Shown piece after piece: positions 1 to 54,245 of a stretch of DNA of 54,245 nt (positions within the stretch are counted from its first letter, which is position 1; every line of letters starts with the position of its first letter). The position numbers and the translations under genes are program-made. The stretch lies in the NCBI GenBank assembly GCA_949292025.1, contig CASEYC010000123.1:1-54245 (forward strand), in the 5' to 3' direction. Origin of the DNA: an uncultured Bacteroides sp. Its GTDB lineage: Bacteria > Bacteroidota > Bacteroidia > Bacteroidales > Bacteroidaceae. Under the pieces are notes generated by a model. That model was given only the letters and a program-made list of their open reading frames with translations. It made no database searches and was not told the origin of the DNA.

Positions 1-180
1 AAAGCCGTCCGCGTGGAGTTCATCCCCGAGCGCACGAAGCTGGCTAACGGTACCTACACCCGCGCCCTCGTGGACAGCGACCAACTGGAATGGATCGAGC
101 TTTCGCCCGACACGGAGGACAGTGACCCAGCGGTGGATGACGACGACGATGAGGGTGTAACGGAAAATCCGCTGGGGTAA
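1..180 (+). CDS. HU-like DNA-binding protein, C-terminal fragment
   Basis: Open from the first base to a TAA at 178-180; the start lies outside the window. The 59 visible residues begin KAVRVEFIPER and end in an acidic tail rich in Asp. They align with the C-terminal part of the intact HU-like protein at 48089-48511 (KAVRVQFLPER, then a hydrophobic TEWGNL stretch matching EWIEL here), so I read this as a paralogue. That family in Bacteroidales has an HU/IHF-like DNA-binding fold and is presumed nucleoid-associated. The Asp-rich tail is absent from the other copy. The family call rests on this internal comparison. Confidence 0.6.
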   Translation, partial: KAVRVEFIPERTKLANGTYTRALVDSDQLEWIELSPDTEDSDPAVDDDDDEGVTENPLG

Positions 181-192
181 AGCGAAAACAAG

Positions 193-217
193 GCAGCCGC
201 CCCACGTGGGCGGCTGC
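193..217 (+). terminator. Hairpin terminator after the HU-like gene
   Basis: GCAGCCGCCC (193-202) pairs with GGGCGGCTGC (208-217) around a 5-nt loop, 12 bases after the stop codon. The T-tract is weak (TTCAAGAGGTTTT). From here to the promoter at 426 I see no gene or strong signal. Confidence 0.55.
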
Positions 218-425
218 TTCAAGAGGTTTTAATGGAGTAATAATCTTTAAAAATTATGAGTTATGTACGAAGCGAGACAGAATAAGGAGAAGGTTAGTAG
301 GAAGGTAACAACAAAAAGGTGGTACAGAAACAAGCCAGGATTCAATTAAATTATGGAAGCAATCGTAGATGAAAGCTGGGCAAAGGCATGGTTTTATGTC
401 AAGCCCGCATTCCTCTTGCAAAAAG

Positions 426-457
426 TTTGGTGGGTTCAAGATAAAGTCGTACTTTTG
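426..457 (+). promoter_or_regulatory. Bacteroidetes promoter for the first Abi gene
   Basis: TTTG at 426-429 and TACTTTTG at 450-457 match the -33 and TAnnTTTG -7 elements with a 20 bp spacer. The flanking GTCGTACYTTTGCA also occurs before the next gene (1789-1796), so the two genes share a promoter sequence. It lies 70 bp upstream of the chosen start at 528, which argues against an earlier start for that gene. Confidence 0.65.
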
Positions 458-527
458 CAGCAACAGTTCCTGCCACGCCTCTCAACGATGCGTACCACGG
501 CGGGACTTCGTTTTTATATATAGGTAT

Positions 528-1427
528 ATGAAATATGACAAGCAACCCATAGAATTGTCCCAACAGCTTGACTTGTTACAGCGAAGAGGGCTGCTGGTGG
601 AGGATGAAGAAAAAGCCTTGAAGCAACTTCATTCCATCAGTTATTTCAGGCTTGCAAGCTATTGGCGGATTATGGAAGAGCCAGACTCAATCAACCATCG
701 GTTTCGGCCAGGCAGCAATCTTGACGAGGTAATCCGGTTGTATCTATTCGACAAGAAACTACGGACATTGGTTTTCACCTCTATACAAGATATAGAAATA
801 GCCTTACGGACTCGCATTATTCAACATTTCTCTCTGAAATATGGGGCTTTTTGGTTTATGGACGCAGGGCTGTTCAAAGACAAATGTATCTTCCGGAACT
901 GCCTTGAAAATATCCAAAAGGAAGTAAGCCGTTCCAACGAAGATTTTTTAAAAGAGCATTTCACCAAGTATGATACCCCCTCATTGCCTCCCGTATGGAA
1001 AACAATGGAAGTGGTTTCATTCGGGACGCTTTCCAAACTATATGGTAATTTCAGCGATACGGAAGTAAAAAAGGCAGTGGTACGAAGTTTCGGATTGCCG
1101 CAATATCTTTATTTGGAAAGCTGGATGAAATGTGCCGCCGTACTCCGCAACTATTGCGCACATCATGCACGTCTTTGGAACAGGCGTTTTCCCATCATGC
1201 CCCATCTGCCTAAAAAACTCCCTTTGGCATGGATAAGCATATCGGCATTACGACCGATGAAACTTTACGCCCAGCTTTGCTATTTGGCATATCTGGAACA
1301 AAGCATTTGTCCGAACAGCGACTTCAAGGAAGAAATCATAGCTTTGCTCTGCGGCAAGTCCCAAACGATTACAAAGGCTATGGGCTTCCCTGCAAACTGG
1401 CAAGAAGAACCGCTATGGCAAGAATAG
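528..1427 (+). CDS. Abi family (Abi_2-like, HEPN-type) protein
   Basis: The 299-residue product starts at the ATG at 528, downstream of the promoter at 426-457; the frame is open further upstream but that part precedes the promoter. It resembles AbiD/AbiF-type abortive-infection proteins: early SISYFRLASYW, central QDIEIALRTRI and a C-terminal RNYCAHHARLWNR. R207 and H212 form an Rx4H motif typical of HEPN RNase-like folds. Family members are presumed phage-defence proteins that act on RNA once triggered; neither activity nor trigger can be read here. It stands alone with its own promoter and is followed 21 bp later by repeat copy A. Confidence 0.8.
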   Translation: MKYDKQPIELSQQLDLLQRRGLLVEDEEKALKQLHSISYFRLASYWRIMEEPDSINHRFRPGSNLDEVIRLYLFDKKLRTLVFTSIQDIEIALRTRIIQHFSLKYGAFWFMDAGLFKDKCIFRNCLENIQKEVSRSNEDFLKEHFTKYDTPSLPPVWKTMEVVSFGTLSKLYGNFSDTEVKKAVVRSFGLPQYLYLESWMKCAAVLRNYCAHHARLWNRRFPIMPHLPKKLPLAWISISALRPMKLYAQLCYLAYLEQSICPNSDFKEEIIALLCGKSQTITKAMGFPANWQEEPLWQE

Positions 1428-1448
1428 CCCCATAAACAAATATATACT

Positions 1449-1678
1449 CCATTATTCCGCCTGCCCTTTGCAAACACCCGCAAGAGGCAGGCGGCTTCTT
1501 TTTCCAGTCTGTCAGCGCATAGAAAAATATATAGGCACAAGCAGTCCGCGCTGCCGCCTGAAACGATATAGCGTTCTTTACAGAACAATGGCTACGCCTC
1601 GGCAATCTGCAAATTTATGCAAGCATGATTTGTTATTGCTCACGGCTAAGCGTTCTTTGACAGACTGGAAAAAGGAAT
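1449..1678 (+). repeat. Cassette repeat, copy A
   Basis: First of three ~230 bp direct repeats (others at 2592-2828 and 3378-3601). It opens with CCATTATT and a terminator-like hairpin (CCGCCTGCC / GGCAGGCGG, then CTTCTTTTTCC). Next come a conserved stretch ending TGCCGCCTGAAACGATATA, a GTTCTTTACAGAAC near-palindrome (~1573), a long imperfect hairpin centred on ATGCAAGCAT (~1617-1626) and a second GTTCTTTGACAGA box (~1652). No ORF of note. The remainder of the gap up to 1886 holds only the next promoter. Confidence 0.9.
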
Positions 1679-1788
1679 CTTTACGATGAGCGAGCGCAGA
1701 GGGTGCCCAGCATATTCTGCCGAGCGAAGTAAAGATGCACAAAAGTGAATAATGGGAAGAAAAAGAGTGCGAAATCCATTGAAAGTCG

Positions 1789-1796
1789 TACCTTTG
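1789..1796 (+). promoter_or_regulatory. -7 element for the second Abi-like gene
   Basis: TACCTTTG fits the TAnnTTTG consensus and sits in the context AAGTCGTACCTTTGCA, nearly identical to the promoter at 450-457. No convincing -33 box lies 20 bp upstream. An AATAATGGGAAGAAA segment just before (~1749) also appears near 2826 and 4630, marking a shared 5' leader for cassette genes. Confidence 0.5.
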
Positions 1797-1886
1797 CAAA
1801 AAGGCATAAAAAAACCCGGATTCATCACCAGTAACTAAAAGCTGGGAGAGGAATGACCGGGACTGCGATGCAAAAGTACAAAAAAC

Positions 1887-2549
1887 ATGGAATATAGCAA
1901 ATTATTTTTTGAGAAAGTTTTCTCAACCAAGCGTATGGAGAGGTATTTCAGCCTCTATCCCGATGATGAAGCACGCGCTATCAAGCATTATCGGTGTAAC
2001 CTGCAACTTGCAGAGGCGTGCTACGTCAGCCTATCGGTGTTTGAAGTAACGTTAAGGAACGCATTATGCAGGGAACTGGAGACAATGACAGGCAGGGAAG
2101 ACTGGTATGCGGTCTTTCCCACAACGGCAGGGCTTGCCAAGCTGAACCGTTACATCACGCAGGCGAACAAGCAGATAGCCGGAAGGCATGAAATGATTAC
2201 CCCGTCGAAAGTGACAGCCGAACTGACACTTGGCTTTTGGGTGTCGTTGCTGAACAGTGAGTACGAACGTTTGCTTTGGAAAGACTTACGCAGGGCATTC
2301 CCCTATATGCCTAAACGGGACAGGCAACGCAAGAATGTGGCAGCCCCCTTGAATAAGTTCCGGACTTTCAGGAACAGGGTGTTTCACAATGAATCCGTAT
2401 GCTGGAATTTGAACCGTGTGGAAGAGATCCATCAAGATATGGTTATGGTAATGGGATGGATGAACAAGGATGTACCTGAATGGCTGAAGCAGACAGACAG
2501 ATTTGAGGAAGTATGCCGCCAAATTAGAGACACATTGGAATGGACATAA
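1887..2549 (+). CDS. Abi/HEPN-like protein, second type
   Basis: A 220-residue product starting MEYSKLFFEK. It is not a copy of the preceding Abi protein but has the same plan: an N-terminal helical part with SVFEVTLRNAL (cf. IALRTRI in the first) and a C-terminal FRNRVFHNE in which R162 and H167 form the Rx4H pair of HEPN nucleases. I infer an Abi-like RNA-targeting defence role. It has its own -7 box and is followed by repeat copy B 43 bp after the stop. The exact Pfam family is uncertain; a Cthe_2314/Abi-type HEPN is the nearest I can name. Confidence 0.6.
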   Translation: MEYSKLFFEKVFSTKRMERYFSLYPDDEARAIKHYRCNLQLAEACYVSLSVFEVTLRNALCRELETMTGREDWYAVFPTTAGLAKLNRYITQANKQIAGRHEMITPSKVTAELTLGFWVSLLNSEYERLLWKDLRRAFPYMPKRDRQRKNVAAPLNKFRTFRNRVFHNESVCWNLNRVEEIHQDMVMVMGWMNKDVPEWLKQTDRFEEVCRQIRDTLEWT

Positions 2550-2591
2550 GATTGTGGTAACAATGTCCACAGCCTTCCCATCTCCCAAATT

Positions 2592-2828
2592 CCATTATTC
2601 CGCTTTTCTCTTGCTGCCCAAATGCAACGAAAGAAAAGCGGCTTTCTTTTTCCAGTTTGTCAGCACATAGAAAAATATACAGGCACAGGCAGTCCGCGCT
2701 GCCGCCTGAAACGATATAGCGTTCTTTACAGAACAACGGCTGCGCCTCGGCAATCCGCAAATTCATGCAAGCATGATTTGTCATTGCGCTCGCCTTGCGC
2801 GTTCTTTGATAGACTGGAAAAAGGAATA
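2592..2828 (+). repeat. Cassette repeat, copy B
   Basis: Second ~235 bp copy. The body (TTTTTCCAG onward) is highly similar to copies A and C, but the leading hairpin differs: CCGCTTTTCTC pairs with GAAAAGCGG, whereas A and C use CCGCCTGCC/GGCAGGCGG. Both arms changed together, so base pairing is preserved. The GTTCTTTACAGAAC box (~2720), the nested palindrome (~2751-2786) and a GTTCTTTGATAGA box (~2801) are retained. It ends at ...GGAATAATGGGAAGAAA. Confidence 0.9.
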
Positions 2829-2862
2829 ATGGGAAGAAACTTAATAATCCGGAGTTTAATTA

Positions 2863-2940
2863 TGTCGAATTCGACAGGTTTAAAATAACCCCTCGAATTC
2901 GAGGGGATTAAAATTAAAGTGGTCTAATTCGACCACTTTA
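2863..2940. promoter_or_regulatory. Three consecutive palindromes with AATTCG cores
   Basis: TGTCGAATTCGACA (2863-2876) and CCCCTCGAATTCGAGGGG (2889-2906) are perfect palindromes. TAAAGTGGTC (2915-2924) and GACCACTTTA (2931-2940) flank a TAATTC centre. Centres are 28 and 30 bp apart and all share the core (T/G)C(G/T)AATTCGA. A fourth, weaker relative, GTGAC-TAATTC-GTTAC, overlaps the promoter at 3664. The set looks like dimer-binding operators; the regulator is unknown. Between here and 3125 the DNA is AT-rich with no clear promoter or gene. Confidence 0.6.
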
Positions 2941-3124
2941 GAAAACAGGCAAGTTTATCGGATGGGCGTGACTGCGATGCAAAACAGCGTTAATTATGGG
3001 CTATAATATTTTTTGTGGAGTTAATTGCCTATTTCTCGGAGATTTATGCTAATTTTATGCTTGTCAATTTTCCCCAAAAGGCGACCCATTGGAAAAGATA
3101 GAACCTCTAAAATAAGATACGGAT

Positions 3125-3358
3125 ATGTTTACAGAAGTAGTGAAAGCCGAGTATGTGGACGGGTACCGCATCCGGTTATGGTTCAACAACCAAGTGACGA
3201 AAGTGGTGGACTTGCGCACCTCGTTGAAAGGTAAAGTGTTTGAGCCGCTGAAAGACCTGAACTTCTTCAAGCGGTTCACCGTGAAGTACAACACCATAGA
3301 ATGGGAGAACGGGGCGGATTTCGCTCCCGAATACCTGCTGTCCTTACCGGAAGCATAA
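3125..3358 (+). CDS. DUF2442 domain protein
   Basis: A 77-residue protein, MFTEVVKAEYVDGYRIRL..., with the DUF2442 layout: a beta strand pair, a NQVTKVVDLR segment, a PLKDLNFFKRFTV middle and a TIEWENGADFAPEYL ending. DUF2442 genes often sit beside a DUF4160 gene in toxin-antitoxin-like pairs; no such partner is present, either because it was lost or because this gene travels alone. Function is unknown. Followed 19 bp later by repeat copy C. Confidence 0.75.
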   Translation: MFTEVVKAEYVDGYRIRLWFNNQVTKVVDLRTSLKGKVFEPLKDLNFFKRFTVKYNTIEWENGADFAPEYLLSLPEA

Positions 3359-3377
3359 AATTCACCCATAAAGATTT

Positions 3378-3601
3378 CCATTATTCCGCCTGCCCCTTTG
3401 CAAACAACCGCAAGAGGCAGGCGGCTTTCTTTTTCCGGTCTGTCAGCACATAGAAAATATACAGGCACAGGCGGTCCGCACTGCCGCCTGAAACGATATA
3501 GCGTTCTTTACAGAACAACGGCTACGCCTCGGCAATCTGCAAATTCATGCAAGCATTATTTGTTGTTGCTCTCGGCTTGCGCGTTCTTTGACAGACTGGA
3601 A
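3378..3601 (+). repeat. Cassette repeat, copy C
   Basis: Third ~225 bp copy, closest to copy A, with the CCGCCTGCC/GGCAGGCGG hairpin, GTTCTTTACAGAAC (~3503), the nested hairpin centred on ATGCAAGCAT (~3547-3556) and GCGTTCTTTGACAGACTGG (~3581). Immediately after it lies the truncated toxin gene, so the repeat may mark a recombination junction that removed the toxin's 5' part. Confidence 0.9.
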
Positions 3602-3639
3602 CAGAAACGAAAGAAAACAAGCAGTTTGTTGGCAAAAGA

Positions 3640-3671
3640 TTTGGCTGGATGTGACTAATTCGTTACTTTAG
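3640..3671 (+). promoter_or_regulatory. Promoter with overlapping palindrome for the decayed TA operon
   Basis: TTTG (3640-3643) and TACTTTAG (3664-3671) are spaced 20 bp. GTGAC-TAATTC-GTTAC (3651-3666) overlaps the -7 box, as expected for an autoregulated toxin-antitoxin operon, and resembles the third palindrome at 2915-2940, including the following CTTTAG. Confidence 0.5.
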
Positions 3672-3772
3672 CGACAAACGTCATCCTGCTGAACGGCTTT
3701 GTGAAGAAAAGCACCAAGGATTACGACAAGGAAATAACAAAGGCGATTAACATTTTAAGGAGTGTATTATGA
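3659..3772 (+). pseudogene. HigB/RelE-type (Gp49-like) toxin remnant
   Basis: A reading frame without a start runs to a TGA at 3770-3772 that overlaps the ATG of the next gene (ATGA). The end reads VILLNGFVKKSTKD then YDKEITKAINI, which looks like the C-terminus of Gp49-like HigB toxins (ILL-x-GFVKK, then a basic helix). A TAA at 3656-3658 closes the frame upstream, so the N-terminal half and catalytic residues are gone. The toxin-then-XRE-antitoxin order with ATGA coupling is that of higBA operons. Confidence 0.6.
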
Positions 3773-4137
3773 CAACAACGAGCAACAGACTGACAGCGGA
3801 AGAAGTGAAGAAGCTTCGTCAAACGGACTTCGCCAAGAAGCCCGGCTTTGAGACGGCGGAAACCATGCTGGCACGCGAAGTGGGCGAAACGGGAAGTCCG
3901 GAACGCGCCGAATTCAACGCCAAGGCATTGGCATGGTATTATGGCGAAGTGCTGCGCGACCGCCGCAAGGCACTCGGCATCACTCAAAAGGAGCTGGCAG
4001 AGCGCGTAGGGCGCGACCGTTCCTACATCAGCCGCCTGGAGAAAGGCGAAACCGACCTGCAACTTGGTGTAGAACAAAACTCGAAAGGTACTCCTCATAA
4101 ACTCAATTTTTTCTGTTACAAAATTACTATTCATTGA
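3769..4137 (+). pseudogene. XRE-family (HigA-like) antitoxin, 3' end replaced
   Basis: Residues 1-98 look like a normal antitoxin: a charged N-terminal helix, then an XRE HTH with GITQKELAERVGRDRSYISR and LEKGETDLQL. After DLQL (~4065) the frame enters unrelated AT-rich DNA and ends LGVEQNSKG...KITIH. Relatives continue with a short helix after DLQL, so I infer a break near 4065 and a replaced tail. The DNA-binding domain is intact and could still bind the palindrome at 3651-3666. GC drops at the junction. Confidence 0.65.
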
Positions 4138-4643
4138 GTTATCTGAGGTTATGCAGAACAGCGCAAGGCATTGAAAAATAATCCCTTAAATGTCTCCCCG
4201 AAGCGCGCCAGGCAAGGTAACGGTTAAGTAACGCAACTCATGCCCAAATCTGCTTTTTGTTGCATCGTTTTTCAAACGAAGGAAAACGCATCTGCCGTTA
4301 ATTCGCAGAATGAGAGGGGATAAGCAAAAATTTGTTACTCTTTCTAAAAATGCTCGCTTTTGTAGATTAAAACTATGTTTGACTTATGAGAAAGGCAGTG
4401 CAAACGAGAGGAGAGAAAAGAAAGTGAGCTTGTCGAACTTTCATTTTCTTTCCCGAGTGCAGCCTGTCTTATCCAAAGAATCAACAGCTGGTAATCGTCC
4501 TCCCGGAAGGTTCGGAGGAGTTGCCGATACGGATTGTGAGAGGCTCACGGAGTATGGAACTGAGACTGTGCCTGTGTCCGCCCGATGGAGAAGAAAGGTA
4601 CCTTCGCTGAAGGTTGGGAAACGGCGAAATAATGGGAAGAAAG
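4138..4643. other. Gene-poor AT-rich stretch, unidentified remnants
   Basis: No convincing intact gene. A hairpin pairs ACTCAAT (~4101) with ATTGAGT (~4132). A frame ending in TGA at 4608-4610 gives a plausible protein tail (QLVIVLPEGSEELPIRIV) without a recognisable start or family. GC content and texture differ from the flanking genes, suggesting debris from insertion or recombination after the XRE gene. Confidence 0.4.
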
Positions 4644-4675
4644 TTTCCGCTTCTCGTACCTTTTTCATACCTTTG
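4644..4675 (+). promoter_or_regulatory. Promoter of the PIN toxin operon
   Basis: TTTC (4644-4647) and TACCTTTG (4668-4675) are spaced 20 bp. The upstream AATAATGGGAAGAAA (4630-4643) is the same leader segment found after repeat B and before the second Abi gene. Confidence 0.6.
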
Positions 4676-4705
4676 CCAAAAATCATACAACAAAGGAGGT
4701 CAACT

Positions 4706-4870
4706 ATGGAAAAGAAGGAAGAAAAAGTGCAAGAGCAACCGAAAAAGAGCAAGATGGAAGAACTGGACGAAGAAGTCAAGAAGCAAGGCAAGAAGGTGAG
4801 CAAGACTTGGGAAGCCGCCATGCGGTTGAAAGGCAGTCTGATTGTTAACGACCCAACATTCCTATTGTAA
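4706..4870 (+). CDS. Small charged protein, probable antitoxin of the PIN toxin
   Basis: A 54-residue product starting MEKKEEKVQEQPKKSKMEEL. The ATG at 4706 follows an unusually strong ribosome-binding site (AAAGGAGG at 4692-4699) and a promoter 30 bp upstream, so I prefer it to longer upstream starts. The N-terminal 35 residues are almost all Lys/Glu and probably helical; the tail AAMRLKGSLIVNDPTFLL is more hydrophobic and could be the toxin-binding part. It lies 2 bp before the PIN gene. The antitoxin role is inferred from size and position; I recognise no family. Confidence 0.6.
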   Translation: MEKKEEKVQEQPKKSKMEELDEEVKKQGKKVSKTWEAAMRLKGSLIVNDPTFLL

Positions 4871-4872
4871 GT

Positions 4873-5295
4873 ATGCGCTATCTCATTGACACAAATATCT
4901 TCGTGTATTTGGCACTTGATATTGAAATGCTGAGCCGCGACGTGAAAGCCATTTTGGAAGAGCCGGACACCCTGCTTTACATCAGTGCCGAGTCCGTGCG
5001 CGAGTTGATAGTGGGCTACCGCAACAAGGGCTTGTGCTCCAAGCGATGGAAAACGGTGGAAGCCATGGTGGCGGCCATCGAAAATGAGTTTTACGTTCAG
5101 ATTCTCCCCGTGAAAAAGGAACACATGGAGACCTACGCCCGCATGGAAATCAACGAGGCGCAGGGACATAAAGACCCGTCGGATCATGTCATCATCGCCC
5201 ATGCCATTACCGAGCGGATGCCCCTCATCTCCAGCGACACCCGCTTCTGGTTCTATCGCGACCAAGGGCTTGACTTGATTTTCAACGAAAAGTAA
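4873..5295 (+). CDS. PIN domain (VapC-like) ribonuclease toxin
   Basis: A 140-residue single-domain PIN protein. The acidic metal-binding set is visible: D6 in LIDTN, E44 in ESVREL, D101/D104 in KDPSDHVIIAHA and D122 in ISSDTRF. VapC toxins are Mg-dependent RNases that cleave tRNA or rRNA when not held by the antitoxin. Here the likely antitoxin is the small protein at 4706-4870, 2 bp upstream in the same operon. Length is normal and all catalytic positions are kept, so the toxin is probably functional. Confidence 0.85.
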   Translation: MRYLIDTNIFVYLALDIEMLSRDVKAILEEPDTLLYISAESVRELIVGYRNKGLCSKRWKTVEAMVAAIENEFYVQILPVKKEHMETYARMEINEAQGHKDPSDHVIIAHAITERMPLISSDTRFWFYRDQGLDLIFNEK

Positions 5296-5324
5296 TACAT
5301 ACAAGACATATACCCATTCGTTTC

Positions 5325-5361
5325 GTCCCGCCCCTCTCCCCACCGTGGAGGAGGGCGGGAC
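5325..5361 (+). terminator. Hairpin terminator after the PIN gene
   Basis: GTCCCGCCC (5325-5333) pairs with GGGCGGGAC (5353-5361), followed by GCTTGCTTTCC. The hairpin-plus-CTTTCCAGTTTG arrangement mirrors the start of repeats A-C. Confidence 0.7.
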
Positions 5362-5421
5362 GCTTGCTTTCCAGTTTGCCAAAGATAAGGGATATAAAGA
5401 TAAAGCGTCCTTTGACAGGTT
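5361..5421 (+). repeat. Degenerate, internally deleted relative of the cassette repeat
   Basis: CGCTTGCTTTCCAGTTTGCC (5361-5380) matches GCTTTCTTTTTCCAGTTTGTCAG of repeat B, and GCGTCCTTTGACAGG (5405-5419) matches the closing GCGTTCTTTGACAGA box. The ~150 bp middle with the nested palindrome is missing. This extends the repeat family to the fourth surviving gene unit. Confidence 0.45.
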
Positions 5422-5479
5422 TAATCTGCGATTGAGATAAAAGACAAACAATAAATGCGATTATTCCAGCGATATTTCC

Positions 5480-5487
5480 TACTTTTG
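5480..5487 (+). promoter_or_regulatory. -7 element upstream of the lipoprotein gene
   Basis: TACTTTTG matches TAnnTTTG; a weak TTATT lies ~19 bp upstream. It precedes the lipoprotein start by ~30 bp. Confidence 0.5.
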
Positions 5488-5515
5488 CGGGCGAAACAGA
5501 CTTTAGTTAGGATTT

Positions 5516-6499
5516 ATGCTGCTGATGAAACGATTACAGGCGCGCCTGGCAGGGCTGTCGCTGCTGGCCTCCGTACTGGCGGGATGCAACGGCGACGTCT
5601 TCATCGACGAGTTCATGCCCGGCGAGCCGCCGTCCGTCTCCATCGGGCGGGCGGGGGAGACCGTCACCGTGCCCTTCGAGGCGGACAACTGGGGCATTTA
5701 CAACTTAGGCTCGATTTATAGTTCCTTCCGCGTCGGGGTGACCGACTTGGAGGGTAATGCCCTCTACCTGCCGCTGGAGGAGGGACAGACGGGCATCGTG
5801 CGCATCATTGACGACTTCCTGGACCTGGAGGCGGTGAAGCGCAACGGGCGTGAAGTGGAATTGACGCTCCGTGAGAATCTCTACGATGCTCCGGTGGAGC
5901 TGGACTTGGAAGTGGGCAACATGTATGAGACGAAGACCATCCCCCTCCGGGTGGCCCCCGGTTCCAAGTACCGCGTGGACAGCGTGGCCTATGATTGGAG
6001 CCAGTTCTTCACCTACGACTATAAAGCGGAGTGGGTGTATTCCATCCGTGTGGACAATACGATGGGCATAGACACGATATGGCCCACTATCCGCCCGTAT
6101 GAGGGTGCCGTGCGGAGCGTGCGCTTCTCCATCCCCGGCACGGTGATGCCTGCGGACTATTACACCACCATCCTGGGCAACCCGTTGCCGGAGGTCGTCA
6201 TTCCCGATGTGGAGGCCGGGCAACCCGTCTTGCGGGATACACGCGCCTTCTTCTGGCTGACCGACCAGGACTTGCCGTCCGACCTGGACGAAACTTTCGC
6301 CGCCCGCGTCCCCGTGCCCGGCGGAAAATACATGGAGGTGGGCGTCTACGTGACGGTGGAGAACTACACCGTCCCCTTCACCCTGCATTGCAGCAATCCG
6401 GACAACGGGCGGACGCGCACCTTCAGCGGCACCCTGACCAGCGACCGCCCCTACGACTATTTTTATATCCGAACAGACTTGACACACACCGATGAATAA
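5516..6499 (+). CDS. Lipoprotein of unknown function
   Basis: A 327-residue protein with a lipoprotein signal: basic start, hydrophobic stretch and lipobox LAGC at residues ~21-24, followed by Asn-Gly rather than a retention signal I can interpret. The rest is rich in short beta-strand patterns (ETVTVPFEADNWGIYNL, GKYMEVGVYVTVENYTV), suggesting two Ig-like domains. The start could equally be the second ATG at 5525 (MKRLQARL). The end overlaps the next gene by 8 bp, so the two are probably co-translated and act together at the outer membrane. I recognise no family. Confidence 0.75.
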   Translation: MLLMKRLQARLAGLSLLASVLAGCNGDVFIDEFMPGEPPSVSIGRAGETVTVPFEADNWGIYNLGSIYSSFRVGVTDLEGNALYLPLEEGQTGIVRIIDDFLDLEAVKRNGREVELTLRENLYDAPVELDLEVGNMYETKTIPLRVAPGSKYRVDSVAYDWSQFFTYDYKAEWVYSIRVDNTMGIDTIWPTIRPYEGAVRSVRFSIPGTVMPADYYTTILGNPLPEVVIPDVEAGQPVLRDTRAFFWLTDQDLPSDLDETFAARVPVPGGKYMEVGVYVTVENYTVPFTLHCSNPDNGRTRTFSGTLTSDRPYDYFYIRTDLTHTDE

Positions 6500-7727
6500 A
6501 CTACGCCTTACCCTTTTGTTGTCCCTGCTGGCGGCTTGGACGATGCTGCCCCGCGTGCAGGCCGCCCTGCCCGCCGACAGCACCGCGCGTCCCTGCCTGA
6601 CACACCTGCTCAGTGCGGAGTTCCGCCCGGCCTACGTCTTCCCTACCGGCAGTTTCCTGCGGGGAGACAATCAAGCGGGCGACCCCATCAACACCAACCT
6701 CTCCGGCCACCTGAAGTACGGCTTCCGCTTTGCGCCGGACACGTATTGGGGGCGGATGTTCCCCCACGCCGTGCAGGGCATAGGCGTGGCCTGGAACACC
6801 TTCTTCAACGCCGCGGAGCTGGGCAACCCCGTGTCCGTCTATGCCTTCCAGTCGGCCCGCATCGCCACCCTTGCCCCGCGCCTGTCGCTGGACTATGAGT
6901 GGAACTTCGGCGCATCCTTCGGCTGGAAGAAGTTCGATGAATCCGACAATCCGCGGAATATACTGGTGGGCAGCAAGGTCAACGCCTACATCAACCTGGG
7001 GCTTTTCCTCAACTGGAAGATTGATGCGCGGACGTACCTCAAGGCGGGCGTGGACGTGACGCACTACAGTAACGGCAACACGGGCTACCCCAACGCGGGC
7101 ATCAACACCATAGGCGCCGCGGTGGGCCTGACCCGCTGCTTCGGCACGGCGGGGCAGGAGGAGGCTTCCGCCGCTTCGTCCACCTTCTCGCCCTTGGGAC
7201 GGACGGATTTCCGCCGCCGGATGAGTTACGACCTGGTGCTCTACGGCGCCACGCGCAAGAAGGCCGTCTATCCCGCCCAGGCCGACCCCGTGCTGGTGCC
7301 CGGCTCGTTCGGCATCGTGGGGCTGAACTTCACGCCGATGTACAACTTCAGCCGCTACTTCCGCGCGGGCGTCTCGCTGGACGCGCAGTATGACGAGAGC
7401 GCCAACATCGGCCGCCACATCGTCGATGGCCCCGTTTATCCCAGTGAAGACAATATCCGTTTCCACCGCCCGCCTTTCCGCGAGCAGTTCGCCGTGGGCT
7501 TGTCCGTCCGGGCGGAGGTGGTGATGCCCATCTTCTCCATCAACTTGGGCATTGGCCGCAACGTCCTTTGCCAAGGACCGGACACGGACGCCTTCTATCA
7601 GATTCTGGCCTTGAAGACCCATCTGACGCGCCGCCTCTTCCTGCACGTGGGCTATCAGCTCAGCCGCTTCAAGGACCCTAACAATCTGATGCTGGGATTG
7701 GGATGGAGATTTGGGAGAATGGATTAG
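6492..7727 (+). CDS. PagL-like outer-membrane lipid A deacylase (acyloxyacyl hydrolase)
   Basis: A 411-residue predicted outer-membrane beta-barrel with a signal peptide (LLLSLLAAWTMLPRVQA). Residues 191-195, HYSNG, match the H-x-S-N catalytic motif of PagL-type lipid A 3-O-deacylases, with H191 and S193 as the candidate catalytic residues. Bacteroidales relatives are usually annotated acyloxyacyl hydrolase. The protein is about twice the length of classic PagL; residues ~235-411 add further amphipathic strands and another C-terminal half-barrel. The upstream overlapping lipoprotein may be a partner. Substrate is not proven by sequence. Confidence 0.65.
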   Translation: MNKLRLTLLLSLLAAWTMLPRVQAALPADSTARPCLTHLLSAEFRPAYVFPTGSFLRGDNQAGDPINTNLSGHLKYGFRFAPDTYWGRMFPHAVQGIGVAWNTFFNAAELGNPVSVYAFQSARIATLAPRLSLDYEWNFGASFGWKKFDESDNPRNILVGSKVNAYINLGLFLNWKIDARTYLKAGVDVTHYSNGNTGYPNAGINTIGAAVGLTRCFGTAGQEEASAASSTFSPLGRTDFRRRMSYDLVLYGATRKKAVYPAQADPVLVPGSFGIVGLNFTPMYNFSRYFRAGVSLDAQYDESANIGRHIVDGPVYPSEDNIRFHRPPFREQFAVGLSVRAEVVMPIFSINLGIGRNVLCQGPDTDAFYQILALKTHLTRRLFLHVGYQLSRFKDPNNLMLGLGWRFGRMD

Positions 7728-7776
7728 TTGTGTGGTAAATAGGAATTTAGCGGGCTTTGCCCGCAATGTTAAACGT

Positions 7777-7832
7777 GTAGGGGCGACCCTTGCGGTCGCC
7801 CTATTCAGGGCGGGGGCAAGCCCCGCCCCTAC
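7777..7832. repeat. REP/MITE-like nested palindromic element
   Basis: Outer arms GTAGGGGCG (7777-7785) and CGCCCCTAC (7824-7832) enclose two hairpins: GGGCGACC/GGTCGCCC (7781-7801) and GGGCGGGG-GCAAG-CCCCGCCC (7808-7829). A third hairpin, GCGGG-CTTTG-CCCGC, sits just before (7750-7764) and may terminate the PagL-like gene. No coding potential. Confidence 0.7.
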
Positions 7833-7850
7833 ACCGACAAATTATCATTT

Positions 7851-8579
7851 ATGCTACAGAAGACCCAAGGCATCGTGCTCCACACCGTGAAATACAAAGA
7901 CACGGCGATGATGGCCACCGTCTATACCGAGGCGGCGGGGCGGGCGTCGTTCGTGGTGCCTGTGTCGCGCTCGCGTCGTGCGGCGGTGCGCTCCGTGCTG
8001 TTCCAGCCGCCCGCGCTGGTGGAGCTGGAGGCCGATGTGCGCCCCAACAATCCCGTCAGCCGGGTGAAGGAGGCGCGGACGGCACACCCTTACCTGTCCT
8101 TGCCCTACGATCCGTGCAAGGCGGCCATCGCCCTGTTTCTCTCCGAGTTCCTCTACCGCGCGCTGCGCGAGGAGGCGGAGAACCGTCCGCTCTTCGCCTA
8201 CCTGCGTTCGTCGCTGTTGTGGCTGGACGAGTGCCGCGCGGGCTTTGCCAACTTCCACCTGGTCTTCCTGATGCGCCTTTCGCGCTTCCTGGGACTTTAT
8301 CCCAACCTGGAGGGCTATGCCGACGGCGACTGGTTCGACCTGCGTGCCGCTTGCTTCACCCCTCTGCGCCCCACGGGCCATGGCGACTGCATCGCCCCCG
8401 CCGAGGCTGCCCGCATCGCCCGCCTGATGCGCATGGACTACGGCACGATGCGCCTCTTCCGCCTTTCGCGCGAGGAGCGTGCCCGTTGCCTGGACGTCAT
8501 CCTGACCTACTACCGCCTGCATCTGCCGGACTTTCCGGAGCTGAAGTCGGTGGAGGTGTTGCGGGAGCTGTTTGATTAG
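7851..8579 (+). CDS. recO: DNA repair protein RecO
   Basis: A 242-residue RecO. The N-terminal OB fold is recognisable ([24 protein letters not shown], then a [11 protein letters not shown] loop), followed by the helical domain with [15 protein letters not shown]. RecO anneals ssDNA and, with RecR, loads RecA on SSB-coated DNA in RecFOR gap repair. Length is normal for Bacteroidales. The stop TAG (8577-8579) overlaps the stop of the convergent yqeY-like gene by 3 bp, leaving no room for a separate terminator. Confidence 0.9.
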
Positions 8580-9028
8580 TTGTTCAGCAGTTCCTTCACC
8601 TTGGCGGAGATGGCGCGTCCCTCGGCCACGCCCGCCAGTTGCTTGGTGGCGGTGCCCATCACCTTGCCCATGTCCTTGGGGCCGGTGGCACCCACTTGGG
8701 CGATGATTTCGCGGAGGGCAGCTTCCAGTTCCTCGGGCGAGAGCTGCTTGGGCAGGTAGTTCTCCATCACCTTCACCTGGGCCAGTTCCTCGTCGGCCAG
8801 GTCCTGACGGCCCTGCTCCACGTAGATGGCGGCGGCGTCCTTGCCCTGCTTGGCCAGTTTCTGGATGAGCTTCAGGGCGTCTTCGTCGCTCAGGGTGTCG
8901 TTGGCTCCCGGCGCGGTCTTGGCCTCCAGGAATACCTTCTTAATGTTGCGCAGTGTTTCGAGGGCCACTTTGTCCTTGGCCTTCATCGCGGTTTTAATGT
9001 CTTCGCTGACTTTGTCGAATAAACTCAT
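8576..9028 (-). CDS. GatB/YqeY domain protein
   Basis: A 150-residue YqeY-type protein ([20 protein letters not shown]..., ending [18 protein letters not shown]). The domain is shared with the tail of GatB and is thought to contact tRNA, but the free-standing protein has no settled function. It is the last gene of the dcw operon, 24 bp after ftsZ, an arrangement I recall from other Bacteroidales. Confidence 0.9.
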
Positions 9029-9052
9029 AATGCTATTGTGTTTTGATTTTGT

Positions 9053-10363
9053 TCAGAATGTGATGACTCCTTCCTCTTCCCCTTGCTGTCCGCCCTCGGC
9101 CAAGGCAACCGTGCGGTCCTGTTCGGCCTTGGTGCGGATGGTGTTGAGGGTGGTCTTGTCGCGGCGGTAGGTGGGCGATTCCTCGACCATGGCCACCACG
9201 CCGGCGTTGTCCAAGTCTTCGGGAGAGAAGAGGTAGATGTGTCGGCGGCGCGTGGGCTGGTATTTGGCGCGCGTGTCCTTGCCGTAGTAGGTCTCGCGGC
9301 GTTTGCGGCGCTCTTCTTCTTTCTCCTCCAGCTCGGCCAGGCGTTTCTGTTCCTCCAGGCTGCGTTGCTCGATGCGTTCGTCCATTTCCTTCATGTGGAT
9401 GTCTTGGATGCCGAAGCCGGTGGCCAGGAGGGTGATTTTCACTTGCTCGCCCAGTTCGGGGTCCTCGGCCATGCCGAACTTGGTCTCGAAGTCGCGGTTG
9501 AAGTGGCTCATAAAGTCGTCCACCTCGTCCATCTCGCTCATCATCAGTTCGTGGTCGGGGCTGTAGGAGATGTTGAGCAGGACTTTCTTGGAGTTGAAGA
9601 TGTCGTTGTTGTTCAGCAGGGGGGAGTGTCGCGCCTGTTCGATGGCCTTGCTGACGCGGTTTTCACCCTCGCCGAAGCCGGTGCTCATGATGGCCACGCC
9701 TCCGTCCTTCATGACGGTCTTCACGTCGTTGAAGTCCAGGTTGATGATGCCGCGCATGGTGATGATCTCGGCGATGCTCTTGGCGGCGACGAGCAGGGTG
9801 TCGTTGGCCTTGGCAAAGGCGTTCTTGACGGAGAGGTCGGGATAAATCTCGCCCAGCTTCTCGTTGTTGATGACCAGGAGGGCGTCCACGTTGCGGCTGA
9901 TTTCCTCCACGCCGTCCAGCGCCTGGTCAATCTTCTTGTCGCCCTCCCAGCGGAAGGGGATGGTGACGATGCCCACGGTGAGGATGTCCATCTCCTTGGT
10001 GATGCGGGCGATGGTGGGTGCGGCGCCGGTGCCGGTGCCTCCGCCCATGCCGGCGGTGATGAACACCATCTTGGTGCCGTCGTTCAGCATATTCTTGACT
10101 TCTTCGATGCTCTCTTCCGTGGCTTCCTTGGCCTTGCTGGGGCGGTTTCCGGCCCCGAGGCCCTCGTGTCCCAGTTGCAACTTGATGGGCACGGGCGATT
10201 CTTCCAGTGCCTTGCGGTCGGTGTTGCACACCACGAACGCCACTTCGTGGATGCCTTCGCGGTACATGTGGTTGACGGCGTTGCCGCCGCCACCGCCCAC
10301 GCCGATGACTTTGATGATTTTAGGCGAATCGGTGGGGAAGTCGAATTGTACTCTGTCGTCCAT
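9053..10363 (-). CDS. ftsZ: Cell division GTPase FtsZ
   Basis: A 436-residue tubulin homologue that polymerises into the division ring. Visible landmarks: the glycine-rich GVGGGGGNAVNHM near residue 20, the tubulin signature GGGTGTGAAPTIA, and the T7-loop region NLDFNDVKTVM. After the core (to ~residue 320) comes a charged coiled stretch (EEQKRLAELEEKEEERRKRRE) and a C-terminal tail ending EEEGVITF, which probably carries the partner-binding peptide. It follows ftsA by 32 bp. Confidence 0.98.
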   Translation of the reverse strand: MDDRVQFDFPTDSPKIIKVIGVGGGGGNAVNHMYREGIHEVAFVVCNTDRKALEESPVPIKLQLGHEGLGAGNRPSKAKEATEESIEEVKNMLNDGTKMVFITAGMGGGTGTGAAPTIARITKEMDILTVGIVTIPFRWEGDKKIDQALDGVEEISRNVDALLVINNEKLGEIYPDLSVKNAFAKANDTLLVAAKSIAEIITMRGIINLDFNDVKTVMKDGGVAIMSTGFGEGENRVSKAIEQARHSPLLNNNDIFNSKKVLLNISYSPDHELMMSEMDEVDDFMSHFNRDFETKFGMAEDPELGEQVKITLLATGFGIQDIHMKEMDERIEQRSLEEQKRLAELEEKEEERRKRRETYYGKDTRAKYQPTRRRHIYLFSPEDLDNAGVVAMVEESPTYRRDKTTLNTIRTKAEQDRTVALAEGGQQGEEEGVITF

Positions 10364-10395
10364 TGTATATAATGGTTAATGATTAATGCTTAGGG

Positions 10396-11814
10396 TTAGT
10401 TGTTCATCGTGTCGCTGTTGTCGTCCAGGACCTCGTTGCGGAACTTATCGAACAGGTTGCCGAAGAAGGAACCTTTCTTGCCCTTATCCGTGTCTGCGGA
10501 GGGCTTCTTCTGGGTTTTCTCCTTGTCTTTGTCTTTATCCTTGCCTTTGGTGTCTTTGGGGTCGGGCTTGGGCGGTTCGGGGGTTTTCACCTTTTCTTCT
10601 TGGAAAATGGTGGGCTGCGGCGCCGGTTCGGGTTTGGGTTGCGGCTTGGGTGTAGCGGCGCAGTTCACTGTGCCTTCGGCCAGGAGGCCCAGCAGGGTGT
10701 TCTGCCGTCCGTCCGTGGGCAGGATGCCCGGGGCGTCGTGCACGTTGGCCTGTACGGTCAGTGCCGTGCGCACCTTCTCCGTGCGGCTCAGCTTGCGGAA
10801 GAGGGTTTCCGTGCCTTGCAAGGAGGCCCCGCCACCGGTCAGGACAGTGCCTGCCAGCAGTTCGCGCTCGTAGCCCGACTGTTGGATCTGGTTCCAGGCA
10901 TTGGCCAGGATTTCCTCGGCACGCGCGCCGATGATGTCGTTCAGCGCGGACAGTTCGATGTTCCGCCCGTCGGCCAGGGTACAGGTGGCCGAGACGTCGG
11001 CAGTCGTGTCCGTGTCGGCGTCGGGCTGGGCGCAGGCGTCGCCGTATTGCAGCTTCAGTTGTTCGGCCTCTTCCTCTTCAATCTTCAGTTGGGTGAGGTC
11101 GCGGGTGATGTTGTGTCCGCCCAGGGGCAGCACGCAGAGGTAGCGCAGGATGTTGTCCTTGTAGACCTGCACGGTGGTGGTGTCCGCGCCGATGTCCACC
11201 AGGGCGCAGCCGGCGCGCAACTCGTTCTTGGACAGCACGGCGCGGGCCAGGGCCAGGGGGGCGACGGTCAGGTCGGCGGTCTTGACGCCTGCCTTCTCGA
11301 AACTCTGCTCCAGGTTTTTCTTCAGTTGGTGGCGGGCAATGAGGTTGAGGAATTGCCCGGTGATGCGTTGTCCCGCCACGCCCACCGGGTCGGCGTGCAG
11401 GGTGTTATCTATCTTGTATTCCTGCGGGGCCACGTCCAGGATGCACATGTCCACCAGGGTGAGCTGCCGGTTTTCTTCGTTCAGCGCGTCCACCAGTTCG
11501 TCGGAGATGATGCCTTCCTCGTCCAATGTGCGCCCCACGGCGTTGCGGACCGAGCGCAGCGACTGGCCTCCGATGCCTGCGTAGACCTTGGCGATGGATT
11601 GTCCCAACTGCCCCTCCAGTGCGGAGACGATGCCGCAGATGGCGTGGGCGGCCTTGTCGATGTTGTAGACGATGCCCTTGCGCACGAAAGAGGACGAATC
11701 CTCGCTGGTGCAGGCCAGGACTTCGAGGCTCCCGTCGTCGTGCTTCCGTCCGGCGATGCCGGCGATGCGCGAGGAACCCAACTCGATGGCGGCGATAAAT
11801 TCTGTTGTTGACAT
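10396..11814 (-). CDS. ftsA: Cell division protein FtsA with long Pro/Lys-rich C-terminal linker
   Basis: A 472-residue actin-like protein that anchors FtsZ to the membrane. N-terminal AAIELGSSRIAGIAG (phosphate-binding loop), ALVDIGADTTTV and TGGGASLQG are the ATPase-fold signatures. After ~residue 385 it has an ~65-residue linker of Pro and Lys (PKPQPKPEPAPQP, KGKDKDKDKEK) leading to a short amphipathic end, GSFFGNLFDKFRNEV, probably the membrane-targeting helix. An internal promoter just upstream (11840-11847) may drive ftsA-ftsZ-yqeY separately. Confidence 0.96.
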   Translation of the reverse strand: MSTTEFIAAIELGSSRIAGIAGRKHDDGSLEVLACTSEDSSSFVRKGIVYNIDKAAHAICGIVSALEGQLGQSIAKVYAGIGGQSLRSVRNAVGRTLDEEGIISDELVDALNEENRQLTLVDMCILDVAPQEYKIDNTLHADPVGVAGQRITGQFLNLIARHQLKKNLEQSFEKAGVKTADLTVAPLALARAVLSKNELRAGCALVDIGADTTTVQVYKDNILRYLCVLPLGGHNITRDLTQLKIEEEEAEQLKLQYGDACAQPDADTDTTADVSATCTLADGRNIELSALNDIIGARAEEILANAWNQIQQSGYERELLAGTVLTGGGASLQGTETLFRKLSRTEKVRTALTVQANVHDAPGILPTDGRQNTLLGLLAEGTVNCAATPKPQPKPEPAPQPTIFQEEKVKTPEPPKPDPKDTKGKDKDKDKEKTQKKPSADTDKGKKGSFFGNLFDKFRNEVLDDNSDTMNN

Positions 11815-11839
11815 AATTTCTGTTTTTAGTATTTGGCTG

Positions 11840-11847
11840 CAAAGTTA
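11840..11847 (-). promoter_or_regulatory. Internal -7 element upstream of ftsA
   Basis: On the - strand TAACTTTG matches TAnnTTTG in the 51 bp gap between ftsQ and ftsA, the longest gap in the 3' half of the operon. The -33 region (GTTA) is weak. Confidence 0.45.
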
Positions 11848-11865
11848 GTTATTTTCTGTCATAGG

Positions 11866-12600
11866 CTAACGCCGTGTGCAGATGATTTGGTTGTCAAATT
11901 CCACGTTGATGCGCGAATATTTGTTCCATCCCACGCGGTTCAGGGCTTTTTCATAGAATATCTCCACCCGCCTGAGCTTGCGTTCGTAGTCTTGTAGCTT
12001 GCCCAGGTAGATGAGGTGGTCGCCCACGCGGGGAGCCAGTTCGACGGTCTGGTCGGGCAGGATGTGGATTTGTTCCGTCTGCGCCTGCCAGAAAGGATTG
12101 CCTTGCAGGAAGAGTCCGAAGCCATACAGCGGGCCGGTGGCAAAGTCGCGGCTGACGTGCCCTGTGACGACGGGCAGCCGCGCCACGCACTTGGCGGAGA
12201 GGGGCATCACGCGGCCTTTGCTGTCCACGTAGTAGCTGTCGCCGCCATCGCCCATGACGCGCAGGATGGGGAGCCGCTGGCTGACCTCGACGCATACCCG
12301 TCCACTGGGGGTCTTGTAGCACTCCACCCCGTCAATCAGCGGATGGCCGGCCAGGACTTGCTCCATGTGGCGCGTGTCGATGCTGTCCGTGTTCTTCCCC
12401 GCAGGGTCGAGGCCGTGGCGGCGCAGCAAGGCGGACACGTCTTGGCTGGTGACAAAGCCCGCGTAGACGCTGTCGCGCACAATCAGTTCCAGGCCGGGGC
12501 AGGTTTGTCCTGCGGGTTTCCGGTTGAAAGCCGTGATGGCCAGGAAGAAGTAGGCGACCGCCACGGCGGTGCAAATGGCTATCAGAATCTTCTTGAACAT
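11866..12600 (-). CDS. ftsQ: Cell division protein FtsQ
   Basis: A 244-residue bitopic protein: short basic start, one membrane helix (IAICTAVAVAYFFLAITAF) and a periplasmic part containing the POTRA-like LIVRDSVYAGFVTSQDV region and beta-rich VCVEVSQRLPILRV. FtsQ links early cytoplasmic and late periplasmic divisome proteins. Position between murC (14 bp) and ftsA (51 bp) supports the call, since FtsQ is poorly conserved in sequence. Confidence 0.92.
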   Translation of the reverse strand: MFKKILIAICTAVAVAYFFLAITAFNRKPAGQTCPGLELIVRDSVYAGFVTSQDVSALLRRHGLDPAGKNTDSIDTRHMEQVLAGHPLIDGVECYKTPSGRVCVEVSQRLPILRVMGDGGDSYYVDSKGRVMPLSAKCVARLPVVTGHVSRDFATGPLYGFGLFLQGNPFWQAQTEQIHILPDQTVELAPRVGDHLIYLGKLQDYERKLRRVEIFYEKALNRVGWNKYSRINVEFDNQIICTRR

Positions 12601-12614
12601 AAGCGGTTGTTTTT

Positions 12615-14012
12615 TTAGGGTTTCTCGGCGTTCAGTCTCTCGGACAGCATTCGGGCGATGCCGGGGGCTTGGCTGTCGATGTCCCCCGCGCCCAGCACGA
12701 TGACCACTTCAAGGTCGGGTTCTTGCCTGAGCAGGGCCGGCAGGTCTTCCTTGCGGCAGAGATGCTTGGCGACATCCTCGCGCAGGCCGTCCAGGATGAG
12801 CTGGCTCGTGACGCCGGGGATGGGTTCTTCGCGCGCCGGATAGATGTCCGTCAGGATGACCTCGTCGGCCAGCGAGAGGCTCCGGGCGAAGTCGGCGTGG
12901 AAGTCGCGCGTCCGGGTGTAGAGGTGCGGCTGGAAGATGACGGTGATTTTCCGGCCTTCGTACAGCTCGTGCACGGAACGGATGCTTTGGGCAATCTCCG
13001 CCGGGTGGTGGGCATAGTCGCTCAGCACGGCGTGTGTGGCGGTCTTCAGCTTGAAGTCGAAGCGGCGGTCCACCCCGCGGAAAGTGGCCATGCCCAGCTT
13101 GATTTCGGCGTCCGTGGCGCCGTTCAGGTGGGCCAGGGCCATGGCGGCCACGCCGTTCTCGATGTTGATGCTGACGGGCACGCCCAGCTGGACGTCCGCG
13201 ATGCGCGTGTCCGGCGCCACGAAGTCCAGGAATATCTTGCCGCCGCCGATGCGGATGTTTTCGGCGTGGAAGTCGCCCTCCGTGCGGCCGTAGGTATAAA
13301 TCCTCACGCCTTCCTGCACGTCGGGGCGCAGGGCTAGGTCCTTGTGGACGATGAGCGCGCCGCCCGGACGGATGAGGGTGGTGTAGTGGCGGAAGCTCTC
13401 CAGATAGGCTTCCGGCGTGCCGTAGATGTCCAGATGGTCGGGGTCGGTGGCGGTGATGACGCTCATCCACGGGCTGAGCCAATGGAACGAGCGGTCGAAC
13501 TCGTCGGCCTCGATGACCGTATAGGGACTGGTGGCGGACAGCAGCAGGTTGGTGCCGTAGTTCTTGGAGATGCCGCCCAGGAAGGCCGTGCAGCCCACGT
13601 GCGACTGGTAGAGCAGGTGGGCGGCCATCGTGCTGGTGGTCGTCTTGCCGTGGGTGCCTGCCACGCACAGGCCGCGGCTGCTGCGGGTGATGAGGCCCAG
13701 CACCTGGGCGCGTTTGTGCGGCTCGAAGCCGTGTTGGCGGAACCATTCCAGCTCGGCGTGGTCGGCGGGCACGGCGGGGGTATAGACCACGAGCGTCGTG
13801 TCCGGCCGGCGGCAGTCGTCGGGGATGAGGTTGGGATTCTCCTCGTAGTGCAGGCGTGCCCCTTCGGCAATGAGCTGCTTGGTCAGGGGGCTGGGCGTGC
13901 GGTCGTAGCCGGCCACCTGCTTGCCCCGCGCCAGGAAGTAGCGGATGAGGGCGCTCATGCCGATGCCTCCTGCACCGACGAAATAGACGGATTGTATGCT
14001 TTCGATGTTCAT
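12615..14012 (-). CDS. murC: UDP-N-acetylmuramate--L-alanine ligase MurC
   Basis: A 465-residue Mur ligase that adds L-Ala to UDP-MurNAc. The Rossmann start VYFVGAGGIGMSALIRY, the ATP loop VAGTHGKTTTSTMA and the ADEFDRSF and DYAHHPAEI motifs are present. I chose the ATG at 14012 (MNIESIQS), 6 nt after AAAGGA and 11 bp after murG. An in-frame ATG at 14027 overlaps the murG stop as ATGA and would add MKGND. The same frame is open far upstream inside murG, but that part is not protein-like. Confidence 0.96.
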   Translation of the reverse strand: MNIESIQSVYFVGAGGIGMSALIRYFLARGKQVAGYDRTPSPLTKQLIAEGARLHYEENPNLIPDDCRRPDTTLVVYTPAVPADHAELEWFRQHGFEPHKRAQVLGLITRSSRGLCVAGTHGKTTTSTMAAHLLYQSHVGCTAFLGGISKNYGTNLLLSATSPYTVIEADEFDRSFHWLSPWMSVITATDPDHLDIYGTPEAYLESFRHYTTLIRPGGALIVHKDLALRPDVQEGVRIYTYGRTEGDFHAENIRIGGGKIFLDFVAPDTRIADVQLGVPVSINIENGVAAMALAHLNGATDAEIKLGMATFRGVDRRFDFKLKTATHAVLSDYAHHPAEIAQSIRSVHELYEGRKITVIFQPHLYTRTRDFHADFARSLSLADEVILTDIYPAREEPIPGVTSQLILDGLREDVAKHLCRKEDLPALLRQEPDLEVVIVLGAGDIDSQAPGIARMLSERLNAEKP

Positions 14013-14023
14013 GTCGTTTCCTT

Positions 14024-15190
14024 TCATTGTTGGATGAGTTTCAATACTTCCTTGGCGATGCGCTCTGCGGCGTCCGGCATGGCCAGGCGGGCGATGTGCT
14101 CGGACAGGCTGTGCAGCTTGGCGTCGTCGGTCACGGTCTGGAGGGCCAGGCTGACCAGTTGCGTGGGGGCGTCGGCGTCCTTCACGTAGAGGGCGGCATC
14201 CTTCTGCACCAAGGCCAGGGCGTTCTTCGTCTGATGGTCTTCGGCCACGTTGGGCGAGGGCACCAGGATGACGGGCTTGCCCAGCAGGCAGAACTCGGAT
14301 ATGGAGCCTGCCCCGGCGCGGGACACCACGAGGTCGGCCAGCCCGTAGGCCATGGGCATTTCGCGGATGAAGTCGTTGACGTAGAGGTTGGGCAGGCTCT
14401 CCACGCGGACGTTGCGCATGGTGTCGCCCGTGAAGGAGGTGATGGCTGCCTTCACCTCGTCGATGTAGATGCGGCCTGTCTGCCAGATGAACTGCACGTC
14501 GGGATGCCCCTTGATGTCGCGCAGGGCGGCTTCCATCGTGCGGTTCAGGGTACGCGCGCCCAGGCTTCCGCCCAGGACGAGGACGGTCTTCTTCCGCGGG
14601 TCGAGGCCGAAGTGGTCCGCAGCCTGTTCGCGGGTGACGGTGCTGTCCAGCAAGTTCTGGCGCACGGGGTTGCCCGTCAGGATGATTTTCCCGGCGGGGA
14701 AGAACCGCTCCATGCCGTCGTAGGCCACACAAATCCGGGCAGCCTGCTTGGCCAGCAGCTTGTTGGTGACGCCGGCGTAGGAGTTCTGTTCCTGTATCAG
14801 GGTGGGGATGCCTGCCATGGCGCACACTTTCAGCATCGGGCCGCTGGCATAGCCGCCCACGCCCACGGCCACCTGCGGGCGGAAGTCCTTGACGATGCGC
14901 CGCGCCCGCCACTGGCTGCGTAGCAGCTTGACGAGGACGGCGAAGTTCTTCCACAGGTGCTGGCGGTCGAAGCCCGCCACGGGCAGGCCGATGATGGGGT
15001 AGCCCGCGTCGGGCACGCGCTGCATCTCCATGCGGCCTTCCGCGCCGACGAAGAGTATGTCCGCGTCGGGACACAACGCCTTCAGCGCATTGGCGATGGA
15101 GATGGCGGGGAAGATGTGCCCGCCGGTGCCGCCTCCGCTGATGATGATGCGGGGCGCGGCTGGATGGGATGTCTGTTGTTTCGTATCCAT
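14024..15190 (-). CDS. murG: UDP-GlcNAc:lipid I transferase MurG
   Basis: A 388-residue GT28 enzyme that converts lipid I to lipid II at the inner membrane face. The N-terminal IIISGGGTGGHIFPA loop and GGSLGARTLN, plus C-terminal VVSRAGAGSISEFCLLGKPVILVPSP (shown in parts: SRAGAGSISE; GKPVILVPSP), are the donor- and lipid-site signatures. The first dozen residues (MDTKQQTSHPAAP) are a variable lead-in. It follows ftsW by 32 bp. Confidence 0.97.
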   Translation of the reverse strand: MDTKQQTSHPAAPRIIISGGGTGGHIFPAISIANALKALCPDADILFVGAEGRMEMQRVPDAGYPIIGLPVAGFDRQHLWKNFAVLVKLLRSQWRARRIVKDFRPQVAVGVGGYASGPMLKVCAMAGIPTLIQEQNSYAGVTNKLLAKQAARICVAYDGMERFFPAGKIILTGNPVRQNLLDSTVTREQAADHFGLDPRKKTVLVLGGSLGARTLNRTMEAALRDIKGHPDVQFIWQTGRIYIDEVKAAITSFTGDTMRNVRVESLPNLYVNDFIREMPMAYGLADLVVSRAGAGSISEFCLLGKPVILVPSPNVAEDHQTKNALALVQKDAALYVKDADAPTQLVSLALQTVTDDAKLHSLSEHIARLAMPDAAERIAKEVLKLIQQ

Positions 15191-15222
15191 ATAGTTCTTT
15201 ACTTTTTTTCTTGTTCAATGTC

Positions 15223-16539
15223 TCAGGCCAGTTCGTCGTCGTTGTTCAACGCGGGCGAGCGGGGCGATTCGGCTTCGTCGGCATCCGTTGCCGGGACAGG
15301 CAAAGGCTGGTTGGCAACGGCGGCTGCTGCTGCGGCTTCGCGGCGTTCCTCCAGCTCAATGGTGTAGCGGCTGACGCTGAGGATGATGCCGATGTAAATG
15401 CAGTTGATCAGCGTCGAAGTGCCGCCCCGGCTGATGAGGGGCAACGGCTGTCCGGTGACGGGCGCCAGCCCCACGGCCACCATCATGTTGAACATGGCCT
15501 GCACGGTCAGCAACAGCCCCACGCCCAAAACCAGGAAGGCGGGGAAGGCGCGTTCGCACCGGTTGGCGATGCGCCAGCAGCGGATGAGCAGCCACAGGTA
15601 GAGCGACACCACGATGATGCCTCCCGCCAGTCCCAGCTCCTCGATGATGATGGCAAAGATGAAGTCCGAGTACGCCTGGCTCAGGAAGTCGCGCTGCACC
15701 GAATTGCCCGGTCCCTTGCCCACGAAGCCGCTGGTGGCCACGGCGATGCGGGCGTGTCCCACCTGGCCGTTGCCGTCCACGTCAAACTTGGCGGGGGGCA
15801 CCTTGTCGCCGCTGGTGAAGTCCGCGATGCGGCTTTTCACCGTGGTGAAGCGGTGGCCCAGGGGAATCTTCTCCAGCGTGTCGTTGGGCGTGATGAAGAG
15901 GAAGCCGACGAACAACGCCGCCGCCGCTGCCAGACTTCCGCCCAAGGTCAGCAGCTTGCGTGCCTGGATCCTGCCCACGAACATCATCAGGTATATCACG
16001 CCGAACAGCAGCACGGCCGTGGAATAGTTTTCGGGCAGGATGAAGACGCACGTCAGCCCCGCCACCCACAGGATGTGCTTGAAGGCGTTCGGGTCTGCCC
16101 CCTCCATCGTCTGCCCACGGGACAGGCGGTAGGCCGTGTAGATGATGAGTCCCATCTTGGCAAACTCCGACGGCTGGAAGGGGATGCCGAAGAACTTCAC
16201 CCAACGGCCTGCCTCGTTGGTCTTCTCGATGACCAGGATGCTGCCGATGTGCAGGTTGTCGAAGGCCAGCAGCAGGATGAGGAACACCGCGGCCACGGGC
16301 AGCAGCAGGCTGGGGAAAAGCTGGTACCACCGGTATTGTATGCGGTGGAAGAGCCACACCAGCACGGTGCCTGCCAGCAGGAAACCGGCATGGCGCGTGA
16401 TGGGCGCCCAGTGGTCGCCGCTCTTGTAGGCCAGCGTGCTCGATGCGCTGAACACCTCGATAATTGAGATGACGCACAGGCAGAGGAAGATGATCCATAC
16501 CACCTTGTCGCCCTTGAATATGTTGCGTAAAAAGTCCAC
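15223..16539 (-). CDS. ftsW: Lipid II polymerase FtsW (SEDS family)
   Basis: A 438-residue SEDS protein with about ten membrane helices, the septal peptidoglycan glycosyltransferase partner of FtsI. Landmarks are the GRWVKFFGIPFQPSEFAK region and the late PLISRGGTSTLINC motif. Cytoplasmic ends: MDFLRNIFKGDK at the start and an Ala/Glu/Arg-rich tail (ERREAAAAAAVAN) ending in acidic residues. Located between murD (27 bp) and murG (32 bp). Confidence 0.96.
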   Translation of the reverse strand: MDFLRNIFKGDKVVWIIFLCLCVISIIEVFSASSTLAYKSGDHWAPITRHAGFLLAGTVLVWLFHRIQYRWYQLFPSLLLPVAAVFLILLLAFDNLHIGSILVIEKTNEAGRWVKFFGIPFQPSEFAKMGLIIYTAYRLSRGQTMEGADPNAFKHILWVAGLTCVFILPENYSTAVLLFGVIYLMMFVGRIQARKLLTLGGSLAAAAALFVGFLFITPNDTLEKIPLGHRFTTVKSRIADFTSGDKVPPAKFDVDGNGQVGHARIAVATSGFVGKGPGNSVQRDFLSQAYSDFIFAIIIEELGLAGGIIVVSLYLWLLIRCWRIANRCERAFPAFLVLGVGLLLTVQAMFNMMVAVGLAPVTGQPLPLISRGGTSTLINCIYIGIILSVSRYTIELEERREAAAAAAVANQPLPVPATDADEAESPRSPALNNDDELA

Positions 16540-16566
16540 TCTTCTTTAATGGTTAATGGTTATTAC

Positions 16567-17907
16567 TCACAGTGCCCTGACGCATGCCTTGAACTGGTCG
16601 CCGCGGTCCTCGTAGCTATGGAAGAGGTCGAACGAGGCGCAGCAGGGGCTCAGCAGCACGGTGTCGCCGCGCCGGGCCAGGCGGTAGGCGGCCTCCACGG
16701 CGTCCTTCATGCCGGTCTGCACTTCGGCCACGGGCAGGCCCATCGGGTCGAAGAAGGCGTGCAGCTTCTCGTTGTGCAGGCCCAAGAAGACCAGCGCGCG
16801 GCACTTCTGCCGCACCAGGTCCTCGATTTCCCGGTAGTCGTTGCCCTTGTCCTTGCCGCCCAGGATGAGGACCACGGGCGTCTTCATGCTCTGCAGGGCA
16901 TACCAGCAGGAGTTGACGTTGGTGGCCTTGGAGTCGTTGACGAAGCGCACGTCGCGCACGGTGGCCACGTACTCCAGCCGGTGGGGCACGCCCTCGAAGT
17001 CGGACAGCGCCTTGCGGATGTCGGCCTTGTCGATGCCTGCCACGTTGGCCGAGATGCCGGCGGCCAGCGAGTTGTAGAGGTTGTGCGTGCCCGTCAGGGC
17101 CAGTTCCTCCTGCTCCATGTTGAAGGCGATGGGTTGGTTAATCTTCACCTCGTCGTCCTCCACGTAGGCGATGGCCCCGTCTTCCTTGACGGCGGAGAAG
17201 GGGTAGAGGCGTGCCTGGAGGCCGTGCTTGGCCAGCTCGCGGCGGATGATGGGGTCGTCGTTCCAGTAGATGAAGGCGTCGTCCGGCGTCTGGTTCTGCG
17301 TGATGCGGAACTTGGCGTCCACGTACTTCTGCATGTCGTGCTCGTAGCGGTCCAGGTGGTCGGGCGTGATGTTCATCAGCACGGCGATGTTGGCACGGAA
17401 CCGGTACATGTTGTCCAGTTGGAAGGAGCTAAGCTCGATGACGTAGTAGTCGTGCTCCTCCGTGGCCACCTGCAAGGCCAGGCTGCGGCCGATGTTGCCC
17501 GCCAGGCCCACGTTCAGCCCCGCGCTCTTGAAGATGTGGTAGATGAGCGACGTGGTGGTGGTCTTGCCGTTGGAGCCGGTGATGCAAATCATCTTGGCAT
17601 GGGTGTAGCGTCCCGCAAACTCTATCTCCGAGATGATGGGCGTGCCCTGCGCCTTCAGCTTCTGCACGAGGGGGGCGTCGTTGGGGATGCCGGGGCTTTT
17701 CACCACCTCGTCGGCGCAGAGGATTTTCTCCTCCGTGTGGTGGCCTTCTTCCCACGGGATTTGGTAGCTGTCCAGCAGTTCCTTGTACTTGGGCTTGATG
17801 CTCCCCGTGTCGCTCACGAAGGTGTCGAAGCCTTTCACTTTGGCCAGCACGGCGGCTCCCGAGCCGCTTTCGCCGGCGCCTAATATCACGATTCGTTTCA
17901 TATCCAT
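16567..17907 (-). CDS. murD: UDP-MurNAc-L-alanine--D-glutamate ligase MurD
   Basis: A 446-residue Mur ligase adding D-Glu. It shows KRIVILGAGESGSGAAVLA, the ATP loop CITGSNGKTTTTSLIY, the NITPDHLDRY segment and FVNDSKATNVNS. Two starts are possible, 17907 (MDMKR) and 17901 (MKR); I give the longer. It is preceded not by mraY directly but by a 295 bp gap carrying a minisatellite, unusual inside this compact operon. Confidence 0.96.
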   Translation of the reverse strand: MDMKRIVILGAGESGSGAAVLAKVKGFDTFVSDTGSIKPKYKELLDSYQIPWEEGHHTEEKILCADEVVKSPGIPNDAPLVQKLKAQGTPIISEIEFAGRYTHAKMICITGSNGKTTTTSLIYHIFKSAGLNVGLAGNIGRSLALQVATEEHDYYVIELSSFQLDNMYRFRANIAVLMNITPDHLDRYEHDMQKYVDAKFRITQNQTPDDAFIYWNDDPIIRRELAKHGLQARLYPFSAVKEDGAIAYVEDDEVKINQPIAFNMEQEELALTGTHNLYNSLAAGISANVAGIDKADIRKALSDFEGVPHRLEYVATVRDVRFVNDSKATNVNSCWYALQSMKTPVVLILGGKDKGNDYREIEDLVRQKCRALVFLGLHNEKLHAFFDPMGLPVAEVQTGMKDAVEAAYRLARRGDTVLLSPCCASFDLFHSYEDRGDQFKACVRAL

Positions 17908-17943
17908 AAAGATTCCTTTCTTTTTGTTTACTTTGTATAGATT

Positions 17944-18168
17944 TCATACTCTCGCTGCAGGATTCCTGCGGCATCCGTCCGAAAGTGCCCTGCAGGGCAT
18001 TCTGGAGGGGGTGGAGGACCCCACGCGTGGGGTATCATCATACCTCTCTCGTGGGGTACCTTCATACCCCACGCGTGGGGTACATCCATACCCCTCTCGT
18101 GGGGTGTCCCGGTGTCCCTTCACCACCCCTTCCGAAGGATGTTTTTGTATGTATGTTTTATTGTTCAT
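17944..18168 (-). CDS. Possible small repeat protein between mraY and murD
   Basis: A 74-residue frame starting MNNKTYIQKHPSEGVV, 34 bp after mraY and 36 bp before murD, with AGGAG about 8 nt upstream of its ATG. Its middle consists of four 8-residue repeats of the form (G/D)xTPR(V/E)GY. The 24 bp DNA repeat is palindromic, so the + strand also encodes a TPRVGY-type repeat (17985-18170), and coding potential may be incidental. No known family. Operon fit and ribosome-binding site make translation possible but unproven. Confidence 0.3.
   Translation of the reverse strand: MNNKTYIQKHPSEGVVKGHRDTPREGYGCTPRVGYEGTPRERYDDTPRVGSSTPSRMPCRALSDGCRRNPAARV
18018..18113. repeat. 4 x 24 bp palindromic minisatellite
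   Basis: Four 24 bp units start at 18018, 18042, 18066 and 18090. Units 1 and 3 contain the perfect palindrome ACCCCACGCGTGGGGT; units 2 and 4 carry ACC(T/C)CTCTCGTGGGGT. Inter-palindrome bases vary (ATCATCAT, ACCTTCAT, ACATCCAT, GTCCCGGT). Outside the array, GCATCCGTCCGAAAG (17971) and CTTCCGAAGGATG (~18128) are partial inverted repeats, as if bounding an inserted element. Confidence 0.85.
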
Positions 18169-18202
18169 AGCTGTCTCCTCAACTTATTGTCCCGTCCCTT
18201 TG

Positions 18203-19471
18203 TCACCTGATCTTCAGCGTGATGATGGTTATCGCCGCCAGCACGATGGTCGCAATCCAGAAGCGGACCGTGATTTTCGACTCGTGGAACAGTTGGTCGG
18301 GCTTGGTGAAGACCACGTTGCACCCCTGTTCTATCTGGCTCATCGACGTGCGGAAGTGGTCGTGGATGGGCGTGCGCTTGAAGAGGCGTTGCTTCCGCCC
18401 GTGCCGCTTGCCCACCTTGTAGTACACCCGTTGCAGGATGACCGACAAGTTCTCCACCAGGAAGACGCCGCAGAGGATGGGTATCAGCAGTTCCTTGTGG
18501 ATGATGATGGCGAAGACGGCGATGATGCCGCCGATGGTCAGGCTGCCCGTGTCGCCCATGAAGACCTGTGCCGGATAGGCGTTGTACCACAGGAAGCCTA
18601 TCAGCGCGCCGATGAAGGCGCAGATGAAGATGACCAGTTCCTCCGACCCGGGGATGAACATGATGTTCAGGTAGCCCGCAAACTCGATGTGGCTGCTGAC
18701 GTAGGCCAGTATGCCCAGCGTCAGGCCGATGATGGCCGAGTTGCCCGCCGCCATGCCGTCCATGCCGTCGTTCAGGTTGGCGCCGTTGCTGACCGCCGTC
18801 ACCACGAAGATGGTGACCAGGACGAACAGCACCCAGCCCGCCGCCTGCGCGTGGTCGCCCAAGAAGCCCATCAGGTCGGCATAGTCCAGGTTGTTGCTCT
18901 TGAAGAAGGGGATGGTGGTCTGCGTGGCCTTGATTTCCTTGGCGGCGTGCACCACCTCCACCTGCCCGTCGGGCTGCTCCATCTCGATGTTCTCGCGGAT
19001 GACCACCTGCGGGCTGAGGTAGAGCGTCAGGCCCACGATGAGCCCCAGGCCCACTTGGCCGATGATTTTGAACTTGCCGTGCAGGCCCTCCTTGTCCTTC
19101 TTGAATATCTTGATGTAGTCGTCCGCAAAGCCCAGCGAGCCCAGCCACACGGTGGTGATGAGCATCAGCGCCATGTAGATGTTGTGCAGCTTCCCCAGCA
19201 GCAGGCAGGGGATGAGGATGGCCACGATGATGATGATGCCGCCCATGGAGGGCACGCCCACCTTTTGCACCCCGAACGGGTCGATCTTGGCGTCGCGCTG
19301 CGTTTCGGTGATTTGCTTCCGCTTCAGCAGGTGGATGAAGCGGTCGCCCCAGATGCTGGAGATGAGCAGCGCCAGGATGACGGCCATCAGCGAGCGGAAC
19401 GACGTGTAGGCGAACATTCCCGCGCCGGGTATGTCGTATTGGTCAAGCCATTGGAATAAGTAGTATAGCAT
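18203..19471 (-). CDS. mraY: Phospho-MurNAc-pentapeptide transferase MraY
   Basis: A 422-residue integral membrane enzyme that makes lipid I from UDP-MurNAc-pentapeptide and undecaprenyl phosphate. Visible signatures: GVPSMGGIIIIVAI, GFADDYIKIFKKD with the catalytic Asp pair, NDGMDGMAAGN, and the late RRTPIHDHFR region (here FKRTPIHDHFR). It carries the extra ~60-residue insert between helices (ENIEMEQPDGQVEVVHA) usual for Bacteroidales. Gap to murE is 7 bp. Confidence 0.97.
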   Translation of the reverse strand: MLYYLFQWLDQYDIPGAGMFAYTSFRSLMAVILALLISSIWGDRFIHLLKRKQITETQRDAKIDPFGVQKVGVPSMGGIIIIVAILIPCLLLGKLHNIYMALMLITTVWLGSLGFADDYIKIFKKDKEGLHGKFKIIGQVGLGLIVGLTLYLSPQVVIRENIEMEQPDGQVEVVHAAKEIKATQTTIPFFKSNNLDYADLMGFLGDHAQAAGWVLFVLVTIFVVTAVSNGANLNDGMDGMAAGNSAIIGLTLGILAYVSSHIEFAGYLNIMFIPGSEELVIFICAFIGALIGFLWYNAYPAQVFMGDTGSLTIGGIIAVFAIIIHKELLIPILCGVFLVENLSVILQRVYYKVGKRHGRKQRLFKRTPIHDHFRTSMSQIEQGCNVVFTKPDQLFHESKITVRFWIATIVLAAITIITLKIR

Positions 19472-19478
19472 AGTCGTA

Positions 19479-20927
19479 TCAGTTCATAATCTTTTTCAGT
19501 TCCTCCTTGTCATCGAAGTGGTGCTTCACGCCCTTCACCTCCTGGTAGTCCTCGTGTCCCTTGCCGGCCACCAGCACGACGTCGCCCTTCTGCGCCAACA
19601 TGCAGGCGGTGCGGATGGCCTCGCGTCGGTCGGCGATGGAGAGGGTCTTCTGCATGTCCTCGGCGTTCAGCCCGGCCAGCATGTCGCGGATGATGTCCTG
19701 CGGTTCCTCGAAGCGGGGATTGTCGCTGGTGATGATGAGGCGGTCGCTCAGGCGGGCGGCTTCCTTGGCCATCATGGGGCGCTTGCCCTTGTCGCGGTTG
19801 CCTCCGGCGCCCACGACGGTGATGACCTGTCCGCGTCCTTCCAGCACGCCGTGTATGGCGTTCAGCACGTTGACCAGCGCGTCCGGCGTGTGGGCATAGT
19901 CCACGATGGCGGTGAAGCCCCGGGGCGAGCGGAGGGTCTCGAAGCGTCCGGACACGGGATGCAGCGTGCTCAGGCCGATGAGCACCTCTTCAGGCTTCTG
20001 CCCCAACAGCACCGCCGCGCCGAAGACGGCCAGCAGGTTGTAGGCATTGAAGCGGCCGACGAAGCTCACGCCCACCTCGTGCCCGTTGAAGTCCAGCAAC
20101 ATGCCCTCGAAGTGGCTCTCCAGCACCCGCCCTTTGAAGTCGCACAGGCTGCGCAACGAGTAGGTGTGGACGTGCGAGCGCGTGTTCTGCACCATCACCA
20201 TGCCGTTCTTGTCGTCCAGGTTCACCAGGCTGAAGGCGTCGCGGGGCATGTCGTCGAAGAACTTCTTCTTGGCACGGATGTAGTTGTCCACCGTCTTGTG
20301 GTAGTCCAGGTGGTCGCGCGTCAGGTTGGTGAAGATGCCCCCGGCGAAACGCAGGCCGCTGATGCGCTTCTGCGCGATGGCGTGCGAGCTGACCTCCATG
20401 AAGGCATATTGGCAACCGGCATCGGCCATGCGGCCCAGCAGTTGGTTCAGCGTGATGGGGTCCGGCGTGGTGTGGTCGGTGGGCACCGGTTCGTCGTCGA
20501 TGTAGTTGCACACGGTGGATATCAGCCCCACCTTGTAGCCGAAGTAGCGGAACAGGCGGTAGAGCAGGGTGGCGGTGGTGGTCTTGCCGTTGGTGCCGGT
20601 CACGCCCACCAGTTCCAGCTGCGACGTCGGGTCGCCGTAGAACAGGGTGGCGATGCGTCCCGTGGCGTCCTCGCTGTCCTTCACCACCACGTAGGTGATG
20701 CCATCCTGCACTTCGGCAGGCAGCTCCTCGCACAGGATGGCGTGCGCGCCGTTCTGGATGGCGGCGGGGATGTAGGCATGGCCGTCGGTCTGCGTGCCGC
20801 GCATGGCCATGAAGAGGTGGCCCGTTTCCACCCGGCGCGAGTCGATGTCCACGCCCATTATCTCGATGTCCGTGCTGCCCATGACCTCCACCGGCTGCAC
20901 GGTCTTCAGTAGTTCATTCAGTTTCAT
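19479..20927 (-). CDS. murE: UDP-MurNAc-tripeptide synthetase MurE (meso-DAP adding)
   Basis: A 482-residue Mur ligase. Motifs: [15 protein letters not shown] (ATP), [12 protein letters not shown], and the DNPR motif in [15 protein letters not shown] that recognises meso-diaminopimelate, so the cell wall should be DAP-type. The family's carbamylated Lys lies in the [14 protein letters not shown][10 protein letters not shown] region. Its 30 bp distance to ftsI and 7 bp to mraY place it firmly in the operon. Confidence 0.97.
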
Positions 20928-20957
20928 GCTCTATATATTATAATAGGTATATATCTG

Positions 20958-23105
20958 TCATTTCAATGTCAGTGCCACGGTGCGCCCCTTCACGATGCGG
21001 CTGCCCGCAGGGAGCGACTGGCGGCGCACACGCCCTATGCCGCTGAGGTGGACCTTCAGGCCCGCGCTCTCCAGCAGGTAGACGGCATCTTTGGCGCCCA
21101 TGCCCACCACGTTGGGCATCAGCCCTTCCTTCGGCTCGCGCTCGTGCAGCACCACGGCGGCGGTGTCCCGTTGCTGCACGGCCCAGGCGTCGCCGCCCGT
21201 GCTTTCAGCCTCGACGGGGATGTCCAGGGCGGCCAGCACTTCGCGGGTGTCCTCCAGTTCGCCGGCCTTGACGTCGGGAATGGGGCACGAGGTGCTGTCT
21301 ATGGCGGCGGTCAGGTCGAAGCGCAGGTCTTGGGCATACACCCGGCGGGCTATCTTGCCGAACACGCTGCCCGCCATCAGTCCGCCCGACGCCGGCAACC
21401 CCGGCTTCTGGATGGAGACGATGCAGCTGTACTTGGGCGCCTCCGAGGGGAAGTAGCCGCAGAAGCTGACCAGGTAGTTCACCCGGCCGGACTTGTAGCC
21501 CTCCTTGCCCTTGGAAATCTGTGCGGTGCCCGTCTTGCCGGACACGGCGAACTCCGGGTTGCCGGCGGGCTTGGCCAGGCCCTTCTCCACCACGCTGCGC
21601 AGGATAGTGCGGATCTGGCTCAGCGTGCTGTCCGAGCATATCTTCGGGTTGATGACCTCCGTGGGATATTCCTTCACCACCTCGCCGTCGCGCAGCAATG
21701 CCTTGACGAACTTGGGGCGCACCATCTTGCCGTCGTTGGCAATGGCGTTGTAGAAGGTCAGGATGTTCATCGGCGGCAACTGCGATTCGTAGCCGATGCT
21801 CATCCACGGCAGGGTGGTCTTGGCGAAGTAACGCTCGTCCGGCCCTTTCAGGTTGGGCTTGCCCTCGCCATGGATTTGCAGATGCAGGGGCTGGTCCAGG
21901 CTCATGCGCTTCAGGCCGTCCACGAACTTCTGCGGGTCATCGCGGTAGTGCTTGTCTATCAGGTAGGACACGCCGATGTTGGACGAGACCTCCAGGATGC
22001 GTGTGACGTCTATCTTGCCGTAGCCGCCGCGGTGCCAGTTGTGGTCGCGCATCTTGCTGCCATACATGTTCATGATGCCGTTGCCCGTGTCCACCATCGT
22101 GTGCGGGGTGATTTTGCCGTCTTCCAGGGCCACCATGATGGAGGCCGTCTTGAAGGTGGAGCCGGGTTCCAGCAGGTCGCTGATGGCGTTGCTGTTCATT
22201 TCGTAGTATTTGCCGTCGTTGGCTTTGGTGAGGTTGACGATGGCCTTGACCTCGCCCGTCTTCACCTCCATCAGCACGGCCACGCCCACCATGGCGTTGA
22301 TGCGCTCCAGCTCGTCGCGCAGGGCTTTCTCGCAGATGTCCTGCATCCCCACGTCGATGGTGGACACCACGTCGCAGCCGTCCTGGGCGGGGATGTCCAC
22401 GATGTTCAGGTAGTGGTCCATCACCTTCTGGCGGTGGGTGATGCCGTTGCGTCCGCGCAAGACGGAGTCGAAGGCCAGCTCGATGCCGCTGCGCGCGCCC
22501 TTGGCCGTGTCGGCGTAGAGGCGTCCCAGGGTCTGCGAGGCCAGCGAGCCGAAGGGCTTCTTGCGCTGGTTGTAGATCTGCGCGTGGAATCCGCCCGAGT
22601 AGGTGCTCTGGCGGAAGACGGGCAGGCGTTTGGCTTCCTTATATTGGATGTACGAGATGCGCTTGGGGTAGATGAGCCAGTGGCGGCTCTTCTTCTTGCG
22701 GCCTTGGCGCAGGTGGCGCTTGAAGTAGGCCACGCTCTTGTCCGGGAAGATGCGGTTCAGGCCGATGCAGATGCTGTCGATGCTGTCCGTCAGGGCCTTG
22801 TCGCGCCGGGCCTGGTCCTTCTTGCGGCGTTCCTCGTCCGTCCGTTCGCCGGACATGAAGTCCATGTAGATGCGGTACTCGGGCAGCGAGCTGGCCATCA
22901 GCTTGCCGTCGGCCGAGAGGATATTGCCGCGGTTGGGGTGTATGGTGACATTCTCGCGCACGAAGCGGTCGGCCACGGCCTGCCAGTAGTCCCGCTCGGC
23001 ATACATGATGACCGCCGCCTTGACGATGACAAACACGCCCAGCAGCAGCATGACTACCACGATGAAGAAGTAGCGGTTGACGATGTTCTTTTTGTTGATG
23101 GTCAT
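20958..23105 (-). CDS. ftsI: Septal transpeptidase FtsI/PBP3 with PASTA domain
   Basis: A 715-residue class B penicillin-binding protein. One N-terminal membrane helix (residues ~12-34), a pedestal domain, then the transpeptidase with S316-T-F-K319 (EPGSTFKT), the SSN triad (VSSNIGVSYL) and SGKTGTAQISKG. The last ~60 residues form a PASTA domain (MPNVVGMGAKDAVYLLESAG). It crosslinks septal peptidoglycan with FtsW and is the beta-lactam target. Encoded 22 bp after ftsL. Confidence 0.97.
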   Translation of the reverse strand: MTINKKNIVNRYFFIVVVMLLLGVFVIVKAAVIMYAERDYWQAVADRFVRENVTIHPNRGNILSADGKLMASSLPEYRIYMDFMSGERTDEERRKKDQARRDKALTDSIDSICIGLNRIFPDKSVAYFKRHLRQGRKKKSRHWLIYPKRISYIQYKEAKRLPVFRQSTYSGGFHAQIYNQRKKPFGSLASQTLGRLYADTAKGARSGIELAFDSVLRGRNGITHRQKVMDHYLNIVDIPAQDGCDVVSTIDVGMQDICEKALRDELERINAMVGVAVLMEVKTGEVKAIVNLTKANDGKYYEMNSNAISDLLEPGSTFKTASIMVALEDGKITPHTMVDTGNGIMNMYGSKMRDHNWHRGGYGKIDVTRILEVSSNIGVSYLIDKHYRDDPQKFVDGLKRMSLDQPLHLQIHGEGKPNLKGPDERYFAKTTLPWMSIGYESQLPPMNILTFYNAIANDGKMVRPKFVKALLRDGEVVKEYPTEVINPKICSDSTLSQIRTILRSVVEKGLAKPAGNPEFAVSGKTGTAQISKGKEGYKSGRVNYLVSFCGYFPSEAPKYSCIVSIQKPGLPASGGLMAGSVFGKIARRVYAQDLRFDLTAAIDSTSCPIPDVKAGELEDTREVLAALDIPVEAESTGGDAWAVQQRDTAAVVLHEREPKEGLMPNVVGMGAKDAVYLLESAGLKVHLSGIGRVRRQSLPAGSRIVKGRTVALTLK

Positions 23106-23127
23106 AGTGCGTCCCTCCTTGTTTCCG

Positions 23128-23478
23128 TTAATCGTTGCGTATCAGGTAGGGCGGCGTCGTGGCGCTCTGCAGGTCGCTCTGCTGCGTGGCGATATATTCC
23201 TCGATGCGCGACTGGCGGCTGTGCTCCATCAGTTCCGAGCTGCGCGTCAGGGCGTCGTATTTGATGTCCGTCAGTTCCTTCTTCAGGTCCTCGATGCGTA
23301 TCATCAGCTGTTGGCACTCGTAGCGGTTGTTGATGTAGAAGATGACGAGCACCATGACGAGCACCAGCAGCTTGACCTGCCGGCGGAAAAATTCGGCGGC
23401 CAGGATGTCGCCGCCGATGATGCCCCTCCACGCCGTGCGGCGGGCGGATCTTTTGGTTTTCTTTTTCTCGGTTCCCAT
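23128..23478 (-). CDS. ftsL: FtsL-like divisome protein
   Basis: A 116-residue bitopic protein: Lys/Arg-rich cytoplasmic start (GTEKKKTKRSARRTAW), one membrane helix (KLLVLVMVLVIFYINNRY) and a short coiled-coil (MIRIEDLKKELTDIKYDALT). Sequence similarity to other FtsL is low, but size, topology and the place between rsmH and ftsI are diagnostic. FtsL bridges FtsQ/B and FtsWI. Confidence 0.85.
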   Translation of the reverse strand: MGTEKKKTKRSARRTAWRGIIGGDILAAEFFRRQVKLLVLVMVLVIFYINNRYECQQLMIRIEDLKKELTDIKYDALTRSSELMEHSRQSRIEEYIATQQSDLQSATTPPYLIRND

Positions 23479-23499
23479 GTCGGTAGTTCCCTCCTTTGT

Positions 23500-24432
23500 T
23501 TAGTTGTCGTTGTTGTCGTTCCGTTTCTCGGCGATGCGCAGTTTGGCGCTGCGCGAGCGCGGGTTGCGGGCCACTTCGTCCTCGTCCGGTGTGATGACTT
23601 TGCTGTTCACCAGGCGGAAGGGCGTCTGCACGTTGCCGTAGAAGTCCTTTTCCACCTTGCCCTCCACGTTGCCGGTCTTCATCAGGTTCTTCACTAGGCG
23701 GTCCTCCAGCGAGTGGTAGGTGATGACCGCCAGCCGCCCGCCCGGCCGCAGGGCCTCGGTGGCGGCTTGCAGCATCTCGCGCAGGGCTTCCATCTCATGG
23801 TTCACCTCGATGCGCAGGGCCTGGAAGACGCGGGCCAGCTCCTTCTTCTCGCGTTCGCGGCCGAACAGGGGCTTCACGATGTCCAGGAACTGGCCGATGG
23901 TGGCCACCGGCGCGTTGGCCCGTGCCTTGGCGATGGCGGTTGCCAGCTTGCGGCTGTTCTTCAGCTCGCCGTAGAGGTAGAAGACGTTGGCCAGGCGTTC
24001 TTCGTCGTAGGTGTTCACCACGTCGGCCGCTGTCTGTCCCGCCCGCTTGTTCATGCGCATGTCCAGCGCGCCGTCGAAGCGGAAGGAGAAGCCGCGCTGG
24101 CTGTCGTCGAAGTGGTGGGACGACACGCCCAGGTCGGCCAGCAGCCCGTCGATGCGGTCGATGCCGTGGTAGCGCAGGAAGTTGTGCAGGTAGCGGAAGT
24201 TGCTGCGCACGAAGGTGAAGCGCGGGTCGTCCGGGATGTTGCCCTCCGCGTCCTCGTCCTGGTCGAAGCCCAGCAGGCGTCCGCCGGGGCCGAGGCGGTG
24301 CAGGATTTCGCGCGTGTGTCCGCCGCCGCCCAGGGTGACGTCCACGTAGATGCCGTCCGGGCGGATGCCCAGCCCGTCCACGGCGGGTGCCAGCAGCACC
24401 GGTATGTGATAAGTCGTAGTGTCTTGCGTCAT
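23500..24432 (-). CDS. rsmH: 16S rRNA m4C1402 methyltransferase RsmH (MraW)
   Basis: A 310-residue SAM-dependent methyltransferase. YHIPVLLAPAVDGL, the SAM loop YVDVTLGGGGHTREIL, LLADLGVSSHHFDDS and QALRIEVNHEMEAL are characteristic. The ATG at 24432 overlaps the mraZ stop as ATGA; the frame is open further upstream inside mraZ but lacks protein character there. It modifies C1402 in the ribosomal decoding centre. Confidence 0.96.
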   Translation of the reverse strand: MTQDTTTYHIPVLLAPAVDGLGIRPDGIYVDVTLGGGGHTREILHRLGPGGRLLGFDQDEDAEGNIPDDPRFTFVRSNFRYLHNFLRYHGIDRIDGLLADLGVSSHHFDDSQRGFSFRFDGALDMRMNKRAGQTAADVVNTYDEERLANVFYLYGELKNSRKLATAIAKARANAPVATIGQFLDIVKPLFGREREKKELARVFQALRIEVNHEMEALREMLQAATEALRPGGRLAVITYHSLEDRLVKNLMKTGNVEGKVEKDFYGNVQTPFRLVNSKVITPDEDEVARNPRSRSAKLRIAEKRNDNNDN

Positions 24433-24911
24433 TGGTCTTGCCCTCCTTCCTTGTCCTCCCACAGGTCGTCGCCCAGTGCTTCCTGCAGCGCTTGGCTGAA
24501 GTCCTCCGCCTCCATGAAAGGCTGTTCGGTGCGCGCCTTGGCCCAGATTTCGATGGTGTTGTCCATGCCGATGAAGCGCACTTCGCCCTCGATGCCCGCC
24601 ATTTGCAGGTAGCGGCGGGGGATGAGGATGCGCCCGTTGCCGTCCGGCACCACCACTTCGGCATCGCTGACGAATTGGCGGAACACGGCCTGCTGGCGGG
24701 CGTTCCAGCGGTTCAGCCGCCGGCGCAGTTGCTCCTGCGTCTTGAACCACACGCTCTCCGGGTAGAGCACCAAGCAGTCCTGGAATACGTCTTTGCGCAG
24801 CACGAGGCTCTCCTCGGACGCGGCTTGCAGCTGCTTCCGGAAGGCGGCGGGGATGAACACCCGCCCCTTGGCGTCGGTTTTGGCCTCGATGTTGCCCAGA
24901 AAACGTATCAT
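24429..24911 (-). CDS. mraZ: Transcriptional regulator MraZ
   Basis: A 160-residue protein with two SpoVT/AbrB-like repeats: MIRFLGNIEAKTDAKGRVFIPA near the start (in parts: KTDAKGRVFIPA) and VVPDGNGRILIPRRYL in the second half. The ATG at 24911 is chosen because the protein normally begins at this motif; an in-frame start 48 bp upstream would include the promoter region. MraZ binds TGGGG/A boxes upstream of its own gene and controls the dcw operon; such boxes are present at 24955-24969. Confidence 0.95.
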   Translation of the reverse strand: MIRFLGNIEAKTDAKGRVFIPAAFRKQLQAASEESLVLRKDVFQDCLVLYPESVWFKTQEQLRRRLNRWNARQQAVFRQFVSDAEVVVPDGNGRILIPRRYLQMAGIEGEVRFIGMDNTIEIWAKARTEQPFMEAEDFSQALQEALGDDLWEDKEGGQDQ

Positions 24912-24938
24912 TTCTTTCCTTATTATAATATCAGGGTG

Positions 24939-24980
24939 TAAAAGTACACAATTCCCCACAATCCCCCACCATGTTTCAGC
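24939..24980 (-). promoter_or_regulatory. mraZ: mraZ promoter and MraZ-box repeats
   Basis: On the - strand the region reads CATGGTGGGGGATTG then TGGGGAATTGTGTACTTTTA. Two TGGGG boxes 10 bp apart fit the direct-repeat operator known for MraZ. TACTTTTA (24939-24946) is a near-consensus -7 element immediately downstream, so MraZ bound here would cover the promoter. Confidence 0.65.
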
Positions 24981-25046
24981 GAAAAACTTTCAAAGAAGTT
25001 TTCAACACCCTGTTGATTATTTATCCTCCTGAAAATTAGGATTCTT

Positions 25047-25084
25047 CTGAAACGCTTTGCTGGTGGGGGATTGCGGGGATTTTG
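25047..25084 (+). promoter_or_regulatory. Inverted second copy of the MraZ-box region
   Basis: On the + strand CTGAAACGC, then TGGTGGGGGATTGCGGGGAT, then TTTG copies the mraZ upstream sequence (CTGAAACA, then TGGTGGGGGATTGTGGGGAA on the - strand) in opposite orientation, ~80 bp away. It contains the same 10 bp-spaced GGGG boxes. No -7 element follows closely. Confidence 0.55.
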
Positions 25085-25121
25085 CTCCCCGGCGGGGAGG
25101 GAAAAACGGGGCTTCGGGCGG

Positions 25122-25187
25122 GCGTACCTCCGTCCGTGCTTACCCGTACCCCCGCCCGTGCTTAGGCGTACCTGCGCCTTCGGGCGG
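25122..25187. repeat. 3 x 22 bp GC-rich tandem repeat
   Basis: Units GCGTACCTCCGTCCGTGCTT.., CCGTACCCCCGCCCGTGCTT.. and a diverged GCGTACCTGCGCCTTCGGGC.. start at 25122, 25144 and 25166. It lies in the divergent space between mraZ and the DUF3592-like gene, which otherwise holds only the elements listed here. Confidence 0.7.
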
Positions 25188-25239
25188 GGGTATGCCTCAA
25201 TTTTCTCCGGCGTGCGTGTTGGTTTTCGCGGAAATGTCG

Positions 25240-25247
25240 TATCTTTG
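25240..25247 (+). promoter_or_regulatory. -7 element of the DUF3592-like gene
   Basis: TATCTTTG matches TAnnTTTG; TTGG at 25219 is a usable -33 box at 18 bp. It is 23 bp upstream of the ATG at 25271. Confidence 0.55.
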
Positions 25248-25270
25248 CCGTGCGACCATCTGCACAGCTT

Positions 25271-25666
25271 ATGAAGAAATTGGGTTATTTGATTTTCCTG
25301 CTCTTGGGGATTGGCCTGCTTTCCGGGGGACTTTGGGGAGCGCTATCCTTGGCGAAGGCGTCGGAAAAGTGTCTCCGTGCGCCGGGCATTGTCAAGCGGG
25401 TCAGTCATGAGCGGGTGTACCGTCCACGAAAGATGCGGATCGTGTCTACGACGGACGTGCACTATGAGACGGAGCGTTACGGCACGCTGACCCTCACGCT
25501 GGACTACTCCCTTCCCTTCTTGATGGACGAGGGTGACGAGGTGACGGTGCTCTATCCGACGGATCGCCCGCGCGAAGCCCGTGTGCCCATGGCCGAAGGC
25601 CTGCTGTACGGTCTGTTGTCCGTGCTGGGGGCAGGATGCGTGTGGATAGGGTGGCGGCTGAAATGA
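25271..25666 (+). CDS. DUF3592-like two-helix membrane protein
   Basis: A 131-residue protein with membrane helices at residues ~5-25 and ~106-127 flanking a beta-rich domain (GIVKRVSHERVYRPR..., LTLTLDYSLPFLMDEGDEVTVLYPTDRP, read in parts). This is the layout of DUF3592 proteins, whose function is unknown. The ATG at 25271 is preferred over an in-frame alternative inside the promoter. A monocistronic unit or a short operon with the protease 30 bp downstream. Confidence 0.6.
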   Translation: MKKLGYLIFLLLGIGLLSGGLWGALSLAKASEKCLRAPGIVKRVSHERVYRPRKMRIVSTTDVHYETERYGTLTLTLDYSLPFLMDEGDEVTVLYPTDRPREARVPMAEGLLYGLLSVLGAGCVWIGWRLK

Positions 25667-25696
25667 AGAATGGCTATTGTATGACCTAACATAAAA

Positions 25697-26506
25697 ATGA
25701 GTATGAAGAAAACAGTGTGCAAGGCGGCTCTCGTGCTGCTGTGTGTAGCGATGGCGATGCCCGCCATGGCTCAGTTTAATCTGAAAAAAGCCGTGAGCGG
25801 CGTGGCCAAGGCCGCCAAGGCGGTGACTTTGACTGACGAGCAGATGGCCGAGTATGTCAAGGAGTACATCGACTGGATGGATGCCCACAACCAGGTCTGT
25901 GCCGACGACAGCCCCTATGCCATCCGGCTGAACAAGCTGACCGAAGGCTTGAGCGATGCCGATGGCATTCCCTTGAATTTCAAGGTGTATTACGTGACGG
26001 ATGTGAACGCTTTTGCCTGTGCCGACGGCAGCGTGCGTGTGTTCTCCTCATTGATGGATATCATGACGGACGAGGAACTGCTGGGTGTCATCGGCCATGA
26101 GGTGGGGCACGTGGCACACCGCGACTCCAAGAAGGGATTCCGCACGGCATTGCTGACCTCGGCCCTGAAAGACGGGATTTCGTCGAATGGCGGCAAGGTT
26201 GCTGCCCTGACCGACTCACAGTTGGGTGACTTGGGCGAGGCACTGGTCAACGCCCGCTACTCGCAGAAGCAAGAGCGTGAAGCCGACGACTACGGCTATG
26301 AATTCCTGAAGAAAGCGGGCAAGAACCCGTGGGCGATGGCTCTCTCCTTCCAGCGGCTCAAAGAGTTGCAGGGCGAGCAGAAGTCCAGCAAGCTGAACCA
26401 GCTCTTCTCCACGCACCCCGACCTGGATGCACGCATCAAGCGTATGGCTGAGCGAGCTACGGCCGAGGGCATAGCGAAGCCGGAGAGCGCGAAGCTTGCG
26501 GAGTGA
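25697..26506 (+). CDS. M48-family metalloprotease, secreted
   Basis: A 269-residue protein with a signal peptide (MKKTVCKAALVLLCVAMAMP, then AMAQ). H134-E-V-G-H138 is the zinc motif of gluzincins, and the EREADDYGYEF region supplies the third ligand. The late LNQLFSTHPDLDARIKRM is typical of periplasmic M48 (BepA/YcaL-type) proteases that degrade misfolded outer-membrane proteins. The second ATG at 25703 is an equally good start. Followed by a strong terminator. Confidence 0.88.
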   Translation: MSMKKTVCKAALVLLCVAMAMPAMAQFNLKKAVSGVAKAAKAVTLTDEQMAEYVKEYIDWMDAHNQVCADDSPYAIRLNKLTEGLSDADGIPLNFKVYYVTDVNAFACADGSVRVFSSLMDIMTDEELLGVIGHEVGHVAHRDSKKGFRTALLTSALKDGISSNGGKVAALTDSQLGDLGEALVNARYSQKQEREADDYGYEFLKKAGKNPWAMALSFQRLKELQGEQKSSKLNQLFSTHPDLDARIKRMAERATAEGIAKPESAKLAE

Positions 26507-26552
26507 AAAAACCGGGCACACAGGCGACGTACGTCTGTGTGCCCGATTTGAG
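26506..26552. terminator. Bidirectional terminator between the protease and sigma factor genes
   Basis: CGGGCACACAG (26513-26523) pairs with CTGTGTGCCCG (26535-26545). A-rich on the left and GATTTG on the right, it can serve both convergent genes. Confidence 0.8.
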
Positions 26553-26562
26553 AGCTATAAGC

Positions 26563-27066
26563 TCAGCGGAAATCCTTCAGTTCCTGCTGCAACCGTTGCC
26601 GTGTGAAGAAGATGCGGCTCTTCACCGTCCCGATGGGCAGGTCCATCTTCGCGGCAATCTCGCGGTACTTGAAGCCCGAGAAGTGCATCAGGAAGGGGGT
26701 GCGGTATTCCTTGGGCAGGGCGTTCACCGTGCGGTACATCTCCTTCAGGTCGTAGGCGGCCTCGGTGTTTTCCGAAGCCTCCCTGGTCGGCGTGTTCAGG
26801 AAGTAGCGGTTGTCGGTGGCGTCCACGAAAGTTTGTTCGCGCACGCTGCGGCGGTAGTTGTTGATGAAGATGTTGCGCATGATGGTGTATGTCCAACCCA
26901 TGAAATTGGTGTCGGGTTCGTACTTGTCTTCGTTGTCCAAGGCTTTCAGCGAGGTCTCTTGCCTCAAGTCGTGGGCTTCGTCATGGTCGGTCGTCAGTTT
27001 GTAGGCGAAGCGCAGCAGCTCGTCTTGCGCGCCTGCCAGTTCTTTTGCAAATGTCACACTGTTCAT
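26563..27066 (-). CDS. ECF-type RNA polymerase sigma factor
   Basis: A 167-residue sigma-70 family protein with only regions 2 and 4: RFAYKLTTDHDEAHDLRQET and NFMGWTYTIMRNIFINNYRR (region 2), then ALPKEYRTPFLMHFSGFKYREIA and GTVKSRIFFTRQRLQ (region 4 HTH). The start at 27066 (MNSVTFAKE) is chosen as the family's usual start. No anti-sigma factor gene is adjacent; it is divergent from glsA. CAAGTTTA at 27130-27137 reads TAAACTTG on the - strand, a poor -7 match, so its promoter is unclear. Confidence 0.88.
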   Translation of the reverse strand: MNSVTFAKELAGAQDELLRFAYKLTTDHDEAHDLRQETSLKALDNEDKYEPDTNFMGWTYTIMRNIFINNYRRSVREQTFVDATDNRYFLNTPTREASENTEAAYDLKEMYRTVNALPKEYRTPFLMHFSGFKYREIAAKMDLPIGTVKSRIFFTRQRLQQELKDFR

Positions 27067-27355
27067 AAAATACTGTTTTTTTAGGTTCAGGCCGGTACCC
27101 GTCTCTTGGGCCGGATTTTTTTGTTGATGCAAGTTTACGGAAAATCTCCCGCAATCGCCGACGGATTTCAGCCATTCTTTAGGGGAGAAACTGACATGGG
27201 ACAGTTAACCCGTGCAACAGGAGAGATTTCCCCGTCATCCGTCCATTTTATTGCACACTTCGGAGACTTTTGCGCAATAGGACGGGTGAAAATGGGGTAT
27301 TGGCAGATAAACTATGGATTTTGATAGATTTTGGGGGCAGTTTTCTGTCAAATCC

Positions 27356-27387
27356 TTGCGATTAATAAAAAAGATGCGTTAATTTTG
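27356..27387 (+). promoter_or_regulatory. Promoter of glsA-glsB
   Basis: TTG at 27356-27358 and TAATTTTG at 27380-27387 are spaced 21 bp, 24 bp upstream of the ATG at 27412. The rest of the 345 bp divergent gap (27067-27411) contains no other feature I can support. Confidence 0.65.
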
Positions 27388-27411
27388 CGCTGTAAAATCA
27401 TCGGAAAGAGC

Positions 27412-28233
27412 ATGGCTGACGATTCTTTGTTTTTGATAGACATAGACAAGATATTGCAGGAGAAGGCTCCGCAGAAGGCGAAGTATATCCCGCGCTTTGT
27501 CGTTTCCTACCTGAAGCGCATCGTCCACCAGGACGAGCTGAACGGCTTCTTGCGCGGGGCGCAGGGCAAGGTCGGCGTGGACTTCCTGAAGGCCAGCCTG
27601 GACTTCCTGGACGCGAAGCTGGTGGTCCGGGGCGAGGAGAATCTGCCCAAGGACGGCCGCCTCTGCACCTTCGTTTCCAATCATCCCCTGGGCGGGCAAG
27701 ACGGTCTGGCCCTGGGTTACGTGCTGGGCACGCACTATGACGGCAAGATAAAATACCTGGTCAACGACCTGCTGATGAACCTGCACGGCCTCGCGCCCCT
27801 CTGCATCCCCATCAACAAGACGGGCCGCCAGGCCAAGGACTTCCCCCGCGTGGTGGAGGCAGGGTTTGCGTCGGACAACCAGTTGCTTATGTTCCCTGCC
27901 GGGCTGTGCTCGCGGCGGCAGCATGGCGTCATCCGCGACTTGGAGTGGAAGAAGGCGTTCATCGTCAAGAGCGTGCAGCACCACAGGGACGTGGTGCCCA
28001 TCCACTTCGACGGACGCAACTCCAACTTCTTCTACAACCTGGCCAACGCCTGCAAGACGCTGGGCATCAAGTTCAACATCGCCATGCTCTACCTGGCCGA
28101 CGAGATGCTGAAGAACCGCCACAAGACCTTCACCATCACCATCGGGAAGCCCATCCCCTGGCAGACCTTCGACAAGTCGAAGACACCCCTGCAATGGGCA
28201 CAATATGTTAAGGACATCGTGTATAAACTCTGA
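27412..28233 (+). CDS. glsA: Glycine-lipid O-acyltransferase (GlsA/OlsA-like)
   Basis: A 273-residue PlsC-type acyltransferase. FVSNHPLGGQDGLALG carries the acyltransferase His-Asp pair, LCIPINKTGRQ and LLMFPAGLCSRR are further block motifs. In Bacteroides a GlsA/GlsB pair makes N-acyl-O-acyl glycine lipids: GlsB N-acylates glycine, GlsA adds the second, O-linked chain. The adjacent glsB supports the assignment over a general phospholipid acyltransferase. The ATG at 27412 follows the promoter. Confidence 0.75.
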   Translation: MADDSLFLIDIDKILQEKAPQKAKYIPRFVVSYLKRIVHQDELNGFLRGAQGKVGVDFLKASLDFLDAKLVVRGEENLPKDGRLCTFVSNHPLGGQDGLALGYVLGTHYDGKIKYLVNDLLMNLHGLAPLCIPINKTGRQAKDFPRVVEAGFASDNQLLMFPAGLCSRRQHGVIRDLEWKKAFIVKSVQHHRDVVPIHFDGRNSNFFYNLANACKTLGIKFNIAMLYLADEMLKNRHKTFTITIGKPIPWQTFDKSKTPLQWAQYVKDIVYKL

Positions 28234-28246
28234 ACACCAACTGAAT

Positions 28247-29206
28247 ATGGAAGATATCATTGCACCGGTAAGCAAGGAACTGCTGAAAGCGGAACTGACG
28301 GAAGACAAACGCCTGCGCATGACCAACCGCAGCAACAACCAGATTTACATCGTCACGGCGCACGACTCCCCGCACACGATGCAGGAGATTGGACGCCTGC
28401 GCGAGATTGCCTTCCGCGCCGCCGGGGGAGGAACGGGCAAGTCGGTGGACATCGACGAGTTCGACGTCATGGAGCATCCCTACAAGCAGCTCATCGTCTG
28501 GAACCCCGAGGCCGAGGAAATCCTGGGCGGATACCGCTACATCCTGGGTACTGACGTCCGCTTCGACGACAAAGGGCAACCCCTGCTGGCCACCGCCCAC
28601 ATGTTCCACTTCTCCGACAAGTTCCTGCGTGAATATCTCCCCACCACCATCGAGCTGGCTCGCTCGTTCGTCACACTGGAGTACCAGCGCACCCGCATGG
28701 ACAACAAGGGCCTCTTCGCCTTGGACAACCTGTGGGACGGGCTGGGCGCGCTGACCGTCGTCATGCCCAACGTCCGCTACTTCTTCGGCAAGGTCACGAT
28801 GTATCCCAACTATTCTCGTCCGGGCCGCGACATGATTCTCTATTTCCTGAAAAAGCATTTTGGCGACAAGGAGGGTCTCGTCACCCCCATCGAGCCGCTG
28901 CAAATCGAGACCGACGAGCGCGAGCTGGCCGACCTCTTCTGCAAGGACACTTTCAAGGAGAACTATAAAATCCTGAACGCCGAGGTGCGCAAGCTGGGCT
29001 ACAACATTCCCCCGCTGGTGAACGCCTACATGAGCCTCAGTCCCACGATGCGCATGTTCGGCACCGCCATCAACCGCGAGTTCGGCGACGTGGAGGAGAC
29101 CGGCATCCTCATCGCCGTGGACGAAATCCTCGTTGAGAAACGCCTGCGCCACATCCAGTCCTACATTGAGAACGAGGCGAAGCTGGGCGAAGGCAAGTGC
29201 TTCTGA
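28247..29206 (+). CDS. glsB: Glycine-lipid N-acyltransferase (GlsB/OlsB-like GNAT)
   Basis: A 319-residue OlsB/hemolysin-type GNAT protein, 13 bp downstream of glsA. RLREIAFRAAGGGTGKSVDID, ILGGYRYILGTDVRFDDKG (read in parts) and ELARSFVTLEYQ are typical of the family that transfers an acyl-ACP chain to an amino acid. Bacteroides GlsB uses glycine and is the committing step of glycine lipid synthesis. Start at 28247 (MEDIIAPVSKE); a terminator follows at 29237-29270. Confidence 0.78.
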   Translation: MEDIIAPVSKELLKAELTEDKRLRMTNRSNNQIYIVTAHDSPHTMQEIGRLREIAFRAAGGGTGKSVDIDEFDVMEHPYKQLIVWNPEAEEILGGYRYILGTDVRFDDKGQPLLATAHMFHFSDKFLREYLPTTIELARSFVTLEYQRTRMDNKGLFALDNLWDGLGALTVVMPNVRYFFGKVTMYPNYSRPGRDMILYFLKKHFGDKEGLVTPIEPLQIETDERELADLFCKDTFKENYKILNAEVRKLGYNIPPLVNAYMSLSPTMRMFGTAINREFGDVEETGILIAVDEILVEKRLRHIQSYIENEAKLGEGKCF

Positions 29207-29236
29207 TTCAAATAGTAGTTGCTGTATATATATGAG

Positions 29237-29270
29237 TTTGCCCCTTCGTTGTTGACAAGGAAGGGGCAAA
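29237..29270 (+). terminator. Terminator after glsB
   Basis: TTTGCCCCTTC (29237-29247) pairs with GAAGGGGCAAA (29260-29270), followed by TTTGTG. It lies between convergent glsB and the sulfatase gene. Confidence 0.8.
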
Positions 29271-29309
29271 TTTGTGTCAGGGCTTTCTGTATGTCCGTGT
29301 CCGACCGTG

Positions 29310-30854
29310 TCAAGGCTCGGCAGTCTTAGGCAACGTCACGCGGAACAGTTCGCTGGGGCGGTGTTCGCGCAGGATGATGTCCGTCATCTGCTGCACGATG
29401 TCGGGGTGCTGGGCGGCCACGTCATTGTCCTCGTGGATGTCGGTGGCCAGGTCATACAGACGGGGCACGCCGCGGACCACCACCAGCTTCCAATCGCCCA
29501 TGCGCACGCCAATCTGGTCCGTTTCGTGGAACTCCCAGTAGAGGAAGTCGTGCTTGGCCTGCCGGTCGTCCTGGCCCAGCAGGGTGGGGGCGAAAGAGAT
29601 GCCGTCGAAGCAGTCGCCTTCAATCTTCTTGTTGAGGTATTTCTTGGGGAACTTTTTGTCTCCCACCAGTTCGCAGAAGGTGGGCATCACGTCGTAGAAG
29701 GCCAATTGGTGGTCGTTGACCTGTCCGGCTTGGATGCGTCCCGGCCACCAGGCGATGAAGGGCACGCGGATGCCGCCCTCATAGCACTGGCGCTTCAGGC
29801 CGCGCAGTTTGCCGTCGCGTCCGAAGAAGGTGGGATCCGCGCCGCCTTCCTCGTGAGGGCCGTTGTCGCTGCTGAAGATGACGAGGGTGTTCTCATCCAA
29901 TCCTTTCTCTTTCAGCTTGGCCAGGATTTCGCCCACGTATGCGTCCAGGCGCGTGATCATGCCTGCAAACTGGGCGTGCGTGTGCTCCACCGGGTTGTAG
30001 CGCGAGCCTTCATTGCCACCCCAGGTCTTGTCGGTGAAGAATTTCCGCTTGTATCCCTTCAGGATGGAGTCTTCGGGCTGTGCCAGCTCGGCGTGGGGCA
30101 GGGTGTAGGTGAAGAAACCGTAGAACGGTTGTTTGCCGTCCTGCTTGTCCAGCCATTCCAGGGCCTTCTGGTGGATGATGTCGGCCGAATACTGCTTGCG
30201 GTTGCGGTAGTCGTCGCCATACATGGCGTGCTGGATGTTCTGCTCCATCACCTCGCGCACCACGGCCGTGTCGCCCATCGAGCGGCTGAAGCGGTTGAGG
30301 AAGTTGGGGTAGTAGAGGTGGGCCTGGAACTGGCAGATGTAGCCGTAGTACTCGTCCACGCCGCGCTTGTCTGGGGTGGAGACGGAACCTTCGTAGCCGC
30401 CTGCCCACTTGCCGAACATGCCGGTGGTGTAGCCGTTCTGCTTCATGATTTCAGGCAGGATGATGTGCCCGGGGTCGTAAGGTTCCTGGCCTACTATGGC
30501 GTAGTCCTTGTTCTGCCCGTATGTCACCTCGCCCAGCCAGTATTCTTTGTTGCCGCGGACGTGGCCGTGTCCGGAGTGCTGTCCGGTCATCAGCGAGGCA
30601 CGCGACGGCGCGCTGACAGGGCTTCCGGCGTATGCTTGGGTGAAGAGCATTCCCTCCTGGGCCATGCGGTCCAGGTTGGGGGTATGGATGTATTTCTGCC
30701 CGTAGCAGCCCAGGTCGCCGTATCCCATGTCGTCGCACAGGATGAAGATGATGTTAGGCTTCGGGTCCTTGTTCTTGTCCGCCGCTTGGGCGCCCGTCGC
30801 GCAGGCCGTGGCGAAGAGGCCGGCGCAGAGGAGGGGGAATCGGTTGGTTTGCAT
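29310..30854 (-). CDS. Secreted sulfatase (S-type, family S1)
   Basis: A 514-residue sulfatase with a signal peptide (LLCAGLFATACATGAQA). The start PNIIFILCDDMGYGDLGCYG gives the calcium-binding Asp pair D41/D42. S81-A-P-S-R85-ASLMTG is the sulfatase signature with Ser at the catalytic site, so maturation to formylglycine needs an anaerobic sulfatase-maturating enzyme encoded elsewhere. Family S1 enzymes desulfate host or algal glycans; the exact sulfate position cannot be read. It is the third gene of the susC-susD unit, 128 bp after susD. Confidence 0.9.
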   Translation of the reverse strand: MQTNRFPLLCAGLFATACATGAQAADKNKDPKPNIIFILCDDMGYGDLGCYGQKYIHTPNLDRMAQEGMLFTQAYAGSPVSAPSRASLMTGQHSGHGHVRGNKEYWLGEVTYGQNKDYAIVGQEPYDPGHIILPEIMKQNGYTTGMFGKWAGGYEGSVSTPDKRGVDEYYGYICQFQAHLYYPNFLNRFSRSMGDTAVVREVMEQNIQHAMYGDDYRNRKQYSADIIHQKALEWLDKQDGKQPFYGFFTYTLPHAELAQPEDSILKGYKRKFFTDKTWGGNEGSRYNPVEHTHAQFAGMITRLDAYVGEILAKLKEKGLDENTLVIFSSDNGPHEEGGADPTFFGRDGKLRGLKRQCYEGGIRVPFIAWWPGRIQAGQVNDHQLAFYDVMPTFCELVGDKKFPKKYLNKKIEGDCFDGISFAPTLLGQDDRQAKHDFLYWEFHETDQIGVRMGDWKLVVVRGVPRLYDLATDIHEDNDVAAQHPDIVQQMTDIILREHRPSELFRVTLPKTAEP

Positions 30855-30890
30855 TATCGGTAACTTGTTTTTAGGGTTGTATATGATGAA

Positions 30891-30944
30891 AACAGCCTTA
30901 AAGGTAGGGAAAAACTTATGTTGTCCCTGCGCTTCAAGGCTGTT
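30891..30944 (-). promoter_or_regulatory. Intercistronic hairpin between susD and the sulfatase gene
   Basis: AACAGCCTT (30891-30899) and AAGGCTGTT (30936-30944) pair, with an inner TAGGGA/TCCCT pairing. There is no T-tract on the - strand, so it may be an attenuator or processing/stability element that lowers sulfatase expression relative to susCD. TACCTTTA in the arm weakly resembles a -7 box. Confidence 0.5.
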
Positions 30945-30982
30945 CTTCTCAGATATTAACAATCTTTACGGGGCGACAATGG

Positions 30983-32935
30983 TTAGTAGCCCGGATTTTG
31001 TGTGATTTCGGGGTTGAGCACAATCTCGTCCGTCGGCACCTGGTAGAGGTAGTACTTGTCCAGCCAGCCCGCACCTTGCACCACAGGGTCGTTGAAGAGG
31101 TACAGGTAGCCTTCGGTCATGCTGCCGTTCGTGCCGTCAGAGTAGCCGGTCTCGGGGTTGTAGAGGGTGCGGCCCTGGTTTTGGGCGTATTCCTTGGTGA
31201 CCCAGATGCCCTTGGCCACCTTGTTGATGAACCAGGGAGCCATACGCCAGCGGCGGACGTCGTAGTAGCCGAAGCCCTCGCCCAGCAGTTCGATGATGCG
31301 TTCGCGGCGCACTTCCCACAACAGGGCGGGCACTTGCACGCCGATGGTGTTGCCTTCGGGATAGTAGTAAGGCCGGTCGGGGTCGAAGTCATCGGTTATC
31401 TGGCTGACGTTCATGCGGGCCACTTCGGCACGGTCGCGCAACTTGTTGATGGAGCGGTCGGCGGCCGCTTGGTCGAAGCGACCCAGTTCGGCCATGGCTT
31501 CGGCATAGTTCAGCAGCGTTTCCTCAATCTTGAAGATGGGCTTGTCCGCCACGTTCAACGAACCGGTGTTCAGGTTCTCCTCCCAGTTGTTGTAGAGCTT
31601 CCAGAGGTAGTAGCCCGAGCGGCATTGCAGGTAGGCACCGCCTTCGCCCAGGCGCGGGATTTCGTTCACCAGCGAGGCCGACCAGTTCTGCACGGGCAGG
31701 CGCTTCATGCCGATGCCGGGGTTGCTGCGGCTGTAGTTGGCTCCCATGATGTCGATGTATTCGCGTTCCACGGGGTTGTCCGTGTAGCCCCAGTCTGCGT
31801 TGGGGTTCTCCACGGGGGTGTTGGCACCGCCGGCTTCCACCTTGTAGGGCGGGATGACGGTGTGGTAGAGACGCGGGTCGCGGTCGCGGAAGGTGTCATA
31901 CATGGTCTTGTCGCCGTAGTAGCCGGACTGCGGGTTGTGGATGGGCAGGCCGTTCTTCATCAGGTAGAGGTCCACGGTGCTTTGGTGTACCTCGACGCTT
32001 TGGCTGGAGGTGTGTTCCAGGTAGCATCCGCCTTGCACGGCGTTGATGCCGGCTACATATTCCTTGTAGAGGATGACGCCCGGCACGCCGTTCAGGTCGG
32101 CCGTGGTCCACATTTCGCCGTAGCCGGCACCCGGCTGGCCGTCCGTGCCTGTGTACAGGGTGGGATAGTCGGCCATCAGGTCTTCGGAGACGCGGACGCA
32201 CTCTTCCAGGTACTTGTCAGCGCCTTCCAGACCGTGATATTTGCGCCATGTGCCTTCGCGCAGGGTGAAGCGGGAGAGGGCGGCGCGCACGCAGTCGCGG
32301 TCGATGGCGTTGTCACCGTCTTGCGACTCGAAGTCGCCGATGTTCTGTTCGGCCCATTGCAGGCGTTCCAGCACCTTGTCGGCCACCTCGGTGCGTGCCA
32401 CGCGCGGGCCGTAGGTCTCTTCGGAGCTTTCCGTCAGCACCTTGTCCACCCAAGGGATGTCGCCGAAGCGGTCTATCAGTTCCATATACCAGAAGGAGTG
32501 GAAGAAGTAGCCCACGGCACGCCAGTGTTCCTTCTCCTCCTGGGTCATGTCGGAGGCATCAATGTGGGACAGCATGATGTTGATGCGGCGGATGAAGGAA
32601 CTGAAGTTCCAGCCGTTGCCGGAGGCCACCAGTCCCACGGTCTGGTAGGCGAATTGGTTGAAGCCGCTGGACGAGCGGTTATTGAAGTAGTTGGCGTCCA
32701 CGTCGCCGTCATATTGTCCGCCGGGTCCCCAGCCGTTGCTGCGGGTGGAGGTGCGTATGGTGGTGTTGGTGAACATCTCGTAGCAGGGCCACATGAAGCT
32801 TTGGAAGTTGGCATAGGAACTGAAAGCGTTCTCTTCCGTCAGGTCGGTGATGGGCGTCTTGTCCAGGAAGCTGTCGTTGCATCCTGTCAGTGCCAGGCCC
32901 GATACCAACGCCATGCCTATGAATATCTTTTTCAT
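30983..32935 (-). CDS. SusD/RagB-family glycan-binding lipoprotein
   Basis: A 650-residue SusD-like protein: signal with lipobox LTGC (residues ~16-19), N-terminal FLDKTPITDLTEENAF typical of RagB/SusD, TPR-like helices, and a C-terminal RRERIIELLGEGFGYYDVRRW segment highly characteristic of the family. It sits on the cell surface and caps the SusC transporter. Its gene is 27 bp after susC. Longer than the classic ~550-residue SusD. Confidence 0.93.
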   Translation of the reverse strand: MKKIFIGMALVSGLALTGCNDSFLDKTPITDLTEENAFSSYANFQSFMWPCYEMFTNTTIRTSTRSNGWGPGGQYDGDVDANYFNNRSSSGFNQFAYQTVGLVASGNGWNFSSFIRRINIMLSHIDASDMTQEEKEHWRAVGYFFHSFWYMELIDRFGDIPWVDKVLTESSEETYGPRVARTEVADKVLERLQWAEQNIGDFESQDGDNAIDRDCVRAALSRFTLREGTWRKYHGLEGADKYLEECVRVSEDLMADYPTLYTGTDGQPGAGYGEMWTTADLNGVPGVILYKEYVAGINAVQGGCYLEHTSSQSVEVHQSTVDLYLMKNGLPIHNPQSGYYGDKTMYDTFRDRDPRLYHTVIPPYKVEAGGANTPVENPNADWGYTDNPVEREYIDIMGANYSRSNPGIGMKRLPVQNWSASLVNEIPRLGEGGAYLQCRSGYYLWKLYNNWEENLNTGSLNVADKPIFKIEETLLNYAEAMAELGRFDQAAADRSINKLRDRAEVARMNVSQITDDFDPDRPYYYPEGNTIGVQVPALLWEVRRERIIELLGEGFGYYDVRRWRMAPWFINKVAKGIWVTKEYAQNQGRTLYNPETGYSDGTNGSMTEGYLYLFNDPVVQGAGWLDKYYLYQVPTDEIVLNPEITQNPGY

Positions 32936-32962
32936 AATCAGTCTTTGTTGTTTTAGTTAATG

Positions 32963-35900
32963 TTATAAGGAGAGATTCACGCCGAATGACACCGTGCGGA
33001 AGGCCGGGTAGTTCCACGACAGCGTTTCGGGGTCGATGCCCTTGGGCAGCGAGCTGAATGTGGCCAGGTTCTCGATGCTGACGAACAGCTTCAGCTGCGA
33101 TAGCGTGAGTTTCCGGATGAGGTGTTTCGGGAAGGAGTAGGACAACGTCACGTTCTTGATGCGCAGGTAGGAGGCATCGGACAGGTAGCGGTCGGATTGG
33201 CGGTAGTTGGAACCCATGTTGCCATAGCTGTCATAGATGCGCGGATACTCGGCACCGGGATTGGCGCAGGTGTAGTCGCCGTTGGCGGCATCCACCGGAC
33301 GCCAGTAGTTATCCAGCCCCTCATACAGCGGCAGGAAGGTATAGTCGCCGTACATCGGGAAAGTCAGCACGTTGGCCAGCCAGTAGTCGCGCTTGCCGGT
33401 GCCTTGCAGGAAGACGCTGAGGTCGAAGCCCTCATAGCTGACACCCAGGTTAATGCCGTAGAGGTAGCGGGGCAGATAGTTGCCGATGACCTGGCGGTCG
33501 CCGGGATTGTCCAGCGTGCCGTCGCCGGCGGTGATGAGGTTGGTGCCCTGCTCGTCGTCGCGCAGGTTCTTGAACTTGACGTCGCCCGGACGCACGGCAT
33601 AGCCGTTGATGTCCGTCACGCCGTCCTTCAGTTGCCAGCTCTGCGTGTCTACAAAGTCGTCCACGGTGTAGAAGCCATCATAGACGTAACCCCAGATTTC
33701 ACCCAGTTCCTGGCCTTCGTAGTAGTTGGACAGGAGCTTGGACTCGTTGCTGTCATACTTGGTGATGACGCTCTTCGAGTCGGAGAGGTTGAAGCCCACG
33801 TTGTAGCCCCACTTGCCGATGCGGTCGCGCCAGTTGAGGTTGATTTCCCAACCACGGGTGCGCATGTCGGCCGTGTTCTGGTAAGGAGCCGACGCGCCTA
33901 CCACGGCGGGCAGCTGCATGCCCGGTGCCAACATGCCTTTCGTGTCCTTCTGGTACCATTCGAAGAGACCGGACAGGCGGCTGTTGAACAAGGCGAAGTC
34001 TACGCCGATGTTGGTTGTGCCCACCTTCTCCCACGTGAACGACGTGCTGACCAGCGAGGGCAGCGAGGTGACGGCGGCCACCACGTTGCTGTTCGTCAGC
34101 CAGCCGGTGTAGTTATTGTTGATGGTCATCGACGGGATGTAGGCATATTCCACGATGTTCTGGTTGCCTATCTGACCGTAGGAGCCGCGGATCTTCAGTT
34201 GGTTCAGCCAACTGCGGGTATTTTCCATAAACTTCTCTTCCGTGATGTTCCAGCCGACGGATACGGAGGGGAAGAAACCGAAGCGGTTGTCCTTGGGGAA
34301 GCGCGACGAGCCGTCGTAGCGGCCGTTCACCTCCAGCAGGTACTTGTCCTTGTAGTTGTAGTTGACGCGGAAGAACCCGCCGCGCACGGCGTACTCCGTG
34401 TAGTAGTCATTGGACGTCAACCGGCCCGTGCCGCCTCCCAGCGAAGGTACCTCGATGACAGCCTGGTTGTAGGAATAGTTGTCCACTGTCTCCTTGTAGC
34501 TGGATTCTTGGTTGAAGCCGGCCATTACCTTGAAGTGGTGGTCCGTGCCCAGGTCGAAGCCGTAGGTGGCGTAGGCGTTGATGGCGTTGTAGTTGGTGAA
34601 CTGCTTGTACTTGCGCAGGTAGTCGTTCGTGGGCGAGGTGTTGGCGCCGCCTTGGATGGTGGTGAAGGTCACGCTGCTTGTGTAGTAGTGGTAGTCGTAC
34701 ATGTTCTTGTCGAACGTGTATTCAAAGGCCACTTCCAGCCCCTTCAGCGGCTTCAGGATGGACTTCAGGAAGATGCGCGGGTTGTCGTAGTTGTTGCGCG
34801 AGGGCTGTGCGTTGAGCACCTGGTTCTTCGGGGTGAAGAAGGGCAGGTTGTCATCGCCGCCCACGCCGTAACCTGCGGGCATGTTGCCTTCCGGGTAGTA
34901 GGAACCGAGTCGGAGGCTGTAGATGCCGCCTGCGGCCGATTCTGGATTGGTGCTCTTGCTGTGCGCATAGCTCAGGGTGGCTTCCTGCGTGAACCACGGC
35001 GTGATGTCGGCCGAGATGAACGAGTTGACGTTCAGGCGGCGGTAAGTGTCCTTGTCGCCGATGAGGACGCCGTCGTTGTTGGTGAAGCCGCCGGACAGGC
35101 GGAACCGCAGGCGTTCCGTGCCGCCGCTGACGGACAGGTTGTGCGTCTGCTGGAAGCCGGTTTCAAGCATGTTCTTGATGAGGTCTTTCTCGTTGAGGTA
35201 GTAGAGGGCGCCGTTGTCGTCACGGAAGATGCCGTCGCCTTGCGTGGGCACGGATGAGGGGTCTTGCTGGTATTGTTGCAACAGTTCCCGCCAGCGCGTC
35301 ACGCTGGGCGAGCCCAGCGACCAGTAGTCATCGCGCCCCGTGTCCTGGTAGGCTTGCAGGAAGGTGTCCAGCGATGCCTGCTTGGGCAGGTTGATGGCAT
35401 TGGTGAAGGCCAGGTTGTTGTTGTAGTTCAGTTGGAAGCGCGTGGCACCTTGGGGACGCTTGGTGGTCACCAGGATGACGCCGCCCGCGGCTCGTGCGCC
35501 GTAGATGGCGGAGCTGGCCGCATCCTTCAGCACGGTGATGGACTCGATGTCGTCCGGGTTCACCAGGTCGATGTCACCTTCCACGTTGTCAATTAGGATC
35601 AGTGGGGCCACGGTGGCACCATAGCTTCCATCACTGTTCTGGATACCCAGTGAGTAGGCACCGCGGATTTGGAAGGACTTCGAGGAGGTGGGGCCGTTGC
35701 CGCCGCTGCTCACCAGCAGGCCGGGCACCGCGCCTTGCAGGGCATCCGAGGCTTTCGTCAGCGGACGTTCGCCGAGGACTTCGTCCATCTTCACGGTGGT
35801 GACGGCACCGGTCAGGTTGGCTTTCTTCTGTGTGCCGAAGCCCACGACAACCACTTCGTCCAGTTGCTGGGTGTCTTCCTTGAGGGTGATGTTCAGCGGT

Positions 35901-36205
35901 TGGCCATTCCACGTGATGGTCTGTTTGACGTAACCGATGTAACTGATTTCCAATACAGTCCCAGGCTTGACATCGGCAATCTTGAACTTGCCGTCCAGGT
36001 CGGTGATCATACCTTGGGCACTGCCTTTCACTACTACGGAGGCACCGATGATGGCCTCTCCGTTGGTGTCTTTCACTACGCCTTGGCACTCACCGCTTTG
36101 TTGCACGATGAGAGTCTCCGGAGCGGAGGGCGTTGCCTGTAACAGGCTTGCAGGTAGCATGGATAGCATGAGTAGCACGCTTACCCTTCTGAATCTTTTC
36201 TGCAT
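32963..36205 (-). CDS. SusC/RagA-family TonB-dependent transporter
   Basis: A 1080-residue outer-membrane transporter. After a signal peptide it has a carboxypeptidase-D-like domain (GVVKDTNGEAIIGASVVVKG), the LDEVVVVGFGTQKKANLTGAV junction motif (read in parts), a plug with VNPDDIESITVLKDAASSA and IYGARAAGGVILVTTK, then the 22-strand barrel ending YPAFRTVSFGVNLSL. It imports oligosaccharides with energy from TonB. First gene of the locus, with its own promoter; no SusR-like, hybrid two-component or anti-sigma regulator is encoded nearby. Confidence 0.95.
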   Translation of the reverse strand: MQKRFRRVSVLLMLSMLPASLLQATPSAPETLIVQQSGECQGVVKDTNGEAIIGASVVVKGSAQGMITDLDGKFKIADVKPGTVLEISYIGYVKQTITWNGQPLNITLKEDTQQLDEVVVVGFGTQKKANLTGAVTTVKMDEVLGERPLTKASDALQGAVPGLLVSSGGNGPTSSKSFQIRGAYSLGIQNSDGSYGATVAPLILIDNVEGDIDLVNPDDIESITVLKDAASSAIYGARAAGGVILVTTKRPQGATRFQLNYNNNLAFTNAINLPKQASLDTFLQAYQDTGRDDYWSLGSPSVTRWRELLQQYQQDPSSVPTQGDGIFRDDNGALYYLNEKDLIKNMLETGFQQTHNLSVSGGTERLRFRLSGGFTNNDGVLIGDKDTYRRLNVNSFISADITPWFTQEATLSYAHSKSTNPESAAGGIYSLRLGSYYPEGNMPAGYGVGGDDNLPFFTPKNQVLNAQPSRNNYDNPRIFLKSILKPLKGLEVAFEYTFDKNMYDYHYYTSSVTFTTIQGGANTSPTNDYLRKYKQFTNYNAINAYATYGFDLGTDHHFKVMAGFNQESSYKETVDNYSYNQAVIEVPSLGGGTGRLTSNDYYTEYAVRGGFFRVNYNYKDKYLLEVNGRYDGSSRFPKDNRFGFFPSVSVGWNITEEKFMENTRSWLNQLKIRGSYGQIGNQNIVEYAYIPSMTINNNYTGWLTNSNVVAAVTSLPSLVSTSFTWEKVGTTNIGVDFALFNSRLSGLFEWYQKDTKGMLAPGMQLPAVVGASAPYQNTADMRTRGWEINLNWRDRIGKWGYNVGFNLSDSKSVITKYDSNESKLLSNYYEGQELGEIWGYVYDGFYTVDDFVDTQSWQLKDGVTDINGYAVRPGDVKFKNLRDDEQGTNLITAGDGTLDNPGDRQVIGNYLPRYLYGINLGVSYEGFDLSVFLQGTGKRDYWLANVLTFPMYGDYTFLPLYEGLDNYWRPVDAANGDYTCANPGAEYPRIYDSYGNMGSNYRQSDRYLSDASYLRIKNVTLSYSFPKHLIRKLTLSQLKLFVSIENLATFSSLPKGIDPETLSWNYPAFRTVSFGVNLSL

Positions 36206-36303
36206 AAGCTACGTGTTTTTGAATGTAAATAAAAAGGTAAAAGGTTTTGAGGTGGTGGAACCTCTTCTGCGGCGGCATTTGGTGTCGCTTTGCATATTTT
36301 GGG

Positions 36304-36334
36304 CAAAAATAGCAATATTTTGTGATAGTTGCAA
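36304..36334 (-). promoter_or_regulatory. Promoter of susC
   Basis: On the - strand TATTTTTG (36304-36311) is a -7 element, with TTG at 36332-36334 spaced 20 bp upstream. The 5' leader to the ATG is ~95 nt. Confidence 0.6.
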
Positions 36335-36398
36335 GACCTTTAGGGAGGAAAATACGCCTGTTCTTTGACGAATGTGTGTTGTTTTATGGCGGATTGCC

Positions 36399-36406
36399 TA
36401 TCTTTG
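36399..36406 (+). promoter_or_regulatory. -7 element of the comF-like gene
   Basis: TATCTTTG matches TAnnTTTG; a TTG at 36379-36381 lies 17 bp upstream. It is 50 bp before the ATG at 36457 and divergent from the susC promoter. Confidence 0.5.
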
Positions 36407-36456
36407 TCCCGGATATTCCTGACGGATGGGAATATGTATATATTATAGTGTGTATC

Positions 36457-37164
36457 ATGTGGCAATCTTGCAAACTTTGGCTTCTTTCTTTCTTCCGGCT
36501 GTTCGCTCCGCGACATTGTGCCGTGTGTGGCGCCGTCTTGGACGAAGGGGAGGAGGTATTGTGCCTGAAGTGCGACATCGGCTTGCCCCGCACCGGCTAT
36601 CACCTGCGGGCGGACAATCCTGTGGAGCAGCGTCTCTGGGGACGGTTCCCGCTGGTGCGTGCCGCTTCTTATCTCCGCTATGGGAAAGGTGGGGATTACC
36701 GGCGCATCCTGCTCCGGCTGAAGTACGAGGGCCGCAAGGATTATGCCCGGGCGATGGGGCGGCGGATGGCGGCGGACCTGGCCCGGTCTGGCTTCTTTGA
36801 GGGGGTGGATGTGCTGTTGCCCGTGCCCTTGCATCCCGACAAGGAGCGGCGCAGGGGGTATAACCAGAGCGTGTGCCTGGCGCAGGGGGTGTCGGACGTG
36901 ACGGGCATCCCGGTGTCGGTGGGGAACGTGCAACGCCGGAGGTTCACGGAGACGCAGACCCGCAAGTCGTCCCTACAGCGGTGGGAGAATGTGGACGGGG
37001 TGTTCACGGCGGCAGATGCGACGGCCTTTGCCGGGCGGCACGTGTTGCTGCTGGACGATGTGCTGACCACGGGCGCCACCCTCACGGCCTGTGCCGATGC
37101 GTTGCAGGGCGTGGAGGGAGTGCGTTTCAGCGTGCTGACGTTGGCGGTGGCGGAAGGCATATAA
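36457..37164 (+). CDS. ComF family phosphoribosyltransferase-like protein
   Basis: A 235-residue ComF protein. N-terminal CAVCGAVLDEGEEVLCLKC is a four-cysteine zinc site; the PRT fold shows VLLPVPLHPDKERRRGYNQS and HVLLLDDVLTTGATLTAC, the latter a PRPP-binding motif. ComF proteins are needed for DNA uptake in competent bacteria and are kept in many non-competent ones. The start at 36457 (MWQSCKLW) lies after the promoter. Confidence 0.88.
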   Translation: MWQSCKLWLLSFFRLFAPRHCAVCGAVLDEGEEVLCLKCDIGLPRTGYHLRADNPVEQRLWGRFPLVRAASYLRYGKGGDYRRILLRLKYEGRKDYARAMGRRMAADLARSGFFEGVDVLLPVPLHPDKERRRGYNQSVCLAQGVSDVTGIPVSVGNVQRRRFTETQTRKSSLQRWENVDGVFTAADATAFAGRHVLLLDDVLTTGATLTACADALQGVEGVRFSVLTLAVAEGI

Positions 37165-37167
37165 AAA

Positions 37168-37205
37168 GACAGAGGACGTGCTTGCCCGGCACGTCCTCCG
37201 TCTGT
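37168..37205. terminator. Bidirectional terminator between comF and pyrF
   Basis: GAGGACGTGC (37172-37181) pairs with GCACGTCCTC (37189-37198), extended by ACAGA/TCTGT. It lies between convergent genes, with an A-run on the comF side. Confidence 0.75.
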
Positions 37206-37221
37206 GTGGACATGGAAAGAA

Positions 37222-38052
37222 TCAGGCGATGCCTGCGGCTTTCAGCTGTTCCGCCATCTGCTGCTGCACTTCCTTGGCGGCCTGGCGGGCGGCATCGGCA
37301 AAGTCATGCCCCTTGCCGGCGTAGATGATGCCGCGGCTGGAGTTGACGATGAGGCCGCAGTCCTTGGTCATGCCGTACTTGCAGACTTCTTCCAAGGAGC
37401 CGCCTTGTGCGCCCACGCCGGGGACGAGGAGGAAGTGGTTGGGCACCACCTTGCGGATGTCCTCGAACATGCGGCCCTGCGTGGCACCCACGACGTACAT
37501 CATGCGGTCGTCGCCTGCCCATTCCTGGCTCTTGCGGAGGACTTTCTCGAAGAGGCGTTCGCCCTGCGCGTCCTCCGTCAGTTGGAAGTCGTGCGAACCT
37601 TTGTTGCTGGTCAGTGCCAAGAGGATGACCCATGTGTTGTCATAGCCCAGGAAAGGCGTCACGCTGTCCTCTCCCATGTAGGGAGCTACGGTGACGGCAT
37701 CCACTTGCAGGTCTTCGAAGAAGGAGCGGGCGTACATGGCAGAGGTGTTACCAATGTCTCCGCGCTTGGCGTCGGCGATGATGAACTGGTCGGGGTAGTT
37801 CTGCCGGATGTACTTCACGGTCTTCTCCAACGCCTGCCAGCCTTTCACGCCCAGGCATTCGTAGAAGGCGAGGTTGGGCTTGTAGGCCACGCAGAGGTCG
37901 GCGGTGGCGTCGATGATGGCCTTGTTGAAGTTGAAGACCGGTTCCGCCCCGTCCAGCAGGTGTTCGGGGATTTTCTTGATGTCCGTGTCCAGTCCCACGC
38001 AGAGGAAGCTCTGCTTGCGGCGGATGTTGTCGATGAGTTGTTGCTTGTTCAT
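37222..38052 (-). CDS. pyrF: Orotidine 5'-phosphate decarboxylase (type 2)
   Basis: A 276-residue PyrF of the longer, mycobacterial-type subfamily usual in Bacteroides. [31 protein letters not shown] and the catalytic [17 protein letters not shown] (Asp-x-Lys) are clear. It makes UMP from OMP in pyrimidine synthesis. It starts only 6 bp after the restriction gene, so its expression now depends on transcription through the R-M genes or from prfA. Confidence 0.95.
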
Positions 38053-38058
38053 AATTCG

Positions 38059-38769
38059 TTATAGATTATTTAATCGTTCTATTTCTTCTCTGATTTCTTC
38101 AATAACTTCAATGTTGTCTATCTGTTTTTTCCCTTGTGTATTCTTTTTGGAGAATACGAAGAATACTTTTCCTTTATATTTCTCCATAAATCGTTGGTGA
38201 TTACTTTTGTTTTGTTCAATCCATTGATATTGGTTGATGGAATTTTTAGTGGATATTGGTTTTATCTGGATACCCACAAAGCATTCTTCTTTCACTTTAA
38301 TGTAAAAGTCTACGGCTAATGTCCTGTCCCATTCATCAGGTGCAGCATTGATTTTACAGCCCAAGACTTTTTCAAGTTGACCGTAGATGGTTTCTATTTC
38401 AGTAACATATCCTTCATATGTCCGATTTATAACTAAATTGTACACATAGTCTATGCATTCTTCTTCTGTAATGCTTTCTAATTCATTTTGGACGTTTTCT
38501 GATAGCCGTAGGTACAAATCTTCGCCTAATTCGCAAAGATATTCTCGTGTAATCCGTATTCCGCCTTTTTTCTTTTGAACTGCATTGTTAAAATAGTAAT
38601 TTACCCATGCTTCGTAGTTAGGAGGAGCACATTGACGAATCAATTCAGAAGTCAGGCCTACGCTTTGAGCCTTATTCAGCCCCCAGCGGTTCATACCATA
38701 GTTTAGAAGGGTTTCTCTTTTGTACTTTAAGTTATAGCCTTCTTTTCCGTTAATCCATTCTTTTTCCAT
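38059..38769 (-). CDS. MjaI-like type II restriction endonuclease (predicted CTAG)
   Basis: A 236-residue protein with the RE_MjaI family look: MNRWGLNKAQSVGLTSE near the start, EEWVNYYFNNAV-like segment, then INRTYEGYVTEIETIYGQL and PDEWDRTLAVDFYIKV followed by GIQIKPIS. D in VDFYIKV and the Q-I-K of GIQIKP form a PD-(D/E)xK-type catalytic pair with Gln replacing Glu. MjaI cuts CTAG. The gene overlaps the methyltransferase gene by 20 bp. Much more AT-rich than the flanking pyrF and prfA, indicating transfer. Confidence 0.75.
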   Translation of the reverse strand: MEKEWINGKEGYNLKYKRETLLNYGMNRWGLNKAQSVGLTSELIRQCAPPNYEAWVNYYFNNAVQKKKGGIRITREYLCELGEDLYLRLSENVQNELESITEEECIDYVYNLVINRTYEGYVTEIETIYGQLEKVLGCKINAAPDEWDRTLAVDFYIKVKEECFVGIQIKPISTKNSINQYQWIEQNKSNHQRFMEKYKGKVFFVFSKKNTQGKKQIDNIEVIEEIREEIERLNNL

Positions 38770-40045
38770 TGCTTAATTGTTGAAATTTGGTTCTATACTT
38801 GAAGTCAATACTGTCATCTACATTTGCCAATCCGGCTTTTAGTATGTGGGCATTGATAAAAGTTTTGTTTTCTAAATAGAGGTAACATAGCAGATTATTT
38901 TCTGCATCATATTTGATTGTATCAAACTTCATAAATACTTTATGTCCTTTTACTTTGTTTAGAATGAAATTTATGGCATCCCCATTGACTTCATCTTTCT
39001 CTTTAATTCCTAATAATCGGATGCGAAGATTATTATTTAATAGAATAGTGTTGGCATTTATCACTTTCTTGACAGAATAATACTCCTCTCTTTTTGTATT
39101 GCTCTCTTTGTCTATAACAGAGCCAAATTGTAGCTTCTTTACATCCATCTTGTTATTCATCTTATGTGGATCTATGAAGATATAAGGTAGTTTACTTATA
39201 CTTTCTTCAGTATAGATGGGGGATTTGTCACGTTCAAACCGATAAACAGTTTGCTCAAAATCTATTTGATTTACATTGAGCTTTTGTTTGTAGTAGTCTA
39301 TAAATGCAGGATTAATCTCATAACCGACAGAATTTCTCCCAGAGTTTCTGGCAGCTAAAGCGGTTGTTCCACTTCCTAAGAAAGGGTCGAATACTGTTTC
39401 GCCGACAAAAGAAAACATTTTTATTAACCTTCTTGGCAGTTCTTCTGGAAAAACTGCAATATGGCCATCCTGACGTGCTCCACTAAATGTCCAATGCGAT
39501 GCAAAATATGTATTCCATTCTTCTTTGGATAAGATAGATAGTGCTTTTTGTTCAGGGCTAGGCTTGGGAGAATTGCCTAATTTTTTGAAGATGAGTATAA
39601 ATTCATAATCTAGTTTCAGGATGCCATTACGCGGATAAGGGAAACTTCCCATAACAGCTCCCCCGCCAGTCGTATTCATTGTCGTTTGTTTTTGCCAAAT
39701 GATGGCACCCATATAATCCATTCCTAATGTTTCACAAAATTTTATGATTTCTGTGCGAATGGGGATAACCTTATAGCGTCCGTAATATACAGAACGGGCA
39801 AATTGGTCTCCAATATTGATACACAAACGACATCCGTCGTGCAAGATGCGGTAACACTCTTTCCAAACGAGGTTTAAGTTGTTGATGTAGCTTTCATAAC
39901 TATCATGAAAGCCTATTTGATTGTCTGTGCCATAATCTTTTAATTGCCAATAGGGGGGGGACGTGATAATTAAATGAACAGATTTGTCTGGAATCAGATT
40001 CATTTGGCGGCTATCTCCGCAGATATGTGTATGAGTAGTTTGCAT
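38750..40045 (-). CDS. N4-cytosine-type DNA methyltransferase with SNase-like C-terminal domain
   Basis: A 431-residue protein. Residues 1-265 are a beta-class methyltransferase: HICGDSRQM, catalytic TSPPYW (motif IV, m4C type) and SAM-binding FDPFLGSGTTALAA. Residues ~320-431 (38753-39088) resemble a staphylococcal nuclease fold: VINANTILL, LRIRLLGIKEKDE, YDAENNLLCYLYL and INAHILKAGLANV align with the SNase strands, but the catalytic Asp and Arg positions are replaced, so it is probably a binding module. It would protect CTAG for the overlapping endonuclease. AT-rich; starts 20 bp after prfA. Confidence 0.8.
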   Translation of the reverse strand: MQTTHTHICGDSRQMNLIPDKSVHLIITSPPYWQLKDYGTDNQIGFHDSYESYINNLNLVWKECYRILHDGCRLCINIGDQFARSVYYGRYKVIPIRTEIIKFCETLGMDYMGAIIWQKQTTMNTTGGGAVMGSFPYPRNGILKLDYEFILIFKKLGNSPKPSPEQKALSILSKEEWNTYFASHWTFSGARQDGHIAVFPEELPRRLIKMFSFVGETVFDPFLGSGTTALAARNSGRNSVGYEINPAFIDYYKQKLNVNQIDFEQTVYRFERDKSPIYTEESISKLPYIFIDPHKMNNKMDVKKLQFGSVIDKESNTKREEYYSVKKVINANTILLNNNLRIRLLGIKEKDEVNGDAINFILNKVKGHKVFMKFDTIKYDAENNLLCYLYLENKTFINAHILKAGLANVDDSIDFKYRTKFQQLSNGKRMD

Positions 40046-40065
40046 ATTCTTGATATTTTAGGGGA

Positions 40066-41178
40066 TTACAGTTCGCTCTCCTTCAGTCTTTCCGCATTCT
40101 CCGCCACGATGAGGTGGTCTATGCAGTCCTGGATGTCGCCGTCCATGAAGGCGGCCAGGTTGTAGATGGTGTAGTTGATGCGGTGGTCGGTGATGCGCCC
40201 CTGCGGGTAGTTGTAGGTGCGTATCTTGGCCGAGCGGTCGCCGGTGGAGACCATCGTCTTGCGCTTGGAGGCGATGTCGTCGATGTACTTCTGGTGCTCC
40301 TTGTCGTAGATGAAGGTACGCAGGCGGCTCAGGGCGCGCTCCTTGTTCTTGGGCTGGTCGCGCGTCTCGGTGCACTCTATGAGGATTTCCTCCACCACGC
40401 CCGTGTTGGGGTTCTTCCAGTTGTAGCGCAGGCGCACGCCGCTCTCCACCTTGTTGACGTTCTGTCCGCCCGCGCCGCCGCTGCGGAAGGTGTCCCACTT
40501 GATTTCGCCCTCGTTGATTTCCACGTCGAAAGGCTCGGCCTCGGGCAGCACGGCCACCGATGCGGCGGAGGTATGCACGCGGCCTTGCGTCTCCGTGGCG
40601 GGGACACGCTGCACGCGGTGCACGCCGCTTTCATACTTCAGCGTGCCGTACACATTGTCGCCCGTCACCGAACAGATGATTTCCTTGAAGCCTCCGGCCG
40701 CGCCCTCGTTGGCGCTGGAGACTTCCAGCCGCCAGCCTTTGCGCTCGCAGTATTTGGAATACATGCGGAAGAGGTCGCCTGCAAAGAGCGCTGCCTCGTC
40801 GCCGCCCGTGCCTCCACGGATTTCGAGGATGGCGTTGCGGCTGTCCTGCGGGTCGGCGGGGATGAGCAGGAGTTTGATTTCCTCTTCCAGCTGGGGGCGG
40901 CGTGCCTCGCACTTGTCCAGTTCCTCGCGGGCCATGTCGCGCATCTCCGGGTCGCTCTCGTTGGCGATGATATCTTTCGCCTCGTCAATGCCGGCCAGCA
41001 CTTGGACGTATTCCCGCCGTGCCTTCATCAGGTCGCCCAGTTCCTTGTATTCCTTCGTCAGCTTGACGTAGCGTTTCTGGTCGGCGATGACGGCTGGGTC
41101 GGTTATCAGGGTGGACACTTCCTCGTAGCGGGCCACGAGGGTGTCGAGTTTCTCGAGTAGGGTGTTGTTGTCAGACAT
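40066..41178 (-). CDS. prfA: Peptide chain release factor 1
   Basis: A 370-residue class I release factor. GGTGGDEAALFAGDL carries the GGQ-domain lead-in, RSGGAGGQNVNKVESGVRL holds the ribosomal peptidyl-transferase GGQ tip, and VPATETQGRVHTSAASVAV includes the PxT stop-codon recognition motif (here PATE) of RF1, which reads UAA and UAG. It starts only 1 bp after the upstream nuclease gene, showing that foreign DNA abuts it on both sides. Confidence 0.96.
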   Translation of the reverse strand: MSDNNTLLEKLDTLVARYEEVSTLITDPAVIADQKRYVKLTKEYKELGDLMKARREYVQVLAGIDEAKDIIANESDPEMRDMAREELDKCEARRPQLEEEIKLLLIPADPQDSRNAILEIRGGTGGDEAALFAGDLFRMYSKYCERKGWRLEVSSANEGAAGGFKEIICSVTGDNVYGTLKYESGVHRVQRVPATETQGRVHTSAASVAVLPEAEPFDVEINEGEIKWDTFRSGGAGGQNVNKVESGVRLRYNWKNPNTGVVEEILIECTETRDQPKNKERALSRLRTFIYDKEHQKYIDDIASKRKTMVSTGDRSAKIRTYNYPQGRITDHRINYTIYNLAAFMDGDIQDCIDHLIVAENAERLKESEL

Positions 41179-41179
41179 A

Positions 41180-42127
41180 TTAAATATTAGTAGGGATATT
41201 CTTCATTTTGCAATAGGAGGCAATATCAGAATCGTTCTTGAAACATTTATCACACAAATCTTCAAGTCCTCTTTTGACATCTTCTATGTATTTCGTACCA
41301 GCAGTTATAACTTTTTCTATTTGTTCAATAAAGTTCCTAAATGAATTATTCATATTGCATAGTTTTTCTATGGTCTTAAAATCTAAAGTTTTTCTCTTCG
41401 CTGGAAATAGGATCTGGCTTTCATAAGGATTGGCTTTCAATTTTATGACCCCTATTCCAAAGGAGTGATTTAAACGTTCTAGTTCCTCTATCAAGCTGTC
41501 ATTTATTTCAAAAGCGACAAGAAAGCCATAGTTTGCCCAGCTAGAATTTGATACAGCTTGGAAGAAGAATCTCTTCAAATCATAATCAGATTTAATTTCT
41601 CTCTTTAGTTCATAAGAGTAAAGTTCTACAGAGTTCATTCGGTTGGTGGCTTGGAAAAATGATTGGCAAGCCTTATTGTCGAATTCTATGAATTTAGTGC
41701 CTATGATATCTGGATGTACCCATTTCTGATGTTCTTCACTATTATTGGACTGCTCATGAAATATCGTCGTTGCATAGATGTTCTCATTCTTCAAATATGT
41801 CACCAATAATGGATGCAAGTCTCTTTCCATATAGGTGCTCTTGGGCGACTTATTTGATTCTGTTTGTTGCGATGTGACGAACGTTATTTTATTTTCGTTT
41901 CTTGTTAAATAATACCAATACACATTTTCATCGTTCTTTACACGCCTCACTCGTGCATCACCATTCTTGATGAATTCTCCTAGTAGTGCACTTACTGTTT
42001 GATCAGGTGTTTTCCCTTTGCTGAAGATATAATACTTATGCTCAAGAATATGTTGATATACTATTCTTGCCGTTCCTCCTTTTTCCAAATCTTCAAGAGT
42101 CTTAAGTATAGCTTCTTTTATAGTCAT
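41180..42127 (-). CDS. HARE-HTH plus PD-ExK nuclease-like protein
   Basis: A 315-residue protein. Residues ~1-75 (MTIKEAILKTLEDLEKGG..., then FSKGKTPDQTVSALLGEFI) form a HARE-HTH domain, which recognises DNA or modified bases. Residues ~115-245 look like a restriction-type fold: WVHPDIIGTKFIEFD then VELYSYELKREIKSDYDLKRF supply Asp and E-x-K. A modification-dependent or methyltransferase-less nuclease is the best inference. AT-rich and with no adjacent methylase of its own; the neighbouring R-M set lies beyond prfA. Confidence 0.65.
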   Translation of the reverse strand: MTIKEAILKTLEDLEKGGTARIVYQHILEHKYYIFSKGKTPDQTVSALLGEFIKNGDARVRRVKNDENVYWYYLTRNENKITFVTSQQTESNKSPKSTYMERDLHPLLVTYLKNENIYATTIFHEQSNNSEEHQKWVHPDIIGTKFIEFDNKACQSFFQATNRMNSVELYSYELKREIKSDYDLKRFFFQAVSNSSWANYGFLVAFEINDSLIEELERLNHSFGIGVIKLKANPYESQILFPAKRKTLDFKTIEKLCNMNNSFRNFIEQIEKVITAGTKYIEDVKRGLEDLCDKCFKNDSDIASYCKMKNIPTNI

Positions 42128-42133
42128 ACCATT

Positions 42134-42895
42134 TTATGCTTCTATTATGTCAATGTATCGTTGCAACGCCGCCAGTTCTGCCTCCTCCACCAGTTGGCGG
42201 AAAGGAGCGGGATTCTTGTCTACGTGCGATGTCTCCAGCGCTTTGTAATAGGCCAACTTGCTTTCGGCATCGCCTTTCAACAATACCATCACGTAGCCGT
42301 GGCGCAAGAGGTAGAGGTTCATCAGCAGGCGGGAGGTGCGCCCGTTGCCGTCAATGAAGGGGTGGATGCGCACCAGTTCATCGTGCAGGTAAGCGGCAAT
42401 GTCCACGGGGTGGATGCTTTCATTCTCCATCTCGCGGAAGCGAAGCAGGAAGTCCTCCATCTGCTTTTCTATCAGGTAGGGTTGTGGCGGCACATGGCGG
42501 CTGCCTGATATGAGGACGGGCACCGTGCGGTAACGTCCCGCATTTTGCCGGTCAATGCCGCGCAGGATGAGGGCGTGGATTTGGAGGATGGTGCGTTCGG
42601 TTATCGGTTCTTCTCCTTGGGCAATGTCCTTGATGAAGGCGATGGCCTCGTTGTGGTTGATGGCTTCCAGGTGCTCGCGCAGGCTTTTCCCGCCGATGGT
42701 CAGTCCTTCTTCTATGACCAAGGCTGTTTCTTGCAAGGTCAGCGTGTTGCCCTCGATGCGGTTGCTTTCGTAGGTGTATTCGATGGCGAGGGCTTCTTCT
42801 ATCTTGTGCAGGGCGGCCTTGGGCAAGGGGCGTGCCGAGGCGAGGCGGGCTTTCAGCTCGTCTATCTGCGTCCGTATGTCATGGAGTATTGTCAT
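42134..42895 (-). CDS. Fic family protein (AMP transferase type)
   Basis: A 253-residue Fic protein with the complete catalytic motif H178-PFIDGNGR-TSR (residues 178-189) and an N-terminal inhibitory helix, S44-NRI-E48-G49, matching (S/T)xxxE(G/N) of class II Fic enzymes. Such proteins transfer AMP from ATP to Ser/Thr/Tyr of targets and are held inactive by the Glu of that helix. Target unknown. It overlaps the small membrane gene by 4 bp (ATGA) and the HARE-HTH gene follows 6 bp later, so they form one transcription unit. Confidence 0.9.
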   Translation of the reverse strand: MTILHDIRTQIDELKARLASARPLPKAALHKIEEALAIEYTYESNRIEGNTLTLQETALVIEEGLTIGGKSLREHLEAINHNEAIAFIKDIAQGEEPITERTILQIHALILRGIDRQNAGRYRTVPVLISGSRHVPPQPYLIEKQMEDFLLRFREMENESIHPVDIAAYLHDELVRIHPFIDGNGRTSRLLMNLYLLRHGYVMVLLKGDAESKLAYYKALETSHVDKNPAPFRQLVEEAELAALQRYIDIIEA

Positions 42896-43104
42896 TTGTC
42901 CTCCTCCTCATCCTTCCGCCGCCCTATTCTTGGCTGCATCAGGTCCTTGAACAGGATGTAGGCCGCCACGACCCAGAAGCCCACGGTGATGCCGCGTATC
43001 AGCGGGCTGGCGTGGAAGTATTCGTTGATGCTGTTGGCCAGCACCATGGTGACGAACCAAATGATGGCGGCTATCCAGTATTTGCGCTTGGTCTTTTTGT
43101 TCAT
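42892..43104 (-). CDS. Small two-helix membrane protein
   Basis: A 70-residue protein: Lys/Arg start (MNKKTKRKYW), membrane helices at ~10-25 and ~37-53, and an acidic, basic-rich tail (GRRKDEEEDK). Its stop overlaps the fic start as ATGA. I recognise no family. Its coupling to fic may be regulatory or incidental. Confidence 0.6.
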   Translation of the reverse strand: MNKKTKRKYWIAAIIWFVTMVLANSINEYFHASPLIRGITVGFWVVAAYILFKDLMQPRIGRRKDEEEDK

Positions 43105-43116
43105 ATCCTTTCCTTG

Positions 43117-43464
43117 TTATTCTTTGTTCTTACGGGCAATTCTCCAGATTTTCCATAGCAGATAGCCTGCCCACAATGCCCAAAACGCCACTTGCATGAT
43201 GTACCACGTGGCTTCATCGTTGGCAGGCGTTCCTTGCGGGGCATTTAGTGCCTCGGTCAGGCGTTGGGCATTGGTGTAGATTAGATAAACTACGAATGCC
43301 AGCATACCGGCCAAGGCAATGTATATCACAGCCAAACCTATCCGGACGGATCTTTTGGCGCGTCGTTCTTCTTTCTCCTTGAACGAGCGTCGGGCTGTTT
43401 TCTGCATTTCTTCCCACATCCGCTCGTCGCGCTTGGTTGTCCACTTGGGTTCTTGTTGTAACAT
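43117..43464 (-). CDS. Two-helix membrane protein of unknown function
   Basis: A 115-residue protein: a cytoplasmic, highly charged N-terminal helix (KRDERMWEEMQKTARRSFKE) followed by two membrane segments (RIGLAVIYIALAGMLAFVVY; ATWYIMQVAFWALWAGYLLW) and a basic tail. The ATG at 43464 (MLQQEPKW) is preferred; the longer frame upstream is not protein-like. Gap of 12 bp to the next gene. No family recognised. Confidence 0.6.
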   Translation of the reverse strand: MLQQEPKWTTKRDERMWEEMQKTARRSFKEKEERRAKRSVRIGLAVIYIALAGMLAFVVYLIYTNAQRLTEALNAPQGTPANDEATWYIMQVAFWALWAGYLLWKIWRIARKNKE

Positions 43465-43480
43465 GGCTCTCTGTATGGGG

Positions 43481-43930
43481 TTAGGTGGTTTCCTGCGGTT
43501 CTTCTTTATCCGCTTTGTCCGCGTGGCGCATTCTCCAAATGAGGTAAAGGAGGAAACACCACCCGGCAAAGGACAAAGGCCCGACAATCCAATCCAGCCA
43601 ATGCGGGTCGCCCAAGAATAGCTTCTCATATTGGAAAAAGGCTTGCCGCACCAGGATGAGGAGGCAGGCAAGCAGTGCCACCGTATGGTAGAAGCGGAAT
43701 CTGCCGGGCCGGTGGGGTTGCAATGCCTTGAGGACGCAGCAGACGACGGCCGTCACAAATACCACACTCTTCACGGCGGTGAAGGCCGTGTGCCACCAGG
43801 GGGCGGCGTTGCGGAGATTGTCTATCGTGGTAAGTATGGCTTCGGCTCCCGCCACCGCGCTGATCAGAAAAGCCAGCACCAGCACCGTGTCGATGGTGAG
43901 GCTGAAGTGTCGGAAACGGAATGTCTTCAT
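43481..43930 (-). CDS. Four-helix membrane protein of unknown function
   Basis: A 149-residue protein with about four hydrophobic segments (VLVLAFLISAVAGAEAIL; AVKSVVFVTAVVCCVLKAL; VALLACLLILVRQAFF; WIVGPLSFAGWCFLLYLIW) and a charged C-terminus ending EEPQETT. Gap to the next gene is 16 bp. Together with the two neighbouring small membrane genes it forms a membrane-protein cluster upstream of fic. No family recognised. Confidence 0.6.
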   Translation of the reverse strand: MKTFRFRHFSLTIDTVLVLAFLISAVAGAEAILTTIDNLRNAAPWWHTAFTAVKSVVFVTAVVCCVLKALQPHRPGRFRFYHTVALLACLLILVRQAFFQYEKLFLGDPHWLDWIVGPLSFAGWCFLLYLIWRMRHADKADKEEPQETT

Positions 43931-44118
43931 AAGTGAATCTCCTCGTTGTATAAGTCCTTCAGCAACTTGCGTGCAGGAACTTCAATCGTGCCGCCTTTGT
44001 AGTCGCCTTCGATGATGTTCTCATTGCGCAATGCCTTTTCACGGATGAGCTTGTATCGTGAACGCTTCAAGCCCTCGCGCAGCTTTTGCCTGAATTCGGT
44101 CCGTTCATTCTCTGACAT
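43927..44118 (-). CDS. Small basic protein of unknown function
   Basis: A 63-residue soluble protein, MSENERTEFRQKLREGLKRS..., basic and helical in the first half, then GGTIEVPARKLLKDLYNEE. It overlaps the next gene's start by 4 bp. An in-frame start at 44139 would overlap the upstream gene. Size and charge would fit an antitoxin or nucleic-acid-binding protein, but I recognise no family. Confidence 0.45.
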   Translation of the reverse strand: MSENERTEFRQKLREGLKRSRYKLIREKALRNENIIEGDYKGGTIEVPARKLLKDLYNEEIHL

Positions 44119-44125
44119 ATTATAA

Positions 44126-44695
44126 TCACCAGTCATCATCTAATACTTCATCTTGCATATCATCTTTAATGCTATCTAATATACTCATGGCATATTCGGA
44201 AAATTTTTTCATGTGAATTTCTCCTTTTATCACTTTAGTAAAAGGATAGAACTCACTTGTTCGAACTTTAAAATTGCCCCATTGTACTTCGTTCAGCGAT
44301 ATAGTAACTCTAATTCTATTATCCTTTATTTCTATTCGATAGGTGTATCTCTCTGAAGAGTTCATCCAGCGATTTATGTGGAATGCAGGAGATTGCTCTA
44401 TCATAATGTAGGCATCCCTATAATATTTAACATTGCTGTTGCTGGCCTTTTCCCCTAACCGTTCAAGCCTCCTACTTATATAGTCCTTTACCATTTGAGT
44501 AAGTTCTTCTTTACTTATATTGGGGAACTCAATGACCCTTTGGATATATATATCAGTCCCATCTACTGTATATATTCCCTTATATTCCTCTTTGAATTCT
44601 TTTATCCTCTTCTCTGTCTTGGGGTCGCATGCGTGGAGTCTGATAGGAATGACCGCAGCAAGTAGGATTAAGAATAATGTTTTAGTGATTCGCAT
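44126..44695 (-). CDS. DUF4468-like secreted protein
   Basis: A 189-residue protein with a signal peptide (ITKTLFLILLAAVIPIRLHA). The mature part has QRVIEFPNISKEELTQMVKDY early and YTYRIEIKDNRIRVTISLNEV later, the strand-helix plan of DUF4468 (TBP-like fold) proteins common in Bacteroidales; function unknown. The ATG at 44695 puts the signal peptide at the start. AT-rich compared with purM, which lies 17 bp upstream. Confidence 0.55.
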   Translation of the reverse strand: MRITKTLFLILLAAVIPIRLHACDPKTEKRIKEFKEEYKGIYTVDGTDIYIQRVIEFPNISKEELTQMVKDYISRRLERLGEKASNSNVKYYRDAYIMIEQSPAFHINRWMNSSERYTYRIEIKDNRIRVTISLNEVQWGNFKVRTSEFYPFTKVIKGEIHMKKFSEYAMSILDSIKDDMQDEVLDDDW

Positions 44696-44712
44696 ACTTG
44701 AGCTGTAAGACA

Positions 44713-45882
44713 TTAATACCTAAACTCCCCGAACTCGCTCCGTATAATCAGCTCCCGCTTGTCGCCCTCCTCGATGCGCCCGATGACCTGCGCGTCGATG
44801 TTGAAGCTCTTGCTGATGGCGATGACCTCCTCGGCGTGCTCCGGCGAGAGGTAGACTTCGAGGCGATGGCCCATGTTGAACACCTTGTACATCTCGTCCC
44901 ACTCCGTGCCGCTCTGTTCCTTGATGGTGCGGAACAACGGGGGTATCGGGAAGAGGTTGTCCTTGACGACGCGGCAACGGTCGTCCACGAAGTGCAGCAC
45001 CTTGGTCTGCGCGCCGCCCGAACAGTGCACCATGCCGTGAATCTCCGGGCGCAAGGCGTCCAGCAGCTTCTTCACCACCGGGGCATAAGTGCGGGTCGGG
45101 GAGAGCACCAGCTTGCCCGCGTCGATGGGACTGCCCTCCACGGCGTCCGTCAGATGCAGCGCGCCGCTGTACACCAGTTCCTGGGGCACGGCGTGGTCGT
45201 AGCTCTCCGGGTATTTCTCCGCCAGATACTTGGCGAAGACGTCATGCCTTGCTGAGGTCAGCCCGTTGCTGCCCATGCCGCCGTTGTACTCCTTCTCGTA
45301 GGTGGCCTGGCCATAAGAGGCGAGGCCCACGATGACGTCGCCCGGGCGGATGTTGGCGTTGTCTATCACGTCGCTGCGCTTCATGCGGCAGGTCACGGTC
45401 GAGTCCACGATGATGGTGCGCACCAGGTCGCCCACGTCGGCCGTCTCGCCGCCCGTGGCATAGACGCCCACGCCCATCTCACGCAGTTCGGCCAGCAGTT
45501 CGTCCGTGCCGTTGATGATGGCGGAGATGACCTCGCCCGGCACTAGCAGCTTGTTGCGCCCGATGGTGCTGGACACGAGGATATTGTCCACCGCGCCCAC
45601 GCAAAGCAGGTCGTCAATGTTCATGATCAAGGCGTCCTGCGCGATGCCCTTCCACACGCTGAGGTCTCCCGTCTCCTTCCAGTAGAGGTAGGCCAGCGAG
45701 GACTTGGTGCCCGCGCCGTCGGCGTGCATGATGTTGCAATACTCCGGGTCTCCGCCCAGTATGTCGGGGATAATCTTGCAGAAAGCCCGCGGGAAGATGC
45801 CCTTGTCGATGTTCTTGATGGCGTTGTGAACGTCTTCTTTCGATGCGCTTACGCCGCGCATCATGTATCGTTGGTTGCTCAT
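44713..45882 (-). CDS. purM: Phosphoribosylformylglycinamidine cyclo-ligase (AIR synthetase)
   Basis: A 389-residue PurM of the longer Bacteroidales form. IMHADGAGTKSSLAYLY, AVDNILVSSTIGRN and ATGGETADVGDLVRT mark the ATP-binding PurM/SelD fold. It closes the imidazole ring to make AIR in purine synthesis. I recall purM-prfA-pyrF as adjacent in many Bacteroides; here 3.5 kb of other genes separates it from prfA. Confidence 0.95.
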   Translation of the reverse strand: MSNQRYMMRGVSASKEDVHNAIKNIDKGIFPRAFCKIIPDILGGDPEYCNIMHADGAGTKSSLAYLYWKETGDLSVWKGIAQDALIMNIDDLLCVGAVDNILVSSTIGRNKLLVPGEVISAIINGTDELLAELREMGVGVYATGGETADVGDLVRTIIVDSTVTCRMKRSDVIDNANIRPGDVIVGLASYGQATYEKEYNGGMGSNGLTSARHDVFAKYLAEKYPESYDHAVPQELVYSGALHLTDAVEGSPIDAGKLVLSPTRTYAPVVKKLLDALRPEIHGMVHCSGGAQTKVLHFVDDRCRVVKDNLFPIPPLFRTIKEQSGTEWDEMYKVFNMGHRLEVYLSPEHAEEVIAISKSFNIDAQVIGRIEEGDKRELIIRSEFGEFRY

Positions 45883-45922
45883 AACTGATAAGTTTTTAGT
45901 TCTATATTAATAAATTATGTGG

Positions 45923-46783
45923 TCAGACGGCCAAATCCAATGGCAGGTCGCTGATGTCTTTCAGCCGTTTCCCTTGTATAAGGATGTTTAATAGTTCGAT
46001 GGAATCTTCTGCCTGCGCATCGTTGACGGCTTCAATCAGTTCGTACAAGGCAAAGTGATAGAGGCAGTCAATGTCTCCTGTCCCCATGGCCAGGGAGGCT
46101 AAGCGTGCCGGCATGGGTTCTCCTGTCACGACCACGATGTGCGGCAGCCGTCCCTTGCGGTTGCGGATGAGTCCCAATGCTTCCGTGCGGCTGTTTTGCG
46201 CCCGGTCGCTGCGCATGGTCCATTTGGCAGAGATGGAAGCATGGAGGATGGGCAACCCGCCGTTGCTCTTGCGGAGGTCTGCCAGCCGGGCTATGTCATT
46301 GTCCACAACAAGCGAGGCGGCATTGATGGCCTCGTCCGTTTCTGTTTCCCGATAAATGACCACGTCCGGTGCCACCATGTAGTCGTTGCCCATGCTTGCG
46401 GCCAGCCGTGCATCGCTTTTGGTCAGTTGGTTCAGGTATTCCAAGTGCTCGTATTGTGCGAAGCTGCTTGCCTTGACGGCATTGCGGTTTCCGAGTTTGA
46501 CAATATGCCATTTGCCGGGGCGCAGGTTTCCCAGGTGGGGAAATGTATCGTTCAGGAAATCCATGTTTATTTGTTCGAACTTGGCGCCCGATGTCTGCCC
46601 CACGGCTTTCTCATGCACTTCCGCCATGAGCCGTTTGGCTATGCCTTGGGCAATGCGTACAGAAAGTTTGGATGAACTGTCCGCGTTGCTGGGGATGCCC
46701 TTGCCGTCCATGGTCAATACGCCGTTAGACAGCAGCTCTTGATGATACTTCTTTCTTGCTTCTGCTATGAGTGCATTGTTCAT
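45923..46783 (-). CDS. NgoMIV-like restriction endonuclease (predicted GCCGGC)
   Basis: A 286-residue protein, the length I recall for NgoMIV. The variant active site P-D-(x46)-K-(x13)-E is complete: D140 in VAPDVVIY, K187 in ISAKWTMRSD and E201 in SRTEALGLI, plus E70 in AKFEQ, at the positions described for NgoMIV. The expected target is GCCGGC, cut as a tetramer with two Mg ions per site. Start 46783 (MNNALIAEAR). It overlaps the upstream methyltransferase gene by 59 bp. Confidence 0.88.
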   Translation of the reverse strand: MNNALIAEARKKYHQELLSNGVLTMDGKGIPSNADSSSKLSVRIAQGIAKRLMAEVHEKAVGQTSGAKFEQINMDFLNDTFPHLGNLRPGKWHIVKLGNRNAVKASSFAQYEHLEYLNQLTKSDARLAASMGNDYMVAPDVVIYRETETDEAINAASLVVDNDIARLADLRKSNGGLPILHASISAKWTMRSDRAQNSRTEALGLIRNRKGRLPHIVVVTGEPMPARLASLAMGTGDIDCLYHFALYELIEAVNDAQAEDSIELLNILIQGKRLKDISDLPLDLAV

Positions 46784-48029
46784 AATCCAATACTTTTTTG
46801 ATTTGCAAACCAATGTTCATGGCCACGGGTGGCGGGAAGGCGTTGCCTATCATGCGGCAAGCGGTCGTTTTCCTTTTCCCGAAATCCCAGTCGTCCGGAA
46901 AGCCTTGCAGGCGTGCCAGCATCCGTGGGGTAAGCCTCGGCATGCCTTCAAAATCCGGGGCGGGGGCTTCGTTGGCCACGCCCCTTCCGTCCACTCCCAG
47001 TTCGGCCCATGCCTTTCTGGCCCGCGTGGGCCCCAAGTCCGGGCCCCCATGCTTTTTGCTTCCGCCCACGAGGGTGGGGGCTATCCTGTCTGCTTTCTGT
47101 TTCCATTCAGCAGCTTGTTCCCAACCGTTGGCAGCCATCAGGTCGAAGAGCGTTTCGCCCACCGTGGGTGTTTTCTCCGGTTGTTTGCCGGGGAAGGTGA
47201 AGATGTCTGTCAGGTCTTTCCGGAGGCCGACGATGACCACCCGTGGACGCAGCTGAGGCACGCCATAATCGGAAGCATTCAGCAATTGGATGTGCGGGCG
47301 GTATCCCAAATGCTCCAGCCTTTCCAGTATGCCCTTCCTGTACGCATCGAACTTGGGGTCCAACAACCCGCGGACATTTTCTATCATCACCGCCCTTGGA
47401 TTGATTTCATGCACCAGCCGGAGCATTTGCGGGAACAGGTCGCGTTCATCGTCTGCCCCCAGCTGCTTGCCAGCCACACTGAACGGGGGGCAAGGCACTC
47501 CGCCTGCCAGCAGGTCTATCTGTCCCCGGTAGGGCTTTCCATCGAAGTGATGGACATCCAGGCATTGTATGTCCCATTGCGGGCGGTTGCGCTTCAGGCA
47601 TTCGCAATAGTCTTTTTCGTATTCCACCAATGTCGTATGGCAGAAACCTGCCATTTCAAGTCCCAAAGCTTGTCCGCCGGCACCGGCACATATCTCAATG
47701 GAATGGTATCTTTTTGCCAATGAATTATCTTTATCGTAAATCAATATCTTTTCCCCGGACGCGTTGCCTGCCGCGAACGGCAGCAGGCAATCATCCTCCA
47801 CCAGGTCCACCGTCCGCTTCAGCAGCTTGCCCAGGGCGGTGGCGATGCGCGAGATGGTCAGCAACGTCACGCGCTCGCCCTCGGCGTATTGCACCAGGAT
47901 GTCGATGTCGCTCCCCGGCTGCTCCTCGCCCCGCGAGCACGAGCCGAACAGCCAGGCCCGCTTGACAGGCTGGCCCGACAAGTAGGACTGGATCTTGGGG
48001 ATGAGGAGGCGGATTTCGTTGCTAATCAT
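46725..48029 (-). CDS. MNT nucleotidyltransferase fused to C5-cytosine DNA methyltransferase
   Basis: A 434-residue two-part protein. Residues 1-100 are a complete MNT-type nucleotidyltransferase: LFGSCSRGEEQPGSDIDIL with metal Asps 41 and 43, a third Asp in RTVDLVED and the usual ending KILIY. Residues ~105-420 are a DNA-cytosine C5 methyltransferase: SIEICAGAGGQALGLE (SAM), GGVPCPPFS (catalytic Cys), MIENVRG, a recognition domain, then ARLQGFPDDW and MIGNAFPPPVA. A TTG at 47718-47720 near the junction could be a separate methyltransferase start. It should protect GCCGGC for the downstream endonuclease. Confidence 0.85.
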   Translation of the reverse strand: MISNEIRLLIPKIQSYLSGQPVKRAWLFGSCSRGEEQPGSDIDILVQYAEGERVTLLTISRIATALGKLLKRTVDLVEDDCLLPFAAGNASGEKILIYDKDNSLAKRYHSIEICAGAGGQALGLEMAGFCHTTLVEYEKDYCECLKRNRPQWDIQCLDVHHFDGKPYRGQIDLLAGGVPCPPFSVAGKQLGADDERDLFPQMLRLVHEINPRAVMIENVRGLLDPKFDAYRKGILERLEHLGYRPHIQLLNASDYGVPQLRPRVVIVGLRKDLTDIFTFPGKQPEKTPTVGETLFDLMAANGWEQAAEWKQKADRIAPTLVGGSKKHGGPDLGPTRARKAWAELGVDGRGVANEAPAPDFEGMPRLTPRMLARLQGFPDDWDFGKRKTTACRMIGNAFPPPVAMNIGLQIKKVLDYEQCTHSRSKKEVSSRAAV

Positions 48030-48088
48030 GCTTCTTGTTCGTTAAGGGATTACTTACGTTTGCAAAGGTAGCGATAATTCTTCATTCT

Positions 48089-48511
48089 TCACTCTTCCTT
48101 CTTCATTTCTTGCAAGTTTCCCCATTCCGTCAGCGTGATGCCCTCCGTCAGCGGGCGGCGCATCTGCTTTCCCCGGCCTTGCCGCTCGGGCAGGAACTGC
48201 ACGCGCACGGCCTTGATTTGCTTGCGGTCCACCTCGTCCGGCGAATCCACGCCGCGCCCGGCGCAGGACAGCTTGAAGTGGAAGGAGCCCAGCCCGTCGA
48301 TGTGCACCGGGCGCCCCTCGTCCATGAACTGCGCCATCACCGTGGGCAGGCAGGTCAGGACCAAGTGGACATCGCCCGGCGAGGCGGTGCTCATGCGGGC
48401 GATGCGGGCGGCCACGTCCTTGGTGGTGGCGGGGTGGCGCGTGAAGGTCACGGCGCGGGGAAACCACTTGAACTTGTCTCCAATCTTCAGTCGGCATTTC
48501 TTGAAAAACAT
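48089..48511 (-). CDS. HU-like DNA-binding protein
   Basis: A 140-residue protein, MFFKKCRLKIGDKFK..., with the HU/IHF-like order: helical TTKDVAARIARMSTASPGDV, ALTCLPTVMAQFMDEG-like helix, beta-arm start VHIDGLGSFHFKL and a DSPDEVDRKQIKAVRVQFLPE stretch (read in parts). It is a paralogue of the fragment at 1-180. These Bacteroidales proteins are presumed nucleoid-associated. Its promoter lies in the AAGCCTTTTT array ~140 bp upstream, giving a long leader. Confidence 0.75.
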   Translation of the reverse strand: MFFKKCRLKIGDKFKWFPRAVTFTRHPATTKDVAARIARMSTASPGDVHLVLTCLPTVMAQFMDEGRPVHIDGLGSFHFKLSCAGRGVDSPDEVDRKQIKAVRVQFLPERQGRGKQMRRPLTEGITLTEWGNLQEMKKEE

Positions 48512-48633
48512 AATCTTCTCTTTTATAGTTGGTTAATACGTACTGAGGCTTCCCGATGACCGTCCCCGCAGGAGGAAGAGGCGGCCTTGTCTCTGCCAAG
48601 AGGCGGTCTTTGTACTGGCATAAGCATACGAAA

Positions 48634-48731
48634 AAGCCTTTTTCGTTGCAAATATAAGCCTTTTTCGTCAGACTAACAAGCCTTTTTGGTAGAATGAATA
48701 AGCCTTTTTAGTAAAATAAACAAGCCTTTTT
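48634..48731 (-). repeat. Five AAGCCTTTTT boxes at exact 22 bp spacing (operator array)
   Basis: Boxes at 48634, 48656, 48678, 48700 and 48722 are identical (AAAAAGGCTT on the - strand); the 12 bp between them vary. 22 bp is two helical turns, so bound proteins would sit on one DNA face. On the - strand box 2 abuts the -7 element and box 3 supplies the CTTG at -33. A sixth copy, AAAAAGGC, lies in + orientation at 48897-48904 next to the divergent -7 box. Box 1 forms a palindrome CGAAAAAGCCTTTTTCG. Confidence 0.92.
48649..48656 (-). promoter_or_regulatory. -7 element of the HU-like gene
   Basis: TATATTTG on the - strand, preceded by AAAAAGGCT and, 20 bp upstream, by CTTG of the third array box. 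It reads AAAAAGGCTTATATTTGC, near-identical to the divergent promoter. Confidence 0.7.
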
Positions 48732-48784
48732 AGCGGGCTTTTCCTACTGGCACGACATCCTCTTCCCAGTGCCTTGGCCGCCTC

Positions 48785-48815
48785 TTGCCGCTTTGCCGGG
48801 GAATGCGTACCTTTG
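48785..48815 (+). promoter_or_regulatory. Upstream candidate promoter of the lipoprotein gene
   Basis: TTG (48785-48787) and TACCTTTG (48808-48815) are spaced 20 bp, ~130 bp before the gene. It lacks the AAAAAGGC box. Confidence 0.45.
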
Positions 48816-48881
48816 TGCCGGTTAAACGATAAATAGACTGGCGGAAAAATGCGGCCGGGCGAGAACAATAAAGGGGAAAAC

Positions 48882-48913
48882 TTTGTTTCTTTGAGTAAAA
48901 AGGCATATATTTG
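48882..48913 (+). promoter_or_regulatory. Promoter of the lipoprotein gene with AAAAAGGC box
   Basis: TTTG (48882-48885) and TATATTTG (48906-48913) are spaced 20 bp; AAAAAGGC (48897-48904) fills the spacer just before -7. AAAAAGGCATATATTTGC matches the HU-like promoter (AAAAAGGCTTATATTTGC). Confidence 0.7.
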
Positions 48914-48942
48914 CGTTATTAACCTTTTAATGACTTATAGTG

Positions 48943-50037
48943 ATGAAAAACTGTAGAACTTTTAGTGTCCTCTTGGGGCTTTTCTGTCTGGCGTTCAACG
49001 TAGTGCTGGGCAGTTGCGAGAACGATGACTCTCCGATGCTGACCAACAGCTTCCTGCTGACAGAGCACGAATTTAGCAACACCACGCAGTCCAACCTCAC
49101 CGTCACATGGAATGGCGCCGACACCTTGCTGCGCGCGCAGTTCCGTCCTTGGCCGGAAGATACCTCCCGGCTGGAGCTGGCCCTGTTGGTGGAATGGAGC
49201 ATCAACGAGAGCTTCTATCCTCTGGGCGTTCTCCTGCCTACGTTGGTGGTAGATCCGGTGCCCGGCGAGGGACAGGTGACTTTCGAAGGCGAGAAAACCG
49301 AGCTGGGGCACAACTTGGCTGTGCAGGGAGTTTACGACGAGGAGGCCGACCACCTGGACCTGACGGTTGTTTCGCAGATGACCGCACCCGAATGGGCCGG
49401 CCGTGAATACACGTTCCGCTTCGGCCCCGGAAGCCTGAAGCTGAAGCATACTTCGCCCCACAATCCCGACGACGTGGCTTTTGCTGGGGAAATGCTGGAC
49501 ATCATCGGCGAACAACTGGGCCGGGCCTACGAGGAAATGAAGTTCGTCTTTCGCGGCGACTATACTTACGACTGGCTGCTGAAGCCCGTGGGCGGCGACT
49601 ACCAATGCCTCTCCTCCTCCAAATACTGGCTGAGCATAGAACGCGAAAACACCCTGATGCTGCTCATGGCCTACGGGAAGGAAGGTGCCGCTCCCACCTC
49701 GCATGCAGCTATGGATAACGTGTATGATGCTTTTACCGGCGGTCACGACGTAGTGGCATTCTTTGAAGCTTGTAGCAATGCTGGCCATCTGTCCGCCAAC
49801 TATACTTTCTCCACCGACGGGCAACTCACCTTGAGCGTCAATCCCTATACACTCTCTGCCTTGGCCGAACTGGCATACCAAGTGGCTCAGATAGACGGTG
49901 TGCTGACGGAGGCGCAACTGGAGCGGTTCAGGCGCTTCGTGGAAATATTCAGTTGTGAGAACACAAATGGCAATTACGACGACTACACGGCGGACTTCCG
50001 CGTGCTGCACACCTCGTCCGAAGCACGCGACATCTGA
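48943..50037 (+). CDS. DUF4925-like lipoprotein of unknown function
   Basis: A 364-residue lipoprotein: MKNCRTFSVLLGLFCLAFNV signal and lipobox LGSC at ~21-24, followed by acidic Glu-Asn-Asp-Asp. The mature part begins with a beta-rich region (NLTVTWNGADTLLRAQF; VTFEGEKTEL) and ends with helices (LAELAYQVAQIDGVLTEAQL). I suspect a DUF4925-type Bacteroidales lipoprotein but cannot confirm. It shares an operator-promoter sequence with the divergent HU-like gene. The GTG just before the ATG is not preferred. Confidence 0.65.
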   Translation: MKNCRTFSVLLGLFCLAFNVVLGSCENDDSPMLTNSFLLTEHEFSNTTQSNLTVTWNGADTLLRAQFRPWPEDTSRLELALLVEWSINESFYPLGVLLPTLVVDPVPGEGQVTFEGEKTELGHNLAVQGVYDEEADHLDLTVVSQMTAPEWAGREYTFRFGPGSLKLKHTSPHNPDDVAFAGEMLDIIGEQLGRAYEEMKFVFRGDYTYDWLLKPVGGDYQCLSSSKYWLSIERENTLMLLMAYGKEGAAPTSHAAMDNVYDAFTGGHDVVAFFEACSNAGHLSANYTFSTDGQLTLSVNPYTLSALAELAYQVAQIDGVLTEAQLERFRRFVEIFSCENTNGNYDDYTADFRVLHTSSEARDI

Positions 50038-50048
50038 AAACTTTTGCC

Positions 50049-50056
50049 TAACTTTG
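50049..50056 (+). promoter_or_regulatory. -7 element of the flavodoxin-family gene
   Basis: TAACTTTG, 12 bp after the lipoprotein stop and 36 bp before the next ATG; gives the reductase its own promoter. The -33 region would lie in the lipoprotein's last codons. Confidence 0.5.
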
Positions 50057-50092
50057 CGCCACGTAAAACAATAGGAAATTGACTGACTGATT

Positions 50093-50719
50093 ATGAAAGT
50101 ACTCTTAGTGAACGGCAGCCCTCACCACGAGGGCTGCACCTATACGGCATTGGAAGAGGTGGCCTCGATGCTGCGCGAGGCGGGTGTGGAGACGGAAATC
50201 GTGTGGTTGGGCGTGCATCCCCTGGCCGGGTGCATCGGTTGCGGCAGTTGCGCCAAGGAGAAGCGGTGTTTCCGCGATGATATTGTGAATGAGTTCCTGG
50301 ACAAGGCGGCCGAGGCAGACGGCTTCGTGTTCGGCTCGCCCGTACACTATGCGGCGGCCAGCGGGACCATCACCTCGTTTCTCGACCGCGCCTTCTATGC
50401 GGGCAACCGCCGGGGCGTCTTTGCCGGCAAGCCCGGGGCAGTGGTGGCCAGTTGCCGCCGGGGTGGTGCTTCCGCCGCCTTCGACCAACTGAACAAATAC
50501 CTGACCATCAGTTCGATGCCCGTCGTCTCGTCGCAATACTGGAACCAGGTGCACGGCAACACGCCCGACGAAGTGCGCCAGGATTTGGAGGGCATGCAGA
50601 CGATGCGCACGCTGGGTCGCAACATGGCGTGGCTCTTGCGTTGCATCGAGGCGGGCCGTCGGGCGGGGATTGACTTCCCGCAGGCGGAGCCGGGGGTAAG
50701 GACGAACTTCATCCGTTGA
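50093..50719 (+). CDS. Flavodoxin-family NAD(P)H:FMN oxidoreductase
   Basis: A 208-residue flavoprotein. VLLVNGSPHHEGCTYTALEE gives the FMN phosphate loop; GCIGCGSCAKEKRC is a cysteine-rich segment common in iron-sulfur flavoprotein-like members; ADGFVFGSPVHYAAASGTI and AVVASCRRGGASAAF complete the FMN site. Such enzymes reduce quinones, nitro compounds or flavins; the physiological substrate is unknown. Followed by a clear terminator. Confidence 0.88.
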   Translation: MKVLLVNGSPHHEGCTYTALEEVASMLREAGVETEIVWLGVHPLAGCIGCGSCAKEKRCFRDDIVNEFLDKAAEADGFVFGSPVHYAAASGTITSFLDRAFYAGNRRGVFAGKPGAVVASCRRGGASAAFDQLNKYLTISSMPVVSSQYWNQVHGNTPDEVRQDLEGMQTMRTLGRNMAWLLRCIEAGRRAGIDFPQAEPGVRTNFIR

Positions 50720-50726
50720 GGCACAA

Positions 50727-50768
50727 AAAAAGAACCGGAAGTGTCCGATGGGGCTTCCGGTTCTTTTT
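50727..50768 (+). terminator. Terminator after the flavodoxin-family gene
   Basis: AGAACCGGAAG (50731-50741) pairs with CTTCCGGTTCT (50754-50764), flanked by A-run and T-run (TTTTTGTTT), a classic intrinsic terminator usable from both sides. Confidence 0.9.
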
Positions 50769-50785
50769 GTTTATTGACAATGGGG

Positions 50786-50902
50786 TCAGTTGGCGTGGCG
50801 GCGTTCTTTGTTTTTATCTTGTAAATAGAAGAACAGCCCTCCGCTCATGGCGATGAGGGATACAAAGATGCACATGATGATAAATACAGTGTCGTTTGCC
50901 AT
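50786..50902 (-). CDS. 38-residue single-helix membrane protein
   Basis: Frame ATG (50900-50902) to TGA (50786-50788) encodes MANDTVFIIMCIFVSLIAMS followed by GGLFFYLQDKNKERRHAN: one membrane helix and a basic tail. It begins 2 bp after the stop of the 61-residue membrane protein gene and has GGAGGA a few bases upstream, so it is probably translated as its partner. Confidence 0.6.
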   Translation of the reverse strand: MANDTVFIIMCIFVSLIAMSGGLFFYLQDKNKERRHAN

Positions 50903-50904
50903 AA

Positions 50905-51090
50905 TTAGTCCTCCTTCTTTTTACTATCCCGTACCAGCCATAGTCCCCAGCCGAGGGTTATCAAGACGGCCACCAAGGCACTGATGACCATCCAAGGATT
51001 CTGTAATCCACTGAATACGGCTGAGAGCAATATGGCCGTGGTAATGTACTTGGCGATATCCATCAGCCATTTGCCTAATTCCTTTCTCAT
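50905..51090 (-). CDS. DUF6722-like small membrane protein
   Basis: A 61-residue protein: amphipathic start MRKELGKWLMDIAKYIT, two membrane helices (TAILLSAVFSGL; WMVISALVAVLITLGWGLWLV) and a basic tail DSKKKED. It resembles the DUF6722 small membrane proteins common in Bacteroides. Coupled to the 38-residue gene 2 bp downstream. Confidence 0.65.
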   Translation of the reverse strand: MRKELGKWLMDIAKYITTAILLSAVFSGLQNPWMVISALVAVLITLGWGLWLVRDSKKKED

Positions 51091-51135
51091 AGCGCAAAGA
51101 TACAGCTATTTATCGGAATATCAAATGCATTACCC

Positions 51136-51720
51136 TTAAAACTCCACCGTTGGCGCCGTCTCTGCCCCGGCCTGTGCCTCGAAGTAGGCGCGCTTCTCGA
51201 AGCCGAACAGCCCGGCCAGGATGTTCTTGGGGAAGCGGCGGATGGCGGTGTTGAACTCCTTCGCGGCGTCGTTGAAGTTCTTGCGCGCCACGTTGATGCG
51301 GTTTTCCGTGCCCTCCAGTTGGGCTTGCAGCTCCAGGAAGTTCTGGTTGGCCTTCAGGTCGGGATAGTTTTCGGTGATGGCCAGCAGCTTGCCCAGGGCG
51401 GTGGCCAGTTGGCCTTGCGCGGCCTGGTATTCGGCCAGCTTCTCGGGCGTCAGGTCGGCGGGGTCCACCTTGATTTGCGTGGCTTTGCTGCGGGCTTCCA
51501 CCACGCCCTCCAGCGTCTCCTGCTCGTGGGTGGCATAGCCCTTGACGGTGTTCACGAGGTTGGGGATGAGGTCGGCGCGGCGCTGGTACTGCGTCTCCAC
51601 GTTGGCCCATTGGTTGCTGACTCCTTCGTCCATGCCGACGAGGCTGTTGTAACCCGTCACGGCCCAGACGGCCAGCACGGCGATGACTACGATGATGATG
51701 ATGGTTGTTGTCTTCTTCAT
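51136..51720 (-). CDS. lemA: LemA family protein
   Basis: A 194-residue LemA: one N-terminal membrane helix (IIIIVVIAVLAVWAVTGYN) and a helical periplasmic domain with VETQYQRRADLIPNLVNTVKGYA, NQNFLELQAQLEGTENRI and a final IRRFPKNILAGLFGFEKRAYF. Function is not settled. LemA genes are usually followed by a TPM-domain gene; here a TA pair lies between them. Its start overlaps the toxin stop as ATGA. Confidence 0.92.
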   Translation of the reverse strand: MKKTTTIIIIVVIAVLAVWAVTGYNSLVGMDEGVSNQWANVETQYQRRADLIPNLVNTVKGYATHEQETLEGVVEARSKATQIKVDPADLTPEKLAEYQAAQGQLATALGKLLAITENYPDLKANQNFLELQAQLEGTENRINVARKNFNDAAKEFNTAIRRFPKNILAGLFGFEKRAYFEAQAGAETAPTVEF

Positions 51721-52043
51721 AAGGTTTTGTTTATTAGTTGTTTCAATATCTTTGCCAAAGTTTTTGGATTACGCCGGGTATCCCACACGTATGCAATGAG
51801 AATGCAGTCTTCTTTTATCGCATAAAGTATTTTATGGTGATGTTTGATGACATACCTAAAGGGGGTAGTCTTCCCGTTTTGCTCATGGACACTTCCCATG
51901 GCAGGAAAGATGAGCAAGTAACGTGTTTCTTGGCGGATTTCAGTGATGATCCGTTGAGCCACGGTTTCATTGGCTTGGTTCATATAGAAGTTATACACTT
52001 CTTCCAAGCTGCTTATGGCTAATGGGGACCATTTGATTACCAT
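51717..52043 (-). CDS. RelE/ParE-type toxin
   Basis: A 108-residue plasmid-stabilisation-type toxin: IKWSPLAISSLEEVYNFYM, then TRYLLIFPAMGSVHEQN, FRYVIKHHHKILYAI and LIAYVWDTRRNPKTL give the RelE/ParE fold with the YxI...D-RRNP ending seen in ParE. It may block gyrase (ParE) or cleave mRNA (RelE); the sequence does not decide. Overlaps the antitoxin gene by 7 bp. Confidence 0.85.
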   Translation of the reverse strand: MVIKWSPLAISSLEEVYNFYMNQANETVAQRIITEIRQETRYLLIFPAMGSVHEQNGKTTPFRYVIKHHHKILYAIKEDCILIAYVWDTRRNPKTLAKILKQLINKTL

Positions 52044-52288
52044 GTCCGTATCACTTTATCAAGTTCTTCATCGGTGATGCACAGTCCTGCTTTATACTGT
52101 CGTTCCACTGTTTCTGCCAATTCTTGGAATAGTTGAGTGGGAAACTCATCACAGGATGAATCGTTCTCCTCACGACGTATGATGCTGCAAGCCTCGGCAA
52201 GTCTTTGCAAGGCTTCTTCCGTGTTGAAATGGTCTATGATTTCCCGTATTAGGATCATCTTGTGGCTGTCCAATTCTGCTGTTGTCAT
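52037..52288 (-). CDS. Antitoxin of the RelE/ParE-type pair
   Basis: An 83-residue acidic protein starting MTTAELDSHKMILIREII, with EEALQRLAEACSIIRREE in the middle and an end KAGLCITDEELDKVIRTW. Position directly before the toxin, overlap of 7 bp and acidity make the antitoxin role likely. Middle and end resemble uncharacterised Bacteroidales antitoxins; no DNA-binding domain is obvious. Confidence 0.7.
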   Translation of the reverse strand: MTTAELDSHKMILIREIIDHFNTEEALQRLAEACSIIRREENDSSCDEFPTQLFQELAETVERQYKAGLCITDEELDKVIRTW

Positions 52289-52313
52289 ATCGCTGTCGTT
52301 CTATAATTCTTTG

Positions 52314-52321
52314 CAAATGTA
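52314..52321 (-). promoter_or_regulatory. -7 element of the TA-lemA unit
   Basis: TACATTTG on the - strand, 26 bp before the antitoxin ATG, with a TTTC ~20 bp upstream. It provides a promoter inside what would otherwise be a TPM-LemA operon. Confidence 0.55.
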
Positions 52322-52366
52322 GTCATTATGGCTGAAAGGGAAAGGATTCCGGCTCTTAAATCTTCT

Positions 52367-53284
52367 TTAGAAGCGCGAGCCTGCCCCGCCTCCTCCGCCG
52401 CTTCCTCCGCCGAAGCTGCCTCCGAATCCGCCACCGCCGAATCCGCCTCCGAACCCTCCGCCGAAGATGACGGGACCACCCCAGCCGCCTCCGCGGCCGC
52501 GGTTGTTGTCACTGCCGTGGCGTTCACGCCGCTTGACCACGTGGCCGCAGTTGCGGCAGACGTAGGTCACTTCCTCCGTTTCCACGCCGTTATGGAAGGA
52601 GAGGGTACGACTGGCGGCACGCTTCAGGGTATGCTTCTTGCAGTGGGGGCAACGGCTCTTGCGCCGGGCGGCCGCCATCGTGATGGCAATGCCGCAGAGG
52701 ACGAAAATGAAAAGAAGTCCAATGGCCACGCCTGCACCACCCCCATCCGAGGCTCCCGGCGTGTCGTTCTCCATCGAGCCGTCCAGCCGGGCGCAGGTGG
52801 CACGGACGCCGGCCACCATGCCTTCGCTCCAACGCTCATCCTTCAGGTAGGGAATCATCGCTTGCGTCTGGATGCGCTTGCAGATGGCATCGGGCAGCAC
52901 GCCCTCCAGGCCGTAGCCCGTGTAGAACTGGATGCACCGTTGGTCGGTGACGAGGAGGATGACCAAACCGTTGTCCTTCCCCTTCTTGCCCACGCCCCAC
53001 GAGTTGAGCAGTTCGTGGCAGAAGTCGAAGCACGTGGCCTCGCCGATGCTGGGCACCACGGCCACCACGGTTTCGATGCCCGTCTGCTGTTCCAGGCGGT
53101 AAAGCATGCGGTCGACGCTGTCCGTGGCGGCGGGGCTGATGATGCCCGCGGGGTCGCACAGATAGCGGTATTTGTTCTGGATATGCACCTTGGGCAGGTT
53201 GTCGGGCGTATAGATGGTTTGCTGTGCCCGCACGCAGAAAGGCAGGCACAGCCACAGGATGAGAAGGGGAATGATTCGTTTCAT
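52367..53284 (-). CDS. TPM domain membrane protein
   Basis: A 305-residue protein: signal peptide (LLILWLCLPFCVRAQ), TPM domain (LCDPAGIISPAATDSVDRML; GIETVVAVVPSI; DNGLVILLVTDQRCIQFYTGYGLEGVLPD, in parts), one membrane helix (VAIGLLFIFVLCGIAITMAA), a CPHCKKH...CRNCGH zinc-ribbon-like segment and a Gly/Phe-rich tail. TPM proteins have reported acid phosphatase activity in plants; bacterial roles are unclear. The start at 53284 (MKRIIP) gives the signal peptide. Confidence 0.88.
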   Translation of the reverse strand: MKRIIPLLILWLCLPFCVRAQQTIYTPDNLPKVHIQNKYRYLCDPAGIISPAATDSVDRMLYRLEQQTGIETVVAVVPSIGEATCFDFCHELLNSWGVGKKGKDNGLVILLVTDQRCIQFYTGYGLEGVLPDAICKRIQTQAMIPYLKDERWSEGMVAGVRATCARLDGSMENDTPGASDGGGAGVAIGLLFIFVLCGIAITMAAARRKSRCPHCKKHTLKRAASRTLSFHNGVETEEVTYVCRNCGHVVKRRERHGSDNNRGRGGGWGGPVIFGGGFGGGFGGGGFGGSFGGGSGGGGGAGSRF

Positions 53285-53333
53285 GCAGTCTCTTCTTGAT
53301 GTTTCGGCGGCTAAGATACGGCTTTTGCGGGAG

Positions 53334-54245
53334 TTATCGGATATATTTGTCCACAAAATTCTTTACCCGCCGCGTATATTCCTCTTTATTCTCCTTATAA
53401 GACACGGCGTGTTCGGCTTCGGGCACCAGCCACAGCTCTTTCGGTCCGGGCTTGGCCTCGTAGAGCGGATGTACCATCCACGTGGGTACAAAGGTGTCGG
53501 CATCGCCGTGGATGAAGAGCATGGGCAGGGTGCATTGCCTGACCTGTTCCAAGGCAGATGCCTCACGGAAATTCCAACCGTATCGCCATTGGCAGAACAG
53601 GGAGGCGATGTCGAGCAAAGGGAAGGCGGGCAGGCCAAACCGGTTCTTCAGTTCTCCTGCAAACTCATCCCATACGGAGGTATAGCCGCAGTCTTCCACG
53701 AAGCATTTGGGGGGCTGGACGTTCATCTGCTTCACCTCTCCGCTGAACATCATTGTAGTGGCTGCACCCATCGAGATGCCGTGTACCACGGTTCGTATGC
53801 TGTCGCCAAAGAGTTGACGCGCCTCATTGGCCCATCGTTGTATGTCCAGCCGGTCGAGCCATCCCATCTGGACGGCATCTCCCTCGCTCAGACCGTGGGC
53901 GTGGAGGTCGGGCAGCAGGATGTTGTAGCCCAGCTGGCGGCTGTACAGGTAGCCGATGGGCATCATGCGGATGGCATTGTCGGTATAACCGTGAATGATG
54001 AGGGCGGTGCGCCGCGTGGGACGTGCGGCAGGAACGTAGAAGGCATGGAGGCGTTCGCCCCGTTCATTTTCTATATAGGTTTCTTTCAGGGCATCAACCG
54101 TGCGCAGGCTGTCCAGCCACGGGCCGAGTTCGGGATAGTCGTGACGCATCTGCTCCCACGAACCGTTGATGTTACGGCTGCGGGTGGTCAGTTCGCCGGG
54201 CTTCAGGGCGTAGTCAACCATGAAGTAGCCTGCGGCAAACAGCAC
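53334..54245 (-). CDS. Alpha/beta hydrolase, N-terminus beyond the window
   Basis: 303 residues are visible; the frame is open to the last base, so the true start lies outside. Nucleophile elbow HGISMGAATTM (Ser), acid in FIHGDADTFVP (Asp) and EAEHAVS (His) complete a catalytic triad; ALIIHGYTDNAIRM is the oxyanion region. A hydrophobic start (LFAAGYFMVDYAL) suggests a membrane anchor. BEM46/dienelactone-type hydrolases of this kind are common in Bacteroides; substrate unknown. Confidence 0.85.
   Translation of the reverse strand: MLFAAGYFMVDYALKPGELTTRSRNINGSWEQMRHDYPELGPWLDSLRTVDALKETYIENERGERLHAFYVPAARPTRRTALIIHGYTDNAIRMMPIGYLYSRQLGYNILLPDLHAHGLSEGDAVQMGWLDRLDIQRWANEARQLFGDSIRTVVHGISMGAATTMMFSGEVKQMNVQPPKCFVEDCGYTSVWDEFAGELKNRFGLPAFPLLDIASLFCQWRYGWNFREASALEQVRQCTLPMLFIHGDADTFVPTWMVHPLYEAKPGPKELWLVPEAEHAVSYKENKEEYTRRVKNFVDKYIR

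Follow-up and report, generated by a model that had tools for sequence, protein, structure and literature searches.

The phased array of short boxes upstream of the HU-HIG gene is probably a cooperative autoregulatory operator of the HU-HIG protein encoded beside it, and similar arrays dispersed over the genome may be additional sites for that protein (probability about 0.7, judged from sequence comparison). The window is the whole stretch of DNA analysed, 54,245 nucleotides from an uncultured Bacteroides sp. The HU-like protein is the likely ligand because the boxes follow the gene (22 of 23 loci), the arrays of its paralogs differ, and the half-sites co-vary. The first-pass annotation had proposed such a ligand for an operator-like phased array on its own promoter; the comparisons of orthologs, paralogs and half-sites support this proposal, with binding as its predicted part.

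The array and its neighbouring genes

The protein of the window scored 63.7 bits against PF18291, for which the Pfam gathering score is 26.2, and it belongs to the HU-HIG family. It falls within the broader HU/IHF group; phmmer gave weak matches to the Thermotoga HU entries 1b8z and 1riy (E 4e-4 and 5.5e-4), and its structure was predicted with low confidence only (pLDDT 61). The signal motif of the divergently encoded protein is presumably that of a lipoprotein. Downstream of the HU-HIG gene lies a restriction-modification pair (window positions 45923-48029), composed of an NgoMIV-type nuclease (PF09015) and a C5 methylase (PF00145), the latter sharing one ORF with a preceding nucleotidyltransferase-like Polbeta domain. 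At the matching locus of genome G015 (L109) the flanks align and the pair is absent. The coordinates of the features are listed in Table 1.

Table 1. Features of the HU-HIG promoter region in the window.
Feature	Coordinates	Strand	Remark
HU-HIG family DNA-binding protein, 140 aa	48089..48511	-	PF18291, E 2.1e-17
Left outer units, weaker 22-bp phase	48568..48633 (about)	.	inverted relative to right units
Box 1, AAGCCTT	48634..48640	+	core of palindromic site; at the presumed HU-HIG transcription start
TATATTTG, -7-like element of predicted HU-HIG promoter	48649..48656	-	
Box 2, AAGCCTT	48656..48662	+	first base common with -7 element
Box 3, AAGCCTT	48678..48684	+	
Box 4, AAGCCTT	48700..48706	+	
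Box 5, AAGCCTT	48722..48728	+	
Right outer units, weaker 22-bp phase	48732..48809 (about)	.	
AAAAAGGCATATATTTG of lipoprotein promoter ("sixth box")	48897..48913	+	not counted in array
Divergent gene, 365 aa	48940..50037	+	no Pfam match; lipoprotein-like signal judged by eye

Six exact matches to AAGCCTTTTT were found in the window, where 0.11 were expected from shuffles. Five of them start at 48634, 48656, 48678, 48700 and 48722, a pitch of exactly 22 bp over the span 48634-48731, and the sixth lies away from the array at 43635. The description of five identical boxes at exact 22-bp intervals was verified in both coordinates and pitch. Box 2 had also been said to touch the -7 element, and base 48656 is indeed common to it and to the minus-strand TATATTTG (48656-48649). 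A TTG composed of the end of box 3 plus one further base ends 20 nt before TATATTTG; we take TANNTTTG and TTG to be the Bacteroidetes promoter motifs. The boxes overlap the predicted promoter of the adjoining HU-HIG gene, as an autoregulatory operator should.

The consensus of the box family is an odd palindrome, ACGAAWAAGSCTTWTTCGT, which consists of AAGSCTT plus flanks and has S at its centre. When 18 elements were pooled, the 22-bp phase extended outward in weaker and more G+C-rich units, the information per unit falling from 21.3 to 9.1, 6.0 and 3.0 bits and then to about 2. The arms of the window copy are 62% alike over 66 bp. Neither the outer units on the two flanks nor the other genome copies of the family had been mentioned in the earlier note. 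A CRISPR array was ruled out, as the cores are 7 bp long and the spacers have a common palindromic consensus; the scanned neighbour genes gave no match to cas genes.

The string beside the lipoprotein gene had been described as a sixth box in an operator common to the two divergent promoters. AAAAAGGCATATATTTG is present at that position; its core AAGGCAT is one base off AAGSCTT and follows box 5 at 178 bp, start to start, a distance that is not a multiple of 22, so that it is a lone, out-of-phase match and no member of the array. The nearest species (L176) retains it, and it is missing from the two more distant loci that carry this gene pair, L177 and L178. With the wrong phase, and with conservation only in the nearest species examined, the common operator is unsupported, although the string might still be bound by the protein. 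AAAAAGGCNTATATTTG was tried as a regulon marker and gave 32 places at no more than 2 mismatches versus 4 for the reversed control; many of the matches share the promoter motif TATMTTTG, and therefore this search cannot tell a regulon from promoter background.

Boxes at HU-HIG orthologs and paralogs

The protein search revealed 20 genomes with a best HU-HIG match of at least 51% identity, a cut chosen after a gap in the match list was visible. Upstream of these best ortholog loci, at least three boxes at 22 bp were present in 18 and at least two in 19. Second copies of at least 51% identity (G166, G147 and G015) all had at least four boxes; over all 23 such loci, at least three AAGSCTT boxes occur at 22 bp in 21 and at least two in 22. 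The second copies of G147 and G015 (55-56% identity) keep AAGSCTT and have the spacers TTRGAG...CTCTAA, and two HU-HIG genes of one genome thus have the same core and different flanks. The box plus the -7 element, AAGSCTTATATTTG, was found at 10 of the 20 best loci, and five boxes with different spacers lie between the same two genes in L177 (G061). The five-box operator of L186 (G138) is enclosed by long arms that appear by eye as near-perfect inverted repeats. The operator has only two boxes in G015 and one in L190, with dispersed arrays present in both genomes; G015 keeps many of them despite its two-box operator, for which the preferred explanation gives no account.

Three-box arrays occurred in 19 of the 20 genomes with an ortholog versus 18 of 137 others, a comparison that is partly circular in that the operator itself is counted. 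Some of the matches in the 18 genomes without a detected ortholog are of other spacer types. G004 (L265), G105 (L251) and G079 (L246) carry 22-bp AAGSCTT boxes with other spacers, and no close ortholog was detected in them; these arrays possibly belong to other HU-HIG paralogs.

HU-HIG matches are numerous, with 29 in the own genome and up to 41 per genome among 41 genomes. For the own genome 28 of the 29 could be assessed for periodicity, one having only 54 bases upstream. A 22- or 23-bp phased array lies upstream of 18 of these 28 genes (period 22 in 12 and 23 in 6, with 31-39 of 44 bases repeating); the remaining 10 are without one, and L214 among them repeats at 21 and 28. None of 106 upstream regions of other ORFs had an array (maximum 26 at 22/23; 22 or 23 best in 2), and in random windows period 22 was best in 21 of 1,863, with a maximum of 26 (of 44) at that period. 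The unit sequence varies from paralog to paralog. The consensus units have dyad symmetry at 5 to 8 of 8 pairs, which is soft evidence because a circular unit easily yields some symmetry. The motif of L231, the one paralog motif examined for dispersal, occurs only at its own promoter, and the idea that arrays are generally dispersed was dropped. Two of the own-genome matches (L235 and L237) contain an in-frame stop and could be decayed copies.

Other unit sequences were also found at the next 10 loci of the match list (43-48% identity), which are nearer paralogs in other genomes, with period 22 in all 10. For other genomes, 29 best PF18291 matches were considered, of which 27 had upstream sequence of sufficient length; period 22 was best or joint-best in 15 of the 27, and at least 30 of 44 bases were reached at period 22 in 6 only and at period 21 in 1. 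No published account of phased arrays at HU-HIG paralogs was found in a literature search that missed most subscription journals.

Dispersed arrays and their half-sites

A search of the own genome for two AAGCCTT at 22 bp revealed arrays on a further seven contigs, which makes 8 with the window. The first-pass annotation had named a lack of further occurrences in relatives as evidence against its proposal; boxes were found in relatives. The hosts are uncultured Bacteroides, Candidatus Bacteroides pullicola, merdigallinarum and merdipullorum, Mediterranea sp. An20, and a Phocaeicola bin. The spacer type TTCGT...ACGAA of the window's clade was detected in 11 of 158 genus genomes at no more than 1 mismatch, and in 6 of 61 relatives at no more than 3 mismatches, four of these weakly. 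Three boxes with any spacer occur in 37 of 157 genus genomes (no more than 1 mismatch), a few of which match the reversed control too. Within the order, exact three-box matches were limited to 3 of 393 genomes, the own genome included, and in one of the two others the control matches exceed the true ones. A 22-bp repeat containing AAGCCTT (L267:1046-1600) lies directly 3' of an HU-like gene in G517, which belongs to a different family within the order.

Together with those from other genomes and from named contigs, the arrays numbered 42; L171, a Flavobacterium match that is a lone terminator-like hairpin, was removed before the counts, which left 41. These elements form 22 locus groups, one link resting on a short match, and z-scores that assume independent elements are therefore too high. 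Four or five boxes are present in 34 of the 41. Arms are more alike within an element than between elements (e.g. 0.497 versus 0.356 for the first outer unit), which indicates that many copies are long imperfect inverted repeats; the arms vary widely in strength, from 0.20 to 0.83. The exact two-box pattern had no match in viral contigs, where a phage element was sought.

These properties could also be explained by a dispersed intergenic repeat of about 240 bp (REP/BIME- or MITE-like) that merely includes the HU-HIG promoter and has no specific reader. The eight intergenic arrays of the own genome are as numerous as such a repeat would predict, and the long imperfect inverted repeats fit it as well. 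In G015 an array-bearing stretch of 240 bp occurs at two loci (L103:4405-4642 and L105:4059-4296) in copies that are 93% alike, as if copied or converted. A -7-like TANNTTTG, sought across each array with a margin of 30 bp ahead of its first box and 60 bp past its last, was found at 5 of 6 HU-adjacent arrays versus 1 of 35 dispersed ones, the other 34 being without it. A preference for gene orientation was sought and is absent, with convergent neighbours at 3 of the 38 arrays that have both neighbours versus 7 of 58 other intergenic gaps (p 0.74). However, a mere repeat leaves unexplained both the upstream boxes kept by orthologs of many species and the 22- and 23-bp arrays of other sequence at HU-HIG paralogs, and we consider it unlikely.

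The half-sites of operator and dispersed arrays of the same genome tend to match, with exceptions. The TTCGT half-site is typical of the window's clade, CTTTT of G041, TATA of G138, and TAAT of G066, G047, G018, G022, G087 and G118. In 16 of the 20 ortholog genomes, the own-genome similarity was 0.728 versus 0.484 when permuted, with none of 50,000 permutations at or above it; G015 and G143 (operator of fewer than three boxes), G120 (no three-box match) and G168 (operator only) were left out, and the sampling of dispersed arrays is partial in several genomes, e.g. 3 in G147 of 39 three-box matches. With 7 class representatives, which were chosen once the classes had been seen, the result is 1 of 5,040. 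In only 5 of the 16 genomes does the own operator take first rank, because close relatives have one site type in common. Misfits are G061 (rank 11) and two of the three G167 dispersed arrays. The co-variation gives support, not proof, to a single reader of both kinds of site, as shared ancestry remains in the comparison.

A regulator other than the HU-HIG protein might also bind the operators, as many dimeric regulators fit palindromic boxes and binding by the HU-HIG protein is itself predicted. The paralog units differ at the same pitch, however, so that a separate matching outside regulator would be needed for each, which makes this explanation decidedly improbable. Still less probable is that the element works as RNA, through a long hairpin in transcripts. 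In its favour, L108 folds much better than shuffles (z -11.1), the mean z of the 41 elements, from 25 shuffles each, is -5.4 on one strand and -5.9 on the other, and several paralog arrays lie between a -7-like site and the start codon and may be transcribed. Against it, folding of the window copy is weak (z -1.4 and -2.1), most of its boxes are upstream of the expected transcription start, and wobble-type mismatches favour neither strand overall (275 to 301; 79 to 76 among the 13 elements that match best), with uneven counts in single elements (heterogeneity 82 on 41) and orthologs counted repeatedly. The absence of an overall strand preference in folding and wobble counts points to DNA.

Proposed mechanism and comparison with known systems

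For the autoregulatory operator, we infer that HU-HIG dimers bind the palindromic sites about two helical turns apart, and adjacent sites on nearly the same face of the helix would allow cooperative binding. Occupancy would cover the -7 element and repress the HU-HIG gene, and the protein might thus limit its own level. The dispersed arrays would be extra sites of the same protein, perhaps structural; since nearly all are without a -7-like element, it is more likely that they titrate the protein or organise the chromosome than that they act as classical operators. A broader reading, which we regard as slightly short of probable, is that the HU-HIG proteins of Bacteroides and relatives are a self-addressing family with many paralogs in a genome, in which each paralog is specific for its own 22- or 23-bp phased palindromic array on its own promoter and the array and protein co-evolve. 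The address of at least one member might then have spread over the chromosome as long inverted-repeat elements and formed a lineage-specific, sequence-addressed chromosome-organising system.

Bacteroides-type genomes carry many HU-HIG matches, and the family is large and little described. Should every one of these proteins recognise its own array, the sequence preceding each gene would reveal the binding site, which would give ready EMSA and ChIP targets across the family. The family would also offer a natural series on how HU-type proteins acquire and alter sequence specificity, and a route to asking which paralogs act elsewhere on the chromosome.

REP/BIME and MITE-like repeats are intergenic, palindromic, modular and present in several copies, as are the arrays described here; the arrays differ from them in the fixed 22-bp phase, the 4 or 5 boxes in most elements, and the linkage to one gene family. 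The iterons of plasmid origins are phased repeats of about 22 bp with the reader protein encoded alongside, and here, too, such repeats lie next to the gene of the putative reader; unlike iterons, the arrays are chromosomal, have symmetric boxes and lie on a promoter. BldC is likewise a small DNA-binding protein, which forms cooperative multimers on direct repeats (PMC5859096), the cooperativity of HU-HIG being predicted; unlike HU-HIG, BldC is MerR-like, and the available part of that paper mentions no paralog family in which every member has an array to itself. According to the available part of PMC3969353, canonical HU is largely non-specific and structure-preferring, E. coli HU contributes to the negative regulation of its own genes, and the HU protein PG0121 of P. 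gingivalis favours an inverted repeat of 77 bp over control DNA. The HU-HIG system resembles E. coli hupA and PG0121 as described there in the HU type of its protein, in inverted repeats that lie in or close to promoters, and in HU genes under negative regulation by HU (predicted in the present case); it differs from them in having several short palindromes at a fixed 22-bp pitch, which differ between paralogs.
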